A DNA stretch of 64,000 bases, from positions 5,564,001 through 5,628,000 of the forward strand of contig NZ_CP109078.1 in the NCBI RefSeq assembly GCF_035917455.1, read 5' to 3'. The notes below the pieces were generated by a model. The model searched no databases. It was given only the letters and a program-made list of their open reading frames with translations, and was not told where the DNA came from. The translations under genes and the position numbers were made by a program. Positions 1 through 64,000 of this stretch are shown one piece after another (within the stretch, counting starts at the first letter, position 1; each line of letters begins with the position of its first letter). The stretch comes from Micromonospora sp. NBC_01796. GTDB taxonomy: Bacteria; Actinomycetota; Actinomycetes; Mycobacteriales; Micromonosporaceae.

Positions 1-42
1 GACATCATCCGTACCGCGATCGCCACCGTCGCCGCGCGCTGA
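1..42 (+). CDS. C-terminal end of an upstream gene (partial)
   Basis: An open frame enters from the left edge and ends at a TGA at 40-42; the last 13 residues read DIIRTAIATVAAR. The next gene is convergent and ends at 53, so the frame has no competing use. The fragment is too short to identify. Confidence 0.5.
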   Translation, partial: DIIRTAIATVAAR

Positions 43-52
43 CCGATATCGA

Positions 53-1543
53 TCAGGTGTCCGTCGGCGCTGGTGGTGCCTCACGCCGGTCCGGGCGTGA
101 TCTGAGCCAGCGGAGTACGGCGGCCCCGGTCAGGTAGCTGACCAGGGCCGCCGTGGGCAGTCCGACCGGTTCCGGCGAGTCTTTCGAGGTCAGGCTGTTG
201 TCGAGCAGCGCGGCCACCACGGCCGCGATCCCGACCCCGGTCAGCACCGCCCTCGGCACCGTCCGCTCGGGCCTTCCCACGAGCCGGGCCGGCGGCCCCG
301 CCCCGGATCGGCCCCGGCGGAGGCGGTGAAGCGGGCGCCCGGTGGGCCGCAGCGACCGGATCGGCCCGAGGGGCAGGAAACGTGACCGGCGTCCGGCCCC
401 GGTCTCGATCGGGCTGAACACGGCCACCAGCACCGCCAGCACCACCGTCAGGGTGACCAGCCAGGGCAGCCGCCACAGCCACCAGGCGCCGCTGCCCACG
501 GCCGGGGTGGGCAGCGCGTCCAGTGCGTCCAGCGCGCCGACCAGCAGCACCGCGGCGGTGATGTGCCAGAGGAAGATCGTCAGCACGACCGCGTTCGCCG
601 CGATCACCACCAGCCAGGGGCGGGGCCGGTGCAGCCAACGTTCCGCCGGGCCGCGCAGCAGCAGGATCACCCCGAGCTGCCAGGTCGCGTTGGCGAGCAG
701 GGCGAGGCTCGGCGGTGACATGTTGTGCAGCCGCTCGCCCGGGATGTTGACCATGCTGACCGGGTACGGTCCGGCCAGCGTCAGCGCCAGCAGCGCGGCG
801 AACCCGCCGAACAGCAGCCCGACACCGACCGTCGGCGCCATCGGCAACTGGGTGCGCAACAGCCCGCCACCGCTGCGGCCGGTGCCGGTCCGGCTGTCCC
901 GCCAGGCGTAACCGAACTGGTGCACGGCGAGCCAACCGAACAGGAAGTTCCCGCTGGCGTACGACTCGGGCCCGACCAGCCGGGCCAGGTCGCCCCCCAC
1001 CACCAGCGCCAGCAGCGCCACCGGTACGGCGAGCCCGAAGCGCCGGTGCAGCGCGTACGTCACCGGGGTCAGGGCCACCACCGCCAGGTACGCGGCCAGG
1101 AACCAGAGCGGGATGGTGGCGAACCAGACCACCGGGCGTACCTGCTCGGCGTCGGCCCCGACGAGTTGGGCGCCCAGCGCCGCGCCGGCCAGGACGACGA
1201 TCAGTGCCGTGGTCGGCCGCAGCAGCCGGGCGCACCGGTCCAGCAGCCAGTCGACGGCCCGACCGCCCCGGCGCCGGTGGCTGCTCAGGGAGGCTGCGTT
1301 GGCGTACCCGCCGACCAGGAAGAAGATCGGCATGACCTGGAACAGCCAGGTGCCGGGCCGGGCGGCGGAGAGTTCGACCAGGGCGGAGCGCCCGGTGAGC
1401 CGGCCGGACCGGTCGTGGTCGATCACGATGATCAGCCAGTGGCCGATCACCACGGCCGCGATCGCCAGGGCGCGCAGCAGGTCGAGGTAGCGCTCCCGCT
1501 CGGCGGGCGTCTCCCGGGCGAGCTGCCCCAGCCGACGCCGCAT
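53..1543 (-). CDS. acyltransferase-3 family membrane protein
   Basis: Integral membrane acyltransferase of the Acyl_transf_3/OafA class, which transfers acyl groups to sugars, lipids or antibiotics. The N-terminal part has the family hallmark RYLDLLRALAIAAVVIGHW, with the conserved Arg and His of helix 1, followed by a second motif near FFLVGGYANA. About ten hydrophobic segments alternate with Arg-rich loops, fitting the usual 10-11 helices. The 496-residue length is slightly long, because of an Arg/Pro-rich cytoplasmic loop near residues 395-430. ATG at 1543 has no clear ribosome site; TAGCCT seven bases upstream suggests a leaderless message. Substrate cannot be inferred and no biosynthetic neighbours are present. 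Confidence 0.85.
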   Translation of the reverse strand: MRRRLGQLARETPAERERYLDLLRALAIAAVVIGHWLIIVIDHDRSGRLTGRSALVELSAARPGTWLFQVMPIFFLVGGYANAASLSSHRRRGGRAVDWLLDRCARLLRPTTALIVVLAGAALGAQLVGADAEQVRPVVWFATIPLWFLAAYLAVVALTPVTYALHRRFGLAVPVALLALVVGGDLARLVGPESYASGNFLFGWLAVHQFGYAWRDSRTGTGRSGGGLLRTQLPMAPTVGVGLLFGGFAALLALTLAGPYPVSMVNIPGERLHNMSPPSLALLANATWQLGVILLLRGPAERWLHRPRPWLVVIAANAVVLTIFLWHITAAVLLVGALDALDALPTPAVGSGAWWLWRLPWLVTLTVVLAVLVAVFSPIETGAGRRSRFLPLGPIRSLRPTGRPLHRLRRGRSGAGPPARLVGRPERTVPRAVLTGVGIAAVVAALLDNSLTSKDSPEPVGLPTAALVSYLTGAAVLRWLRSRPDRREAPPAPTDT

Positions 1544-1754
1544 GTGAACAGGCTAGGGCTGATCGTCCGGGGGGAACCGGCAAACCCGCGACGCCGGGTC
1601 CTCGGCCCGGACGGTGCCGCCGTCGCCCCGTTGCTCGTCGACGGGGCCGGGTGCGATCGTGTTCCGGCTGCTCAGGGTGCTTGACGGGGATGGTGGGCGG
1701 GTCGCCCGTCGACCCGTCGGGGCAGGTAACGGTTTGAAAACTTCGCCCACAGTC

Positions 1755-1805
1755 TTGACACGGAGGGGGTGTTAGTAAGAACTTTTACCACTAACAGTTA
1801 ACACT
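1755..1805 (+). promoter_or_regulatory. promoter and probable operator of the amino-sugar operon
   Basis: A consensus -35 box TTGACA lies at 1755-1760. Downstream, the inverted repeat TGTTAGT (1770-1776) / ACTAACA (1790-1796) covers the expected -10 and start region, just before the RpiR gene at 1825. It is AT-rich against its surroundings. Autoregulation by the RpiR protein is the simplest reading (inference). Confidence 0.5.
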
Positions 1806-1824
1806 CTTTCCGGAAGGCGTTCAC

Positions 1825-2790
1825 ATGGTCGATCACGAGGTGGACACCGCCGCGCGAACCGCGGTGGTCGACGCCGAGGCGTTCGACCGGCGACTAGCCG
1901 CCGGACTCTCTCCGAGCGACAGCGTCCTGGTTCGGGTACGCGCCCGGCTCCCGGAGTTCACCGGCGCCCTGCAACGCGTCGCCGAACAGGTGCTCGCCGA
2001 CCCGGAGGCCGCCGCCCGCGCCACCATCGTCGAACTGGCCGAACGCAGCGGCACCTCACCGGCCACGGTCACCCGGTTCTGCCGGGCGATGGGCTTCGAG
2101 GGCTACGCCGACCTGCGGCTGGGCATCGCCGCCGAGACCGGACGGGCGCGCTCGGCCGGCTGGACGGTCGACATCGGCCGGGAGATCCAGCCCGGCGATC
2201 CGCTGGAGCGGGTGCTCGGCCAGATCATGGCGGCGGACACCCAGGCGATGCACGACACCGCGACACTGCTCGACCTGCGGGAGGTCGAACGGGCCGCGGA
2301 GGCGATCGCCGCCGCCAGCCGGGTCAACATCTTCGGTGCCAGCGGCAGCGCCCTGGTCGGCGCCGAGATGCAGTTCAGCCTGCACCGCATCGGCGTACCC
2401 GCCTGGTCCTGGCACGACGTCCACGAGGGGCTGGCCAGCGCCGCCCTGCTGCGCGACGGAGACGTGGCGCTCGGCATCTCGCACACCGGCGAGACCCGCG
2501 AGACGATCGAGATGCTGGCCGAGGCGGGCAGCCACGGCGCCACCACCGTCGCCCTGACCAGCTTCCCCCGCTCGCCCCTGGCGGAGCTGGCCGACATCGT
2601 GCTGCTCACCGCCAGCCAGGCCACCACCTTCCGCCCGGACGCGCTCTCCGCCCGGCACCCGCAACTGGTCGTCCTCGACCTGCTCTACATCGCGGTCGCC
2701 CAGCGGACCCACGACCGTGCCCACTCGGCGTTCCAGCGGACCGCGCGGGCCGTCGGCGGGCACAAGGCGGCGAAGGAGGTACGGGGATGA
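1825..2790 (+). CDS. MurR/RpiR family transcriptional regulator
   Basis: Regulator with an N-terminal RpiR helix-turn-helix (roughly residues 35-105, including IVELAERSGTSPATVTRF) and a C-terminal SIS domain (about 135-270, with FGASGSALVGAEMQ and GISHTGETRETIEM), which in this family binds a phosphosugar. It is the first gene of an operon with a second SIS protein and an NgcEFG-type transporter, so its ligand is probably an amino-sugar phosphate. Its own stop overlaps the start of a 15-codon ORF (ATGA at 2787-2790), implying translational coupling. An inverted repeat directly upstream is a candidate operator. Length of 321 residues is slightly longer than the usual 280-300. Confidence 0.9.
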   Translation: MVDHEVDTAARTAVVDAEAFDRRLAAGLSPSDSVLVRVRARLPEFTGALQRVAEQVLADPEAAARATIVELAERSGTSPATVTRFCRAMGFEGYADLRLGIAAETGRARSAGWTVDIGREIQPGDPLERVLGQIMAADTQAMHDTATLLDLREVERAAEAIAAASRVNIFGASGSALVGAEMQFSLHRIGVPAWSWHDVHEGLASAALLRDGDVALGISHTGETRETIEMLAEAGSHGATTVALTSFPRSPLAELADIVLLTASQATTFRPDALSARHPQLVVLDLLYIAVAQRTHDRAHSAFQRTARAVGGHKAAKEVRG

Positions 2791-2834
2791 GCGACCAGGG
2801 CCACCCCACCGTACGGATCGGGGCGAACAAATGA
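2787..2834 (+). CDS. 15-codon coupling mini-ORF between regulator and SIS gene
   Basis: ATG at 2787 overlaps the regulator's TGA (ATGA), and the frame MSDQGHPTVRIGANK ends at TGA 2832-2834, itself overlapping the SIS gene's ATG at 2831 (again ATGA). The only strong ribosome site in the junction, AAGGAGGT at 2773-2780, is correctly spaced for this mini-ORF and not for the SIS gene. It may therefore deliver ribosomes to the downstream start. No homologue is known to me; it could instead be a fortuitous frame. Confidence 0.45.
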   Translation: MSDQGHPTVRIGANK

Positions 2835-3580
2835 TCAGCATGCAGGGGTACGCCGACGCGGTCCGCCCGGTGCTCGACCGGCTGCTGGACACCCAGGTCG
2901 ACGGGGTGGGCCGGGCGGCCGACCTGATCGCCGACAGCCTGCGCGGCGACGGCGTGCTCCAGGCGTTCGGTGCCGGCCACTCCGAGGCGTTCGCGGCCGA
3001 GCTGGTCGCCCGTGCCGGCGGACTGGTACCGACCAACCAGCTTTCGCTCTGGGACCTGGTGCTGTACGGCGACGCGTCGCCGGACGTACTCGGCGATCCC
3101 AAACTCGAACGCGACCCCACCATCGCCCACCAGATCTACGCGCTCGCGGCCCCCCAGCCGCGCGACGTGTTCGTGGTGGCGTCCCAGTCCGGCATCAACG
3201 GCTCGGTTGTCGAGCTGGCGAGGCTGGTGAAAGAACGCGGTCACGACCTGATCGCGGTCACCTCGGTCGAGCACACGGCACGGGTCGCCCCACGGCACCC
3301 GTCCGGTCAACGGCTCGCCGACATTGCCGACGTCGTGCTGGACAATGGCGCGCCGTACGGTGACGCACTGCTGCCGCTGGACGGCGGCGGCGCGGTCTGT
3401 GCGGTCTCCTCGGTCACCACCGCGCTGCTGGCGCAGCTGCTGACCGCGGAGGTCGTACGACGGTTCCACGTCGTGGGAGAGGTACCCCCAATTTACCGAT
3501 CCGCGAACGTCCCCGGCGGGGACGAGCACAACACCGCCCTGGAGTCGCGGTATGCCGGGCGTATCCGGCGTACCGCCTGA
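2831..3580 (+). CDS. SIS (sugar isomerase) domain protein
   Basis: A 249-residue SIS-domain protein of the MurQ/phosphosugar-isomerase-like group; the substrate is probably an N-acetylhexosamine phosphate. Visible features are an N-terminal helix, the sugar-phosphate loop AFGAGHSEAFAAELVARAGG (about residues 40-60) and a second loop VVASQSGINGSVVELA. ATG at 2831 was chosen because residues from MISMQGYADAV match the family N-terminus; the longer upstream frame overlaps the regulator. It lies between the RpiR regulator and the transporter genes, so it probably acts on the imported sugar after phosphorylation. An etherase, deaminase or isomerase role cannot be told apart by eye. Confidence 0.85.
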   Translation: MISMQGYADAVRPVLDRLLDTQVDGVGRAADLIADSLRGDGVLQAFGAGHSEAFAAELVARAGGLVPTNQLSLWDLVLYGDASPDVLGDPKLERDPTIAHQIYALAAPQPRDVFVVASQSGINGSVVELARLVKERGHDLIAVTSVEHTARVAPRHPSGQRLADIADVVLDNGAPYGDALLPLDGGGAVCAVSSVTTALLAQLLTAEVVRRFHVVGEVPPIYRSANVPGGDEHNTALESRYAGRIRRTA

Positions 3581-3626
3581 CCCTGACATTTTGTGGCGAC
3601 GACGAAACCTAACCGAGGAGACGAAG

Positions 3627-5060
3627 ATGTCCGTAACCCCCGACAAGCCGTCGGATCTCAGCCGCCGCATCGTTCTGCAGCGGGCGGCGGCTGCCGGCCT
3701 GCTCGCCGTTCCGGCGGCCGGTCTGCTCAGCGCCTGCGCCACCGGCGGTGACGGCGACACGCAGGAGCAGAGCGAGGGCACCAAGAGCGCCGAGAACCCG
3801 TTCGGCGTCAAGGAGGACGCCGCGCTCGAGGTGGTCATCTTCAACGGTGGCTACGGCGACAAGTACGCCACCGACGTGCACGAGCCGCTCTACAAGGCGA
3901 AGTTCCCGAAGGCGACCATCAAGCACGAGGCCAGCCAGGCCATCTCCACCGTGCTCCAGCCCCGGTTCGCCGCCGGCAACCCGCCGGAGTTCGTCAACAA
4001 CTCCGGCGAGAAGTCGCTGGACTTCGGCGCCCTGGTCGCCGACGGTCAGCTCCAGGACCTGACCGAGCTGTGGGACGCCCCGTCGGTGGACGACCCGTCG
4101 AAGAAGGTCCGGGACACCGTCGTTCCCGGCACCGTCGACGTCGGTACGTTCAACGGCAAGCCGTACGTGCTCAACTACGTCTCCACCGTGTTCGGCCTCT
4201 GGTACTCCGGCAAGCAGTTCAAGGAAAACGGTTGGGCTCCCGCCAAGACCTGGGAGGAGTTCACCGCGCTGCTCGACAAGATCAAGGCCAAGGGCATCAC
4301 CCCGTTCGGTTACGCCGGTGCGAACGCGCCGTACTACGTCTGGAACGTGATCCTCACCCAGGCCGCCAAGATCGGCGGACCGGACGTACTGAAGAACATC
4401 GACAACCTCGAGGACGGCGCCTGGACCGCCGAGCCGGTCAAGCAGGCCGCTACCGCGTGGGCCGAGATCGGTGCCAAGTACCTGGACAAGAGCTTCGAGG
4501 GGCTCAAGCACACCGACGTACAGCTCCTGCAGAACCAGTACAAGGTCGGCTTCTACCCCAGCGGTGACTGGCTGGAGAACGAGCAGGCCAAGGACACCCC
4601 GCCCGGCTTCGAGTACCAGATGATGCCCCTGCCGAGCCTGACCGCGTCGGACAAGCTGCCGGCCGGTACGGTCCGCGCCACCGCGGCCGAGGGCTACTTC
4701 GTCTCGGCCAAGAGCGCGAACCCGCGCGGCGCGATGGAGTACATGCGCCAGATGCTCTCCACCGCCGGTGCCAAGGGCTTCACCGAGGTGGTCAAGTCCG
4801 CTACGGTCGTGACCTCCGGCTCGACCGGTTACGCGTTCCCGCCCGGTGTGGCCAGCTCGCAGGCCGCGCTCGCCGCCGCCGGTCAGAACGTGGTGAACCT
4901 CTTCTTCGACGGCTGGTACAAGGAGCTGGACACCGAGGCCCGCACCGCGACCAACGAGCTGATGTTCGGCCGGATCAAGGCCGACGCGTTCTGCGAGCGG
5001 ATCCAGAAGAAGGCGGATGCGATCAAGAAGGACGCGTCCGTCACCAAGTTCAAGCGCTGA
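3627..5060 (+). CDS. ngcE: NgcE-type N-acetylglucosamine/chitobiose-binding lipoprotein
   Basis: Solute-binding component of an ABC importer (477 residues). The N-terminus combines a twin-arginine motif (SRRIVLQ, residues 12-18) with a lipobox ending at Cys37 (LSAC), so it is exported folded and lipid-anchored. The mature sequence with FNGGYGDKYATDVHEPLY resembles Streptomyces NgcE, the binding protein for GlcNAc and N,N'-diacetylchitobiose. ATG 3627 has a GAGGAG site at 3615-3620; the frame extends upstream to 3552, but that overlaps the SIS gene. Two permease genes follow. As in Streptomyces, no ATPase gene is present, so a shared MsiK-type ATPase encoded elsewhere is likely (inference). 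Confidence 0.9.
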   Translation: MSVTPDKPSDLSRRIVLQRAAAAGLLAVPAAGLLSACATGGDGDTQEQSEGTKSAENPFGVKEDAALEVVIFNGGYGDKYATDVHEPLYKAKFPKATIKHEASQAISTVLQPRFAAGNPPEFVNNSGEKSLDFGALVADGQLQDLTELWDAPSVDDPSKKVRDTVVPGTVDVGTFNGKPYVLNYVSTVFGLWYSGKQFKENGWAPAKTWEEFTALLDKIKAKGITPFGYAGANAPYYVWNVILTQAAKIGGPDVLKNIDNLEDGAWTAEPVKQAATAWAEIGAKYLDKSFEGLKHTDVQLLQNQYKVGFYPSGDWLENEQAKDTPPGFEYQMMPLPSLTASDKLPAGTVRATAAEGYFVSAKSANPRGAMEYMRQMLSTAGAKGFTEVVKSATVVTSGSTGYAFPPGVASSQAALAAAGQNVVNLFFDGWYKELDTEARTATNELMFGRIKADAFCERIQKKADAIKKDASVTKFKR

Positions 5061-5074
5061 TCGGAGCGTAGGTC

Positions 5075-5983
5075 ATGCGGCACGGCAAGTATCCCTTCGT
5101 GATCGGCTTCCTGGCCGCTCCGGTGCTGTTGTACTCGGTCTTCGTGATCGCCCCGTACGCCCAGGCGTTCCAGATCTCGATGACCAACTGGAGGGGATTG
5201 TCCGCCCCGAAGTGGGTGGGCTTCGACAACTATCGACAGTTGGTCGAGGACCACCGCTTCTGGCAGGCGATCCAGCATCACCTGGTACTGCTGCTCGCCC
5301 TGCCGCTGATCACCATCGCCATCGCCCTGTTCTTCTCGTTCATGCTCAACGTGGCGGGCAAGAGCAGCGGGGGCAAGCGGTCGGGGGTCTGGGGCTCGGG
5401 GTTCTACCGGGTGGTGTTCTTCTTTCCCCAGGTCCTCGCCGTGGCGATCATCGCGGTGCTGTTCCAGACGGTCTACCGACCGAACGAGTCCGGCCTGATC
5501 AACGGCGTGTTGATGAAGATCGGCCTGGATCCGATCCTGTTCCTGGTCAACCCGAACATCGCGCTCTGGTCGATCCTCGGGGTGCTGGTCTGGCAGGCGG
5601 TCGGCTTCTACGTGGTGCTCTTCTCGGCCGGCATCGCCTCGATTCCCGGTGAGATCTACGAGGCCGCCGAGATGGACGGCGCGACCCGGGTCACGCTGTT
5701 CTTCCGGGTGACCCTGCCGCTGCTCTGGGACACCCTCCAGGTCGCCTGGGTCTACCTGGGCATCGCCGCGTTCGACGCGTTCGCGGTGGTGGCGGTGCTC
5801 TCGGTCGACAACGGCGGTCCGGACGGGGCGACCACCGTCCTGGCGCTGGAGATCTACCGCAACGCCTTCACCTACTCCAAGTACGGGTACGCCTCGGCGA
5901 TGGGTGTGGCGCTGTTCTTCCTGACCATCACCTTCGCAGTGTTCACGCTGCGGGTAACCAAGCGGGAAAGCGTCGAGTACTGA
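5075..5983 (+). CDS. ngcF: NgcF-type sugar ABC transporter permease
   Basis: First inner-membrane permease of the NgcEFG-type importer: 302 residues, six predicted helices, and the ABC-permease EAA loop EAAEMDGATRVTLFFRVTLP in the last third, which docks with the ATPase. It starts 14 bases after ngcE stops, and its TGA overlaps the next ATG by one base (TGATG at 5981-5985), so the two permeases are translationally coupled. Order E-F-G matches the Streptomyces locus. The family assignment is firm; the sugar specificity rests on the binding protein. Confidence 0.9.
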   Translation: MRHGKYPFVIGFLAAPVLLYSVFVIAPYAQAFQISMTNWRGLSAPKWVGFDNYRQLVEDHRFWQAIQHHLVLLLALPLITIAIALFFSFMLNVAGKSSGGKRSGVWGSGFYRVVFFFPQVLAVAIIAVLFQTVYRPNESGLINGVLMKIGLDPILFLVNPNIALWSILGVLVWQAVGFYVVLFSAGIASIPGEIYEAAEMDGATRVTLFFRVTLPLLWDTLQVAWVYLGIAAFDAFAVVAVLSVDNGGPDGATTVLALEIYRNAFTYSKYGYASAMGVALFFLTITFAVFTLRVTKRESVEY

Positions 5984-6918
5984 TGGGCACACAGCTGACC
6001 ACGACCAGGACCGACCAGCCGGACGGTCCCGGCCCCCGACCCCTCCCGCCGGTGGAGAAACCCCGACGTCGCAAGCGCGCCGACCGGGGCGAGGTGAGCC
6101 TGCTCAACGGCGTGGGGCACCTGGCGCTGTTCTTCTGGGCAGTGATCGTCGTGGTGCCGATCATCTGGGTCTTCCTCGCCTCGTTCAAGAACACCACGGA
6201 GATCTTCAGTAGCCCCTGGACCCTGCCGGCGGAACTGCGCTGGGAGAACTGGGGGCGGGCCTGGACCAAGGCCAACGTCGGCCGCTACTTCCTCAACAGC
6301 GTCCTCGTGGTCAGCTGCGGCACGTTCCTCACGATGCTGCTCGGTTCGATGGCCGCGTACGTGCTGGCCCGGTACAAGTTCTGGGGCAACCGGTTCATCT
6401 ACTACCTGTTCGTCTCCGGGTTGGCCTTTCCGGTCTTCCTGGCCCTGGTGCCGCTCTTCTTCGTGGTGCGCAACCTGGGCCTGCTGGACACGTACACCGG
6501 GCTGGTGTTGGTCTACACGGCGTACTCGCTGCCGTTCACCGTCTTCTTCCTGGTCGCCTTCTTCCGTACGCTGCCGAACTCGGTGGCCGAGGCGGCGATG
6601 ATCGACGGGGCGTCGCACACCCGGCTGTTCTTCCAGGTCATGCTGCCGATGGCGAAACCCGGCATGATCAGCGTGACGATCTTCAACATCATCGGCCAGT
6701 GGGCCCAGTACCAGCTACCGCTGGTGCTGGTCTCCAGTGCCAAGGACAAGTGGGTGCTCACCCAGGGCATCGCCGACATCTCGGTGAATGCCGGGTACGA
6801 GGCGGACTGGTCCGGCCTGTTCGCCGCGCTCACCATCGCGATCCTCCCGATGATCATCGTGTACGCGATCTTCCAGCGCCAGATCCAGTCCGGCCTGACC
6901 GCCGGAGCGGGCAAGTAG
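5983..6918 (+). CDS. ngcG: NgcG-type sugar ABC transporter permease
   Basis: Second permease of the importer (311 residues). A basic, proline-rich N-terminal tail of about 38 residues precedes six hydrophobic helices. The EAA loop EAAMIDGASHTRLFFQVMLP is near residues 205-225. It is coupled to ngcF by a one-base stop/start overlap and is the last gene of the operon; 93 bases separate it from the next gene. No obvious intrinsic terminator was seen in that gap. Confidence 0.9.
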   Translation: MGTQLTTTRTDQPDGPGPRPLPPVEKPRRRKRADRGEVSLLNGVGHLALFFWAVIVVVPIIWVFLASFKNTTEIFSSPWTLPAELRWENWGRAWTKANVGRYFLNSVLVVSCGTFLTMLLGSMAAYVLARYKFWGNRFIYYLFVSGLAFPVFLALVPLFFVVRNLGLLDTYTGLVLVYTAYSLPFTVFFLVAFFRTLPNSVAEAAMIDGASHTRLFFQVMLPMAKPGMISVTIFNIIGQWAQYQLPLVLVSSAKDKWVLTQGIADISVNAGYEADWSGLFAALTIAILPMIIVYAIFQRQIQSGLTAGAGK

Positions 6919-6998
6919 TCCCACCGGACCGACACCCGCACCGGTAATCCGCGTCGCACTGCCCGGCCCACCCGACCGAACATGTCGGAGGGGCCGGG

Positions 6999-7004
6999 CA
7001 GAAT
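6999..7004 (+). promoter_or_regulatory. candidate -10 box of a leaderless transcript
   Basis: CAGAAT ends seven bases before the GTG at 7012, the spacing expected if transcription begins at the start codon. No ribosome site precedes this GTG. Confidence 0.35.
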
Positions 7005-7011
7005 CGCCACC

Positions 7012-8694
7012 GTGCTGGTGGCGGTGATGCCCGACGAGGGCGGCGGGGGAGAGTGGCAGCCCCTGCATCCGGACGGCCGCCCGGCCGGGGCGGCCGAGCC
7101 GGTGACCGACCTGGTCGCCGCGATCGCCGAGCGTGAGGCGCGGGACCGGCCGCGTTGGATCTGGCCGGCCACCGCGTCGACCTATCCGGCCCTGCGCCGG
7201 GCCGGCGTACGCGTCGACCGCTGCCATGACGTCGAGCTGACCGAGGCCCTGCTGCTCGGCCACGCCGGCCGGTGGGGCGAGCCGCGCTCACTCGCCGCCG
7301 CCTGGGCCCGGTTGAGCGGGACACCGGTGCCGGCCGACCCCGCACCCCGCGCGGCCATCCCGCCGGGCAACGCGCAGGCCGCCCTCTTCGAGCCGGTTTC
7401 CGAGTCCCCGGCGCTGGGTCTGGACGCACTGGTCGGGGTCTACGCCGATCAGCACGCCCGGATCGAGGCGACCGGCGAACCGGGGCGGTTCCGACTGCTG
7501 GTCGCGGCCGAGTCCGCCGGGGCGCTGATCGCGGTCGAGATGGCCGCCGACGGGCTGCCGTGGCGCGGCGACGTACACGACGACCTGCTGCACGACCTGC
7601 TCGGTGAGCCGTCGCCGGTCGGGCCGCCGCGCCGGCTGGTCGAGCTGTCCGCCGGGATCGCGGCGGCGTTCGGGGTCAGGCAACTGCACCCCGAGTCGCC
7701 GGCCGAGGTGCTGCGTGCCTTCGCCCGCGCCGGGATAGAACTGCCCAGCACCCGGGCGTGGGTGCTGCGCGGGGTCGACCACCCGGCCGTGCCGCTGCTG
7801 CTGGAGTACAAGGAGCTGTACCGGATCTGGACCGCGCACGGCTGGGCCTGGCGGGACACCTGGGTGCACGACGGGCGGTTCCGCCCGGAGTACGTGCCGG
7901 CCGGGGTCGTCTCCGGCCGGTGGGCCACCCGTGGTGGGGGAGCGTTGCAGATCCCCAAGGTGGTCCGGCGGGCGGTACGGTCCGATCCGGGCTGGCGGTT
8001 CGTGGTCGCCGACGCCGGCCAGTTGGAGCCCCGGGTGCTGGCCGCGGTCTCCGGTGACGCCCGGTTGGCCGCCGCCGGTGGCGCCGGTGACCTCTACGCC
8101 GCCCTGGCCCGGGACTCGTTCGACGGTGACCGGGCCAGGGCGAAGCTGGCCCTGCTCGGCGCCATGTACGGCCAGACCGGCGGCTCCGCGATCCCGGCGC
8201 TGGCCGTACTGCGGCGAAGCTACCCGACCGCCTTCGAATACGTGGAGAGCGCGGCCCGTACCGGGGAGGCGGGTGGGCTGGTGCGGTCGTGGCTCGGCCG
8301 GACCTGCCCGCCGTCGTCGGTCGGCGTACGCGAGGACGGTGAGGGTGCGGACTTCGAGGTGCGGGCCGAGGTCGACCCGTTCGGCCCCCGGGCCCGTGCC
8401 CTGGCCCGCTCCCGGGGCCGGTTCACCCGCAACTTCGTCATCCAGGCGACCGCCGCCGAGTGGGCGCTGACCCTGCTCGCCGTCCTGCGCGGGGCGCTCG
8501 CCGGGACCGCCGCCCAACTGGTCTTCTTCCAGCACGACGAGGTGCTGGTGCACTGTCCGCAGGAGCAGGCGGGCGAGGTGGCCGAGCTGGTCCGGACGGC
8601 GTCCGACCGGGCCGGACGGTTGCTCTTCGGAGCCACCCCGGTCCGGTTCCCGGTCGACGTATCCGTGGTTGATTGCTACGCTGACGCGGCGTAG
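7012..8694 (+). CDS. bifunctional 3'-5' exonuclease/DNA polymerase (family A-like)
   Basis: About 560-residue actinobacterial protein related to DNA polymerase I, lacking the 5' nuclease. Polymerase motifs are recognisable but altered: motif A reads DAGQLEPR (around residue 333; PolA has DYSQIELR), motif B is RAKLALLGAMYGQ (around 375) and motif C is FQHDEVL (around 505). The catalytic Asp residues of motifs A and C are kept. The N-terminal exonuclease-like half shows no clear DTETTG or other DEDD residue, so it may be inactive. GTG 7012 is preferred because LVAVMPD fits the family N-terminus; ATG 6982 adds ten residues. A role in repair is inferred only from relatives. Confidence 0.8.
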   Translation: MLVAVMPDEGGGGEWQPLHPDGRPAGAAEPVTDLVAAIAEREARDRPRWIWPATASTYPALRRAGVRVDRCHDVELTEALLLGHAGRWGEPRSLAAAWARLSGTPVPADPAPRAAIPPGNAQAALFEPVSESPALGLDALVGVYADQHARIEATGEPGRFRLLVAAESAGALIAVEMAADGLPWRGDVHDDLLHDLLGEPSPVGPPRRLVELSAGIAAAFGVRQLHPESPAEVLRAFARAGIELPSTRAWVLRGVDHPAVPLLLEYKELYRIWTAHGWAWRDTWVHDGRFRPEYVPAGVVSGRWATRGGGALQIPKVVRRAVRSDPGWRFVVADAGQLEPRVLAAVSGDARLAAAGGAGDLYAALARDSFDGDRARAKLALLGAMYGQTGGSAIPALAVLRRSYPTAFEYVESAARTGEAGGLVRSWLGRTCPPSSVGVREDGEGADFEVRAEVDPFGPRARALARSRGRFTRNFVIQATAAEWALTLLAVLRGALAGTAAQLVFFQHDEVLVHCPQEQAGEVAELVRTASDRAGRLLFGATPVRFPVDVSVVDCYADAA

Positions 8695-8771
8695 TTCCGA
8701 ATTTGCCCTTTTGGTGCCGATACCTCAGCCTGACCGGGTCGTTGGGCCCGGTGTGCGTACGACGCCGTCGT

Positions 8772-9413
8772 ATGCCGGCGTGGAAGGTGACGCAGCTGAG
8801 TCGGATCGCAGGAATGATCATTGCCGCGGGCGGGGGACGCCGGATCGGTGGCCCGGAGGCGTTGCTGCACCAGGGTGAGCGGCCACTGGTGAATCAGGTG
8901 TTCGACAGCGTGCGGGACGCCGGTTGCGACCCGGTCGTGGTCGTACTCGGGGCCGCAGCCGAGCAGGTACGGGCAACCGCCGACCTGTCCGAGGCGACGG
9001 TCGTGGTGAACCGGTCGTGGGGGACCGGGATCGGCTCCTCCATGCGGATGGGGCTGGACGCCCTCAGCGACCCGGACATCGAGGCCGTGGTGGTGGTGCC
9101 GGTGGACATGCCCGGCCTGACCAGCGCGGCGATCCGCCGGGTGACCGCGTTGCCGTACCCGGACGTGCTGGTCTGCGCCACCTACAGCGGGCTGCGCGGC
9201 TATCCGATGCTGTTCGGCCGGCGACACTGGGCCGGGATCGCGACGCTGGCCAACGCCGACGTCGGCGCCCGGCCGTACCTGCTCGCACACAAGCACCAGA
9301 TCGTCGACATCGCCTGCGACGCGATCGCCGACGGGAGCAGGGTGGACTCACCCGAGCTGATGGCGCACTGGGGGCTGACCGTACCGGTGCCGGCCCAGCG
9401 GGTCGCGGTCTGA
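8772..9413 (+). CDS. MobA/MocA-like nucleotidyltransferase
   Basis: NTP-transferase of the MobA-like group (NTP_transf_3). The N-terminal signature AGMIIAAGGGRRIGGPEALL matches the nucleotide-binding loop, followed by VVVLGAAAEQVR and VVVVPVDMPGL, where the Asp binds metal. Relatives include MocA, which attaches CMP to molybdopterin for xanthine-oxidase-type enzymes. A three-subunit molybdenum hydroxylase lies 9 kb downstream, so such a role is plausible. The start is uncertain: ATG 8772, GTG 8787 and ATG 8814 are all in frame and none has a well-spaced ribosome site. Length is about 213 residues. Confidence 0.8.
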   Translation: MPAWKVTQLSRIAGMIIAAGGGRRIGGPEALLHQGERPLVNQVFDSVRDAGCDPVVVVLGAAAEQVRATADLSEATVVVNRSWGTGIGSSMRMGLDALSDPDIEAVVVVPVDMPGLTSAAIRRVTALPYPDVLVCATYSGLRGYPMLFGRRHWAGIATLANADVGARPYLLAHKHQIVDIACDAIADGSRVDSPELMAHWGLTVPVPAQRVAV

Positions 9414-9423
9414 GCGTGAACAT

Positions 9424-9454
9424 CAACGGGCGGTCCGATCAGGACCGCCCGTTG
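9424..9454. terminator. bidirectional terminator hairpin
   Basis: Perfect 13-bp stem, CAACGGGCGGTCC at 9424-9436 and its complement at 9442-9454, with loop GATCA. It lies between two convergent genes ending at 9413 and 9481, so it can serve both. Confidence 0.85.
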
Positions 9455-9480
9455 GTGTAGCCGTTCCCGAGTCGGTCGGG

Positions 9481-10290
9481 TCAGATCTCGATGTTGAACC
9501 GGGACAGCACTCCCGGTGCCACCAGACCCGCCGCGGCCAGCAGCGAGACCACGGTGAACGCGATCCGCAGCACCTTCGTCTCGACCTTGCCGCCGACCTC
9601 CACCGCGATCTTGTTCGGGAGGCCGATCATCCACCACATCCGACGCTTGATCGGGATCGGCCAGAGAATCGGCACGCCCGCGCTGGTGATGAAGTCGCCC
9701 ATGATGTGGACGAAACAGCCGACCCCGACCGCCAGCCCGAGCATGGGATAACCACGGTCACCGGGCAGGTGCAGGAAGGTGAAGTACGCCGCCCCCGCCG
9801 ACACCAGGGTCACGATCACCCAGCCGGCCTTCTTGGCCCACTCGTCGAACAGGCCGCGCAGCGCCAGCCCGATCATGAAGAACAGGATCCCGATGACCGC
9901 CCACTTGCCGTACGCGGTGCACAGCGCGGTGGTGCCCCAGCCGATCAGGAAGGTGAAGGGCAGGGTGTGGGTCAGCGTGCGGTGCCCGTTCTTGCGATCG
10001 GGGTCCTTGCTCAGCTTCGTCGCGTGGTAGACGCCGAGTGAGATCTTCTCCATCACCTCGGCGAAGAAGAGCGAGACCACCCCGAAGGTACGGGCCACGG
10101 TCGCGCCACCCTGATTGCGGGTGACCTTGCCGGACATGTCGAGGTCCGGGAAGAGCGCCCCGCCGGCACAGACCGCGGTACCGACCGCGATCGCCAGCGG
10201 CGACTGCTCGTAGCCGGCGAACTGGTACAACCCCCAGGAACCGGCGAGCCAGACGGCAGCGCCGGACAGTGCATGGGACGGTCCCATCAT
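9481..10290 (-). CDS. membrane-bound metal-dependent hydrolase (YdjM/DUF457-like)
   Basis: A 269-residue polytopic protein of the LexA-binding, inner-membrane metal-dependent hydrolase group (YdjM/DUF457). Diagnostic pieces are the N-terminal MMGPSHALSGAAVWL with its conserved His, the cluster GALFPDLDMSGK, NGHRTLTHTLPF and VHIMGDFITSAGVPILWP; the His and Asp residues probably bind metal. ATG at 10290 has GGGGAGGA eight bases upstream, clearly better than the longer frame to 10359. It stands alone between convergent neighbours on the right side of a shared terminator. The physiological substrate of the family is unknown. Confidence 0.85.
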   Translation of the reverse strand: MMGPSHALSGAAVWLAGSWGLYQFAGYEQSPLAIAVGTAVCAGGALFPDLDMSGKVTRNQGGATVARTFGVVSLFFAEVMEKISLGVYHATKLSKDPDRKNGHRTLTHTLPFTFLIGWGTTALCTAYGKWAVIGILFFMIGLALRGLFDEWAKKAGWVIVTLVSAGAAYFTFLHLPGDRGYPMLGLAVGVGCFVHIMGDFITSAGVPILWPIPIKRRMWWMIGLPNKIAVEVGGKVETKVLRIAFTVVSLLAAAGLVAPGVLSRFNIEI

Positions 10291-10440
10291 GTTGTGCGTC
10301 CTCCCCAGGATCACCCCACGTAGCGCGATCACTTTGCCAAACGCGACGCCTCCAGGCAATCACCGGGACCCTCCATTCCGGAGATGCGTCGGGATGCGGA
10401 CCCGGACCGGGTCCGACTTGACCGGCGGGGCCGCAACCGG

Positions 10441-12087
10441 CTATCGGGCCGGGCGGAAACTGAACCGCAGCATCGGCAGGTAGACCCGGTTGACCTGCCA
10501 GTCGAACTCGGACGTCAGCCAGGCGACGGTGTACGCCCGCGTTGCCGAGGTGTGGAAGAGCATCCGGTTGGTGTGCACCTGCCTGCCGGCCGCGTTGGTC
10601 CAGCGGCACTCCCACTCGGCACCGCCCTCGTGCAGGTCGAGCGGCCCGATGGTGACCAGGCTGTAACCGGGCAGTGCGCCCCGGTCGGTGAGCCGCGCCT
10701 CCTCCGCCCGCCAGTACGCCTGCGCGTCGGGCGTCGGATTCGTGGACGGATCCACACTGAGCACCCGTGGGCTGTCCGGATCCTGGAAGCAGACCGCCGC
10801 TCCGTCGGTGAAGACCCGCCAGCCGATCGGGGCGGCGATCCGGAACCCGGTCGGGTCGCTGTACCAGGTCCAGCCCGGCACCAGCGCGTACCGTTCACCG
10901 GCCGGTGGCGGGGCCTCGACGACCCGGGTGGTGGCGTCGGAGCGGGCGGAACAGGGGAACGCCGGTGCCGGTGGCGGTGCCGGCGGTCGGGGTGTCGGGT
11001 CCGTACCCGGCGCGGCGGCACCGGCCCGGTCCGTGTCCCGCTGGGCGTGCACGGTCAGCGCGGTACCCAGCGCGGCGAGCAGGACCAGGCCGACCGCGAC
11101 CGAGGTACCCGCCCGCCAACCGATCCGGCGGCGGGCGTCGGACAGGGTGGTGAAGGCGATGCTGGTGGCGGTCCCGGCGGGTGCGTCCACCGGCGGTACG
11201 GGTGCCGGCACGGGCGCGGGCGCGGCTTCGGGCCGGCGGGGGCGGGTGAAGGTGTGCCGCGGCGACTTCGGACCGGCGTCGGTGATCCGGCGCAGCAGCC
11301 GGTCGACCTCCGGTGCGCTGAGCCGCTGCCGGGGGTCGCGGCGGAGCAGTCCGTTGAGCACCGGGCGCAGTGGACCGGCCAGCCGGGTTCGGTCCGGTGG
11401 CGCCACCGCCAGCGCGGTCAGGGTCGCCATCGCGGTCGACCGGGCGTAGGGCGAGCGTCCCTCCACCGCGGCGTAGAGGGTGGCGCCCAGGGACCAGAGG
11501 TCGGCCTCGACGCTGGAGGTGCCCTCGGCGGCGCGCTCCGGTGCGACGTACTGGGGGGAGCCGAGCACGATGCCGGCCCGGGTCATCGCGCCGTCACCAC
11601 CGTCGACGGTGGCCAGTCCGAAGTCGGTGAGCACCACCCGGCCCTCGTCGGAGATGAGCACGTTGTGCGGCTTGACGTCGCGGTGCAGGACCCCGGCCTG
11701 GTGTGCGGCGCGCAACGCGGCCAGCACGTCCCGGCCGATCTGGGCGGTACGCAGCGGAGAGAACGGGCCGTCGGTCTGCAGCACCTCCTGTACCGACCGG
11801 GACGGGACGTACTCCATCACGATCCAGGGGGTGTCGCCGGTGTGGATCACGTCGTAGACGCGTACGACGTTGGGGTGGTTCAGCCGGGCGGCCGTACGTG
11901 CCTCCCGGAGCGTACGCAACCGCAGGTCGTCGCGTTCGGATTCGGTCATCCACTCGGGAGGCACGACCTCCTTGACCGCCACGTCCCGGTGCAGCATCTC
12001 GTCGCGGGCGAGCCAGACCCGGCCCATCCCGCCCCGGCCGACGGTGTGCAGCAGGCGGTAGCGCCCAGCGAGAAGCACCTGCTGCAC
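10441..12087 (-). CDS. membrane Ser/Thr protein kinase with extracellular domain
   Basis: PknB-type receptor kinase (548 residues). The cytoplasmic kinase domain (about 8-265) has GRGGMGRVW, the lysine motif VAVKEV, HRDVKPHNVLI, DFGLA and a YVAPERAAEG segment. A Pro/Ala-rich linker leads to one transmembrane helix near residues 325-350. The outside part of about 200 residues has a Pro-rich stretch and a compact domain with GWTWYSDPTGFRIAAPIGWRVF, and is not a PASTA repeat. GTG 12087 is preferred, since VQQVLLAGRYRLL begins the kinase fold; ATG 12147 has a GGAGG touching it, with no spacing. The ligand is unknown. Confidence 0.85.
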   Translation of the reverse strand: MQQVLLAGRYRLLHTVGRGGMGRVWLARDEMLHRDVAVKEVVPPEWMTESERDDLRLRTLREARTAARLNHPNVVRVYDVIHTGDTPWIVMEYVPSRSVQEVLQTDGPFSPLRTAQIGRDVLAALRAAHQAGVLHRDVKPHNVLISDEGRVVLTDFGLATVDGGDGAMTRAGIVLGSPQYVAPERAAEGTSSVEADLWSLGATLYAAVEGRSPYARSTAMATLTALAVAPPDRTRLAGPLRPVLNGLLRRDPRQRLSAPEVDRLLRRITDAGPKSPRHTFTRPRRPEAAPAPVPAPVPPVDAPAGTATSIAFTTLSDARRRIGWRAGTSVAVGLVLLAALGTALTVHAQRDTDRAGAAAPGTDPTPRPPAPPPAPAFPCSARSDATTRVVEAPPPAGERYALVPGWTWYSDPTGFRIAAPIGWRVFTDGAAVCFQDPDSPRVLSVDPSTNPTPDAQAYWRAEEARLTDRGALPGYSLVTIGPLDLHEGGAEWECRWTNAAGRQVHTNRMLFHTSATRAYTVAWLTSEFDWQVNRVYLPMLRFSFRPAR

Positions 12088-12213
12088 GTCTGATCCCCCA
12101 TCCGCCACCCGCCGTAAACGATAGCCAGCCTCGGGGTGGTTGGACATCCTCCGGATCAGTGAACCGGTCGTCCGTCGGGGGATTGTCGCTGGTGGAACGG
12201 GGTGCGTTCGGGG

Positions 12214-13536
12214 TCAGCAGGCGGCGGAGTCGAGGGCGAGCAGGTTCCCCTCCGGCACCACCATCCGCTGCGGGCGCCCGGCCGTCAGCCGGTTGCCGGT
12301 GGCACCGGCCTCGCGTACGGCGCTGGTGTAGGTGGCCGCGGTGCGGGCCGCGATCGCGGACCAGCCGTACCGTTCGGTGACCATGGTCCTGGCCCGGCGG
12401 GCCACCCGGCGGGCGAAGACCCCGTCGGCGAGCAGGGTGTCGACGGCACCGGCGAGCGCCTCCGGGTCGCTGTGCGGGAAGGTCACCCCGGTCACGCCCT
12501 GTTCGACGATCTCGGCGAGCCCGCCGGTGGCGGCGACGGCGAGCGGGGCGCCGGCCGCGGCGGCCTCCAGCGCGACCATGCCGAACGGCTCGTAGAGGCT
12601 GGGCACCACGGTCGCGTCGGTGGCGCCGAGGACCGCCGGCAACTGGCTCTCGTTCATGAAGCCGAGGAAGTTGACGGTCTGGTCGAGCCGGAGCCGGTCC
12701 GCCTCGTGCTGCAGCTCGTTGCGGTACGGACCGTCGCCGGCGATGACCAGGCGCAGTCCGGGGTGCCGGTCGCGCAGCCGGGGGATGGCGTGGACCAGGT
12801 GCTGGACGCCCTTCTCGTAGACCAGGCGGCCGGCGAAGGCGATCAGCGGACCGTCCCCGGCGAACTTGGCCCTGGCCGAGGCGACCGCCCTCGGCTTGGC
12901 GTGCCAGGCCCGGTCGTCGACCCCGTTGGGTACGACGTCGATCTGGGTGGTGGGGAGGTTGAAGAGGTTGTTGACCTGGTCGCGCATGTAGCCGGAGCAG
13001 GTGATGACGCGGCTGGATTCGTGGCTGAGCCACCATTCCATGGAGTGGATGGATTTGTTCATGTCGCCGGGGAGCCAGCCTTGGTGTCGGCCGGCTTCGG
13101 TGGCGTGGATGGTGGTGACGAGGGGGATGTCGAGGTGTTCTTTGAGGTTGATGGCGGTGTGGGCGACGAGCCAGTCGTGGGCGTGGATGACGTCGTAGCC
13201 GGTGCTGGTGTTGTTGGCGCGGAGGGCGGCGCGGGTGAGGGTGTGGTTGAAGGCCATGGTCCAGGCGAGGAGGGAGTCGGTGGCGAGGGGGAAGGTGACG
13301 GGGTCTTCGGGGGCGCGGATGATGCGGACGCCGTCGGCGTATTCCTCGTAGGGGGCGTTGTCGGCGTGGCGGGTGATGACGGTGACGTCGTGGCCGGCGG
13401 CGGCGAGGGCGACGGAGAGGGCGTGGACGTGTCGGCCGAGTCCGCCGACGAGGACGGGTGGGTATTCCCAGGACAGCATCAGAATCCGCTGCTTACGAGC
13501 CGACCGGATGTCTATTACCTCGGCGTTCGGTGACAT
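12214..13536 (-). CDS. GT4 glycosyltransferase, Rv3032-like alpha-glucan synthase
   Basis: Retaining GT4 glycosyltransferase of 440 residues. The N-terminal SWEYPPVLVGGLGRHVHAL closely recalls mycobacterial Rv3032, an alpha-1,4-glucosyltransferase for glycogen and methylglucose polysaccharide. The C-terminal half carries FAGRLVYEKGVQHLV and the nucleotide-sugar-binding PSLYEPFGMVALEAAAAG with the EX7E glutamates. ATG 13536 has GGAGGG seven bases upstream. Neighbours are a debranching-type enzyme and a GH63-like glucosidase, supporting a role in storage alpha-glucan metabolism. Codons in roughly residues 25-195 differ from the rest (CTC, GAA and CGC in place of CTG, GAG and CGG). UDP- or ADP-glucose preference cannot be told. 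Confidence 0.85.
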   Translation of the reverse strand: MSPNAEVIDIRSARKQRILMLSWEYPPVLVGGLGRHVHALSVALAAAGHDVTVITRHADNAPYEEYADGVRIIRAPEDPVTFPLATDSLLAWTMAFNHTLTRAALRANNTSTGYDVIHAHDWLVAHTAINLKEHLDIPLVTTIHATEAGRHQGWLPGDMNKSIHSMEWWLSHESSRVITCSGYMRDQVNNLFNLPTTQIDVVPNGVDDRAWHAKPRAVASARAKFAGDGPLIAFAGRLVYEKGVQHLVHAIPRLRDRHPGLRLVIAGDGPYRNELQHEADRLRLDQTVNFLGFMNESQLPAVLGATDATVVPSLYEPFGMVALEAAAAGAPLAVAATGGLAEIVEQGVTGVTFPHSDPEALAGAVDTLLADGVFARRVARRARTMVTERYGWSAIAARTAATYTSAVREAGATGNRLTAGRPQRMVVPEGNLLALDSAAC

Positions 13537-13822
13537 GGACCGGCCCTCCAAGTCTGTTTCGGCGCAGGCTCCAGCGGACACCTGAGCGGGTGCCGTGGCG
13601 CGTCCTTTTGGGTTGGCCCAATCCTGCCGGTACGGAGATAACCAGCGAAGACGCGGCCGTTGCGGTCATGTAACGGCGATCGGTCAGTTTTGTCCAGCGG
13701 GCCAATGAGGTTTTGCTCGACGGTATGAAATATGTGCGTCGGAACGTGGAAGATGCGCGTGAACCGGAAGTCGTGGGCGTGGCGATCGGATGACGCGGGT
13801 GTGAATTTGCCGGCCGTTCGCG

Positions 13823-15757
13823 TCAGTGCCGGCGGACCCGCAGCACCTCGGCCACCGACCAGGCCTGGAACGGGCAGCCGGTGGCGGTGTGCGGCGGGAG
13901 GCCGTCCGCCGTCTCACTGACCGAGCCTAGGCCAAATTCGGGCAAATGTGAATCTATGCCGATCAACGTATCGCCGGTTGGCATACCCGCCCGGCGGGCG
14001 GCGTCCACGTACGGGCCGATCAGCCAGGGCCAGACCGTGCCCTGGTGGTACGCCCCGTCCCGCTCGGCCGGGCCGCCCCGGTGCCGCCCGAGGAAGCCGG
14101 GACCGTCCGGGGCCAGGCTGCGCGGGCCGAGCGGGGTCAGCAGCGCCGCCCCGAGCAGCCGTACGGTCGCCGGGTCCGGGTCGAGCGGCGCGTACGGCAG
14201 CGACCAGGCCAGGAGTTGGTTGGGGCGGACCAGGTCGTCGTCGTGCAGGACGGCCCCGCCCAGCGGGTAGGTCGGTGCGGGTGCGTCGACCACGTCGTAG
14301 AGCCAGCCCGCCGGGGTCGGGAACCGCTCCCGGAACGAGGCCAGCGCCCGCTCGTGGGCCTGGGGCGCGGCACCCGGATCCTGCCCCACCAGGTTCGCCA
14401 GCTCGGTGACCGCGGCCAGCCCGTTGACCCAGAGGGCGTTCACCTCGACCGGCTTGCCCGCCCTGGGCGTCACCGGGATCCCGTACACCCGGGCGTCCAT
14501 CCAGGTCAGTGCCTCACCGGGGGCGCCCTGGGTGAGCAGACCGTCGACCGGGTCGGCGCCGATCCCGTACCGGGTGCCGGCGAGGTGACCGTCGACCACC
14601 GCGCGCAGGGCAGGCAGCAGCTCGTCGGCGAGATCGGTGTCCGAGGTCAGTTCCACGTGCCGGGCCACCGCGTGCAGGAACCAGAGCGTGGCGTCGGCGG
14701 TGTTGTACTCCACCCGACCGGTGTCGGCGGTGTTCGCCAACATGCCCTCGGACAGGGTCGCCGCGTACGACCGCAGCAGGTCGCGCCCCTCGTCGGCCCG
14801 CCCGGTGTGCAGGAACAGCCCCTCGTACGAGGTCATCGTGTCCCGCGACCAGGCACCGAACCACGGGTAACCGGCCACCACGTCCGGCCCGGTACGGGTC
14901 TGCACCACGAACGCGTCGGCGGCCAGGGCCAGGGTCGCGTCGACCGGGTCGGCCGGCTTGGCCGCCGCCACCACCCGACGGTTGCGCGCCCGCGCCTGCG
15001 CGACGATCTCCACCGCCGGTGGCGGCTGCTCGCCCAGGTCGTCGGCCCAGGCCAGCACCGACACCGTGTCGCCGGGGCCGAACAGCTCGGCGGAGAAGGT
15101 CCCGGCGTGCCACAGGTCCTCCTCCGGGTGCAGTCCCCGGACGGCCTCCTCGCGGTGGTGCACCCCGTGCCACCACTGACCGGTCGGCTGCCAGCCCGGC
15201 CCGGACAGCCGGTACGCCCCCTCGACGACCGCCCCGTCGGCGACCTGCTCGACCCGGGGCGCCGGCCCGTCCGCCCGCCGTTCGCCGTGCGCGTCGCGCC
15301 AGGTGCAGGCGGCGGCCAGGTTCAGCCGTACCGGCCCACCGGAGATCAGCCGGTGCACGACGGCGACGCAGGACCGCCCGTACGCCATGGCCAGCTCGCG
15401 TTCGATCACCAGGTCGCCGATCCGCCACCGCCAGCGCGGCAGCCCGTCGACCAGGTCGAAGCGTTCGAGCAGCTCGAAGCCGCGCGGGTCGACCACCCCG
15501 GAGTGCCACTCGTGGGTGGCCAGCCGGACCTGGGTGCCGGTCGGAAGGGTGATCGCCGCGTCCAGGCTGGCCAGGCCGAGCCGCCGGACGGCCGGGGTGT
15601 CCCCGGCGACCACCAGCAGCCCGTGGTAGCGGCGGGTACGCAACCCGCTGACCGTGCCCATGGCGTATCCGCCCCGACCGTCCGGTACCAGCCATTCGCG
15701 GCTGGCACCCGCGCTCAGTTGGCCACAGACCTGCGGACCGAAGCCGATCTCGATCAA
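13823..15757 (-). CDS. amylo-alpha-1,6-glucosidase / glycogen debranching enzyme-like
   Basis: A 644-residue protein of the archaeal/bacterial glycogen-debranching GDE group. The N-terminal domain shows REWLVPDGRGGYAMGTVSGLRTRRYHGLL, typical of the family. The C-terminal (alpha/alpha)6 domain carries GYPWFGAWSRDTMTSYEGLFL with the catalytic Asp region, TWMDARV, VEVNALWVNGL and YHQGTVWPWLIGPY. TTG at 15757 is chosen because GGGAGG sits four bases upstream and IEIGFGPQ fits the family N-terminus. It is divergent from the GH63-like gene, with 53 bases between the starts, so both are probably controlled from one short region. The likely role is removal of alpha-1,6 branches from glycogen. Confidence 0.9.
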   Translation of the reverse strand: MIEIGFGPQVCGQLSAGASREWLVPDGRGGYAMGTVSGLRTRRYHGLLVVAGDTPAVRRLGLASLDAAITLPTGTQVRLATHEWHSGVVDPRGFELLERFDLVDGLPRWRWRIGDLVIERELAMAYGRSCVAVVHRLISGGPVRLNLAAACTWRDAHGERRADGPAPRVEQVADGAVVEGAYRLSGPGWQPTGQWWHGVHHREEAVRGLHPEEDLWHAGTFSAELFGPGDTVSVLAWADDLGEQPPPAVEIVAQARARNRRVVAAAKPADPVDATLALAADAFVVQTRTGPDVVAGYPWFGAWSRDTMTSYEGLFLHTGRADEGRDLLRSYAATLSEGMLANTADTGRVEYNTADATLWFLHAVARHVELTSDTDLADELLPALRAVVDGHLAGTRYGIGADPVDGLLTQGAPGEALTWMDARVYGIPVTPRAGKPVEVNALWVNGLAAVTELANLVGQDPGAAPQAHERALASFRERFPTPAGWLYDVVDAPAPTYPLGGAVLHDDDLVRPNQLLAWSLPYAPLDPDPATVRLLGAALLTPLGPRSLAPDGPGFLGRHRGGPAERDGAYHQGTVWPWLIGPYVDAARRAGMPTGDTLIGIDSHLPEFGLGSVSETADGLPPHTATGCPFQAWSVAEVLRVRRH

Positions 15758-15810
15758 TCTTCCTCCCGATGCACGCCCCACGAGGGTGTCTGTAACACGC
15801 CCCAGGAACA
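15758..15810. promoter_or_regulatory. short divergent intergenic region
   Basis: Only 53 bases separate the debranching-enzyme start from the GH63-like start. The CCTCCC at 15762-15767 is the ribosome site of the leftward gene. The promoters must overlap neighbouring coding sequence or each other. No clear palindrome was seen. Confidence 0.4.
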
Positions 15811-18534
<2,724 letters not shown>

Positions 18535-18554
18535 CGAAGGACGCCGTCGGCGGC

Positions 18555-18587
18555 GAAGGGCACCTTCCGCACCGGAAGGTGCCCTTC
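18555..18587. terminator. terminator hairpin after the GH63-like gene
   Basis: Perfect 15-bp stem, GAAGGGCACCTTCCG at 18555-18569 and its complement at 18573-18587, with a three-base loop, 21 bases after the stop codon. No T tract. It may also belong to a dispersed GC-rich palindrome family. Confidence 0.75.
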
Positions 18588-18703
18588 CTGAGCGGTTCGG
18601 CCCGTCCTCGGCGGCCGGCACCGGTACATTCCCGGCAGGGCGTTCGTCGTCCGTGCGCCTCGTGGACACCACCCCCCGAGCAGCACGCGGAGGGGTCGTA
18701 TCC

Positions 18704-19240
18704 ATGACAGCCGGACATTCCCCGGGCGTCGAGGTGACGTTGCGGGTCAACGGGCAGGCGCGGCCGTTGCGCCTGGAGAGCCGGGTCACCCTGCTCGACG
18801 CGCTGCGCGAACACCTCGGCCTGACCGGTACGAAAAAGGGCTGCGACCAGGGCGCCTGCGGTGCCTGTACGGTCCTGCTCGACGGTGAGTCGGTGGTGTC
18901 CTGCCTGGTCCTCGCGGTCCAGTGCGACGGCCGGGAGGTGACCACCGTCGAGGGCCTCTCCTCCGACGGGCGGCTGCACCCGGTGCAGCAGGCGTTCGTC
19001 CGCCACGACGGGTTCCAGTGCGGGTACTGCACACCGGGGCAGATCATGTCGGCGATCGCGCTGCTCCGGGCGGGGCGGGCGGGTTCCGACGACGAGATCC
19101 GCGAGTTCATGAGCGGCAACCTGTGCCGGTGCGGGGCGTACCCGAACATCGTGGCGGCGATCCGGGACGTCGCCGCGCAGGGTGACCAGGTCGAGGTCGT
19201 CGGAGCCGGTCGGGCCACGGCGGGCGGTGACCGGTCATGA
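18704..19240 (+). CDS. molybdenum hydroxylase 2Fe-2S subunit (PaoA/YagT type)
   Basis: Small iron-sulfur subunit of a xanthine-oxidase-family enzyme (178 residues). The plant-type cluster is ligated by C-x4-C-x2-C in GCDQGACGACTVLLDG plus one further Cys in SVVSCLVLA; the second cluster uses QCGYCTPGQ and NLCRCGAYPNI. Unlike E. coli PaoA no twin-arginine signal is present, so the enzyme should be cytoplasmic. ATG 18704 has GGAGGGG well placed upstream. Its TGA overlaps the next ATG (ATGA at 19237-19240), so the three subunits are coupled. It passes electrons between the molybdenum centre and FAD. Confidence 0.92.
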   Translation: MTAGHSPGVEVTLRVNGQARPLRLESRVTLLDALREHLGLTGTKKGCDQGACGACTVLLDGESVVSCLVLAVQCDGREVTTVEGLSSDGRLHPVQQAFVRHDGFQCGYCTPGQIMSAIALLRAGRAGSDDEIREFMSGNLCRCGAYPNIVAAIRDVAAQGDQVEVVGAGRATAGGDRS

Positions 19241-20229
19241 CCCTCTTCGAGTACGTACGCCCCGACGACGTGACCGGCGCGGTCGACCTAGTCAGCGCCG
19301 ATCCGGGTGCCGCCTACCTGGCCGGTGGCACCACCCAGCTCGACCTGCTGCTCAAGGACGGTGTGATCCGGTCGGACCGCCTCGTCGACATCGGCCGGCT
19401 GCCGCTGCGGGGAATCACCCGCGACGGGGACACCCTCCGGGTGGGCGCGTTGACCACGATGGATGCCCTGGCCGCCGACCCGGTGGTGGCGCAACGGGTG
19501 CCGTTCGTCCGGGAGGCGCTGCTGGCGGGTGCCTCGCCGCAGTTGCGCAACATGGCGACGATCGGCGGCAACCTCCTGCAACGTACGCGCTGCCGGTACT
19601 TCCGGGACTCGGCGGTGGCGGCCTGCAACAAACGCGTACCGGGTTCGGGGTGTGCCGCGGTGACCGGGGTGGCGCGGATGCACGCGATCCTCGGGGCGAG
19701 CGAACGCTGCATCGCGCTGCACGCCTCCGACCTCTGCGTACCGCTGGTGGCGCTCGACGTGCAGGTGCACCTCCGGGGCACCGACGGGGAGCGGACCGTG
19801 CCGCTGACCGAGTTCTACCTGCCCGCGGGGGAGAGCCCGGAGATCGAGACCGTGCTCCGGCACGGTGAATTGATCACACGGGTGGATCTGCCGCTGCCGG
19901 CGCCCGGCACCCGCTCGGGCTACCTGAAGGTACGCGACCGGGCCTCGTACGAGTTCGCGCTCACCTCGGCCGCCGCGGCGCTCGTGGTCGACAACGGCGT
20001 GATCACGTCCGCCCGGTTGGCGCTCGGTGGCGTCGGGACGATCCCCTGGCGGGCCCGCGCGGCCGAGGCGGTCCTCACCGGGGCGCCCGCGAACGTCGAC
20101 ACCTTCCGCGCGGCGGCGGAGGCGGAGATCCGGGACCCGTTCACCGTGCCCGGCACCGAGTTCAAGGTCGAACTGGCCAAGCGGACCATCGTCCGGACCC
20201 TGCGTGACGTGTCCGGGGTGCGGTCGTGA
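19237..20229 (+). CDS. molybdenum hydroxylase FAD subunit (PaoB/YagS type)
   Basis: FAD-binding medium subunit (330 residues) of the same enzyme. FAD-contact motifs AGGTTQLDLL and NMATIGGNLLQRTRC are present. The insert CRYFRDSAVAACNKRVPGSG, which ends just before a further Cys, supplies the cysteines that in E. coli PaoB hold an extra 4Fe-4S cluster. Such a cluster sets aldehyde oxidoreductases of the PaoABC type apart from ordinary xanthine dehydrogenases. The C-terminal CO-dehydrogenase flavoprotein domain follows. Overlaps with both neighbours (ATGA and GTGA) show a three-gene operon. Confidence 0.92.
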   Translation: MTLFEYVRPDDVTGAVDLVSADPGAAYLAGGTTQLDLLLKDGVIRSDRLVDIGRLPLRGITRDGDTLRVGALTTMDALAADPVVAQRVPFVREALLAGASPQLRNMATIGGNLLQRTRCRYFRDSAVAACNKRVPGSGCAAVTGVARMHAILGASERCIALHASDLCVPLVALDVQVHLRGTDGERTVPLTEFYLPAGESPEIETVLRHGELITRVDLPLPAPGTRSGYLKVRDRASYEFALTSAAAALVVDNGVITSARLALGGVGTIPWRARAAEAVLTGAPANVDTFRAAAEAEIRDPFTVPGTEFKVELAKRTIVRTLRDVSGVRS

Positions 20230-22433
20230 GCCCGGTGACCGTGGACACCAAGCTCCTCGGCGATCCGGTAGACCGGGTCGACGGCCCGCTCAAGGTCTCC
20301 GGGGCGGCCCCCTACCCGTCGGACGTCTCCTATCCGGAAATGGCGTACGCCGCACTGGCGCAGTCGACCATCGGCGCCGGCACGATCAGCGCGATCGACG
20401 CCGCCGCGGCACGGGCCGTACCGGGCGTCCTGACCGTGATCACGTACGAGAACACGCCCGCCCTCCCGGACGGGCCGATGACGATCCTCGGACCCTCGGC
20501 CCGCTTCCCGTTCAAGGACAACCGGATCGTGCACTACGGCCAGCACGTGGCGATGGTGGTCGCGGAAACGTCCGAGCAGGCGGTGGCGGCGGCCCGGCTG
20601 GTGAAGGTCGGCTACGAGCCGACGACCCCGGTCCTCGGTTTCACCAACCCGGACGCGCCGGTCGAGCAGAACGCGTGGGGGCTCGACACGGCGCGGGGCG
20701 ACGTCGAAGGCGCGCTCGCCTCGGCCGAGGTGACCTACGACGAGACCTTCACCATCTCCCCCGAGACCAACAACCCGCTCGGCCTGTTCGCCACCGTGGC
20801 CCGATGGGAAGCCGGACGGCTCGTCGTGCACGAGTCGACCCAGTGGCCGATCATGGCCCGGCAGACCCTGGCGACCGTGTTCGAGCTGGCCGAGCAGGAC
20901 GTCCGGGTGTTCGTACCGTTCATCGGTGGCGGGTTCGGCGCCGGACTCCGCTTCCCGCCGCACGCGATCCTGACCGTGCTCGCCGCCCGGATGCTCGACC
21001 GCCCGGTCAAGCTGGTGCTGACCCGGCCGCAGATGTTCACCTCCATCGGCCACCGGCCCGAGACGAGGCAGCGGCTGCGGCTCGGCGTCGCCCGCGACGG
21101 CCGGTTGCTGGCCATCGACCACGAGGCCACCTCGACCATCGGGATCGAGGAGACCAACCTCGAACCCGTCACCATGCCCACCCCCAACTCGTACGACTGC
21201 GACAACGTCGCCACCCACGAACGCCAGGTACGGCTCAACATCCCCAACCCCGGCGCGATGCGCGGCCCCGGCACCACCCAGGGCAACTTCGCCATGGAGT
21301 CGGCCCTGGACGAGGTGGCGTACCGGCTGCGGTGCGACCCGATAGCGCTCCGGCTGCGCAACTACGCCGAGGTCCAGCCGGGCACCGGGCTGCCCTGGTC
21401 GAGCAAGGCGCTGCGGGAGTGTTACCGGGTCGGCGCCGAGCGGTTCGGCTGGGCGGACCGTAATCCCGAGGTCCGGTCGATGCGCGACGGCGACTGGTTG
21501 ATCGGGTACGGGATGGCCGGGGTCACCTTCGACTGGTACCAGGCCCCGTGCCGGGCCAGGATCTCGATCCGCCGGGACGGCACCGCGTACGCCCGCAGCG
21601 CCGCGACCGATCTCGGCACCGGCACGTACACGATCGCGACCCAACTGACCGCGCAGTTGCTCGGCCTCGACCTCGACCGGGTCCGCTTCGACCTCGGTGA
21701 CAGCGACCTGCCGCTCGCCCCGCAGTCCGGCGGCTCGGGGCTGGCGATGTCCCTGAGCGGGGCGCTGCACCAGGCCGCCGGCAACCTGGTGGGTGCCTTC
21801 CTGGACGCGGTCGCCGACGACGCCGGGTCACCGCTGCGGGGCAGGGGACCCGACGACGTCACCGCCACCGGCGGGCGCCTGCACCTGGTGGACGATCCGT
21901 CGGTCGGGGAGACCTACACCGACATCCTGGACCGGCACGGGCTCGACGAGCTGACCGCCGACGGGGCGGTGGAACCGAAGGCGGAGGGGGCGGGGATGAT
22001 GCCGGCCGGCGGGTTCGCCGCCCGGTTCGTCGAGGTACGGGTGGACGAGGACCTCGGCGTGCTGCGGGTCGCCCGGGTGGTGACCGCCATCGACGCCGGC
22101 CGGGTCCTGAACGAGAAGACGGCCCGGAGCCAGGTCCTCGGGGCGACCGTGATGGGGATCGGGATGTCCCTGCTGGAACAGACCGAGTTCGACCCCGGTA
22201 CGGGCAGGGTGGCCAACGCGACCCTCGGCGACTACCTGATCCCGGTGAACGCCGACGTACCCGATCTCGACGTCGTGTTCGTCGGCGAGCCGGACCGGTT
22301 CAGCCCGGTCGGGATCAAGGGCATCGGTGAGATCGGCATCGTCGGGGTCGCCGCCGCCATCGCCAACGCGGTCCACCACGCCACCGGCCGGCGGATCCGG
22401 TCGCTACCGATCACCATCGAGAAGTTGTTGTAG
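20226..22433 (+). CDS. molybdenum hydroxylase catalytic subunit (PaoC/YagR type)
   Basis: Large molybdopterin-binding subunit (735 residues). Cofactor-contact regions FIGGGFGAGLRFPPHA and NPGAMRGPGTTQGNFAMESA are clear, and the C-terminal KGIGEIGIVG carries the Glu that acts as base in xanthine-oxidase-family enzymes. Together with the 2Fe-2S and FAD subunits it should oxidise an aldehyde or N-heterocycle with water as oxygen donor. The cofactor of PaoABC-type enzymes is molybdopterin cytosine dinucleotide, which a MocA-like transferase makes; a candidate is encoded near 9 kb. No XdhC-type chaperone gene was found in the window. Confidence 0.92.
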   Translation: MSPVTVDTKLLGDPVDRVDGPLKVSGAAPYPSDVSYPEMAYAALAQSTIGAGTISAIDAAAARAVPGVLTVITYENTPALPDGPMTILGPSARFPFKDNRIVHYGQHVAMVVAETSEQAVAAARLVKVGYEPTTPVLGFTNPDAPVEQNAWGLDTARGDVEGALASAEVTYDETFTISPETNNPLGLFATVARWEAGRLVVHESTQWPIMARQTLATVFELAEQDVRVFVPFIGGGFGAGLRFPPHAILTVLAARMLDRPVKLVLTRPQMFTSIGHRPETRQRLRLGVARDGRLLAIDHEATSTIGIEETNLEPVTMPTPNSYDCDNVATHERQVRLNIPNPGAMRGPGTTQGNFAMESALDEVAYRLRCDPIALRLRNYAEVQPGTGLPWSSKALRECYRVGAERFGWADRNPEVRSMRDGDWLIGYGMAGVTFDWYQAPCRARISIRRDGTAYARSAATDLGTGTYTIATQLTAQLLGLDLDRVRFDLGDSDLPLAPQSGGSGLAMSLSGALHQAAGNLVGAFLDAVADDAGSPLRGRGPDDVTATGGRLHLVDDPSVGETYTDILDRHGLDELTADGAVEPKAEGAGMMPAGGFAARFVEVRVDEDLGVLRVARVVTAIDAGRVLNEKTARSQVLGATVMGIGMSLLEQTEFDPGTGRVANATLGDYLIPVNADVPDLDVVFVGEPDRFSPVGIKGIGEIGIVGVAAAIANAVHHATGRRIRSLPITIEKLL

Positions 22434-22444
22434 GTCGCCGTCGG

Positions 22445-22450
22445 TACCCT
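22445..22450 (+). promoter_or_regulatory. candidate -10 box of a leaderless transcript
   Basis: TACCCT ends seven bases before the GTG at 22458 and no ribosome site is visible, the layout of a leaderless actinobacterial promoter. Confidence 0.4.
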
Positions 22451-22457
22451 GGCCCCG

Positions 22458-23054
22458 GTGACGAACACGGTGCTCGACAACGCGCTCACCGACACCGGCA
22501 TGTCGCTGCGTCCGCTGCCGGACGAGGTGGTCGACCTCCTCCGGCGCCTGGACGCCCCACCGCGGCTGGCCGCGCACCTGCGTGCCGTACACGACGTCGC
22601 GGACCAGCTCACCGACCTGGTCACGGGCCGTTTTCCGGAGCTTGCGGTCGACCGTCCGGCGGTGCTGTACGGGGCGGCGACCCATGACATCGGCAAGGTC
22701 ATCCACATCGACGAACTCTCCGGCCCCGGTACGGCACACGAACCCGCCGGTGAGGCACTGCTGCTGGCCGAGGGTGTGCCCGCCCGGCTGGCCCGCTTCG
22801 CCGGCAGCCACGGCAGTTGGACCCGGACCGGAATCACCGTCGAGGACCTGCTCGTCAGCCTCGCGGACAAGATCTGGAAGGCGAAGCGGGTCACCGACCT
22901 GGAAACCCTCGTCCTCGACCGGATCGCCGACACCGTCGGGGTGCAGCGGTGGCAGGCGTTCCTGGACCTGGACGACATCCTCGACCGGTTGGCGGCCGAC
23001 GCCGACGGGCGCCTCGCCTACCAGGGCAGCTATCCGATCCGTACGCCCCGCTGA
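22458..23054 (+). CDS. HD-domain phosphohydrolase
   Basis: A 198-residue single-domain HD protein. The metal-binding residues are seen as His in HLRAVHDVAD, the HD pair in GAATHDIGKV and a later Asp in LVSLADKIWKAKR. Such proteins usually hydrolyse nucleotides or phosphoesters; the substrate is unknown. It begins 24 bases after the molybdenum hydroxylase operon but has its own probable leaderless promoter, so cotranscription is not required. It ends at a strong terminator shared with the convergent E2 gene. Confidence 0.85.
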   Translation: MTNTVLDNALTDTGMSLRPLPDEVVDLLRRLDAPPRLAAHLRAVHDVADQLTDLVTGRFPELAVDRPAVLYGAATHDIGKVIHIDELSGPGTAHEPAGEALLLAEGVPARLARFAGSHGSWTRTGITVEDLLVSLADKIWKAKRVTDLETLVLDRIADTVGVQRWQAFLDLDDILDRLAADADGRLAYQGSYPIRTPR

Positions 23055-23058
23055 TCGT

Positions 23059-23087
23059 CGCGCCGGCCCCGGAGCGGGGCCGGCGCG
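23059..23087. terminator. bidirectional terminator hairpin
   Basis: Perfect 13-bp GC stem (23059-23071 with 23075-23087), loop GAG, between the convergent HD-domain and E2 genes, which end at 23054 and 23101. Confidence 0.85.
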
Positions 23088-23100
23088 TCCGATTCTCCGG

Positions 23101-24534
23101 TCAGGAGTGGGCGATCAGCATCGCCGGCTGCTCGACACAGTCGGCCACGTGCCGCAGGAAGCCGCCCGCGACGCCACCGTCACAGACCCGGTGGTCGAAG
23201 GTGAGGCTGAGCTGGGTCACCTTGCGCACCGCGAGTTGGCCGTCGACCACCCACGGCTTGTCGACGATGCGCCCGATGCCGAGCAGCGCCGCCTCCGGGT
23301 GGTTGATGATCGGGGTGGACCCGTCGACACCGAACACGCCGTAGTTGTTCAGGGTGAAGGTGCCCCCGGTCAGCCGGGCCGGCGGCAGCGTACCGGCGCG
23401 GGCCGCCGCCGTCGTCTCCGCGAGCGCGGTCGCGAGTTCGGTGGTGGTGAGCGCGGACGCGTCCCGGAGCACCGGTACGAGCAGGCCCCGGTCGGTCTGC
23501 GCGGCGATGCCCAGGTGCACGGCGGCGGACTGGATGATCCGCTGGCCCTCGGTGTCGACCCGCGAGTTGAGCTGCGGGTACCGGCGCAGCCCGCTGAGGC
23601 AGATCCGGGCCAGCAGCGCGAGGATGCTCACCGGTTGCTCGGGACGAGCGGCGTTGATCGCCGTCCGGGTCTCCAGCAGCGCGGTGGCGTCCACGTCGAC
23701 CCAGATGGTGACCTCGGGGATCTCCCGCCGGCTGCGGGAGAGCTTGTCCGCGATGACCTTCCGGACCCCGGTCAGCGGGATGATCACGTCCGCGCCGGCC
23801 GGGCCGTCGACGGGTCGGGGCGTACCCGGAAGTGCCGTCGCCTCGGGCTGCGGTGCGGGTTGCGCCGCGGCGGCGATCGCGGCCTCGACGTCGGCCCGCC
23901 GGATCACGCCACCGGGTCCGGTGCCGCGCACCTCGGCCAACTCCAGCCCGTGTTCCCGGGCCAGCCGCCGCACGATCGGGGACAGGACCAGCGGCGCCCC
24001 GCCCGCCATCCGCACCGCCTCGGTGACCGGCGTGACCGTGGTTGCCGGGGCGGGCGTGGCAGTCGCGACGGGGGCCACCGGCTGCCGGCCGGCGTCGGCG
24101 CGGCTCTGCTGTTCGGATGCCGCAACGGGCTGCTCCGGTGCCGGGCGGGGACGGCGGCGGCGACGGCCGGAGCCGCCGTGCCCGGTGCCGTACCCGATGA
24201 GGACGTTGCCGGAGCCGGCCCGCTCCTCCTCCCGGTAGGTGGTGTGCGCGGCAGGTTCGGCCGGGGCGTCCGGGCCGGCGTCCAGTGCCGCCACGGAGAT
24301 CAGGGGCTGGCCCACCGGGCGCACCTCACCGACCGCGCCGTGCAGGGCGACCACCCGACCCGCGTACGGGCAGGGCACGTCGACCACCGCCTTGGCGGTC
24401 TCCACCTCCACCACGCTCTGGTCCACGGTCACCACGTCACCGACCGCGACCCGCCACCCGACGATCTCCGCCTCGGTCAGCCCCTCGCCCAGATCGGGCA
24501 GCAGGAAGACCTGCGGGGCGGCCACGGCACTCAC
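23101..24534 (-). CDS. bkdC: 2-oxoacid dehydrogenase E2 acyltransferase
   Basis: Dihydrolipoamide acyltransferase core (477 residues). Domain order: one lipoyl domain (about 5-80; the lipoyl Lys is in VEVETAKAVVDVP), a long Ala/Pro/Thr linker, the E1/E3-binding domain (LSPIVRRLAREHGLELAEV with GTGPGGVIRRADVEAA) and the catalytic domain ending in LTFDHRVCDGGVAGGFL, where His and Asp are catalytic. GTG 24534 overlaps the E1-beta stop (GTGA), giving tight coupling. The divergent Lrp/AsnC regulator favours a branched-chain oxoacid complex over pyruvate dehydrogenase, though the sequence alone does not prove it. No E3 gene is present here. Confidence 0.88.
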   Translation of the reverse strand: MSAVAAPQVFLLPDLGEGLTEAEIVGWRVAVGDVVTVDQSVVEVETAKAVVDVPCPYAGRVVALHGAVGEVRPVGQPLISVAALDAGPDAPAEPAAHTTYREEERAGSGNVLIGYGTGHGGSGRRRRRPRPAPEQPVAASEQQSRADAGRQPVAPVATATPAPATTVTPVTEAVRMAGGAPLVLSPIVRRLAREHGLELAEVRGTGPGGVIRRADVEAAIAAAAQPAPQPEATALPGTPRPVDGPAGADVIIPLTGVRKVIADKLSRSRREIPEVTIWVDVDATALLETRTAINAARPEQPVSILALLARICLSGLRRYPQLNSRVDTEGQRIIQSAAVHLGIAAQTDRGLLVPVLRDASALTTTELATALAETTAAARAGTLPPARLTGGTFTLNNYGVFGVDGSTPIINHPEAALLGIGRIVDKPWVVDGQLAVRKVTQLSLTFDHRVCDGGVAGGFLRHVADCVEQPAMLIAHS

Positions 24535-25571
24535 GCGGTGCTGCCCGCGAGTGCGGTGCTGCCGGCGAGTGCCGGCAGCCAGCGCCGGTCGGGCTGGTCG
24601 TCCCACTGGAGCCGGGCGACCGCGTCGAGCACCCGGTCGACGCTCGGCAGGTGGGTGTGCTCCAGCATCGGCGCCGGGTACGGGATGTCCAGCCCGCTGA
24701 CCCGCAGCACCGGTGCGTGCAGCGAATGGAAGCACCGTTCCTGGACCCGGGCGGCGATCTCGGCGCCCACCCCCGCGAAGCTCTGTGCCTCCTGGATCAC
24801 CACACACCGCCCGGTACGGCGTACCGAGGCGCTGATCGTCTCGTCGTCGAACGGCACGATGGTGCGGCAGTCGATCACCTCGAGGTCCCAGCCCTCCTCG
24901 CGGGCGGCCTCGGCGGCCTCCAGCGCGACCGGGACCGACGGCCCGTACGCGATGAGGGTGGCGTCCCGTCCGGGGCGGCGGACCACGGCCCGGCCGAACG
25001 GCTCGGCGGTCACCGGCAGGCTGACCTCGTCACTTGCGAAGTAGAGCTTCTTCGGCTCCATGAAGACCACCGGGTCCGGATCGGCGATCGCCTCCCGCAG
25101 CAGCGAGTACGCGTCCTCGACGGTGGCCGGGGTGACGACCTTCAGTCCCGGGGTGTGCGCGTAGTACGCCTCGCTGGAGTCGCAGTGGTGCTCGACCCCG
25201 CCGATCCCCCCGGCGTACGGCACCCGGATCACGATCGGCACGCTCAGCGCGCCCCGGGTCCGGTTGCGCAGCTTCGCCACGTGCGAGGCGATCTGTTCGA
25301 ACGCCGGGTAGGCGAACGCGTCGAACTGCATCTCGACCACGGGCCGAAGCCCGGACATCGCCATCCCGACCGCGAACCCGACGATCCCGGCCTCGGCCAG
25401 CGGGGTGTCGAAGCAGCGTTGGTCACCGAAGCGGGCCAGCAGCCCGTCGGTGATCCGGAAGACGCCGCCGAGTTGGCCGACGTCCTCACCGAAGACCACC
25501 ACCCGGTCGTCGGCGGCCATCGCGTCGGCCAGCGCGGCGTTCAGCGCCTTCGCCATCGTGGTGCCGGCCAT
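24531..25571 (-). CDS. bkdB: 2-oxoacid dehydrogenase E1 beta subunit
   Basis: Beta subunit of the thiamine-diphosphate E1 component (346 residues). Characteristic stretches are NAALADAMAADDRVVVFGEDVGQLGGVFRITDGL, AIGMAMSGLRPVVEMQFDAF-like sequence and IPYPAPMLEHTHLPSVDRVL at the C-terminus. The Glu in FGEDVG is the conserved catalytic-site residue. ATG 25571 overlaps the E1-alpha stop by one base. The protein ends in a short duplicated tail (LAGSTA twice), caused by a small tandem DNA repeat at about 24537-24572, next to the E2 start. Confidence 0.9.
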   Translation of the reverse strand: MAGTTMAKALNAALADAMAADDRVVVFGEDVGQLGGVFRITDGLLARFGDQRCFDTPLAEAGIVGFAVGMAMSGLRPVVEMQFDAFAYPAFEQIASHVAKLRNRTRGALSVPIVIRVPYAGGIGGVEHHCDSSEAYYAHTPGLKVVTPATVEDAYSLLREAIADPDPVVFMEPKKLYFASDEVSLPVTAEPFGRAVVRRPGRDATLIAYGPSVPVALEAAEAAREEGWDLEVIDCRTIVPFDDETISASVRRTGRCVVIQEAQSFAGVGAEIAARVQERCFHSLHAPVLRVSGLDIPYPAPMLEHTHLPSVDRVLDAVARLQWDDQPDRRWLPALAGSTALAGSTA

Positions 25572-26767
25572 CAGCGTGCTCCCCGTTCGTCGTGTGCGTC
25601 CCGCTCGTCGGCGGCCTGCTCGGCGTCGGCGGCCAGCTCGGCGCGGATCTGTTCGCGCTGCTCCCGCAGTTGCGGGGTGGGCTCGGCGAAGACGTGGTCG
25701 AAGAGGGTGAGCGGGTCGACGGTCGGCTGCACGTTCATCCGGGCCCGCAGGTCGGCCGCGTACGCCTCCGCCTCGGCCGCGATACCCGCCTCGGCCCCGT
25801 CGTCCAGCACACCGAGATGCCGCAGGTAGGCGGACAGCCGGGCGATCGGGTCCCGGTCGCGCCAGGCGTCGACCTCGGCGCCGTCGCGGTAGCGGGTGGC
25901 GTCGTCCGCGTTGGTGTGCGGCTCCATCCGGTACGTGTGCGCCTCGACCAGGAACGGCCCGTTGCCGGCCCGCGCGTGGGCGACGGCCCGGTTCAGGACC
26001 GCCAGTACGGCGACCGGGTCGTTCCCGTCGACCTGCTCGCTGGGCACCCCGTACCCGACACCCTTATACGCCAGCGACGGCGCGGCGGTCTGCCGGGACA
26101 GCGGCACACTGATCGCGTACCGGTTGTTCTGCACGAAGAAGACCACCGGCGCCTTGAACACGGCGGCGAAGTTGACCCCCTCGTGGAAGTCGCCCTCGCT
26201 GGTCGCCCCGTCACCGATGAACGCCAGCGCCACCGTGTCCCGCCCCTGGTACGCCTCGCCGTAGGCGACCCCGGCCGCGTGCACGGTCTGGGTGGCCAGC
26301 GGGGTGCACTGCGGGGCGGTACGCCGGGCGGCCGGGTCGTACCCGCAGTGCCAGTCGCCGCGCAGCAGGGTCAGCACCTCGACCGGGTCGATGTCCCGGG
26401 ACACCAGGGCCATCGACTCCCGGTAGGTGGGGAACACCCAGTCGGTCGGGCGGACCGCGAGCATTGCCCCGACCTGGCAGGCCTCCTGACCGCGCGAGGA
26501 CGGGTAGACCGCCAGCCGACCCTGCTTGGTAAGGGTGGTGGCCTGGAGGTCGAACCGCCGGCCGATGACCATGCGCCGGTACAGCTCGCGCAGCGCGTCG
26601 ACGGGTGGCTCGGGGTAGTCGGAGCGCTCGGGCAGCCGGTTGCCCTGTTCGTCGATCATCCGGACCGGTTCGGGACTGGGCAGCAGGGCGCGGGCCGGGT
26701 CGGGCGGGGTGACCGCCCGACGGGTACGCGGGGATGCCCTGCGGACCGCCTGGGGTGTGGTTGTCAC
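25571..26767 (-). CDS. bkdA: 2-oxoacid dehydrogenase E1 alpha subunit
   Basis: Alpha subunit of E1 (398 residues). The thiamine-diphosphate motif is FIGDGATSEGDFHEGVNFA followed after the usual distance by NN in FFVQNNRYA. RTYRESMALV-like and EAHTYRMEPHTNADD, a phosphorylation-loop-type segment, are also present. GTG 26767 has AGGAGGT upstream at good spacing; the longer frame to 27232 would run across the divergent regulator. It heads the E1a-E1b-E2 operon. The N-terminal 45 residues are Arg/Pro-rich and probably disordered. Confidence 0.9.
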   Translation of the reverse strand: MTTTPQAVRRASPRTRRAVTPPDPARALLPSPEPVRMIDEQGNRLPERSDYPEPPVDALRELYRRMVIGRRFDLQATTLTKQGRLAVYPSSRGQEACQVGAMLAVRPTDWVFPTYRESMALVSRDIDPVEVLTLLRGDWHCGYDPAARRTAPQCTPLATQTVHAAGVAYGEAYQGRDTVALAFIGDGATSEGDFHEGVNFAAVFKAPVVFFVQNNRYAISVPLSRQTAAPSLAYKGVGYGVPSEQVDGNDPVAVLAVLNRAVAHARAGNGPFLVEAHTYRMEPHTNADDATRYRDGAEVDAWRDRDPIARLSAYLRHLGVLDDGAEAGIAAEAEAYAADLRARMNVQPTVDPLTLFDHVFAEPTPQLREQREQIRAELAADAEQAADERDAHDERGAR

Positions 26768-26872
26768 GGCGGGGACCTCCTGGACGTGTGGTGCGCCTAT
26801 GCTCACGCCCACGGATGATTGACTCAAGATCCTCAGGAAACGCGGGACGAATGGCAACGGAGGCGTACGGAG
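26768..26872. promoter_or_regulatory. divergent control region of bkd operon and Lrp/AsnC gene
   Basis: A 105-base gap between divergent starts. It contains the 9-bp palindrome TTGACTCAA (26819-26827) in an AT-richer patch, a possible Lrp/AsnC contact. Feedback control of both genes by the regulator is inferred from the layout. Confidence 0.4.
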
Positions 26873-27379
26873 ATGGACCAGGAGGACCGGGAGCAGGGCC
26901 CGTTCGCCGCCGACGCGGGACGATCGGCCCGACCCCTCGACGAGGTCGACCGGCGGATCCTCGACGAACTCGTCCGTGACGGCCGGACCTCGATCCGTAC
27001 CCTCGCCGAGCGCATCCACATCTCCCGGACCAACGCGTACGCGCGGGTGGAGCGGCTGGTGCAGGACGGGGTGATCACCGGGTTCCGGGCTCAGGTGGTG
27101 CCGGAGCGGGCCGGGCTCGGCACGTCGGCGTACATCGCGCTGAAGATCGAGCAGAACAGTTGGCGGGAGGTGTCGGTGGAACTGGGCCGGGTGCGTTACA
27201 TCGAACACGCGGCCCTGCTCGGCGGGGACCACGACGTACTGGCACTGGTCCGGGCGCCGGACAACGCCGCCCTGCGGGACGTGGTGCTCAACCGGGTGCA
27301 GGGCATCGCCGGGGTGCTCTCCACCCGTACCTGGCTGGTCTTCGAGGAATTCGACGGCACCACAACCCCCTGGACCTAA
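26873..27379 (+). CDS. bkdR: Lrp/AsnC family transcriptional regulator
   Basis: A 168-residue regulator. The N-terminal winged helix-turn-helix (VDRRILDELVRDGRTSIRTLAERIHISRTNAYARVERL-type layout, about residues 25-70) is followed by the RAM/AsnC ligand-binding domain (YIALKIEQNSW, GGDHDVLALVRA, GVLSTRTWLVFEEF). ATG 26873 has GGAGG nine bases upstream; a TTG at 26819 is in frame but has no such site. It is divergent from the bkd operon, the usual position of the branched-chain amino-acid-responsive regulator of these genes. The C-terminus is followed by a C-rich tract without a clear terminator. Confidence 0.85.
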   Translation: MDQEDREQGPFAADAGRSARPLDEVDRRILDELVRDGRTSIRTLAERIHISRTNAYARVERLVQDGVITGFRAQVVPERAGLGTSAYIALKIEQNSWREVSVELGRVRYIEHAALLGGDHDVLALVRAPDNAALRDVVLNRVQGIAGVLSTRTWLVFEEFDGTTTPWT

Positions 27380-27425
27380 CCCCCACCCCCAACCCCCCGC
27401 CCCCCGTCCCCACCCCCGATTCCCT

Positions 27426-27502
27426 CGACGATCTTGCAGTTGTGGCGCCCCGGATCAGGGCGCTTGTCCGGATTTGCGTGCCACCACAAGTGCAAGATCG
27501 TC
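27426..27502. repeat. imperfect inverted repeat, 20-base arms
   Basis: Left arm 27426-27445 (CGACGATCTTGCAGTTGTGG) pairs with 27483-27502 with one mismatch, across a 37-base spacer. The arms are AT-richer than flanking DNA. It lies between the Lrp/AsnC and DUF4291 gene ends and may work as a bidirectional terminator or be a dispersed palindromic element. Confidence 0.7.
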
Positions 27503-27550
27503 GCGCTAGGGGCTGGGTAGCGGCGTGCCGGGATTGACGGGTCCGGTTTG

Positions 27551-28135
27551 CTAGGGGTGTGCCGCGGTTTCGTCCAGCGGGTACGGGCGCTCGTCCGGCA
27601 GCAGTTCCGTCGCGCGGCGTTCGTCACCGGCGCGCAGGAGCGACCTGATCTCGCGTACGACCGGGGTCTTGTCGGTGATCGTGACGGTCCAGTCGTCGAC
27701 GTAGTGGTGGACGGCCTCGCCGGACAGCCCGACCTGTAGGGAGCGGTACGGCAGGGGTTGCAGCCGTAACGACCGCTCGGGATCCCACTGGACGCGTACC
27801 GGGCTGGTCTTCAACTGTCGGGACCATTCGGCCCGGTCGGTGTGCTCGGTCCGGTCGAAGTGACTCAGGCACGCGTGCGCCAGCGCCCACTCGAACCCGG
27901 CACGGGTGATCTCGATCGCGAGCACCCGCTCCTGACCAGGCTTTTCGGCCCATCCGCAGCGGTACATCATCCACAGGAACGACGGCTTGATCCAGGTCAT
28001 CCGCTCCCGTTTGAACGGACCCACGAACCGCCCGGCTGCCAACGCCGCCTCGGCGATCTCCGCCCGGTACGCCTGATAAACGGTGATGGTCTCGGCCGTG
28101 TACAAAGCCCGGACCTGCCGAGCGGGAACATCCAC
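27551..28135 (-). CDS. DUF4291 domain protein
   Basis: A 194-residue protein matching the DUF4291 family: RALYTAETITVYQAYRAEIAEAAL, then FKRERMTWIKPSFLWMMYRCGWAEKPGQERVLAIEITR. GTG 28135 was chosen because the family N-terminus begins a few residues before RALY and GGGGAG lies upstream; the frame continues to 28573 but would overlap the NicO gene. The function of the family is unknown. The gene stands alone and is flanked by two different long inverted repeats (27426-27502 and 28177-28238), a layout that could mark an inserted cassette. Confidence 0.85.
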   Translation of the reverse strand: MDVPARQVRALYTAETITVYQAYRAEIAEAALAAGRFVGPFKRERMTWIKPSFLWMMYRCGWAEKPGQERVLAIEITRAGFEWALAHACLSHFDRTEHTDRAEWSRQLKTSPVRVQWDPERSLRLQPLPYRSLQVGLSGEAVHHYVDDWTVTITDKTPVVREIRSLLRAGDERRATELLPDERPYPLDETAAHP

Positions 28136-28176
28136 AACAACATGCTCCCCGACCCCCAGCCCTTCTCGCACCACGG

Positions 28177-28238
28177 TTTTCGTGATCCCCGAGAGTTCGG
28201 CCGGGTATGGCGAGCCGAACTCTCCCTGATCACGAAAA
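28177..28238. repeat. inverted repeat with 25-base arms
   Basis: Arms 28177-28201 and 28214-28238 are complementary with three mismatches, around a 12-base loop. The outer ends are AAAA/TTTT-type, so the structure resembles a terminator for the leftward NicO gene (stop at 28249), or a mobile palindromic unit. It precedes the DUF4291 start by 42 bases. Confidence 0.75.
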
Positions 28239-28248
28239 GGCGGAGGAG

Positions 28249-29220
28249 TCAGGTGAGGACGGTGATGGCGGCCAGGAGGTAGAGGCAGCCGCCGATGGCG
28301 ACGACGACTCCGGCGGCGGCGGGGACCCAGCCGATCACCTTCGCGAGCGGCGACCAGGAACGGGCTCGGCCTGCGAGCAGGGCGTACCCGCGGATGGTCA
28401 GCACGCCGACCCCGGTCAGGGTGACCGCCATGCCGATCCCGAACACGATCACCAGGATCACCGCGTCCAGCGCGCGTCCGGTGAGCAGACCGCTGACCAG
28501 CACCAGGAACGCCGACGGTGAGGGAAGCAGTCCACCGGAGAGTCCGAGAGCGAGCAGCCCGCGACGCGACCACGGGTCGGTCATCTCGGGCGCGTCGTGA
28601 TGGTGATGATGATGCCCCGGCTCGGTAGCGGTGACCGGGTCGGCGGTGAGCGTCGCGGTGGCGGTCGCCGCGTGCGCCCCGTCGACCGCGTGGTCATGCG
28701 AGTGCCCGGTTACCGGCTCCGGCTCGTGCGCGTGTGAGAGCCCGGCCGTCGGCTCCGGCCGGTGCGAGTGCGAGGGCCCGGTCGCAGGCACCGGCTCGTG
28801 CGAGTGACCGGGGGAGTGCGAGTGCCCGTGGCCGTGGTCGTGGGAGTGGCCGTGGCCGCGCAGGTGGCGGTAGGTGAGGTGGACACCGACGCCGATCACC
28901 ACGAGCCCGGCGAGGACCTGGAGCCAGGCGGTGACCGACTTGGTGCCGAGACCGGCGGCGCCGGTCAGACCCACCCAGACCAGGGAGAGAATGAGTACGG
29001 AGAACGTGTGCATCAGCGCGACGATGGCGCCGAGCCGTACCGCGTCCCGATACCGTCCCCGGGTGCCGACCAGGTACGCGGCCGTCACGCTCTTGCCGTG
29101 TCCGGGTGCCACCGCGTGCGCGGCGCCGACGCCGAGCGCCACCAGCAGGGCCAGCCAGAACACCGCCCCACTGTCGAAGAGCGCGATCAGGTGGTTGTCC
29201 AGCCCGTTGATCCCGGTCAT
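28249..29220 (-). CDS. NicO/RcnA-type nickel-cobalt transporter
   Basis: Polytopic metal transporter of 323 residues. The NicO hallmark ALGVGAAHAVAPGHGKSVTAAYLVG is in the first quarter. A central cytoplasmic or periplasmic loop (about residues 115-200) is extremely His-rich, with many HSH and HGH units, as in RcnA-like efflux proteins. Six hydrophobic segments surround it, and the C-terminal half has LLALGLSGGLLPSPSAFLVLVSG. Its ATG overlaps the stop of the upstream exported-protein gene (ATGA), so the two are coupled. Direction (import or efflux) and the metal are not decided by sequence. Confidence 0.88.
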   Translation of the reverse strand: MTGINGLDNHLIALFDSGAVFWLALLVALGVGAAHAVAPGHGKSVTAAYLVGTRGRYRDAVRLGAIVALMHTFSVLILSLVWVGLTGAAGLGTKSVTAWLQVLAGLVVIGVGVHLTYRHLRGHGHSHDHGHGHSHSPGHSHEPVPATGPSHSHRPEPTAGLSHAHEPEPVTGHSHDHAVDGAHAATATATLTADPVTATEPGHHHHHHDAPEMTDPWSRRGLLALGLSGGLLPSPSAFLVLVSGLLTGRALDAVILVIVFGIGMAVTLTGVGVLTIRGYALLAGRARSWSPLAKVIGWVPAAAGVVVAIGGCLYLLAAITVLT

Positions 29221-29891
29221 GCCGTCCTCCTCGTCCGACGCCGCCGGTTCACCAGCATCCCGGCGAGGATGGCGACCGCGGCGATGCCCGTACCGGCGGC
29301 GACCGTGCCCACGGCGGCCGGGCGACCGGAGCCGCCCTCACCCGCGGTCAGGCGGACCTGGTGGCTGCCCTCGGTGGCGGTGAAGAGCGCCTCCGTCGGG
29401 GTCATCGGCACGTCCGAGGTGAGCGCAGTCCGGTACGCGGTGTTCAGGTCGGTGAGCGCGCTGACCGTCACGTCGAGGTCGGTCACCGGCTGCGGGCAGT
29501 CGAAGGTGAGCCGGGCACCCTTCTTGACCAGCTGTTCCAGGGTGTCGAGGCGGCTCGCGCAGGGCGTCCCGGTCTGGCTGACCGTGATCCGCTTCAACAG
29601 GTAGTCGCGTACGGCGGGGGAGCGTTGCAGCTTCTGTTCGCCGGTGAGCCCGGTGTCGACCCTGCCCGTCGCGGGATCCTCGAACGCGCCGAGGGACTGG
29701 CCGAGGGCCACCCAGTCGTCCTCGGCGGCGAGCCAGTTGATGGTCACCCGCGTACCGTCGGCGCTGATCCTGGCCGTGGCCGGTGGGCCGAACGGGTGGG
29801 CGGAGGCCGGGCTGGCCGGCCCGGTGACCGCGACCAGCGCGGCCAGGGCGCCCAGCAGCGTGCCGGCCAGCGCGCGCGTACGGATGCTCAC
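29217..29891 (-). CDS. exported membrane-anchored protein coupled to the NicO transporter
   Basis: A 224-residue exported protein with a signal peptide ending in ASA, so the predicted mature protein starts with His-Pro-Phe-Gly. A soluble domain (about 35-175) has two Cys residues (GTPCASRL and TFDCPQP), and a C-terminal helix (AAVGTVAAGTGIAAVAILAGM) is followed by an Arg-rich tail, placing the domain outside the membrane. GTG 29891 has AGGAG five bases upstream. Coupling to the NicO gene suggests it binds or delivers metal. An N-terminal His in mature form is reminiscent of periplasmic metal-binding proteins; I do not recognise the family with certainty. Confidence 0.75.
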   Translation of the reverse strand: MSIRTRALAGTLLGALAALVAVTGPASPASAHPFGPPATARISADGTRVTINWLAAEDDWVALGQSLGAFEDPATGRVDTGLTGEQKLQRSPAVRDYLLKRITVSQTGTPCASRLDTLEQLVKKGARLTFDCPQPVTDLDVTVSALTDLNTAYRTALTSDVPMTPTEALFTATEGSHQVRLTAGEGGSGRPAAVGTVAAGTGIAAVAILAGMLVNRRRRTRRTA

Positions 29892-29913
29892 AGAGGCTCC
29901 TGTCCGGGGCGGA

Positions 29914-29943
29914 CCGGGTGCGGGCCGGCGGGCCCGCACCCGG
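29914..29943 (-). terminator. terminator hairpin after the phosphatase gene
   Basis: Perfect 13-bp stem, 29914-29926 with 29931-29943, loop GGCG, between the phosphatase stop (29950) and the next leftward gene start (29891). Confidence 0.75.
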
Positions 29944-29949
29944 AACCGG

Positions 29950-31641
29950 CTACTTGCTGATGGTGATCACCGGGGTGGTGATCTTCTGGTTCTCGCTGAC
30001 CAGGTAGACAACCTGGGTGCTGCCCTTCTTGGTGCCCTCCGGCACGGCGAAGGTGTAGTTGAACTGGCCCAGCTCGTCGGCCTTCTTCGAGGCGATCAGG
30101 ACGCCGGGCTTGCCCTCGCCGAGGGTGGTGCTGCGCAGGTACACGCTCACCGTCTCGTTCGGGTCGTAGTTGTACGCCTTGACCTGGACCTTCTCGCCGA
30201 CGGCGACGGTCTTCTGGGCGGTCAGGGCCCGCTCGCCGGTGGTGTTCTCCGGGGTGCGGAACTCGTTGACGGTACGGGCACCCGCGTCGTTCTTGCGGAT
30301 GAGGAAACCGTCCTCGTACTGGCCGTTGGCGGTACGCGCCTCGAACCGGATCGAGTCCTTCTCGACGTCGATCATCTGGTAGAGCTGGACGTTCTCGTCC
30401 CGGTCAGAGAGCTCCGCGCCGTTACCGGTCCAGTTCTCGCCACCGTTGAGCTCGTACATCTTTCCGCCGGAGACGGAGACCACGTAGACGACACCGTTGT
30501 GCACGGTGCTCGACTTGCGGTTCGTCGCGACGTTGCCCCGGGCGTACGAGTGGTCGTGGCCCTGGAGGACCAGGTCCACGCCGTACTTCTCCAGCAGCGG
30601 GCCCCACTGGTCGCGGACCTGCGGGTTGTTGCGGGAGCCGGTGTTCGAGTAGACCGGGTGGTGGAAGGTGACCACGGTCCACTTGTTCGGGTTGTCCTTG
30701 AGGACGCTCTCCAGCCACGCGGTCTGCGCGGCCATGACCTCGGGGATGCTCTGCACGTTGCTGTTCAGCCCGATGAACCGCACACCCTGGTAGTCGGTGT
30801 AGTACGCGGTCTTGTCCAGGGCCGACTCCATCCCGGCCGGCCACTGCGGGCCGTTGGCCGGGAACGGGAACTGCGGTGCCCAGAACGAGGACAGCGACGA
30901 GCCGCTGTACTCGTGGTTACCGGGGATCGCGATGTTGTTGACCTGGCTGTTGATGAAGCCGTCGGCGTCGTGCCACTGGCCCCACTGTTCCTCGCTGTTC
31001 GCGCTGTCGATGAGGTCACCGGCGTTGACGACCATCTTGGCCTCGGGCCGGTCGGCGAACGCCTGCCGGAACACCCGCGGCAGCGCCGAGTCGAGGTAGT
31101 TCTGCGCGTCACCGTAGTAGATGAAGGAGAACGGCGAGAAGCCCTCGCCCGCGGTGGTGAAGTCGGACCACTCGCCCCAGTTGGTGCCGTCGCCGACCCG
31201 GTAGGTGTAACGGGTGTTCGGCTTGAGCTCGGTGAACTCGACCGTGTGGTAGGTCGAGGCGTAGCCGAGCGAGGTGTTCACCGCCGAGTTGGCGCTCGCC
31301 TTGACGGTGGTCACCGCGCCGGCCGCCGGCGCGACCTCGCCGAGTGCCTTGGGCGCCTCGAGAATCTGGGCCTGGGCCCACTCGGCGGACGCCTCGGCCC
31401 GCCAGGTCACCTTCTGGGAGGTGGCCGGCGTGGCGGTCGGCGTCAGGATGACGCGGTCGGGCATCGGGGAGGGCTTGTAGATCTCGGCCGCCGGAAACTT
31501 GGTCGGCGCGGCGTCACCGAACGCCGACGGGCCGAACGCGAAGCCGCCGACGATGAGCGCGGCGGCGCCCACGGCGGCGAGTTTCGCCCGCCGCGAGCCC
31601 GTGTTCCACGGTCGCTTGTTGTCGTCCAAGGTAGGGGTCAC
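29950..31641 (-). CDS. secreted purple-acid-type metallophosphoesterase
   Basis: Exported phosphatase of 563 residues. An N-terminal signal segment (AKLAAVGAAALIVGGFAFG) is followed by a fibronectin/purple-acid-phosphatase N domain (about 55-155) and the metallophosphoesterase domain with all ligand blocks: IYYGDAQ, NAGDLID, IPGNHEYSG, VTFHHPVYS and LQGHDHSYAR. The last 95 residues form an Ig-like beta domain. GTG 31641 is used as start; GAGGGG abuts it, so a later start is possible. Likely role: release of phosphate from organic esters outside the cell. A single GTTCACC upstream is compatible with, but does not establish, PhoP control. Confidence 0.88.
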   Translation of the reverse strand: MTPTLDDNKRPWNTGSRRAKLAAVGAAALIVGGFAFGPSAFGDAAPTKFPAAEIYKPSPMPDRVILTPTATPATSQKVTWRAEASAEWAQAQILEAPKALGEVAPAAGAVTTVKASANSAVNTSLGYASTYHTVEFTELKPNTRYTYRVGDGTNWGEWSDFTTAGEGFSPFSFIYYGDAQNYLDSALPRVFRQAFADRPEAKMVVNAGDLIDSANSEEQWGQWHDADGFINSQVNNIAIPGNHEYSGSSLSSFWAPQFPFPANGPQWPAGMESALDKTAYYTDYQGVRFIGLNSNVQSIPEVMAAQTAWLESVLKDNPNKWTVVTFHHPVYSNTGSRNNPQVRDQWGPLLEKYGVDLVLQGHDHSYARGNVATNRKSSTVHNGVVYVVSVSGGKMYELNGGENWTGNGAELSDRDENVQLYQMIDVEKDSIRFEARTANGQYEDGFLIRKNDAGARTVNEFRTPENTTGERALTAQKTVAVGEKVQVKAYNYDPNETVSVYLRSTTLGEGKPGVLIASKKADELGQFNYTFAVPEGTKKGSTQVVYLVSENQKITTPVITISK

Positions 31642-31897
31642 CCCTCAAGAGAAGTGGATCGTCCACCAGCGGGAGCGCGGCGGACCTCCGCATTGAGTCG
31701 GAGCAGGCCGACCTCCACTCGACGGTTGGCTTGCCACCAGGTGAACTGATGATCACTACGGCGAAGCACACGCCGGGCGTCATCCGGCGGTCGTCGGGCG
31801 GACGGCTCACGTCTCCCGTTGGTTCATCAACGCCCGCCTACCATGCGGCGGGGCCCGTCCGGTTGCCCGTACCACCCGTCCAGAACAGGCCGCGTCG

Positions 31898-32401
31898 ATG
31901 ACTCTCGCCCTGCCGAACGCACTGCTTCAGCGCCGTCGCCGCTGGGCCGCGGTGGCCGCCGTCGCGCTGATCGCGGTTTTTCCGAAGGCCGAGCCGGCGC
32001 AGCCGATCGCGGTCAAGGGTGACGACTTCATCTCCGCGGCGACCACCGGCATTCTCAATATCGAGGGGGGCGAGTGCTTCTCCGATCCCGCCTATTCGAA
32101 GCGGTCGAACGACGTGGTGGTGATCTACAAGGAGTGTGAGGAGCGGGCCGACAACGAGTCGTACGGGTTCGTGCACGTCGCCGACGGTGAGTGGAACCGC
32201 CCGGCGGTCGCCGCGTACGGGTGGGCGGAGTGCGGCAAGGACTTCCAGCGCCGGTGGGGCACCCCGGAGGAGTCCGGGCTGAACTTCTTCCCGATCCTGC
32301 CGACCGCCGAGACCTGGGCCGACGGCGACCGGGACATCATGTGTGTGGTCTACAACCCGGACGGCAAGATCACCCGGAACATGGTGCCGCTGGTGCACTG
32401 A
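31898..32401 (+). CDS. small exported protein with septum-formation-like Cys pattern
   Basis: A 167-residue protein with an Arg-rich N-terminus and one hydrophobic segment (WAAVAAVALIAVF), followed by an extracellular domain. Four cysteines sit in GECFSDPAY, YKECEER, WAECGKDF and DIMCVVYN. The spacing and the GECF start recall the actinobacterial Septum_form domain, but the full pattern is not certain. It is divergent from the phosphatase and separated from the next operon by a terminator. Function unknown. Confidence 0.65.
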   Translation: MTLALPNALLQRRRRWAAVAAVALIAVFPKAEPAQPIAVKGDDFISAATTGILNIEGGECFSDPAYSKRSNDVVVIYKECEERADNESYGFVHVADGEWNRPAVAAYGWAECGKDFQRRWGTPEESGLNFFPILPTAETWADGDRDIMCVVYNPDGKITRNMVPLVH

Positions 32402-32588
32402 ACCGTCGGGTCCGTCCGCCGCATTCGGGGACGCCGACCAGACGGACAAATCCGGTGTGGTGACCCGGACCGACCGTCCTGTGTGGTGTCCCGCGCTCGA
32501 CAGTCCAATCCCATCTGATGATGGCGAGCGCGATCGCGCGATCCGGTGCAATAGCGGTATGGCAGCCTCGAAGCTCATTCTCACGCGT

Positions 32589-32637
32589 ACGCCGTCGGTC
32601 CTTTCGGTTGATTCGGAAGGTCCGTACGGCGTTTTTT
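32589..32637 (+). terminator. intrinsic terminator with T tract
   Basis: Arms at 32589-32605 and 32615-32632 pair with one bulge and one mismatch, followed by six T residues (32632-32637). It is the only Rho-independent terminator with a full T run on the plus strand here. It lies 188 bases after the small exported gene and insulates the five-gene operon that begins at 32794. Confidence 0.8.
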
Positions 32638-32657
32638 GCTGATTCCGTCCGCTGAAT

Positions 32658-32673
32658 TGTCAGCTTGCTGACA
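32658..32673. promoter_or_regulatory. 7-2-7 palindrome, candidate operator of the five-gene operon
   Basis: TGTCAGC TT GCTGACA, perfect arms, 120 bases before the first gene at 32794 and after the terminator. A TTGTCA at 32657-32662 could be a -35 box overlapping it. The rest of 32402-32793 shows no coding pattern. The binding protein is unknown. Confidence 0.5.
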
Positions 32674-32793
32674 TCCGCATTTCGTCGGTGGGCCCCCGCA
32701 TTCCTCCGCCCTTCCCCTCCGGGTGAACCGTGACGCCACCAACGTGTCGGCGGCGGCGTCGCGGAACACCGTACGAGCAGTCAGGAACAGCCC

Positions 32794-34911
32794 GTGGCCA
32801 GATCACCAGACTCGGCAGCCCAGTTCCGGGCACGGGCCGAGCAACTCCTCCGACAGGTCGACACCGCAGCCCCGCCTGGTTCTCCCACCGCCGGGCTGCT
32901 CGAACCCGTACACCTGGCCGGCGCGGCCGTACGCGACGCCGTGGACGCCCCGCTGTCCGTGGCGGTGCTGGCCGAGTCGGCCGGCGACGACCGGGTGGTC
33001 AGCCACAACCTCTGGGGGCAGATCCTCGGCGACCAGGAGGTCCGGATCAGTCCCGAACGGACGATCACCGGCTACGTCACCGTCGTACGGCTGCAACCCG
33101 TCGACAGGCCGGCGGTGACGCTCGGCCCGGCCACCGTCGACATCCTGGACCGGGACGCCCTGGCCCGGTGCCGCCGGGACCTGCTCGCGCGGCTCGACTC
33201 CGGCGGCTGGGGTTCCCTGCCCGCCGACGCGGGCTGGCCCGAGGTGGTCGCCCAGGCCCGACGGCTCGGGCCGGCCACGGACTCGGACAGTCGCGGGTGG
33301 CTGCGCGAACTCTACGACCTCTACCGGGCGGAAAGCTTCGCCGAGCACCTCCTCGGTACGACGGACCGGCCGGTCCGGCTGGCCACCGTGCACCACGCGG
33401 CGATGCCGTTCGCCCGCCCCGACGCGGCGCTGCGCCAACCCTTCGCCGAACTCGACCCACCGGCCGTCGCCCTGCCCGCCGAGACCGGCCTGACCGACGG
33501 CGTCCTGCACCGGATCCTGCCGGCCGTCGCACGGGTGGTGGTTCCGGTGCAGGTGCCGGCGTCGCTCTGGGACCTCGACGCCGAGACGTTGGACCTGGTC
33601 GACCTGCCGATGCTGCACCCGCACCGACCCGCCGGCCGGGAACGGCACCTGATCGAGAACGAACTCGTCCGGGCCGGCGCGGTGGTGGTCCTGCCCGGCC
33701 CCGACGCCGCCGTGCCCCGGTTCACCGCGACCCTCAACGGCGCCGCCCCGTCGACCGTGCTCGACGGGCCGGAGAGCCGGTCGGTGCTCGCCGGGCGGGT
33801 GCCACCGGACCGGTACGAGCAACTGCGCGCCGCCGTGACCGGCACCGGGCGGGCCGCCGCCCTGGCCGTCCGCGCCGAACGGGCCCGCCTCGCCCACCTG
33901 GGCCTACGCGGAGCGATCCGGGAGGTGGTCGTCGCCCTGGACCGGGCACCCGCCGAACAGCCCGCGCCGACGGCCCGGCCCGAGGACGACCTGCGGGAGG
34001 TGCTGGGACGGATCGCGCAGGAGACCGCCGCCCTGATCGACGACGTCGAGGAGGGAATCACCGGCTCCCGCGCCCGCCTGGCCACCGGAATGACCCCGCA
34101 GGACGCGGTACGTCAGGCCGTCACCGCCCAGGTCCACGCCTGGCCCCAGTGGTCGGTCCTGCTCGCCGCCCTGAGCCAGCAGACCGTGAAACGCGGCACC
34201 GGGTTCGGTCGCGACGAACTGCCCGACACACCGGACGTCTTCGAGGCCCGGTTCCGTGCCGCCGTCGGGGAGAGCGCGGCCACCGTGGAACAGGTCGTGG
34301 ACGCGGTGGTGGCGAACTGGTTGACCCGCCGGGCGGCCAGGGTGGTCGAGTTGAAGGCGGCCCTGCTGGCGCGGGTCGAACCGGTCCGGGGCCGGTTGGT
34401 GCGCCCGACCGGGGAACCGGTCCTGCCCGACCTGCGACGGGCCGTGCAGCTCGACTGGTTGGCGCAGGTCCGGCCCGAGGACGACAACCCGACGGGAAGC
34501 GCGGCGGCGGGGGTGCCGCGTACGGCGGCGGAGCGGCAGGCGTTGCGGCAGGCGTTCCCGCTCGACCCGGTACGGCCGCTGCCCTGGGCGGCCGACGGTG
34601 GGCTTCGCACCCCGTCCCCGCACGGGAACCACCAGGTGGCGGTGATGCGGCTGCGCCGCGAGCTGGTCGAGGCCACCCGGCGGCTCGCGCTGGCCCGGCT
34701 CGCGGTCGAGCTGCCCCGGCGGGCCGAGGCGATCCACCGCAGCCTGCGCGCACTGCAACAGCGGCTGCCGCGTACGGACGGCGAGCTGCGGGCCCTGGTC
34801 GACGGGCCGGACGCACACCTTCCGCCGGAGCCACCGGCCACCGTGGCGCGGCGGCTGGAGACGGCACTCGACCACGACGACGACTGGCCCACGCTCTCCG
34901 AGGAGCGCTGA
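32794..34911 (+). CDS. pseudo-GTPase-like protein (SrfC/dynamin-like), operon gene 1
   Basis: A 705-residue protein that I do not recognise with certainty. Residues 1-80 and 255-310 resemble a TRAFAC/dynamin-like GTPase. LSVAVLAESAGDDRVVSHNLWGQIL stands where strand 1 and the P-loop would be, but GxxxxGK[ST] is absent. LDLVDLPMLHPHRPAGRERHLIENELVRAGAVVVLPG looks like a switch II/G3 segment without the DxxG glycine. The rest is helical, with many Arg/Glu/Leu heptads. Its TGA overlaps the start of the Hsp70-like gene. Position before an Hsp70-like gene recalls SrfC-SrfB ('virulence factor') pairs; that relation is inference. GTG 32794 is used as start. Confidence 0.7.
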   Translation: MARSPDSAAQFRARAEQLLRQVDTAAPPGSPTAGLLEPVHLAGAAVRDAVDAPLSVAVLAESAGDDRVVSHNLWGQILGDQEVRISPERTITGYVTVVRLQPVDRPAVTLGPATVDILDRDALARCRRDLLARLDSGGWGSLPADAGWPEVVAQARRLGPATDSDSRGWLRELYDLYRAESFAEHLLGTTDRPVRLATVHHAAMPFARPDAALRQPFAELDPPAVALPAETGLTDGVLHRILPAVARVVVPVQVPASLWDLDAETLDLVDLPMLHPHRPAGRERHLIENELVRAGAVVVLPGPDAAVPRFTATLNGAAPSTVLDGPESRSVLAGRVPPDRYEQLRAAVTGTGRAAALAVRAERARLAHLGLRGAIREVVVALDRAPAEQPAPTARPEDDLREVLGRIAQETAALIDDVEEGITGSRARLATGMTPQDAVRQAVTAQVHAWPQWSVLLAALSQQTVKRGTGFGRDELPDTPDVFEARFRAAVGESAATVEQVVDAVVANWLTRRAARVVELKAALLARVEPVRGRLVRPTGEPVLPDLRRAVQLDWLAQVRPEDDNPTGSAAAGVPRTAAERQALRQAFPLDPVRPLPWAADGGLRTPSPHGNHQVAVMRLRRELVEATRRLALARLAVELPRRAEAIHRSLRALQQRLPRTDGELRALVDGPDAHLPPEPPATVARRLETALDHDDDWPTLSEER

Positions 34912-37829
34912 TGAGCGACAGCACCGACACGACGGATCGTCCGATCCTGCCGTACCCGCGTTACTGCCCCGACCGCCACGGCGGGTTCGCCGCGGTGGAC
35001 TTCGGCACCACCAACTCGACCGTCACCCTCTACGATCCCAGCCGCCCCCGGCCGTCGCTGCCGTTGCCGGTCGACCAGCGGGCGGCCCTGCGTCGGCAGA
35101 CGGCCGACCTGTTGCGCCGTGAACCCCGTGCCGAGGAGCTCACCGAGCCCCGGCAGGCGCAGTGCCGGGCGGAGTGGTCGGTGCTGCGTACCCGGATCGC
35201 GGCCGACCTGGCCCAGGTGGACCCGCAGGCGCTGGCCGACCTGGTCGCCGTCGACGAGTCGACGAACGGGCCGCTGCTCTACGACGTGCTGCTCGCCCTG
35301 GACAACGCCCAGATCGGGTGTACGCCCCAACTCGGCGCCTGGCTCGCCGCCCGGCTGCACCACTGCTACGACACCGCGTTCAGCACCCCCGCGTTGGCGC
35401 ACCACTCGCTCTACCCGGTACGCCTGGACAGCGCGACGGAACTCGACGAGGTGTCGAGCCGGCTGGACGTCACCGACATCGACCCGTACCTGCGCGTACG
35501 GCTGGGGATCCCGCTCGCGCACGGCGCCTCGTACGGAACCGTGCTCGGTCTCAAGCACCACCTCAACGATCCCGACTACGCGTTGCCGCTGCGCGACGAT
35601 CCGCGCCGGGTCGGTTTCGACGCGTTGCTCGGCGCGGCGGTCGGGTTCCTCCTCCAGGAGACCGACCGGTTCACCGGGGCGAACCCGGACCGGCTCGACG
35701 GGGCACCGGTCGACCACGTGGTGGCGACCTACCCGACGATGGCTCCGCCGTCGGCTCGACGCCGCCTGGACGAGGTGATCGGTTCCGTACTCGGCGTCGG
35801 CGACGTCGACCTCAGCTACGACGAGGCGATCTCGGCGGCGCTGTTCTTCCTGATGCGCGACCTCGGCACCGACTACGAACTGGGCATCGAGGCGCTCCGG
35901 GCGCGCTTCCGGCCGGTGCCGGGGGAGGAACGGCACTGGACCGAGAACATGCTCGTCATCGACATCGGCGGTGGCACCACCGACATCGCCCTGGTCACGG
36001 TCCACCTGCACGACGGGACCCCGGAACTGCCCGACGTCGAGCCCGGCACCGCCGGGCGGTACTACAGGGTGGTCCCGCAACTGCGCGGCACCAGTGGTCG
36101 GAACCGGCGCGGCGGCGACTTCCTCACCCTCCAGGTCTTCCACTGGCTGAAGGCGGTCATCGCCGACCACCTGCTGACCATCGCCTGGCCCGAGCAGACC
36201 GGGTTCGGCGAGAGCCGGGAGTCGTGGCGGCAGTGGCAGGACGGGGTGACCGCGAACCTGGAACGGTCCTACCAGGACGACAACGGCCGGTACGTTCCGG
36301 GCAGCCTGGTCGAGCGGACCCTGGAGGCGCTGCGCCGGGACACCGACGTGCCGGACAGCGACGCGGCGCAGCGGGTCCGGGACAACGTCGAACGGGTGGT
36401 CGGCACCCGGTTCGACCCGCACCGGATCGGACCCGGCTCGAACCAGGTCCGCGAGCAGACCTTCTGGGCGATCTGGCGGCGGGCCGAGGAGGCGAAGAAG
36501 CAGATCGCCCCGGGTACGCCGTACCGGCTCGCCACCGATCACGTGCAGGACATCGTACGGACGCTCGACAGCGTCCCCACCGACCAGCCGACGGAGATCG
36601 GCCAGGGCCCGGTGGAACTCGGGTACGGGTCGTTCACCGGCGCCGCCACGCCGATGCTGGTCGAGATCAGCAAGCTCGCGGCGGGGCTTGCCGCGAGCCG
36701 GCTCGACGCCACCGAGCGGTTGGACCGGATCATCCTCACCGGCAAGGCCAGCCAACTCGCCCTCGCGGCCGAGGTGGTCGCCCGGGAGTTCGCCGCCCGC
36801 CGTCCGCGTGGCGAGCCGGCCGTCGAGGTTGTCGTCGAGCGGACGTACCCGAAGAACGCCGCCTCGATCGGTGCGGCCTGGGCCGCGTCGATCAGCTCGC
36901 TGGGTGCCCCGGACGCGGACATCGAACTGCTCCGGCAGGGCGTGACCGAGGTTGCCGTGGAGGTCGACAACCTGCTCCTGGAGCTGCCCTGCGCGCTGGC
37001 GGTACGCAGCCGGGCCGACCGGAACCGGGTGGTGCTGCCGGCCGGGACACCGTTCGAGGAGTTCGCCGACGGCCGGCTGCGGGCCTTCGCCCGGCTCGGT
37101 GTCCTCGGTGACCGGTGTGTGATCGAGCGTCAGGTCGACGGGGGCCATCCGCTGCCCTGGGGTTCGTTCCAGTGGCGGGACCTCGACGCCCGGATCCGGG
37201 CCGAGGATCCGGGACTGTCCCTGGACCGCAAGCTCTGGCCGGCCAGGATCAGTGCCGGGATCGAGGTCGACGGCAGCCTGAGCCTGGAGTTGCTGCTCTG
37301 GCAGGGCAGCCGGCCGTACCTGCGGATCGACGAGTCACAGGCGGCGGTGCAGGTGCCGGCGGGGCCGTCCGGCGCACCGGCGGACGTGTTGCGGCTGGCC
37401 GACCGGATCCTGGTCGAACCGCCCGACGGGCAGCCGCCCCGACCGGCTTTCGGAAGCGGCACCGGCAACCGGGCCTTCACCCGCGAGACCTTCGTCGACG
37501 AGTTGGGCGAGAGCCGGCCGGGCGTACTCGGACACCTTCCCCTGCCGCCCCCCGACGACTCCGGGGGCTGGACCTTCCTGCTCCGTACGGACGACGGCGG
37601 TGAGCGGCCGATCGGGACGCTCGACGCGGCGTTCGACACCGAGGCGACGTACGTGGTCAGCCTGGACGCCCGTGGGGCGGTCCGGGTGCACGCGGGCGCA
37701 CCGCCACTGTGGACCACCTCGACCGTCCTGGACATCGAACACGAGCGCGGCCTGGTCTTCCGGCTGCCGCTGGGCACCCCGCAGTCCGACTTCGACGACC
37801 ATGACAGCCCTTTTGACGGGACACACTGA
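34911..37829 (+). CDS. Hsp70/actin-fold ATPase (SrfB-like), operon gene 2
   Basis: A 972-residue protein with the three nucleotide-binding signatures of the Hsp70/actin superfamily: phosphate-1 AVDFGTTNSTVTLY (from residue 28), phosphate-2 MLVIDIGGGTTDIALV (from residue 347) and an adenosine motif IILTGKASQLALAA (from about 607). The ATPase domain is much enlarged by an insert of over 300 residues between phosphate-1 and phosphate-2. The last 250 residues are beta-rich and end in acidic FDDHDSPFDGTH. It is far larger than DnaK and lacks its substrate-binding domain. ATG 34911 and the stop at 37829 both overlap neighbours by one base. A chaperone-like or filament role is inferred; SrfB relatedness needs a profile search. 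Confidence 0.85.
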   Translation: MSDSTDTTDRPILPYPRYCPDRHGGFAAVDFGTTNSTVTLYDPSRPRPSLPLPVDQRAALRRQTADLLRREPRAEELTEPRQAQCRAEWSVLRTRIAADLAQVDPQALADLVAVDESTNGPLLYDVLLALDNAQIGCTPQLGAWLAARLHHCYDTAFSTPALAHHSLYPVRLDSATELDEVSSRLDVTDIDPYLRVRLGIPLAHGASYGTVLGLKHHLNDPDYALPLRDDPRRVGFDALLGAAVGFLLQETDRFTGANPDRLDGAPVDHVVATYPTMAPPSARRRLDEVIGSVLGVGDVDLSYDEAISAALFFLMRDLGTDYELGIEALRARFRPVPGEERHWTENMLVIDIGGGTTDIALVTVHLHDGTPELPDVEPGTAGRYYRVVPQLRGTSGRNRRGGDFLTLQVFHWLKAVIADHLLTIAWPEQTGFGESRESWRQWQDGVTANLERSYQDDNGRYVPGSLVERTLEALRRDTDVPDSDAAQRVRDNVERVVGTRFDPHRIGPGSNQVREQTFWAIWRRAEEAKKQIAPGTPYRLATDHVQDIVRTLDSVPTDQPTEIGQGPVELGYGSFTGAATPMLVEISKLAAGLAASRLDATERLDRIILTGKASQLALAAEVVAREFAARRPRGEPAVEVVVERTYPKNAASIGAAWAASISSLGAPDADIELLRQGVTEVAVEVDNLLLELPCALAVRSRADRNRVVLPAGTPFEEFADGRLRAFARLGVLGDRCVIERQVDGGHPLPWGSFQWRDLDARIRAEDPGLSLDRKLWPARISAGIEVDGSLSLELLLWQGSRPYLRIDESQAAVQVPAGPSGAPADVLRLADRILVEPPDGQPPRPAFGSGTGNRAFTRETFVDELGESRPGVLGHLPLPPPDDSGGWTFLLRTDDGGERPIGTLDAAFDTEATYVVSLDARGAVRVHAGAPPLWTTSTVLDIEHERGLVFRLPLGTPQSDFDDHDSPFDGTH

Positions 37830-39382
37830 TGGACAACCAGACCGAGTCCACCCGGCACGGCTTCGAGGACCTGCTCGGCGAGGTGCTCCGGGACGCCGGC
37901 CCGGCGGCGGACGCACTCCGTGCCCACCTGCCCCGGGTCGCCGGTGCCGTCTACGCCGCGATGCTGACCGAACGGATCGAACGCCTCGCCGCCGCCGGCA
38001 ACCTCGACGACCCGGCCGATCGCGCCGATCCGTGGCGTCGGATCCATGAACTGGGCGCCCGGCTCTGGCAGTTCACCGAGCCGGCTGCCGTAGAGTCGGC
38101 CCCCGCGAAGCCGGCCGCCGTCGAGTCGGATGCCTTCGAGTCCGGCGATGCGGTGACGGACGTTTTCGAGTCCGGCGATGCCGTGACGGACGCCGTTGAG
38201 CCCGGCGATGCCGTGGTGGACGCCTTCGAGCCGGACGTCTTCGATCAGGACGCTGCTGGGTCGGGTGCCGCCGGGCCGGCGGCTGCTGGGCGGCCGGGTG
38301 CTGCCGGGCCGGGTGGGATGGATCGGCGGGGGACGCCGGACCCTACCGGCGGGACGGCGTCGGTGGGGACCCCGGTTCGTACCGAGCGGGTGACGGCCGG
38401 GACCGAGGCGTACGACCGGACCGGAGGAACCCGGCAGGAGGTCGGGCTGGCTCTGATCGCGGGGCAGGTCGAGGAGGTCCTGGCCAGATTCGTCGCCGAC
38501 GACCGGGTACGGGTGTGGCTCGGCAACACCCCGGCTCCCGGTGGCACCCTGGCCGCCCGTTGGCGCAGTTTCCATCTCGGCCTGCTGCGGCTACCGGCGT
38601 CCGTCGCCCGGGAGTGGGCCGACGATGCGGCCCGGGTGGTGCCGAGGATCTGGTACGTCGCGGACGAGCGGTGGACCATGCTCCAGCACGTCTACCTGCA
38701 CCGGGTGATCATCCCCGGCTGGGGTGGCGAGCCGGGGGTGTGCCTGGACCCGCAGGGCGGCGTCTCGCCGGGGGTCCTCGCCGCGTCCGGCTCCGCCTTC
38801 GAGGAACACTTCCGGGTCACCTCGTACGCCACCCAGGTCGAGTGGCTGGTGGCCAACGACCTCACCGCCCTGCACGTACGCGACGCCAAGCTGGAGCCGC
38901 TGCGTGACAAGGAGGAACAGCGGCGGTACCGCAAGCGGCTCCACGACGCCCTCCAGTCGTACGCCGGGCAACCGAACACCTCCACCGGGAACGGTGACCC
39001 GGCACAGCGGCTGATCCGCGCGGCCGGGCTCGCCGAGGTGCTGCGTTCGGTGGTGCACCAGCCACTCGTCGCGCCGGACAGCTGGTGGGGGAGCTTCCGC
39101 AGGGAGGTGTCCGGCCTGGTCGACGACACCGTCCAGCAGCTCGATCGGCAGTTCGGCCGGGAGCCCGAGCGGCAGTTCGACCAGCGATTCGAGGCCACGC
39201 ACCTCAAGGGGTGGTACCGCGACCTGATCCAGCAGCAGCACACCGAGCGGACTCTGGACGTACGCCTGCCGGCGCCCCCCACGGCCAGGACCGGCGAGGT
39301 GCTCGACTGCCTGCGCCCCCGCCTGGTCCTCGGTGAGACCGGGACCAGACCGGGCGTGGTCATGTACGCCGACGAGGCATGA
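37829..39382 (+). CDS. protein of unknown function with repeat linker, operon gene 3
   Basis: A 517-residue soluble protein not recognised. The N-terminal 90 residues are helical. An acidic, low-complexity linker (about 95-190) contains three near-identical 10-residue units of the FESGDAVTDV type and then a Gly/Ala/Pro-rich stretch. The C-terminal domain (about 200-517) is rich in Trp, including WRSFHLGLLRLP, RIWYVADERWTMLQHVYLHRV and WWGSFRREVSGLVDDTVQQL. No signal peptide or membrane helix. It is coupled to the Hsp70-like gene by a one-base overlap (TGATG). It is probably an adaptor between the ATPase and the membrane or tubulin components (inference from linkage). Confidence 0.75.
   Translation: MDNQTESTRHGFEDLLGEVLRDAGPAADALRAHLPRVAGAVYAAMLTERIERLAAAGNLDDPADRADPWRRIHELGARLWQFTEPAAVESAPAKPAAVESDAFESGDAVTDVFESGDAVTDAVEPGDAVVDAFEPDVFDQDAAGSGAAGPAAAGRPGAAGPGGMDRRGTPDPTGGTASVGTPVRTERVTAGTEAYDRTGGTRQEVGLALIAGQVEEVLARFVADDRVRVWLGNTPAPGGTLAARWRSFHLGLLRLPASVAREWADDAARVVPRIWYVADERWTMLQHVYLHRVIIPGWGGEPGVCLDPQGGVSPGVLAASGSAFEEHFRVTSYATQVEWLVANDLTALHVRDAKLEPLRDKEEQRRYRKRLHDALQSYAGQPNTSTGNGDPAQRLIRAAGLAEVLRSVVHQPLVAPDSWWGSFRREVSGLVDDTVQQLDRQFGREPERQFDQRFEATHLKGWYRDLIQQQHTERTLDVRLPAPPTARTGEVLDCLRPRLVLGETGTRPGVVMYADEA
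38135..38236 (+). repeat. 30-base in-frame tandem repeat
   Basis: Three copies of a 30-base unit (38135-38224) encode FESGDAVTDV, FESGDAVTDA and VEPGDAVVDA, followed by a partial fourth copy. The first two copies are nearly identical in DNA, suggesting recent slippage and length variation between strains. Confidence 0.85.
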
Positions 39383-39395
39383 GGGGGATGACGAG

Positions 39396-40931
39396 ATGAC
39401 ACACCTCGACCGGGCGTACCGGAAGCTGTTGCCGCTGTTCGCGGCGACGCTGGCGGTCGCCGTCAACGTGCTGTCCGTACCGGCGGCACCGGCCGTTCCG
39501 GCACGGTTCGCGCCCGCCCAGGCCGGTCTGGCCGAGGTGCTGCGCGACCTCCGGGTCGACCGGCTGCCGGCGGACTACGTCGTGCTGGTCGACGTCTCCT
39601 CCTCCATGCAGGACGGCGCCGACCTCTACCGGGCGGCCAAGGACGCGTTGCGCCCGTTGCTCGCCGAACTCGACCCGGTCGACCGGCTGCACCTGTTCGC
39701 CTTCGCCAACCGTCCCGACCCGAAGTTCAGCGGGGCGGTCGGCGGTGTCGGCGCCGGGGCGCTCGACCGGATGCCGGGTACGGCGGACGGCACCGCCACC
39801 GACATCGGCGCGGCCATCGAAGCGGCGCTCGACATCGTCGAGGAGGCCGGCAACACCGATCCCGCGACCGTGATCCTGCTGACCGACGGCCGACACGATC
39901 CGCCGGTCAACTCCCGGTACGCCGGCAACGCGTCTCCGGCCTTCGCCCGGCTCACCGAGCGGGCCCGCAGGGTCGAGCAGCGACGCAACGTCCGCGCGTA
40001 CGGCGTACCGCTCGCCGGTCGGACCGACGTGCAGCTCCTCGATGAGGTCTTCGAGAACACGATCCTGATGGACCTGCCACCGGACCAGGTCGGCAGCTAT
40101 CTCGACCGGATCCGGGGCCGGGTGGCGGTACAGAAGGCGGCCGCGTACGTGGCCCGGGACCAGCTCACCGCCACCGCCGCGCTGCCGCCGGGCGGGCTCA
40201 CCGTCGGCGCCGAGCCGGTCGAGATCGTCGCCCGGTTCCGCAGCTCCGCGACCCGGGTCCCGATCACGGTCGGCGACCTGCGGGTCGAGATCGACGGCGT
40301 CGAGCTGCGTGCGGTGCCGGAACGGCCCGAGGTGCTGCTCACCCCCGCCGAGCCGGAGCAGGAGGTACGGATCCGGGTGGAGCCGGTGACGACCACCGAA
40401 CGCCGGATCGGCGGTGAGCGTACGCGCGACGGCGAACTCCGGGTGACCGGGACGGTCGACTCGCCGTGGCGCGACGTCATCACCCGCGATCTCGAACTGG
40501 CGTTCACCCCGGCCCCGGCGAGCGCGACGGCTCCGGCCCGGCACACCACCACCGGCTTCCCGATCTGGCTCCTGGTGCTGGTGCTCGTGCTTCTTGTGAT
40601 CGCCGTCGGGCTGGCCTTCTACCTGCCGGCGCGGCGGTGGAAGGCGATGGGCAGCGGCTCGCTGTCGATCAGCGAGCCCGAGCAGAAGGGTCCCTACCGC
40701 CAACCGCTCAGCGGTCGGACGGTCCGGTTCCCGAGCCCGCTGGTCAGGCGCGGCGGGCTGTCGGGCAGCGGCACCGTACGCGCCCGCCGCCTGCGCCGCG
40801 AGACCGGTTCGGGCCGGGAACTCGTGCTGTACGTCGACTACCGACGGGACGGGAAGCGGCACCGGGTGACCTGCCGGCCCCGGCAGACCGAGTCACTGCG
40901 CGACGGCACCACGTTCACCTACCAACCATGA
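39396..40931 (+). CDS. membrane-anchored von Willebrand A protein, operon gene 4
   Basis: A 511-residue protein: N-terminal signal or anchor (LLPLFAATLAVAVNVLSVPAAPA), an extracytoplasmic vWA domain with an intact MIDAS (D66-x-S68-x-S70 in LVDVSSSM, Thr in GTATDIGAAIE, Asp in LLTDGRHD), a beta domain, a transmembrane helix near residues 388-410 (IWLLVLVLVLLVIAVGLAFYL) and a basic cytoplasmic tail of about 100 residues. It is thus the component able to link the outside to the cytoplasmic ATPase and tubulin proteins. ATG 39396 has GGGGGA six bases upstream; a 13-base gap separates it from gene 3. Ligand unknown. Confidence 0.85.
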   Translation: MTHLDRAYRKLLPLFAATLAVAVNVLSVPAAPAVPARFAPAQAGLAEVLRDLRVDRLPADYVVLVDVSSSMQDGADLYRAAKDALRPLLAELDPVDRLHLFAFANRPDPKFSGAVGGVGAGALDRMPGTADGTATDIGAAIEAALDIVEEAGNTDPATVILLTDGRHDPPVNSRYAGNASPAFARLTERARRVEQRRNVRAYGVPLAGRTDVQLLDEVFENTILMDLPPDQVGSYLDRIRGRVAVQKAAAYVARDQLTATAALPPGGLTVGAEPVEIVARFRSSATRVPITVGDLRVEIDGVELRAVPERPEVLLTPAEPEQEVRIRVEPVTTTERRIGGERTRDGELRVTGTVDSPWRDVITRDLELAFTPAPASATAPARHTTTGFPIWLLVLVLVLLVIAVGLAFYLPARRWKAMGSGSLSISEPEQKGPYRQPLSGRTVRFPSPLVRRGGLSGSGTVRARRLRRETGSGRELVLYVDYRRDGKRHRVTCRPRQTESLRDGTTFTYQP

Positions 40932-40968
40932 CGACCCGGGCCCTAGGACGGCGGACAGGAGGTTCATC

Positions 40969-43900
40969 GTGCTTCCCGCACTGGTGATCGGACTCGGCGG
41001 CACCGGAAGCGATGCCGTGGCACATCTGAAGCACCGTCTCGCGATCGAGCAGCGGTGGCGGGACCTCCAGCAGGACCCGGCGGCCGTCGAGCGGAGCAAC
41101 GGCAACCGCTACGACTGGCCGGTGCTGCTGCGCGCGGTCGACGTGGACCGCAAGAACCGTCCCAACGTGGACGGGCTCACGCTGGACGTGGACGTCGAGG
41201 ATCTCTACCTCAACAGCGCCGTCGGCGGGATGATCGACAAGATCCGGCAGGGCCCCGAGGTCGCGGAGGAGTTCTACCCGACCGTCGCCCCGTGGTTCGG
41301 CCCCCGCGACGCGGAGCAGATCCGGGAGGACGAGGCGCTCGCCTTCATGGTCGAGGGCGCGGGACAGATCAGGTCCTTCGGCCGGATGTCGTTCTTCGCC
41401 GACGTACTCGGTGCGACACCGGCGATGCGCCGGATCGAGCACGCGTTGGACCAGCTCACCCGGACCGACGCCGACACCACGCCGAACATCTACGTGGTCA
41501 GCTCGACCGCGGGCGGCACCGGTTCCGGGATCCTCCTCGACGTGTTGGCGTACCTGCAACAGATGCGTCTGGTGCAGGGCGGTGGCTTCTCGGTGACGCT
41601 GTTCTGCGTACTGTCCGGTGCGTTCGGGCGGACGCTCGAGGGGCCGCAGCGGATCAGGAGCGAGGCCAACGGGTACGCGCTGCTGCGCGAGCTGGACCGG
41701 GTGATGAACGTCGAGCGGAACAATCCGGCCGAGTTCCGCTGGGCGCCCCGGCACAGCCACGAGATGACCGCCGCGCCGGTGCAGTACACGTACCTCGTGG
41801 ACGGGCGGCGCGGCCGGTCCGCCCCGCGTCGACTGGAGGGCTTCGACGCGGCTACGGTCTGCCCGGTCGCCGTTGCCGACGCGATCTACGCACACCTGCT
41901 GCCGACCGTCGGGACCGCGTTCAGCAGCTACCGGGTGAACGCGCGTCCGTACACCCGCAACAGCACCGACATCTACTCCACCTTCGGCGCCTACCTGGTG
42001 GAGTACCACTGGGAGTCGGTGCTGCGGGGCTTCGTCAGCCGGGCCGGGGTGGACGTACTCGCGCAGTTGCCGGACCGGGTGACCGACCTCGGTGCCGAGG
42101 TGGGCAAGTTCCTCACCGGCACCGATCCGGAGGCCGACGGGGCGCAACCGCCGCCGGTGTTCAAGGACCTGGACAGTGAGGCGGCCCGGGAGGGGCTGCT
42201 CTCGCCGACGTCCGGCTGGCTGCTCGCCGCGGGCAGGAACACCGAGCTGCCGGACCCGCCGAGCCTGTTCGCCCCGTTCGAGGACATCACCCAGTTCCGT
42301 ACGGACCACCGTGGTCAGTTCGTGATCGACCAGACCAGGGCGAGGATCCGTGCCTTCTGGGGCGAGAGCGGGGTGCGGTTGGCGCCGAACAACGAGCATC
42401 AGTGGTACCCGGTCGCCGAGGATCACGAGCGGGAGATCCGGCGCCAGTGGGAGGTGGCGCTGCGGCTCGTGGTGGCGCAGGTGATGTCCCGCCGGGACGG
42501 CGGGCCGCTGGCCGGGCTGGCCTTCGTCGACCTGGTCACCCAGCGTCTGGAACTGTTCGGCCAGCGGGCCGAGTTGTGCCACCGGGCGGATCCGGCTCGC
42601 GCCCGGGCCGCGCTGGACCAGGCCGAGGAGCGGGTACGTGAGGACAAGGGTCTGCGTCGGGGCAAGCATCAGCTCAACTACCTGGGCGCGGAGCGGAACC
42701 TGTTGCTCGCCCTGATCCAGGAGGACTGCTACGACCGGACCCAGCGGACCCTGAAGCGGCTCGCCCAGGTCGCGGCCGAGGTCCGTACGGAGGTCGAGGC
42801 GTGGCGGTTGGCGGTCAAGGAGGCCAACCGGCAGCTCGTCGGTGCGGTCGAGGCGGTCGACAAGGAGCGCCGTGCGGCCGAGGGGTTCCCGTTGCGGCGG
42901 ATCGTGCCCCGGGTCGGCGACCGCGACACCGAGGAGTGGCTGTACACCCACTACGCGGGTGTGCCCGACCCGGAGCGCGGCCGGTCCGGACTGGCTCCGG
43001 TCGCGGAGGCGCTGCGCTGGCGGGTGTCGACCGAGGGCGGCCGGCCGGTGCTGGCCCTGCGGGGCGGCACCCGGGTCGCCGGTCCGGGTCTCGTGGACGC
43101 GCTGGTCGACGGTCTCCGTAGCCGGGCCCGGCCGGTTTTCGCCCCGCTGCGGGAGCGGTCGGTGTTCGAGATCCTGGAGCACTCGGGGGAGTCCGGTGAG
43201 GCGCTCGGCCGGGAGCTGCTCGACGGTAGCGACTGGTTGGTCAGCTACGACGACGAGGAGCACCGCCGGCTGGTCAACCTCGACCAGGACGACGACGGCG
43301 AGGCGCAGCAGCAGGTGTACGCCTTCGCCGCGCTGCCGGCGAGCGGGGCGCCGGGCGCCGCGCTGAGCCGGAGCCTGTGGACCTTCCTCGGCGAGCAGCG
43401 GGTGGATCTCAACGACATCGTGCCGTCGAACGAGTCCGAGGAGCGTCCCGCGACCGACAAGATCATGCTTTTCGCGTCCCGGCACTCGCTGCGTCTGGGT
43501 GCCTTCGCCGGCTTCTCCGACCTGCGTCGGTCCTACCACCAGCGGCGCGGCGGCTACCCCTCGCCGCACGTCCTGGCGGAGGAGAAGACCGCGGCGGCGT
43601 TGGAGGCGAAGGCGGATGAGCTGTACGGGGAGGGGGTGATCCGGGAAAAGTTCGGCCCGCTGACCGGTCGGGCGCTGCTGTTGTGCCGCAAAGCCGATCT
43701 GCTCCGGGCGACCGCGATCGCGCTGGCCAACGAACGGCTCGTGCCGACGTACCATCCGCACCACCCGGACCAGGTGACGGGCTGGTCGGTGCGGTCGTAC
43801 CGGGGTGGGCCGGACCAGGAACTCGGCGACAAGGCCAACCTGGGGCAGGTGCTGCGCGATCTGACGCTGTCCGGTACGAAACTGGCGTCGACCCGGATCG

Positions 43901-44067
43901 GCGCGGTGCGCTCGGCTGCGCAGGAGGTGATCGACGACGGCCAGGACTGGGAGTACGGCACCCGGCGCTTCTACGGGCTGCCGCCGGCCTACCCGCTGGA
44001 GCCCGGTCTGTGGCAGATGTTGACCGTCGCCGCCTACCTGCGCATCGACGAGCAGCGGCGTCGTTGA
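40969..44067 (+). CDS. tubulin-like protein (Tubulin_2), operon gene 5
   Basis: A 1032-residue protein of the bacterial Tubulin_2 class. The N-terminus has a Rossmann start ALVIGLGGTGSDAVAHLKHRL, and near residue 180 the tubulin/FtsZ signature loop appears as STAGGTGSGILLDVLAYLQQM. The long remainder (over 700 residues) is mainly helical and specific to this class, far longer than FtsZ (about 400 residues). GTG 40969 has AGGAGG seven bases upstream; 37 bases separate it from the vWA gene. It is the last gene before a perfect terminator. GTP binding and polymerisation are expected from the family fold but unproven. Confidence 0.85.
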   Translation: MLPALVIGLGGTGSDAVAHLKHRLAIEQRWRDLQQDPAAVERSNGNRYDWPVLLRAVDVDRKNRPNVDGLTLDVDVEDLYLNSAVGGMIDKIRQGPEVAEEFYPTVAPWFGPRDAEQIREDEALAFMVEGAGQIRSFGRMSFFADVLGATPAMRRIEHALDQLTRTDADTTPNIYVVSSTAGGTGSGILLDVLAYLQQMRLVQGGGFSVTLFCVLSGAFGRTLEGPQRIRSEANGYALLRELDRVMNVERNNPAEFRWAPRHSHEMTAAPVQYTYLVDGRRGRSAPRRLEGFDAATVCPVAVADAIYAHLLPTVGTAFSSYRVNARPYTRNSTDIYSTFGAYLVEYHWESVLRGFVSRAGVDVLAQLPDRVTDLGAEVGKFLTGTDPEADGAQPPPVFKDLDSEAAREGLLSPTSGWLLAAGRNTELPDPPSLFAPFEDITQFRTDHRGQFVIDQTRARIRAFWGESGVRLAPNNEHQWYPVAEDHEREIRRQWEVALRLVVAQVMSRRDGGPLAGLAFVDLVTQRLELFGQRAELCHRADPARARAALDQAEERVREDKGLRRGKHQLNYLGAERNLLLALIQEDCYDRTQRTLKRLAQVAAEVRTEVEAWRLAVKEANRQLVGAVEAVDKERRAAEGFPLRRIVPRVGDRDTEEWLYTHYAGVPDPERGRSGLAPVAEALRWRVSTEGGRPVLALRGGTRVAGPGLVDALVDGLRSRARPVFAPLRERSVFEILEHSGESGEALGRELLDGSDWLVSYDDEEHRRLVNLDQDDDGEAQQQVYAFAALPASGAPGAALSRSLWTFLGEQRVDLNDIVPSNESEERPATDKIMLFASRHSLRLGAFAGFSDLRRSYHQRRGGYPSPHVLAEEKTAAALEAKADELYGEGVIREKFGPLTGRALLLCRKADLLRATAIALANERLVPTYHPHHPDQVTGWSVRSYRGGPDQELGDKANLGQVLRDLTLSGTKLASTRIGAVRSAAQEVIDDGQDWEYGTRRFYGLPPAYPLEPGLWQMLTVAAYLRIDEQRRR

Positions 44068-44081
44068 GCGGTCCGGTACGA

Positions 44082-44117
44082 AGCGGAGGGCCGACTGTTC
44101 GGTCGGCCCTCCGCTTT
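44082..44117 (+). terminator. terminator closing the five-gene operon
   Basis: Perfect 14-bp stem, AGCGGAGGGCCGAC at 44082-44095 with its complement at 44102-44115, loop TGTTCG, followed by TTT. It is 15 bases after the tubulin-like stop and can also serve the convergent snapalysin gene. Confidence 0.9.
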
Positions 44118-44168
44118 CCTACCTTCGTCCGCCGCGGGGAGGGGCGGAGGACAGGGTGGGGACCGGGC

Positions 44169-44741
44169 TCAGCCGACCTTGACGACCGAGGCCGGCCAGC
44201 TGTCCTGGAACACCTGGCTGCCGGTGTCGCCGCTGATCCGGGTACCGGCGAAGAGGTTGCTCACCCGGTTCGCCTCGGCGGTGCTCGGGTACGGGTTGGT
44301 GCAACTCGTACCGGCGCTGCCGCCGGACATCAGCAGGGAGCAGTTGCCGTTGTAGTTGTCGGGCAGGCCGAGGATGTGGCCGATCTCGTGCGTCATGATC
44401 CGCAGCGGGCTGTACTGCGCGGCCTGCTGGGTGTCGATGTAGACCCGGCCGTTGCCCAGGCTGGTCCGCACGGCGTACGAGCCGCCGCCGGTGATCTGGT
44501 AGATCCGCAGGTTGGACCCGCAGCCCGAGGAGAGGGTGAGGTTGACGGTCGCGTTGTTCCAGATCGTGGCGGCCTGGTTGGCGATCCCGGCATAACTGCC
44601 GGCCTGGCTGGTGTTGTAGCAGACCGTCGCCTGGATCGACACGTCCGCCGATGCCGGCGGGCTGGCGACCGTGGCGCCGATCATGGCACCTGCCGTCGTC
44701 ACGATTGCGACCAGGAGCCGGCTGACTCTTCGTGAGGTCAT
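44169..44741 (-). CDS. snpA: snapalysin-type secreted metalloprotease (M7)
   Basis: A small secreted zinc protease of 190 residues. A signal peptide of about 32 residues ends PPASA/DV. The zinc motif is THEIGHILGLPDNY, i.e. HExxHxxGxxD with Asp as third ligand, the form special to snapalysins; the Met-turn follows in CSLLMSGGSAG. Four cysteines suit disulfides. ATG 44741 has GGAGAG seven bases upstream. No propeptide of usual length is visible and no LysR-type regulator is next to it, unlike Streptomyces snpA loci. The upstream patch 44778-44835 is strikingly AT-rich and probably holds its promoter. Confidence 0.9.
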   Translation of the reverse strand: MTSRRVSRLLVAIVTTAGAMIGATVASPPASADVSIQATVCYNTSQAGSYAGIANQAATIWNNATVNLTLSSGCGSNLRIYQITGGGSYAVRTSLGNGRVYIDTQQAAQYSPLRIMTHEIGHILGLPDNYNGNCSLLMSGGSAGTSCTNPYPSTAEANRVSNLFAGTRISGDTGSQVFQDSWPASVVKVG

Positions 44742-44970
44742 AGCTCACTCTCCAATGCTTGCCGAGGGGTGCCAGGATCTTAAACATTCAGATATGTCGA
44801 TTTCAATATCCTCTTATGTCAGATGATCTGGTATGAGAGGGCGCCTCTGTTGATCTGCGGGGATCAGGACGGGCCCACGGCGGCGGGGAGTGGGTGCACG
44901 GTGCCAGATGGCGAAACTTCCAGGTCGGTGGCGAGGTAAACCCCGGGCGGGGGCTATGCGTCAAAGGTGC

Positions 44971-45687
44971 ATGACACGCCAGCGCGTACCGTTTCTCGCA
45001 TTTGTGGTCGTCGTGCTCGCCGCCGGCTGCACGACGGCCGGCCGGGGCGGCCCGGCCACCCCGCAGCCGACCGGCGGCACGCCGGCGGTCGGACCGTCGT
45101 CGCCGCCCGCCGACCCCGGGGAAACGCCGGACACCCCGACCGGTCCGACCGGCTCCGATCCGTCCGCCACCGACTACCGGGTCACCTACGGCTGGGGGGT
45201 GCCGACCCGGGAGGCACGGATCAGCCACCAGGTCCGGCTGCCGGTCGTGCCGGCGCCGGGCCCGCCGCTGCCGCTGCTCGTGGAGGTACGGGTCGGTGAC
45301 CATCCGGAGGAGAACCTGACCCGGATCACCTTCGCCTTCCGGGGCGGTCCGCCCTCCTACACGCTGGCCTACGTGCCCGGGGTGGTGGCCGACGGCACCG
45401 GCGATCCGGTGTCACTGGCGGGCAACGCCTTCCTGCGGATCCAGTTCGACCCGGCGCAGGCGCACGACGAGCACGGTCGCGTCTCGGTGAGCGAGTCGCC
45501 CGGACCACGGCTGGACTATCCCACCCTGCGCGGGTACGCCCTCGCGGGCGACTTCGAGGGGCACGTCACCCACGGCCTGGGCCTTCAGGTGGCGCCCGGC
45601 AGCGACCAGGCGTTACCGGTCCGGGCCCTGGAACTCACCCGCCCGGACGGCACCCGGGTCGTCGCCGTCGACGTGCGCCGGGGCTGA
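44971..45687 (+). CDS. AMIN-like domain lipoprotein
   Basis: A 238-residue lipoprotein. The signal peptide ends VVLAAGC with lipid Cys20, followed by a Pro/Thr/Gly-rich spacer (20-65) and a beta-rich C-terminal domain (from YRVTYGW onward). The tail contains LRIQFDPAQAHD and GLQVAPGSDQALPVRALEL, resembling the actinobacterial AMIN-like domain. It should sit on the outer face of the membrane. ATG 44971 gives the best signal peptide; ATG 44956 is possible. Function unknown. Confidence 0.75.
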   Translation: MTRQRVPFLAFVVVVLAAGCTTAGRGGPATPQPTGGTPAVGPSSPPADPGETPDTPTGPTGSDPSATDYRVTYGWGVPTREARISHQVRLPVVPAPGPPLPLLVEVRVGDHPEENLTRITFAFRGGPPSYTLAYVPGVVADGTGDPVSLAGNAFLRIQFDPAQAHDEHGRVSVSESPGPRLDYPTLRGYALAGDFEGHVTHGLGLQVAPGSDQALPVRALELTRPDGTRVVAVDVRRG

Positions 45688-45704
45688 CCGACCGCGGCCG
45701 ATCA

Positions 45705-45734
45705 GCCCGCCACCGGTGTCCCGCCGTGGCGGGC
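45705..45734. terminator. hairpin between convergent genes
   Basis: A 9-bp stem, GCCCGCCAC at 45705-45713 with GTGGCGGGC at 45726-45734, and a 12-base loop. It lies between gene ends at 45687 and 45759. Confidence 0.6.
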
Positions 45735-45758
45735 GGGACCCGGATCAGACGGCGCGGT

Positions 45759-46037
45759 TCAGTGGTGCGCCTCCCGCCGTACGATCGCGATCGCCACCCG
45801 GCAGAGCTCGTCCATGTCCGGCGCGAAGCCGGCCGCGATGTCCGGGTGCAGACCGGCCCGGGTCTCGTCGAGCAGCCGCCGGCAGACCTCCTCGACCGGC
45901 TCGCCGTCATACCCGGCGCGGACCCGTTCGCTGGCCACCCGCAGGGCCGAGTTGAGCTGATCCTCCAGCGGTTCGCGCAGGCTCTCCAGAGCCGGGCTCA
46001 GCCCGCTCGGGTCCAGCGTGATGTGTGGCTCCGACAT
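45759..46037 (-). CDS. small conserved-looking acidic protein
   Basis: A 92-residue soluble protein, all helical by appearance, with acidic N-terminal half (SGLSPALESLREPLEDQLNSAL) and the sequence EEVCRRLLDETRAGLHPDIA. ATG 46037 has GGGAG five bases upstream, and codon third positions are strongly GC, so it is probably real. It starts 46 bases after the RusA-like gene stops and is likely cotranscribed with it. Function not recognised. Confidence 0.65.
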   Translation of the reverse strand: MSEPHITLDPSGLSPALESLREPLEDQLNSALRVASERVRAGYDGEPVEEVCRRLLDETRAGLHPDIAAGFAPDMDELCRVAIAIVRREAHH

Positions 46038-46083
46038 CGGTGCTCCCTTCGTCGGGTCCGCGGTACCCAGTCGCGGGCGCCGC

Positions 46084-46566
46084 TCAACCTGCCGCCGGTA
46101 TCGCGGCGACTCGAACCTCGTACGACGTCGTCTCCGCCGGCTCCTCCCGGAACGACAACCGGCGGATCTGCCGGTTGTCGAGGTACAGCTTGACGTCGAC
46201 CAGGGCGCCCAGGTGGGCCAGACCGATGTTGACCGCGTGTCGCTTGTCCTGGAGTACGGCGCCGACCCCGCCGAGCAGGGTTGCCGCGTCGGTGCCGTGG
46301 TGCCCGGGTGGGCAGTGCAGGACCAGGTCCAGTTCGATCGCCTCGGTCAGTGGTGTCCAGCCGCTGTCCTGGGCGGCGGCGCAGGCGGCCTCGAGCAGTG
46401 CCCGCACCCGGTTGGCCTGGCGGTGCCCGGCCGAGAAGATCGACAGTGCCTCGGTCCTCACCGGGGGCAGCCCGCTGACCTGGAAAGACAGCGTACGGGT
46501 CGAAGTGTCTCTGCTGATCGCGGGCGGGTTCACCGCCGTGACCACAGCGGTCCGAGTGTCCTGCAC
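46084..46566 (-). CDS. small protein with possible RusA-like nuclease fold
   Basis: A 160-residue protein starting at GTG 46566 with GAGGAGGT upstream. The layout resembles RusA-type resolvases: a basic NRVRALLEAACAAAQ segment, a strand IELDLVLHCPP, then HHGTDAATLLGGVGAVLQDK, where RusA has its D-x-x-N-x-x-K region, and YLDNRQIRRLSFREEP in place of the DD-x-QI motif. The Asn and Lys of the catalytic set are not all in place, so an active nuclease is doubtful. It may form an operon with the 92-residue gene that follows. No phage genes surround it. Confidence 0.6.
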   Translation of the reverse strand: MQDTRTAVVTAVNPPAISRDTSTRTLSFQVSGLPPVRTEALSIFSAGHRQANRVRALLEAACAAAQDSGWTPLTEAIELDLVLHCPPGHHGTDAATLLGGVGAVLQDKRHAVNIGLAHLGALVDVKLYLDNRQIRRLSFREEPAETTSYEVRVAAIPAAG

Positions 46567-47276
46567 AGCGGCACCTCCTCGTTGATGACGATCCTGCCGA
46601 ATGGATCGTCGGTACGGGGCGCGTTTCGCCGATCGGGCGCGCGAGCCGGAGGGCTTGGTCCGGGCGGCGTGCCGAGAGCGGGTCGGATCCGGGTCCTGCT
46701 GGTTGGTGGATCCGGGTGCGCCGGGATCCGGGTGAGCTGGCCGGCGTCGGCGGCGACCCGCTGTGATCGGAGAGCTTTCGACCACGGTATCCGACCGGCC
46801 GGCCACCGGGAATACCACTGTGGACCGGCTGAATGATCGATTTCGCTGGCCAGGACGGGGGTGAGGGGGCGCCCGGCTGGTTCGATCCTGCCGGCCGGGC
46901 GGCGCCGACGCTTCCTCCGGGTGGTGCCGCCGTACTCCGGCCGGTATGAGTCGATGTTTCTTCGCGAAATCAGCGGGTAGGTCGCAGTCAGGACAAAGCG
47001 GGCGAGGGGCAGGGCGGGCGAGGGGAGTTACCTGATGGCGAGCCGGACCAGCGCCGCGCCGAATCTGCGCGCCGGCCACCGTCGGCCTGCCGGGAACCGG
47101 TCCGGGACCGGGCCGGCGACGGTGGCGGAGGCTGGGGTGTCGTGGCGCGGGCCGGCGGACGGCGCCTGACCACGGAACGTGAACCGGTGGCCCGAGCGAG
47201 GGCTCTCAACCCGCTCGAACCACCGGCCCACAGAAGCCCTACCCAACATCCGGGCAGATATGCCGAACCGGATCGT
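46567..47276. other. 710-base stretch without a convincing gene
   Basis: No frame here shows coding bias with a ribosome site. Open frames on both strands are extensions of neighbours with Arg/Pro-rich, low-quality translations. The right end holds a hairpin (47184-47226). The AT-richer part near 46770-46830 probably contains the promoter of the leftward RusA-like gene. Confidence 0.5.
47184..47226 (-). terminator. hairpin downstream of trpEG
   Basis: Outer arms CCGGTGG (47184-47190) / CCACCGG (47220-47226) and inner arms GAGCG / CGCTC form an interrupted stem 50 bases after the trpEG stop. No T tract; terminator function is inferred from position. Confidence 0.45.
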
Positions 47277-49190
47277 TCACCGTGCCGGTGCCGCCGGGGT
47301 CGGCAGCAACTCGCCGAGCAACTCGCCCAGGACCGCCAGGCCGTCCTGGCTGAGCACGGACTCGGGATGGAACTGCACCCCGGCGAAGGTCGGACCGCGC
47401 AGGGCGTGCACCGCCCCGTCCCCGCCGTCGCGGGCGACCCGGACCGGCCCGTACGCGGTGACCAGCTCGTCGGCCCCGGCCAGGGCGGTGAAGGTGGAGT
47501 AGAATCCGACCCGCCGTACGGTCCCGAACAGGTCGACCTCACGTTGCAGCCCCTGGTACGGCGCGTCCCGCCGGTGCAGGCGCAGCCCGAGCAGCCCGGA
47601 CAGCAACTGGTGACCGAGGCAGATGGCGAGTGTGGGCCGACCCTGCTCCAGCAACCCGGTGAGCAGGCCCCGCAGGGACGCCATCTTCGGGTCGTCGAGC
47701 TGGTTCGGGTCACCCGGACCGGGTCCCACCACGACCAGGTCGGCCCGGTCCGCCCCCACCGCGTCACCGGCGTCGTGCCAGGGGCGCAGCTCGACGGCGA
47801 GGCCGAGGGCCCGCAACTGGTGGGCCAGCATGCCGGTGAAGGTGTCCTCCCCGTCGACGATCAGCACCCGCCGGCCGGCCAGCGCCGGCACCAGGGCGGC
47901 GCCGGGGGCGCGCTGCTCCAGCCAGAACCGGGCGAGCCGGTCGTTGCGGGCGGCCAGCGCGGCCCGTACGGCCGGGTCGTCGGCCAGCCGGTCCGGCAGC
48001 CCCGCGGCCCGGACCGGGGCGGCCGGGCGCAACCCGAGCGCGGCGAGCACCCCGGCCGCCTTGGCGTGGGTCTCGGCCACCTCCCCCTCGGGCGTCGAGT
48101 GGCGGACCAGGGTCGCCCCGACCGACACCCGCAGCGCCCCGGCCGGGGAGATCTCCGCGGTACGGATCAGGATCGGTGCGTCGAGGGTCTGCCGTCCCTC
48201 GTCGTCCACCCCGAGCAGGGCCAGCACCCCGGCGTAGTAGGCCCGTCCCCGTCCCTGCTCCCGCCGGGCGATCACCCGGCAGGCGTTCTCCATCGGGGAG
48301 CCGGTCACCGTCGGGGCGAACATCGTCTCGCGCAGCACGTCGCGTACGTCCAGCGAGCCACGGCCGGCGAGCAGGTACTCGGTGTGGACCAGATGCGACA
48401 TCTCCTTCAGGTACGGCCCCACCACCTGACCGCCCTGCTCGGCCACCGTCGCCATCATCTTCAGTTCCTCGTCGAGCACCATGTACAGCTCGTCGGTCTC
48501 CTTCGGGTCGGCGAGGAAACGCAGCAGCGCGTCCCGGTCCGCCGGTCCGTCCGGGTGCCGGAAGGTGCCGCTGATCGGGTTCATCATCGCCAGCCCGTCC
48601 TCGACGCTGACGTGCCGCTCCGGGCTCGCCCCTACCAGGATCCGGGTGCCGGTGTGCACCACGAAGGTCCAGTAGGCGCCGCGTTCGGCGGTCAGCAGCC
48701 GGCGCAGCGCGGCCAGGGCGGCGGTCAGTGGCGGTCCGACCAGGTTCGCCCGATAACTGCGGTGGATCACGAAGTTGGCGCCCTCGCCCCGGCCGATCTC
48801 CTCCCGCAGGACCTGCCGGGTGATCTCCGCGTACTCCTCGTCGGGGAGGTCGAAGGCGCCGCCCTCGGTGCGTACCGGCTGGTCCGGCAGGGCCGCCAGG
48901 GCGCGGTCCAACGGAACCCGCTGGTGCGCGCCGATGGTCAGGCACTCCAGCGGGGCACCGTCGTCGACGCAGGCGAACCCGCGCTCGGCGATCTGCCGGT
49001 ACGGAACCAGCGCCAGGGTCCGGGCACCGGCCGGGCCGCCGGGCAGGGGGATGTCGGCGAGCCGGTCGACCGTACGCAGCTCCCCGGTGAACACCTCCAG
49101 CTCCGGGGCGTCGGCGCGCCGGATGATCGCGAACGGGCCGGGGTCGGTACCGGCGGCGATCGTGGCGAGCAGGTGCGGGAGCAGGTCCAT
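47277..49190 (-). CDS. trpEG: fused anthranilate synthase TrpE-TrpG
   Basis: A 637-residue fusion. The chorismate-binding half (about 1-430) contains ANFVIHRSYRANL, VGASPERHVSVEDG, MNPISGTFRHPDG and APTVTGSPMENACRVI. The glutamine amidotransferase half (about 440-637) has the nucleophile loop LAICLGHQLLSGL and the catalytic FHPES. Fusion in this order also occurs in PhzE (ADIC synthase). The upstream Trp-codon leader and attenuator argue for anthranilate synthesis for tryptophan, or a Trp-regulated secondary pathway. ATG 49190 is preceded by GAGGAG. No other trp genes are adjacent, so this may be a second, specialised copy. Confidence 0.88.
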   Translation of the reverse strand: MDLLPHLLATIAAGTDPGPFAIIRRADAPELEVFTGELRTVDRLADIPLPGGPAGARTLALVPYRQIAERGFACVDDGAPLECLTIGAHQRVPLDRALAALPDQPVRTEGGAFDLPDEEYAEITRQVLREEIGRGEGANFVIHRSYRANLVGPPLTAALAALRRLLTAERGAYWTFVVHTGTRILVGASPERHVSVEDGLAMMNPISGTFRHPDGPADRDALLRFLADPKETDELYMVLDEELKMMATVAEQGGQVVGPYLKEMSHLVHTEYLLAGRGSLDVRDVLRETMFAPTVTGSPMENACRVIARREQGRGRAYYAGVLALLGVDDEGRQTLDAPILIRTAEISPAGALRVSVGATLVRHSTPEGEVAETHAKAAGVLAALGLRPAAPVRAAGLPDRLADDPAVRAALAARNDRLARFWLEQRAPGAALVPALAGRRVLIVDGEDTFTGMLAHQLRALGLAVELRPWHDAGDAVGADRADLVVVGPGPGDPNQLDDPKMASLRGLLTGLLEQGRPTLAICLGHQLLSGLLGLRLHRRDAPYQGLQREVDLFGTVRRVGFYSTFTALAGADELVTAYGPVRVARDGGDGAVHALRGPTFAGVQFHPESVLSQDGLAVLGELLGELLPTPAAPAR

Positions 49191-49210
49191 GGGCGTCTCC
49201 TCGGGCCGGG

Positions 49211-49274
49211 GGCCGTCCGGCGCGGCGGCCGGGGAGTGAGGGGAACGCTGGCGGCCGCCGCGCTGGGCGGCCGC
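49211..49274 (-). promoter_or_regulatory. transcription attenuator of trpEG
   Basis: Read leftward from the leader stop, segment 1 (49274-49266) pairs perfectly with segment 2 (49259-49251) in a 9-bp stem. Segment 2 can instead pair with segment 3 (49230-49223), and segment 3 with segment 4 (GGCCG/CGGCC across 49226-49215). These mutually exclusive stems directly follow a Trp-rich leader. No T tract is present, as is common in GC-rich actinomycetes. Confidence 0.65.
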
Positions 49275-49283
49275 GTGGAAGAA

Positions 49284-49343
49284 CTACGCGCGGAGGTCGG
49301 CCGCCGGGTTGGCGGGCCACCAGAATTCGGATCGCGCGAGCAT
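49284..49343 (-). CDS. trpL: trp leader peptide (TrpL-type)
   Basis: ATG at 49343 opens a 19-codon frame, MLARSEFWWPANPAADLRA, ending at TAG 49284-49286. It has adjacent Trp codons followed by a Pro-Ala-Asn-Pro-Ala-Ala stretch, closely resembling Streptomyces trp leader peptides, which contain tandem Trp codons followed by TAHPAA. The frame lies 93 bases before the trpEG start and just ahead of alternative hairpins. Ribosome stalling at the Trp codons when charged tRNA-Trp is low would favour read-through. Confidence 0.8.
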   Translation of the reverse strand: MLARSEFWWPANPAADLRA

Positions 49344-49517
49344 GTTCCGGACGCTACGACCCGCCCCAACCAGCGCTCGCGACCGGCCCGCCCGACGTCC
49401 ACCAGGTGGACCGGAATCGGCCAGCCGATCGTCGGGGATCGATGCGGTACGCATGTTCGGGGTACCGGTCGGGTGCCGGCGGCCGGCGCCGTGGGCGTAC
49501 CGGCGACACCCGTTGGG

Positions 49518-49523
49518 TACGGT
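49518..49523 (+). promoter_or_regulatory. candidate -10 box of a leaderless transcript
   Basis: TACGGT ends eight bases before the ATG at 49532, and no ribosome site is present. Same layout as the boxes before the genes at 7012 and 22458. Confidence 0.4.
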
Positions 49524-49531
49524 GGCCGGCG

Positions 49532-50902
49532 ATGAACATTCTCGCGCTCGACCTGGGCACCTCGTCGGTACGGGGGCTGGTCCTCGACAGTGACGCCGTC
49601 CCGCTGCCCGGTGCCCTGGCGCGCCGGAAGATGGCCATCACCATCGGCGACGACGGTGCCGCGACCCTGGACGCCGCCGACTACCTGGCCGCGCTCGAAG
49701 CCTGCCTCGACGAGCTGAACGAGGCCGGGCACCTCGACCACATCGGCCTGGTCGCCACCGCCGCCCAGTGGCACTCGGTGCTCCCGCTCGACCAGCACGG
49801 AAACCCGCTCGGCCCGGTGCTGACCTGGCTCGACAGTCGCTCGTCACCACCGGCAACCCAGCCCGGCCCGGCGGACCCGGCGGACTTCCACCACCGTACG
49901 GGGACCTGGTGGCACCGGTTCTACTGGACCGTACGGCTGCCCTGGCTGCGCGAGTCGCTGGGACTTCGCCCGGCGCGTTTTGTCGGACTGGTCGAGTACG
50001 CCTTCGGCGCCCTGCTCGAACACGCCCCGATGTCGGTCTCCCAGGCCTCCGGCACCGGCCTGCTCGACCTGCGCACCCTGGACTGGGACGCCGAGGCGTG
50101 CGCCCTGGCCGAGGCGGGTCGCACCGAGTTGCCGGAGCTGGCGGCGGTGGACTGGACCGGACGGCTGCGCGCCGACTACGGCCGCCGCTGGCCGGGGCTG
50201 CGTGACGTACCGTGGGCCGCTCCGACCGGCGACGGGGCGGCGTCCAACGTGGGGTCCGGCTGCGTCGACCCGTACCGGGCGGCGGTCACCGTCGGCACGT
50301 CGGCGGCCGTCCGGTTGGTCCAGGCGGCGCCCGCCGGTGCCATCCTGCCGCCGTTGCCGGAGGGGCTCTGGCGGTACCGGGTGGACCACCGGCACGTGGT
50401 CACCGGCACCGCCTACTCGGCCGGCGGCAACCTCTTCGCCTGGGCGAAGAAGGTCCTCCTGCTGCCGTCGGGTGCGGAACTGGAAGAGGCCCTGGCCGCG
50501 ATCGAACCCGGCGGCGGTCTGGTCGCCGACCCCCGGCTGGGTGGGGACCGGCCGCCGGGTCTCGCCCCGGCCGGCTCCGGCAAGGTGTATGGCCTGAGTT
50601 TCGGCACCCGGGCGGTGGACATCTTCGCCGGCCTGATGGAGGCCCTGTGCCGGCAGGTGGCGGCCGACCTCGCCGAGATCGAATCCACCGTGGACTACCC
50701 GGTCGAGGTGGTGCTCGGCGGTGGTGCGGTGGCCGCGTCACAGTGGTGGCGGCAGGCTTTCGTGGCCGCGCTGGCCCCCCGCCAGGTCAGCCACGTACGC
50801 AATCCGGAGATCGGTGCGACCGGAGCGGCATTGATCGCGATCGGTCGCTTCCACGACGGGGTCGGTCTCGAACGCATCAGCCGGACGGATGAGGGCCGAT
50901 AG
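49532..50902 (+). CDS. FGGY-family carbohydrate kinase
   Basis: A sugar kinase of 456 residues. The N-terminal phosphate-1 motif is LALDLGTSSVRGLVLD, the FGGY_N domain covers roughly 1-230, and VTVGTSAAVRLV is the phosphate-2 region. The C-terminal FGGY signature includes VEVVLGGGAVAASQWWRQAFVAAL (adenosine motif) and NPEIGATGAALIA. Gluconate or a related polyol/ketose is the likely substrate, as gluconokinases have similar length, but no sugar genes surround it. ATG 49532 fits the family N-terminus exactly and probably begins a leaderless message. It is divergent from trpEG. Confidence 0.85.
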   Translation: MNILALDLGTSSVRGLVLDSDAVPLPGALARRKMAITIGDDGAATLDAADYLAALEACLDELNEAGHLDHIGLVATAAQWHSVLPLDQHGNPLGPVLTWLDSRSSPPATQPGPADPADFHHRTGTWWHRFYWTVRLPWLRESLGLRPARFVGLVEYAFGALLEHAPMSVSQASGTGLLDLRTLDWDAEACALAEAGRTELPELAAVDWTGRLRADYGRRWPGLRDVPWAAPTGDGAASNVGSGCVDPYRAAVTVGTSAAVRLVQAAPAGAILPPLPEGLWRYRVDHRHVVTGTAYSAGGNLFAWAKKVLLLPSGAELEEALAAIEPGGGLVADPRLGGDRPPGLAPAGSGKVYGLSFGTRAVDIFAGLMEALCRQVAADLAEIESTVDYPVEVVLGGGAVAASQWWRQAFVAALAPRQVSHVRNPEIGATGAALIAIGRFHDGVGLERISRTDEGR

Positions 50903-51042
50903 GCGACTCCGACACCAGGGGCTGGGCCGCAGTATCCTTCCTGTGCCGCGCTGCTGTTCGGATGGTTGACAGGGCTCTCCTACCTGGTTGAGATGAACCC
51001 CGCTCCTCGACGTGCCCGGCATCGAGGAAAGTAGGAGGCGTG

Positions 51043-53613
51043 GTGGCTGCTGCTCTTGACCCCTCGGGCAGCGGGGTGCCCAACCACCGTCGCCGCCGGC
51101 TTGACGTGCGGGTCGTACCGCATCGACGGCGGTCTCCGCTGCGCCTGCGGGACTGGCGACTGCGGGTCAAACTCGGCGCCGTGCTGATCATCCCGTCGGT
51201 GGCGTTCCTGGTGCTGGCGACCGTGCAGACCGGAACCCTGCTCGGGCAGGCCAACGTCCTGGGTGAGTTCTCCCAGGAGGTCACCATCGGCCGGCAGATC
51301 ACCGCCCTGGTGCACGAGCTGCAGCAGGAACGGGACCGGACCGCCGGTGAACTGGCCGGTGCGGCGGCCTCGGCCAGCGGTCGCGGCGACCCGGGCCAGA
51401 TCCAGGCCGCCCTCAAGTCGACCTACGACGCCGCCAACCTGGCGACGACCCGGTTGCAGGAGGCGGCGGCGCCGCTCGCCGACGCGGACGCCTCGTGGCG
51501 GATCTCCTACTCCAGGGCACTGGACGCGCTGCGCCAACTGCCCGACGTGCGGTCTGCGGTCCCGGCCGGCGTACTCAGCGTCAACACGGTGCTGGGCACG
51601 TACAACCGGGCCGTCGACGCGCTGCTGGCCCTGCTCGCCGAGCCGTCACCCGGTGACGACGAGCAGGACCTGACCGACCGGGTGCTGCGTTACGTCCAGA
51701 TCGCCCGGGTCAAGGAGATCAGCTCCCGGATCCGGGGCACGCTCTACAGTGCCGCCCGCGCCGGTCAGTACGACCTCGACGACGCGGTGGAGCTGACCGA
51801 CCTGCGGGCCCAGCAGCTCACCGCGCTCGGTGACTTCCGGGTCGCGGCGACCACCCCGCAGATCCAGCTCTACCAGCAGGCGTCGGCCGATCCCGGGTTC
51901 AAGACGGCGATCGAGATGGAGGAGGACACCATCACGGTCGGCGCCAGCGGGCCGCAGGTGCTCGTCGCCGACACCTGGTGGCGGGTCAGCCAGCAGCGGC
52001 AGGAACTGCTCCGTCAGGTCGAGGCCGCGGTGCTCGGGGACGCCGTACGCGTCGCGGAGGACCGCAGCTCCGACCAGTTGCGCCGGACCCTGCTCGTTGC
52101 CGGCGGGGTGCTGGCCGTACTCCTGATCGGTCTCGCCACCTCGATCATCATCGGCCGGTCGCTCAACCGCTCGCTGCGGATGCTGCGGGGTCAGGCCCTC
52201 CAGGTGGCCCAGATCGATCTTCCGGAGGCCCTGGAGCGGCTCCGTACGGTCGAATCGGGCGTCCCGCACATCGAGGTACCACCCGCGATCGTCCGGTCGA
52301 TGGACGAGATCGGGGAGGTGGCCGAGGCGTTCGTGGCCGTACACCGCAGCGCGGTCACGGTCGCCGTCGAGCAGGCCGTGATGCGGCGCAACGTCAACGC
52401 CATGTTCGTCAACCTCGCCCGCCGCAGCCAACTGCTGGTCGAACGCCAGCTCGAACTCCTCGACGAACTGGAACGGGAGGAGGGCGACCCGGACCAGCTC
52501 GACAACCTGTTCAAGCTCGACCACCTCGCCGCCAGGATGCGGCGTAACGACGACAGCCTGCTGGTGCTCGCCGGCACCGAGTCGACCCGGCGCTGGAACC
52601 GGCCGGTGCCGCTGTCCGCGGTGATGCTCGCCGCGGTCGCCGAGGTGGAGCAGTACCAGCGGGTCCGGCACGAGAGCGCGGACCAGCTCTACCTCGTCGG
52701 GCACGCGGTCGCGGACCTGGTCCACCTCCTCGCCGAGCTGTTGGAGAACGCCGCGACCTTCTCCCCACCGGAGACGGTGGTACGCATCTCCGGGCGTGCA
52801 CAGGCGCCGGGCGCGGGTCTGATCGAGATCGTCGACGAGGGGCTGGGGATGAGCCCGAGCGCCATCGACGAGGCGAACGCGCTGCTTGCCGTACCACCGG
52901 CGGCCGACGTCGCCGCGTCGGAGCGGATGGGCCTGTTCGTGGTCAGCCACCTGGCGGCCCGCCAGCACGTCGAGGTACGACTGTCGGCGACCGAGCACGG
53001 TGTGATGGCCTCGGTGCTGCTGCCGCCGGCACTGATGGCCGCCCAGCCGTCGCAGGCGGAGTTGGACCAGGCACCGAACCGGCGGATCCTGGCCGGGCTG
53101 CCGACCAACACGCCGCGCAACGGCTCCGGGGCGACCAGGGGGCTGCCGAACCCCGACGAGCTGCCGGTCGCCGGCCGCCCGCCCGGTCGCGGCACCTCCC
53201 GTCGACCCGCCCGCAGCGTGCCGACCCGCGCCGAGGACGTGCTGGCCCCGGCGGCCGGCGTAACGGCGGCGAACAGTACCTGGTGGTCCCGGCAGGGCAA
53301 GGCCGGCGGATCGTCGTCCGGCAGGGCGACGCCGGCCGCCGCTGCCGCACCGGTGCGCGCGGAACCGGTCACCCAGGTCACCGTGGCGGTGAACGCGAAC
53401 GGCCTGCCGGTACGGGTGCCGATGGCGCAGTTGCCCTCGGCCAACGAGCCGACGCCGCAGGTCGTACCGGTGCAACGGTACGAACCGGATCCGGACGCGG
53501 TGGGTGGCATGCTGTCCAAGTTCTACGGCGGCGTACGGCGGGCCGAAGCCGAGGAGACCACCGAGATAACCATGGCGCCGGCCGGCGCGGGCAAGGAAGA
53601 GGAGCAACAGTGA
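51043..53613 (+). CDS. cvnA: CvnA-type sensor histidine kinase with NIT domain
   Basis: A membrane sensor kinase of about 856 residues. After a basic N-terminal tail come a first helix ([21 protein letters not shown]), an extracellular nitrate/nitrite-sensing-like domain (about 65-345), a second helix ([21 protein letters not shown]), a HAMP-like segment, a DHp-type segment [19 protein letters not shown] and a HATPase domain ([19 protein letters not shown] with [11 protein letters not shown]). A Pro/Ala/Arg-rich tail of about 180 residues follows. AGGAGG at 51033-51038 suits GTG 51043 better than GTG 51040. The architecture is that of Streptomyces conservon protein A, which signals with small B, C and D partners. 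Confidence 0.88.
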
Positions 53614-54032
53614 CGACGCTGAGTCAAGCGGCACGAGACCTGAACTGGCTGGTCAGTGGTTTTGCCGAGCGCGTGCCCGGAGTGGCGCACGCGATCGTGG
53701 TCTCCGCCGACGGGCTGCTCGTCGCGGTCTCCGACCACCTGCCGCGCGACCACGCCGACAAGCTGGCCGCGGTCACCTCGGGGCTGATGAGCATCACCGC
53801 CGGTGCGGCCCAGATGTTCGACGGTGACATCGTCAAGCAGACCGTGGTCGAGATGGGCCGGGGCTACTTCCTCGTCATGCAGGTACGCGACGGTTCGATC
53901 CTGGCGACCCTCGCCGCCACCGACGCCGACATCGGCGTGGTCGGCTACGAGATGGCCCGGCTGGCCAAGCAGGCGGGTGAGATGCTGACCCCGGCGCTGC
54001 GCGCCGAGTTGCAGCAGGCCCTGCCCCGCTGA
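53610..54032 (+). CDS. cvnB: CvnB-type roadblock/LC7 protein
   Basis: A 140-residue roadblock/LC7 protein: [35 protein letters not shown], then [14 protein letters not shown] and [22 protein letters not shown] 53610 overlaps the sensor-kinase stop (GTGA). In Streptomyces conservons a DUF742 gene (C) and a Ras-like GTPase gene (D) follow; here the next gene is an unrelated leftward kinase, so the cluster stops at B. Confidence 0.88.
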
Positions 54033-54059
54033 CCGGGAACGATTCCGTGGCCGGCGTGA

Positions 54060-55067
54060 TCAGCGGAGCTGGCCGAGCTGGGCGACCAGCAGCTCGGCCA
54101 GCCACCGCTCGAACTTCTCCCGTTCCGGCCCCTGCCACCCCCGGGTGGCGCCCTCCACCAACATGATCAGGTAGAGGTAGCAGGTGTAGAGCGTCAGCCG
54201 TCGCCGTACATCCGGGGTCGGGTCGATCCGGTGGTGGCCGGCGGTGTTGTAGGCGGCGAGCAGGTCCGGGAGTTCGGCCGGGTCCCGGAACAGGGTCATC
54301 GCCACGAACTCGGCCACCGGGTCGCCGTAGAAGGCCCGCTCGCCGTCGATCAGCCCGGTCAGCGTGGCGCCGCCGGTGCCGTCGGGCAGGACGAAGACGT
54401 TGCCGTCCCACAGGTCGAAGTGGACCAGCGCCGGCCGGTCGACCTCGTCCAGCACGTCGAGGTGCCGGTGCAGCCGGTCGCCGATCTCGTCCGCGCTGAT
54501 CGGCAGCGAGGTGCCCAGGCGCAGGGCGTCGTCCAGGATGTCCTGCACCATCGCCCCGAACGCCGCCCGCCACGTCGGCTGCCAGGTGCGGCTGTTGCGC
54601 AGCGGGTACCCGTACGCCGGGCCGGTGATCGTGTGCAGGCGGGCCGTCTGGGCGGCGGCCTGCGCGCGCACGGCGGCCAGACCCGCCGGGGTCAGGTCGT
54701 CGCGCACGGTGTTCAGGGCCACCCCGTCGATCCGGGCGAGGAACACGAAGTCGCTGCCGACCAGGTCCCGGTCGACGTCCGCGAAGACCACTTCGGGTAC
54801 GGCGACGCCCGCGGCTCCGGCCCGGCGGAAGAACTCCACCTCGGTACGCATCAGGTCGACCTCGTGGCTGAGCAGCTTCAACGCCGGGGGTGGCGCGATC
54901 TTGAGGATCAGGTCGGCACCGTCGGCCAGCCGGATCGCGTAGGCGACGTTGTAGTGCCCCTCGGTCAGCTCGTGCCACCGTTCGATCCGCGCCGAGGGGC
55001 CGAAGCCCCGGCGAACCAGCGCCCCGAGTTCGGCCTCGGTGACCCGCAGCTTCGTCAGACTCTCCAC
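54060..55067 (-). CDS. APH-type phosphotransferase family protein
   Basis: A 335-residue kinase-fold protein of the aminoglycoside/choline phosphotransferase family. Visible: the N-lobe LTEGHYNVAYAIRLADGADLILKIAPP, with Lys for ATP binding; the catalytic loop ALVHFDLWDGNVFVLPD (HxDxxxxN); and the metal Asp in LTGLIDGERAFYGDPVAEF. GTG 55067 has GGAGGGG close upstream. The C-terminal part is helical. Substrate is unknown; homology alone does not imply antibiotic resistance. It is convergent with cvnB, with only 27 bases between the stops. Confidence 0.85.
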   Translation of the reverse strand: MESLTKLRVTEAELGALVRRGFGPSARIERWHELTEGHYNVAYAIRLADGADLILKIAPPPALKLLSHEVDLMRTEVEFFRRAGAAGVAVPEVVFADVDRDLVGSDFVFLARIDGVALNTVRDDLTPAGLAAVRAQAAAQTARLHTITGPAYGYPLRNSRTWQPTWRAAFGAMVQDILDDALRLGTSLPISADEIGDRLHRHLDVLDEVDRPALVHFDLWDGNVFVLPDGTGGATLTGLIDGERAFYGDPVAEFVAMTLFRDPAELPDLLAAYNTAGHHRIDPTPDVRRRLTLYTCYLYLIMLVEGATRGWQGPEREKFERWLAELLVAQLGQLR

Positions 55068-55226
55068 GTTGCCCCTCCACCGCAGCCGCCCCGTCCCAGC
55101 CGAAACGCGCGTCTCCGTACGGTAGCGACCCCGGGGGTGGGTGTGGGTACGGGTCAGCGGCGGGGTCCGGAATGCGGGCCACCGCTGGCGTCGATGTGCC
55201 AGCGGCGGTCACCCGCAGGAGGATCG

Positions 55227-55934
55227 TCAGGAGGCCGACGGGACCTGGGTGTAGAACAGGCTCGGGTCGGCGGCCAGGGACGCCTTGATGTGTGCACTCC
55301 ACTCGTCGACGATCACCTCGAACCTGCCCGCCTCGATGCCGTCGAGCCCGGCGCGTACGACCTCGGCGGGGTCGACCTTCGGGCCGTTGTAGTCGGCCAT
55401 CATGTCGGTGTCGGCGGCGCCGAGGTGCAGCCCGGTGACCAGGGTCCCCTGGGCGGCGAGTTCGAGTCGGATCCCGTTGGTCAGGTTCCACTGCGCGGCC
55501 TTGGCCGCCCCGTAGGCGTTGGCCCCGTCGTAGGCGAACCACGACATCGCCGACAGGACGTTGAGGATCGCGCCACCGCTCGCCGCCAGTACGGGGGCGA
55601 AGGCGCGGACCATGTGGAGGGTGCCGTAGTAGTTGGTGTCCATCTCGCGGCGGATGGTGTCGAGGTCGCCGGTGACCAGGTTGGTGCCGGTGGAGATGCC
55701 GGCGTTGTTGACCAGGAGGGTGACGTCGGGTGCCGCCGAGGCTGCGGCCCGTACCGAGGTCGGGTCGGTGATGTCGAGTTGCAGCACCTCCACTCCCGGC
55801 AGGTCGACGAGTTCGGGGCGGCGTGCCGTCGCGTAGACCTTCTTCGCGCCCCGTTCCAGGAGTTGGCGGGCGAATTGCCGGCCGATGCCGCGGTTGGCGC
55901 CGGTCACCAGGGCAGTGGAACCAGAGATCTTCAT
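55227..55934 (-). CDS. short-chain dehydrogenase/reductase (classical)
   Basis: A 235-residue SDR. The cofactor loop is TGANRGIG, followed by ATARRPE, which favours NADP, then NNAG in LLVNNAGISTG, a catalytic Ser in VLSAMSWFAY and YxxxK in NAYGAAKAA. It is divergent from a MerR regulator, with a palindrome between them, so it is probably the regulator's target. The substrate cannot be deduced. Confidence 0.88.
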   Translation of the reverse strand: MKISGSTALVTGANRGIGRQFARQLLERGAKKVYATARRPELVDLPGVEVLQLDITDPTSVRAAASAAPDVTLLVNNAGISTGTNLVTGDLDTIRREMDTNYYGTLHMVRAFAPVLAASGGAILNVLSAMSWFAYDGANAYGAAKAAQWNLTNGIRLELAAQGTLVTGLHLGAADTDMMADYNGPKVDPAEVVRAGLDGIEAGRFEVIVDEWSAHIKASLAADPSLFYTQVPSAS

Positions 55935-55998
55935 CGCTACCTTCTCGGGTGGATATCGAGGACTGTGCTGCGCAGCGGTACGCGGACTACGCTAAAAC

Positions 55999-56014
55999 TT
56001 GACGTTGACGTCAA
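55999..56014. promoter_or_regulatory. MerR-type operator between SDR and regulator
   Basis: The perfect 7-2-7 palindrome TTGACGT TG ACGTCAA is centred in the divergent gap. Read leftward, CTTGCC and TAGCGT boxes flank it with a spacing of about 20-21 bases, as in long-spacer MerR-activated promoters. Confidence 0.65.
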
Positions 56015-56053
56015 AGGCAAGTGGTGTGACCCACGGCACACGAGGAGAAGCTG

Positions 56054-56419
56054 ATGCGCATCGGTGAACTCGCCGACCGGACCGGCGTGAGTACGCGGGC
56101 CCTGCGGTACTACGAGGAGCAGCACCTGCTCGCCTCCGAGCGCAGCCGCAGCGGGCAGCGGACGTACCCGGAGATCGCGGTCGACCGGGTCCGGCTGATC
56201 CAGCAGCTCTACGCCGCCGGCCTGGCGAGCAGATCGATCGTCGAGCTGCTCCCGTGCGTCGTGACCGGTGTGGCGTCACCGGAGCTGCTCGACCGGTTGG
56301 CGGCGCAACGGGAACGCATCGACGGCCAGATCAACGACCTGATCGACACCCGGGAACGGCTCGACCAGATCCTTCACGCGGCGGCCGAGAGCGCCCGGCG
56401 GCCCTGCGCTCCGATGTAG
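56054..56419 (+). CDS. MerR family transcriptional regulator
   Basis: A 121-residue regulator. The N-terminal MerR helix-turn-helix is MRIGELADRTGVSTRALRYYEEQHLL (start of the family exactly at Met1), followed by a wing and a C-terminal coiled coil (residues 78-112, LLDRLAAQRERIDGQINDLI). There is no separate ligand-binding domain and no Cys metal motif of the CueR type, apart from single cysteines in LLPCVV and RRPCAPM. GGAG lies six bases before ATG 56054. It is divergent from the SDR gene, which it probably controls. Confidence 0.9.
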   Translation: MRIGELADRTGVSTRALRYYEEQHLLASERSRSGQRTYPEIAVDRVRLIQQLYAAGLASRSIVELLPCVVTGVASPELLDRLAAQRERIDGQINDLIDTRERLDQILHAAAESARRPCAPM

Positions 56420-56467
56420 CGGACGCGCGGGGTTAGCCGCCGTGGCATCTGGGCAAGAGATCAGGTC

Positions 56468-58195
56468 ATGGCGGGTGTGGGGAACTACGGTACGGAACTG
56501 CTCGGCGGCCGTTACCGGCTGGTCGAGCGGCTCGGCGCCGGTGGGATGTCGGTGGTCTGGCGGGGTTTCGACGAGGTGCTCGGCCGCCAGGTCGCGGTGA
56601 AGGTGCTCGCCTCACGGCTGGCCAGCGACCGCGCCTTCCGGCACCGGCTGCGGATGGAGGCCCAGGCCGCGGCACGGCTGGTCCACCCGAACATCACCAA
56701 CGTCTACGACTACGGCGAGTCCGTCGAGGGCGGGCTGACCGTCCCGTACGTGGTGATGGAGCTCGTCGACGGCGGCTCTCTCGCCGCCCGACTGGGCCGG
56801 GACCGTCAGCTTCCGTGGCGGGAGGCGGCCGGGACGGTCGCCGAGGTCGCGGCGGCGCTCGCCGCCGCCCACGCGCGCGGGGTCGTCCACCGGGATGTGA
56901 CCCCGGGCAATGTGATGCTCACCGGCTCCGGGGTGAAGGTGGTGGACTTCGGCATCTCGGCGCTGGTCGGTGAGAGCGAGGCCGGCCCCGACGGCCAGAT
57001 CTTCGGTACGCCCGCGTACCTCGCCCCGGAACGCCTGGACGAGGGGCAGGTCTCCGCGGCGACCGACGTGTACGCGGTCGGCCTGCTGCTCTACCGGACG
57101 CTGACCGGCCGGCTCCCGTGGCAGGCGAGCACCACCACGGAGATGCTGCGGGCCCACCTCTATGCCGACCCGGCACCGATGCCGCCGGTCGAGGGTCTGC
57201 CCGAACAGGTGGTCGCGCTCTGCTCCCGGTGCCTGGCGAAGGCGCCCGAGGACCGGCCGAGCAGCGCGGAGGTGGCCGGTACGCTCGCCGCCGTGGCCGG
57301 TCGACCGGTGGCCCTGCCGGTCTCGTCGCAGCCGTCCGGGGTGACGGGACCGGATCACGAGTCGGCCGAGCTGGCCGCCGCCGGCACCACGATCCTGCCC
57401 TGGTCGACCACGACCGGCGCGCTCTGGTCCGCCGCACCGACCCGTGAACCGGGCACCGTTCGCCGCAACCCTCTGGTACGGAACCCGGTGGGTCGTCGCC
57501 GGATCAGGGTTGCCGTGGCCGGGGTGGGTCTGCTCGCGTTGACCGGTGCGATCTGGGCCGCCGCCGCGTCCACTTCGTCCGGTGGCGGTGGCGCTCCCGT
57601 ACGGGCCGCCGCCGGTACGGCCGAACCGAAGCCGCCGACCTGCCAGGCCGGGTACGCCCTGCGTACCGACTCGGGGCGGGCGTTCGACGCGGAGCTGACC
57701 GTGAAGAACACCGGTGACCAGCCGGTCCGTGACTGGCAACTGGCCTTCGCCTTTCCGGCCGACCAGGCGATCACTGGAACCGAGCCGGCCCAGTGGCAGC
57801 AGCAGGGCCGTGACGTGCTGCTCCGCCCGGCGGACGGCGCTGCCGACCTGGGTCCGGGCGCCTCCGTGGCGGTCCGGATCACCGGCACGTACGCGGGCGC
57901 GAATCCGTTGCCGGTGCGTTTCCAACTGGGGGAGTCGGTCTGCGATGTGCAGGTGTCCGGGGTTGCCGGCACGAGCGCACCGGCAGGTGGCAGCTCCGCC
58001 GGAGCGGCCGCGACCGTACCGGCATCCGGGGGAGGCAATCCGGTTGCCCCCCAGCCCCACCAGGTTGCCCCGCAGCCCCCGGGTCCCGCCGTGAAGGGCA
58101 AGGACAACCCGAAGCCCGAGCCGAAGAAGCCGCCGACCAGGCACACCGGGGACGACGAGGAAGAGGACGAGGACGAGGGCGACGAGGACGAGTGA
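56468..58195 (+). CDS. Ser/Thr kinase with extracellular CBM2-like domain
   Basis: A receptor kinase of 575 residues. The kinase domain (about 15-275) has LGAGGMSVVWRG, VAVKVLA, HRDVTPGNVML, DFGISAL and YLAPERLDEG. One helix (VAVAGVGLLALTGAIWAAAAS) is near residues 345-370. The outside part (about 390-495) looks like a family 2 carbohydrate-binding module: CQAGYALRTDSGRAFDAEL, VKNTGDQPVRDWQLAFAFP, and a closing Cys in GESVCDVQV. A Pro-rich stretch and a very acidic tail (EEEDEDEGDEDE) end the protein. It could sense cellulose or chitin, or anchor the kinase to the wall; ligand binding is inferred only. Confidence 0.85.
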   Translation: MAGVGNYGTELLGGRYRLVERLGAGGMSVVWRGFDEVLGRQVAVKVLASRLASDRAFRHRLRMEAQAAARLVHPNITNVYDYGESVEGGLTVPYVVMELVDGGSLAARLGRDRQLPWREAAGTVAEVAAALAAAHARGVVHRDVTPGNVMLTGSGVKVVDFGISALVGESEAGPDGQIFGTPAYLAPERLDEGQVSAATDVYAVGLLLYRTLTGRLPWQASTTTEMLRAHLYADPAPMPPVEGLPEQVVALCSRCLAKAPEDRPSSAEVAGTLAAVAGRPVALPVSSQPSGVTGPDHESAELAAAGTTILPWSTTTGALWSAAPTREPGTVRRNPLVRNPVGRRRIRVAVAGVGLLALTGAIWAAAASTSSGGGGAPVRAAAGTAEPKPPTCQAGYALRTDSGRAFDAELTVKNTGDQPVRDWQLAFAFPADQAITGTEPAQWQQQGRDVLLRPADGAADLGPGASVAVRITGTYAGANPLPVRFQLGESVCDVQVSGVAGTSAPAGGSSAGAAATVPASGGGNPVAPQPHQVAPQPPGPAVKGKDNPKPEPKKPPTRHTGDDEEEDEDEGDEDE

Positions 58196-58237
58196 CGCGC
58201 CCTCGTCGCCGGCCTCGACCTGAGCGGACGGGGTGGT

Positions 58238-59035
58238 TCAGTTCCGGTAGCGGTCGGCCGGGACCGACCGGGACAGGTTCGGGATCATGGCCTGACGGGC
58301 GGCGTCGAACCTGTCCCAGTCGGCGATGTCCGGCAGGGAGAGCAGGGTCATGGGTTCGCCCGCGTCCAGGCCCGCGAGCGCGGCGTCGACCGCGGCGTCG
58401 GCGGACATGACCGCCTCCTCCGGGAACGCCGAGATCTCGATGCCGGAGCCGTCCCAGAACTCGGTACGGACCCCGCCGGGGAAAACCGCCTGTACCCGGA
58501 TGCCGGATCCGGCGAGTTCCTGTTGCAGGGCCTGGGTGAACGCCACCACGTAGCTCTTCGTTCCGCTGTAGACGGCGCTGACCGGCAGGACGTTGAATGC
58601 CAGCGCGGATGACAGGTTGACGATCGTGCCGCTGCCCCGCCGGGTGAATCCCGCGAGTACGGCGGTGGTCAGCCGGGTCAGCGCGGTCACGTTCAGCGTG
58701 ACGAGGTCTTCGAGCTGGGACGGATCGGCCTGGGCGAGTGGACCGAAGGTGGTGCCGCCGGCGTTGTTCACCAGCAGCGAGATCGACTCGTCGGAGCGTA
58801 GGCGGTCCTCGACCGTGGCGAGTTGACCGGGGTTGGTGAGATCCGCGGTGAGTACCTCGACCGTCCGTCCGGTGTTCGCGGTGATCTTCGACGCGACGGT
58901 GTCGAGCCGGCTCTTGTCGCGGGCGACCAGCAGCAGGTCGTAACCGCGGCGGGCGAGCCGATCGGCGTACACGGCGCCCATGCCGGTGGAGGCTCCGGTG
59001 ACCACGGCAATACCCTGCGTGTTCGTGTCAGACAT
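58238..59035 (-). CDS. short-chain dehydrogenase (DltE/YqjQ-like)
   Basis: A 265-residue SDR: TGASTGMGAVYADRLARRGYDLLLVARD for cofactor binding (the Arg favours NADP), NNAGGTTFGP, Ser in NLSSALAFN and YxxxK as VYSGTKSYV. ATG 59035 is used because the preceding residues look untranslated; GGAA lies nine bases upstream. The 59-base gap before the start contains an inverted repeat whose half-site matches the operator of the nearby TetR gene, so the SDR is a probable TetR target. Confidence 0.88.
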   Translation of the reverse strand: MSDTNTQGIAVVTGASTGMGAVYADRLARRGYDLLLVARDKSRLDTVASKITANTGRTVEVLTADLTNPGQLATVEDRLRSDESISLLVNNAGGTTFGPLAQADPSQLEDLVTLNVTALTRLTTAVLAGFTRRGSGTIVNLSSALAFNVLPVSAVYSGTKSYVVAFTQALQQELAGSGIRVQAVFPGGVRTEFWDGSGIEISAFPEEAVMSADAAVDAALAGLDAGEPMTLLSLPDIADWDRFDAARQAMIPNLSRSVPADRYRN

Positions 59036-59093
59036 GGAGGCGATTTCCTTCGGGATCGGAAAGCGGCTGCCCGATGGGCGCCGCGTTGCTCCG

Positions 59094-59117
59094 TTTAGAT
59101 TATCCCTGTCATCTAAA
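59094..59117. promoter_or_regulatory. TetR-type operator before the SDR gene
   Basis: TTTAGAT (59094-59100) and ATCTAAA (59111-59117) form an inverted repeat with a 10-base spacer. It shares the half-site TCATCTA with the operator at 59831-59862. Confidence 0.6.
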
Positions 59118-59166
59118 AGTCGCAAGCGGGGTCGCCGGAGCGGTCATCATGGGGCGAAGCGGTACA

Positions 59167-59202
59167 AAAGGGCGCCCACCAGGTGATCCGGCGGGCGCCC
59201 TT
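59167..59202 (-). terminator. terminator of the TetR gene
   Basis: Stem of 10 bp, AAGGGCGCCC (59168-59177) with GGGCGCCCTT (59193-59202). Read leftward, it is followed by TTTTGT, an intrinsic terminator with T tract, 17 bases after the TetR stop. Confidence 0.85.
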
Positions 59203-59218
59203 CGTGCTGCGGGTCGAT

Positions 59219-59815
59219 TCAGTCTTCCGGGCGAGGTGGCGTCTCCCGGGGGGCGGCCACGCCGGGCAGCGCCTCGTGGGCGGCGGCCAGGATCCGCTCC
59301 GACAGGTCGGATCCGGCGGTGGCGCGGGCGAGCGTGAGTGCGCCGACGAGCATCGAGAGGGTGGCGAGATCCTCGTTGCCGTCCGTGGAGAGCCAGCGGG
59401 CGAACAGTCCCACGCCTTCGGCGTAGGCCGGTCGGGCGGTGCCGTCGACGTCCTCGTTCGCGATGTCCGAACTCAGGCCGGTGGTGGGGCAGCCCTGGCC
59501 GAGATCGTCCCGGTGTTCCGTCGACAGGTAGTAGTCGATCAGATCCTGGCGGGCCGCATCATGGTCGCCCGGACGCTGGTCGTCGAATCCCCCCAACTGC
59601 GCGGCAAGATCGGCGAACGCAAGTACGGTCGCCTCGGTGAGCAGCGCCTCCTTCGAGGTGAACTGCCGGTAGAAGCCCCCGTGGGTGAGCCCGACCTCGG
59701 CCATGAGATCGGCGACACTCACCGCCTGTACGCCCCGTTCGCGGAACAGTCGCGCCGCCGCGGCAACCACCTGCCTGCGGTTCTCCTGTGCCTGGGCCTG
59801 CGATACCCGCCCCAT
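59219..59815 (-). CDS. TetR family transcriptional regulator
   Basis: A 198-residue regulator. The helix-turn-helix part is NRRQVVAAAARLFRERGVQAVSVADLMAEVGLTHGGFYRQFTSKEALL (about 12-60), followed by a helical ligand domain with GCPTTGLSSDIA, as in the TetR_C_33/AcrR-like group. ATG 59815 has GAGGAGG six bases upstream. A perfect 14-4-14 palindrome sits just upstream (59831-59862), consistent with autoregulation, and a related half-site precedes the SDR gene downstream. Confidence 0.9.
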   Translation of the reverse strand: MGRVSQAQAQENRRQVVAAAARLFRERGVQAVSVADLMAEVGLTHGGFYRQFTSKEALLTEATVLAFADLAAQLGGFDDQRPGDHDAARQDLIDYYLSTEHRDDLGQGCPTTGLSSDIANEDVDGTARPAYAEGVGLFARWLSTDGNEDLATLSMLVGALTLARATAGSDLSERILAAAHEALPGVAAPRETPPRPED

Positions 59816-59830
59816 GATGCACCTCCTCCA

Positions 59831-59862
59831 CCAGTATAGATGAGCAATCTCATCTATACTGG
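59831..59862. promoter_or_regulatory. perfect TetR operator palindrome
   Basis: CCAGTATAGATGAG and its exact complement flank CAAT: a 32-base perfect inverted repeat, AT-rich within GC-rich DNA, 16 bases upstream of the TetR start. It probably overlaps the promoter. Confidence 0.85.
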
Positions 59863-59876
59863 TCGCCGGCGGGCGG

Positions 59877-60413
59877 CTACGCCGGGTACGTGTCCCGGGC
59901 GTCGCCGTCCCCGGCGAGCAGGAAGGCCGGCCGATCCGTACGCCACTCCGGCACGTCCATCGAGTTCAGTACGGAGATCAACTTCTTCTCCTCGTAGATG
60001 AAGTGCGTCTCCATGATCGCTGCCAGACCCTCCAGTTCCTCCCGTACCCGGGTGGCCGTGGCCGGGTCCGGATCGGTGGGCAGGTCGCCCAGGAGCCGCT
60101 GGAGGCTGCCCAGGATCCAGTCGATCCGGTTGTGGTCGGTCTTCAGCTCGGTGATCACCTGGCGCAGTTCGGGGAACTCCCGCGCGATCACCGGGAACGC
60201 CCCGCCGTCCTCGCCCGTGTGGTGCCGGGTCAGCACGGAGCAGAAGCCGAGGCAGTACGCCCGCAGGTCGCGCGGCGGCAGACCCTCGCCCGCGAAGTAC
60301 GCGTCGACGTTGTCCCGCAGGTCTTCGAGTTGTTCCCGTAGCCAGATGTGCACTTCGATCAACTGGTTGCCGAAGGCGGTGAGGCGACTGCTCGCCTCGA
60401 AGTCTGAACCCAT
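59877..60413 (-). CDS. hemerythrin HHE-domain protein
   Basis: A 178-residue four-helix HHE protein. Di-iron ligands are visible as His in VHIWLREQLEDL, H-H-x3-E in TRHHTGEDGGAFPVI, His in TDHNRIDWIL and H-x4-E in THFIYEEKKLIS. ATG 60413 has GGGGAGA just upstream. The family binds oxygen, NO or oxidants and is often linked to stress responses. The gene reads leftward toward the TetR gene; its stop is 62 bases from the TetR start, with the TetR operator between. Confidence 0.85.
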   Translation of the reverse strand: MGSDFEASSRLTAFGNQLIEVHIWLREQLEDLRDNVDAYFAGEGLPPRDLRAYCLGFCSVLTRHHTGEDGGAFPVIAREFPELRQVITELKTDHNRIDWILGSLQRLLGDLPTDPDPATATRVREELEGLAAIMETHFIYEEKKLISVLNSMDVPEWRTDRPAFLLAGDGDARDTYPA

Positions 60414-60539
60414 GCTCTCCCCAGGATCGGCCGGCCCGCCACGGTGCACCGCAGTCGGTCGATCCAGTATTCCAACGCGACACCGGCCGCGCGGGGGCGC
60501 ATCCCGTCGCCGGAACACGCCCCCGTGCGGCCGGGAGGC

Positions 60540-62042
60540 TCAGACCTGGTTGTCCTTGATCACTTGCCGGTACCAGTGCGCGCTGCGCTTGAGGATGCGC
60601 CGCTGGGTGGGGTAGTCGACGTAGATCAGGCCCCAGCGCTGCTCGTACCCCTGGTCCCACTCGAAGTTGTCCATCAGCGACCAGACGTGGTAGCTCTCCA
60701 GCCGTACCCCGTCGGCGATGGCCCGGTGGGCGGCGGCGAGGTGGTCGCGCAGGAAGCCGATCCGGCCCGGGTCGTCGACCCGGTCGCCGTCGAGCGTGTC
60801 CGGGGTGGGCAGGCCGTTCTCGGTGACGGTGAGCGCCACGTCACCGTAGTCGCGGCGTACCCGGGTCAGCATGTCGTACATCCCGTCGGGATAGATCTGC
60901 TGCCACTCGGCCTCCGTGGTGGGCCACTTCTGTACGGTGCCGCCGCCCGGGGTGACGTAGATCGGGGTGTAGTACTGCACCGCGAGCAGGTCGACCGGCG
61001 CGGAGATGATCTTCAGGTCGCCGTCGCGGATCGCCCGGACCATGCGGCTGTCCGGGCCGAGGTCGTCGAGGACGTCGGCGGGGTAGCTCCCCTTGAAGAT
61101 CGGGTCCAGGTAGAGCCGGTTCTCGTACCCGTCGTAGAGCCGGGTTGCCGCCTCCGCCTCGGCGCCCTCGACGGCGGGGTAGCAGGGGTGCAGGTTGAGC
61201 GCCGGCCCGATCCGGCTCGTGCCCGAGGTGGCGCGCAGTGCCGCGACGGCGAGCCCGTGCGCGAGTTGCAGGTGGTGGGCGACCAGGTAGGCGGCCTCCG
61301 GGTCGCGGTGGCCGGGGGCGTGGTGCCCGTGCAGGTAGCCGTTCTGCACCACCGTCTTGGGTTCGTTGACGGTCAGCCAGACCGGCACCTTCTCGCCGAG
61401 GGCCCGGAACACGTGGTCGGCGTAGTCGGCGAACCGGTACGCGACGTCGCGGTTCTCCCAGCCGCCGGCGTCCTGCAGCGACTGGGGGAGGTCCCAGTGG
61501 AAGAGGGTGGCCATCGGGGCGATGTCGCGGGCCAGCAGCCCGTCCACCAACCGTCGGTAGAAATCGAGTCCGCGCTGGTTGGGCGCGCCGGTACCGTCGG
61601 CCTGGATCCGGGACCAGGAGATGGAGAACCGGTACGTCCTGAGTCCCAGGTCCCGCATCAGGTCGAGATCGGCCTCGTACCGGTGGTAGTGGTCGGCGGC
61701 GACGTCGCCGGTGTCCCCGCCCCGGACCTTTCCCGGGGTGTGGCTGAAGGTGTCCCAGACGGACTCGCCCCTGCCGTCGTCCTTGGCCGCCCCCTCGATC
61801 TGGTACGCCGAGGTGGCCGCGCCCCAGCCGAAGCCGTCCGGGAAGCGGAGGCCGAGCCGGGTCTCCGGACTCGGGCTGCGGTCCCGGTCGGAGTCGGTGT
61901 CGGCGTCGCAGGCGGCGGTGACGGCGGCGCTCGCCGCGACGGCGGCCGTCGTCGACGCGCCCGCGCTCACGCGGGCCGCGCCGGCGGCGCTGGCGGAGAG
62001 CGCGGCGCGGCGCAGCAGGTGGCGCCGGGTCAGTACGGACAT
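60540..62042 (-). CDS. GH1 beta-glucosidase, predicted exported lipoprotein
   Basis: A family 1 glycoside hydrolase of 500 residues. The catalytic acid is in LTVNEPK and the nucleophile in LTVTENG; GWGAATSAYQIEGA and SWSRIQADG are classic. Unlike most GH1 enzymes it has an N-terminal twin-arginine-like signal (TRRHLLRRAALSAS) and a lipobox-like VTAAC, so it may be a Tat-exported lipoprotein. ATG 62042 has GGAG nine bases upstream. A CebR-type box lies 47 bases before the start, so induction by cello-oligosaccharides is likely. It would split cellobiose or short oligosaccharides outside the membrane. Confidence 0.88.
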   Translation of the reverse strand: MSVLTRRHLLRRAALSASAAGAARVSAGASTTAAVAASAAVTAACDADTDSDRDRSPSPETRLGLRFPDGFGWGAATSAYQIEGAAKDDGRGESVWDTFSHTPGKVRGGDTGDVAADHYHRYEADLDLMRDLGLRTYRFSISWSRIQADGTGAPNQRGLDFYRRLVDGLLARDIAPMATLFHWDLPQSLQDAGGWENRDVAYRFADYADHVFRALGEKVPVWLTVNEPKTVVQNGYLHGHHAPGHRDPEAAYLVAHHLQLAHGLAVAALRATSGTSRIGPALNLHPCYPAVEGAEAEAATRLYDGYENRLYLDPIFKGSYPADVLDDLGPDSRMVRAIRDGDLKIISAPVDLLAVQYYTPIYVTPGGGTVQKWPTTEAEWQQIYPDGMYDMLTRVRRDYGDVALTVTENGLPTPDTLDGDRVDDPGRIGFLRDHLAAAHRAIADGVRLESYHVWSLMDNFEWDQGYEQRWGLIYVDYPTQRRILKRSAHWYRQVIKDNQV

Positions 62043-62088
62043 ATGGCTTGTCTCCTCGTGTGTGGGGCCCATCCGCGAATGGCGCGTC

Positions 62089-62102
62089 CGGGAGCGCTCC
62101 CA
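62089..62102. promoter_or_regulatory. CebR-type operator before the GH1 gene
   Basis: CGGGAGCGCTCCCA matches the Streptomyces CebR box TGGGAGCGCTCCCA at 13 of 14 positions and lies 47 bases upstream of the GH1 start. Confidence 0.85.
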
Positions 62103-62312
62103 TCACAAGGTAGCGGCTGCCCAGGTGGTTTGCGTATGGGTTGTTCGGCTGGCGAAAGGCTTCGGGCTGGGCCTCGTCCATCGCCCGCGCCCACGTACCG
62201 GTGACCACGCCGTCGGGGCCCCTCGCGGCCGGGGGCGCACTGACTCTTTCGGCGCCGGGCACGCAACAGGTCGACCGGGTGGGCGCGGTGCGCCTGTCCT
62301 GTCGACCTATTT

Positions 62313-62368
62313 CCCCCTTGCCGAAGGGGGTATAGCGTGGGGACGGGGAGGGCAACCCCCGTCCCCAC
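62313..62368. terminator. two adjacent GC hairpins in the 62-63 kb gap
   Basis: CCCCCTT/AAGGGGG (62313-62319, 62324-62330, four-base loop) is followed by a 12-bp perfect stem 62337-62348/62357-62368. No gene ends close by; function unclear. The first resembles C5/G5 palindromes bound by CsoR-type metal sensors, but no metal gene is near. Confidence 0.4.
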
Positions 62369-62650
62369 CATCAGTTACACACACGCACGAACGGAATTGG
62401 CGTCCAGGTCGTGCGTGTCGCGCGGGAGCCGGGCCACGCGAGTGGCTCTGGTTCCACCTCCTCTCGACGGTGGTGAGTCGGCTGACGGCGGAGTCCGGGC
62501 TGGCCCGTCGTCAGCCCCACGGCTGAGCGGTCAGCGCTGTCCCGGGGGCACCGGGTAGCGCCCGATCGGGAGGTCAGGGGCATCGCGATGCTGGTTCGCC
62601 CCATGCTTCCCGTAGGTGCTGCAGGTTCTAAGCACTTACATCGCTATCGA
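62369..62650. other. intergenic DNA with no recognised gene
   Basis: The whole gap 62043-63127 (about 1.1 kb) carries no convincing coding frame. This middle part shows no repeats or promoter I can support; the CebR-type boxes and hairpins on either side are listed separately. Confidence 0.4.
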
Positions 62651-62664
62651 TGGAAGCGCTCCCA
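62651..62664. promoter_or_regulatory. CebR-type operator, middle copy
   Basis: TGGAAGCGCTCCCA matches the CebR box at 13 of 14 positions. It is 464 bases upstream of the CBM2 gene and next to an AT-richer stretch (62670-62735). Confidence 0.8.
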
Positions 62665-62834
62665 TCGACGTGATTGGACTGTATCCCGCGTCACGGGTTT
62701 GTGAAAGACCCAAAATAAGATCGAAACATCTGACCAACGTCGATGAAACCCCGATGTGCTTGCCTTGATCAGCCATCGGTGCAGGCCAATACCCTTCGGC
62801 TGGCTGTCCCGGATGGACCGCCCCGGCCTCCGGC

Positions 62835-62863
62835 TTGCTGCGGGAGCGCTCCCATGCAAGACT
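62835..62863 (+). promoter_or_regulatory. promoter with embedded CebR-type operator
   Basis: TTGCTG (62835-62840) and AAGACT (62858-62863) are spaced 17 bases. The spacer holds CGGGAGCGCTCCCA (62841-62854), a 13 of 14 match to the CebR box. Repressor binding would block the polymerase. It points at the CBM2 gene starting at 63128. Confidence 0.7.
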
Positions 62864-63127
62864 GTCGAATTATCGCGGAGCGGGAGCCACGCCGACCGCG
62901 GGCCGCCGAGGGCATCCGACACTTTTTTCGGTACGGCGCCCAGCACCGACCAGAGCCGCCACGTCCGGCGCGCCCTGCCGTCGATCGCCGACCCCGGTCC
63001 GGGACGGGTCGACCACCTTCCCCGGCGCCTCCCACCCCATGCGCACACTCACCACCCCACCCCGCGCACGGAGGCGCCCTGCCGAGGCGACAACGCCCCG
63101 GCCAGGTCCGCGAGGAGAAGTCAGCAC

Positions 63128-64000
63128 ATGAAGCTCATCGCAAGTAGACGCCGGGTGGCGATCCTCGCCACCGGCGTGCTGGCAGCGCTAGGCGTGGTCG
63201 TCGTCCCCGGCGTCGCCCAAGCGGCACCGGCCTGCGACGTGGTCTACGCGACCAACGACTGGAACAACGGGTTCAGCGCCAACGTCACCATCCGCAACAC
63301 CGGCGACCCGATCAACGGCTGGACCCTGCGCTTCGCCTTCCCCGGCAACCAGCGGGTCACCCAGGGCTGGTCGGCAAACTGGACCCAGTCCGGCACCCAG
63401 GTCACCGCCACCAGCATGTCCTGGAACGGCAACCTGGCCACCGGCGCCTCCACCAGCATCGGCTTCAACGGTTCCTACTCCGGCACCAACGCCAAGCCCA
63501 CGTCGTTCTCGGTCAACGGGGTCACCTGTGGTGGCACCACCACACCGCAACCGCCCACGGTGACCCTCAGCGTCCCGGCCGGACCGTTCGTGGCCCCGGC
63601 CGACGTACCGCTGACCGCCACCGCGAGCGACCCCGACGGCACCATCGCGAAGGTCGAGTTCTATCGCAACGGGCTGCTGGTCAACACCGACACCACGGCG
63701 CCGTACAGCTATCTGCTGGAGGACCAGCCGGCCGGCAGCTACACCGTCCAGGCCCGCGCGTACGACAACGCGAACCTGACCGCGACGGCCGAACAGGCAT
63801 TCACCGTCACCCCGGGCTCGGGTCCGGTCCTGGTGGCCACCCCGACCTCGGTGAACGTCACCGAGGGCAGCAGCGCGTCGGTGAACCTGAAGCTCAGTGC
63901 CGCGCCGACCGGCAACGTGGCGGTCACCCTGGCCCGTACCGGTGACACCGACGTCACCGTGACGCCCACCTCGACGACGCTGACCACGGCGAACTGGAAC
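63128..64000 (+). CDS. secreted CBM2 protein, probable cellulase (partial at right edge)
   Basis: The open frame runs 291 codons to the window end without a stop. A signal peptide (RRRVAILATGVLAALGVVVV, cut near AQA) precedes a family 2 cellulose-binding module (about 37-135) with CDVVYATNDWNNGFSANVTI, INGWTLRFAFP, VTQGWSANWTQSG and closing VNGVTCGG; the aligned Trp residues form the binding face. A bacterial Ig-like domain follows (about 142-225, ASDPDGTIAKVEFYRNG), then VLVATPTSVNVTEGSSASVNL, typical of linkers before a catalytic domain. The catalytic part is outside the window, so the cellulase class is unknown. GAGGAG lies about nine bases upstream of ATG 63128. CebR-type boxes precede it. 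Confidence 0.88.
   Translation, partial: MKLIASRRRVAILATGVLAALGVVVVPGVAQAAPACDVVYATNDWNNGFSANVTIRNTGDPINGWTLRFAFPGNQRVTQGWSANWTQSGTQVTATSMSWNGNLATGASTSIGFNGSYSGTNAKPTSFSVNGVTCGGTTTPQPPTVTLSVPAGPFVAPADVPLTATASDPDGTIAKVEFYRNGLLVNTDTTAPYSYLLEDQPAGSYTVQARAYDNANLTATAEQAFTVTPGSGPVLVATPTSVNVTEGSSASVNLKLSAAPTGNVAVTLARTGDTDVTVTPTSTTLTTANWN

Follow-up and report, generated by a model that had tools for sequence, protein, structure and literature searches.

The 64-kb window of Micromonospora sp. NBC_01796 analyzed here (the whole stretch, 64,000 nucleotides) carries on its minus strand a short leader open reading frame (ORF) upstream of a fused TrpE-TrpG gene (Table 1). The ORF comprises 19 codons, ATG CTC GCG CGA TCC GAA TTC TGG TGG CCC GCC AAC CCG GCG GCC GAC CTC CGC GCG followed by TAG, with a tandem Trp pair at codons 8 and 9. 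The first-pass annotation had placed an attenuator with a leader of this length and tandem Trp codons at 49211 to 49343, and that range is right, with a −10 box lying just outside it. The fusion gene begins 93 bases downstream of the leader stop codon and encodes, in one chain, a chorismate-binding domain (residues 118 to 377) and a glutamine amidotransferase domain (residues 443 to 621). On the other side of the leader, a divergent gene for an FGGY-family carbohydrate (sugar) kinase occupies 49526 to 50902 on the plus strand; 182 bp separate its start from the leader ATG, a gap shared by the two promoters.

Table 1. Features of the leader and the fused gene (leader nt 1 corresponds to position 49343)
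Feature	Position	Strand	Leader nt	Remarks
−10 box, TAGCGT	49351..49356	−		7 nt before leader ATG; from sequence and leader comparison
Leader peptide ORF, MLARSEFWWPANPAADLRA*	49284..49343	−		Trp codons 49322-49317
Outer 1:2 helix, 5' strand, GCUCGCGCG	49333..49341	−	3-11	Pairs with 49283-49292; covariation and partner-swap test
Segment 1, GGUGGCCCGCC	49311..49321	−	23-33	Overlaps Trp codons
Segment 2, GGCGGCC	49299..49305	−	39-45	Begins 14 nt past first base of last Trp codon
Outer 1:2 helix, 3' strand, CGCGCGUAGU	49283..49292	−	52-61	Contains stop codon
Segment 3, GCGGCCGCC	49266..49274	−	70-78	
Segment 4, GGCGGCCGC	49251..49259	−	85-93	3:4 hairpin of 9 bp
Tail past 3:4 hairpin, CAGCGUUCCC	49241..49250	−		Weak U tract
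Likely ribosome binding site of fusion gene, GAGGAG	49197..49202	−		From sequence only
Fused TrpE-TrpG gene	47277..49190	−		637 aa, PhzE-like

Judged from its spacing, the −10 box would have transcription begin on the leader start codon or immediately beside it. We observe a TAnnnT motif 6 to 8 nt before the start codon in 126 of 126 leaders compared, the start codon having been picked among nested candidates partly by this box; as background, 4 of the 747 ATGs in the window have TAnnnT 5 to 8 nt upstream. The Streptomyces lividans orthologue, TrpL1, has been reported to be leaderless by RNA-seq (PMC8079986), and this likeness together with the −10 spacing suggests that the leader mRNA is probably leaderless here too. 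In one genus (g43 of family f27), the Trp leader has been lost at 11 loci (L134, L135, L139-L141, L143, and L146-L150), and several loci of this genus have a −10-like box just before the start of the fusion gene, which may itself be leaderless there.

Folding yields mutually exclusive 2:3 and 3:4 stems (−17.8 kcal/mol with nt 39 to 79 free and −20.6 kcal/mol, respectively), and in the ribosome-free leader 1:2 and 3:4 coexist. Within the 2:3 form, the CGCGU of the outer-helix 3' strand has an alternative pairing with 49276-49272. The alternative 1:2, 2:3, and 3:4 stems that had been proposed from the sequence are thus borne out by folding, while the energy of the whole leader proved only mildly better than that of shuffled sequences (z = −1.71, with 9 of 200 shuffles equally good), so that energy alone is no proof of an element. 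Tandem Trp by itself is not rare either, since the window holds 11 short ORFs with two adjacent Trp codons on its two strands, the leader included. The significance of the leader rests instead on conservation.

Among the best 80 orthologous loci, drawn from a collection of species genomes and all from Micromonosporaceae or Frankiaceae, a Trp leader occupies the same position in 80 of 80 and the tandem Trp is kept in 79. The exception (L038) has TGG CGG in its place, as does one of the later loci outside the best 80 (L151). In the nucleotide alignment the segments are nearly invariant; conservation is absent from the leader's downstream half. Non-conservation of the Trp codons or stems in orthologues had been named at the outset as the outcome that would count against the element; both are conserved. 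In three Actinoplanes-type loci (L072, L077, and L078) the leaders stop early (MLHARLNWWPA*) with the downstream segments retained, which indicates that the end of the peptide is dispensable.

The element extends beyond these two families. Five more family groups (f18, f19, f20, f27, and f37) also yielded leaders, with peptides as unlike as MFAHSTQNWWWTAHPAAH and MYATVLGSWWPAS. R1, a covariance model trained on leaders of Micromonosporaceae and Frankiaceae, gives a single match in the genome of the window (E = 3e-15), matches in 87 of the 121 Micromonosporaceae genomes, and recovers the leaders of f19, f20, and f37, which were absent from its training set (E about 1e-8 to 1e-2). The fusion gene is present in 67 of the 198 genomes of a class-wide sample. 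In four Frankia-type loci (L131, L133, L136, and L137), the TrpE and TrpG halves appear as two separate search matches, and the gene may be split or insertion-bearing there. Rfam models gave no gathering-score match in the window, to a T-box or any other described RNA family.

Covariation supports two of the helices. In an alignment of 44 leaders fitted to the covariance model, and hence leaning toward that structure, covariation scores 0.227, whereas shuffled controls give 0.127 (0 of 500 as high) and slid partners at most 0.05. Both partners have changed in 7 of the 9 base pairs of the outer 1:2 helix and in 3 of the 9 that make up the 3:4 hairpin. In a partner-swap test, the 5' end of the leader outperforms shuffled versions of that same 5' end in binding the leader's downstream region in every group, and it prefers this region to those of other groups in five of six groups, f1 and f18 giving a near tie. 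The covariation check suggested in the first-pass annotation thus succeeded for the outer helix and for 3:4. It did not for 2:3, which gains no covariation support of its own because the segment cores barely vary (the five bases at the core of segments 2 and 4 are invariant, and those of segment 3 vary in one row only), nor for pair counting in a plain MAFFT alignment across families, where covariation is no better than in shuffles because gaps split segment 3.

The geometry of the leader is equally constrained at one point. The last Trp codon, measured from its first base, lies 13 to 14 nt ahead of segment 2 in 116 of the 123 leaders. The members of f1 are close relatives of one another, so it is the agreement between groups that counts as independent evidence. 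Other spacings vary widely (start to Trp, 21 to 42 nt; Trp to stop, 9 to 42 nt; stop to hairpin, 5 to 51 nt). In toeprints, a ribosome with a codon in its A site ends about 12 to 13 nt downstream, so that segment 2 would begin where a ribosome stalled on the last Trp codon ends. In the f20 and most of the f37 leaders, the UAG stop codon abuts or overlaps segment 2.

We conclude that trpEG is very probably preceded by a ribosome-mediated transcription attenuator responding to charged tRNA-Trp. Leader translation, ribosome stalling, and termination, which we infer from this arrangement, would run as follows. RNA polymerase would start on the leader ATG or right by it, giving a leaderless mRNA from which the leader would be translated. 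When Trp is scarce, the ribosome would stall on UGG UGG and cover segment 1 together with the outer helix's 5' strand, with its leading edge just short of segment 2, leaving 2:3 to pair and the terminator unformed. When Trp is plentiful, it would reach UAG and cover segment 2, 3:4 would form, and transcription would stop before trpEG. With no ribosome present, 1:2 would form and 3:4 as well.

The output of this sensor is its most debatable part, since the tail that follows segment 4 in the window has 2 U in 8 nt, a weak U tract behind a strong hairpin where an intrinsic terminator is looked for. The weakness is shared by most Micromonospora: the mean number of U in the 8-nt tail is 2.4 in Micromonosporaceae, versus 3.7 in f19 (Streptomyces-type) and 4.3 in f37. 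Intrinsic termination may therefore be weak, partial, or factor-requiring in this lineage. Alternatively, but less likely, leader translation could act through Rho-dependent termination or by controlling how accessible the trpEG start is. In favor of this reading, besides the weak U tract, the full-length fold favors a longer hairpin in which segment 4 and a downstream copy pair (GCGGCGGCCG with CGGCCGCCGC), and translation attenuation has been reported for mycobacterial cys leaders (Canestrari 2020, as cited in PMC13236596). Against it, the 3:4 hairpin is strong and covaries between families, and U runs stand at the same place in orthologues, including a clean UUUU run after segment 4 in some Actinoplanes-type relatives and the U-richer tails of other families. 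In addition, the ribosome binding site lies outside any conserved helix, and the leader's downstream half is unconserved.

The function of the enzyme bears on what the sensor serves. The closest solved structure is PhzE (3r74; 592 bits, versus about 56 bits for TrpE structures), and the domain order is the same, which might point to a phenazine-like pathway in which the enzyme is the ADIC synthase and its Trp leader merely prevents competition with tryptophan synthesis. We hold this to be very improbable. In a tree of 84 homologues, the 10 PhzD-linked genes, with linkage judged by the upstream translation pattern in raw sequence rather than by a family search, form one clade (support, 97) that lacks leaders, while the window gene falls in the other clade with the leader-bearing genes, where the leader was lost once (in the f27 genus above). 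R1 finds no match better than E = 0.57 at the PhzD-linked loci, and no isochorismatase (PhzD) was seen in the flanking long ORF translations read around the window gene. Moreover, the fused TrpEG of Streptomyces venezuelae is reported to be an anthranilate synthase and not an ADIC synthase (Ashenafi 2008, as cited in PMC3111181). Comparison of residues gave just three conservative positions separating TrpEG from PhzE (222, 274, and 355), which do not amount to a test of function. Because the gene stands apart from the PhzD-linked, leaderless PhzE genes, the element points to tryptophan supply, and the enzyme most likely serves tryptophan synthesis as an anthranilate synthase, beside the conventional trpE that the same genome has in a his/trp cluster. 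The earlier suggestion that the leader helps decide the function of a fusion type also used in phenazine-like pathways is upheld by this separation of clades, and it provides an annotation rule: a Trp leader before a PhzE-like fusion indicates tryptophan supply, and an overlapping PhzD gene indicates a phenazine-type pathway.

It could also be argued that the attenuator has decayed in this lineage and no longer works, given the poor U tract, the presence of a conventional trpE elsewhere in the genome, and the single loss of the leader within the clade. This seems to us scarcely credible, as the leader codons, the segments, and the 14-nt spacing are retained across the family and among congeners. 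That the leader is a chance short ORF in GC-rich DNA, as the further tandem-Trp ORFs and the modest fold z-score might have suggested, is refuted by its conservation, with covariation also against it, and can practically be set aside.

The attenuator described here is a well-conserved Micromonosporaceae version of a known type, represented by the trpEG attenuator of S. venezuelae (Lin, Paradkar, and Vining 1998, as cited in PMC4833913) and trpL1 of S. lividans. It shares with these the fused PhzE-like TrpEG target, a tandem Trp leader at the same place, the GGCGGCC/GGCCGCC/GGCGGCC core, and probably a leaderless leader. A resemblance to Streptomyces trp leaders had been noted from the sequence, and it is confirmed by orthologues carrying MFAHSTQNWWWTAHPAAH, one residue from S. 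lividans TrpL1 (PMC8079986). Streptomyces-type leaders have three Trp codons, usually 18 codons in all, and an outer-helix partner after the stop codon, whereas the window leader has two Trp codons, 19 codons, a partner that includes the stop codon, and a poorer U tract. Actinobacterial trp attenuators were described by Seliverstov et al. 2005 (PMC1262725) for Corynebacterium and Streptomyces, with a double or triple UGG, a GC-rich terminator, and a gGCC-rGCy-GGCC triple, all of which recur here; according to that study all terminators have poly-U, unlike the poor tract of the window. As in the Escherichia coli trp leader, ribosome stalling at tandem Trp would select between 2:3 and 3:4. The window differs from E. 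coli in its probable leaderless start, an outer helix that joins the region of the start codon with the stop codon, one fused gene where E. coli has an operon, and the lack of a clear U tract. Compared with PhzE, the window gene has no PhzD neighbor and falls in a separate clade, and it has a Trp leader.

In the literature examined, we found no description of the outer helix, the fixed spacing, or the poor U tract, and nothing relevant linking Micromonospora to a tryptophan attenuator, which is not proof of novelty. A possible, if doubtful, extension is that several actinobacterial families share a leaderless Trp attenuator whose 5' end (codons 2 to 4) pairs at or after the stop codon, and that this covarying helix could hide the leader start after each round of translation, making a gated leaderless attenuator that in Micromonosporaceae can do without a strong U tract. 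The findings extend a classic control circuit to Micromonosporaceae, and the mechanism is readily testable thanks to its probable leaderless start, its covarying 5' helix, and a ruler fixed at 13 to 14 nt.

The same Trp element is also found in relatives before trpS (L156 and L158) and trpD (L161, L162, and L165), gene identities being read from translations; elements before trpEG, trpS, and trpD would look like the expected picture of a tryptophan regulon. In the genome of the window, the conventional trpE overlaps a hisI-like gene at its start and has no leader. A second trpS of this genome (C1, locus L169, upstream of 4546819 on the minus strand) is preceded by a leader with a single Trp codon, VRMTTNGWRAP*, which is probably leaderless and carries a GGGCGGCC/GGCCGCCC/GGGCGGCC triple, making it a putative second Trp attenuator in this genome.
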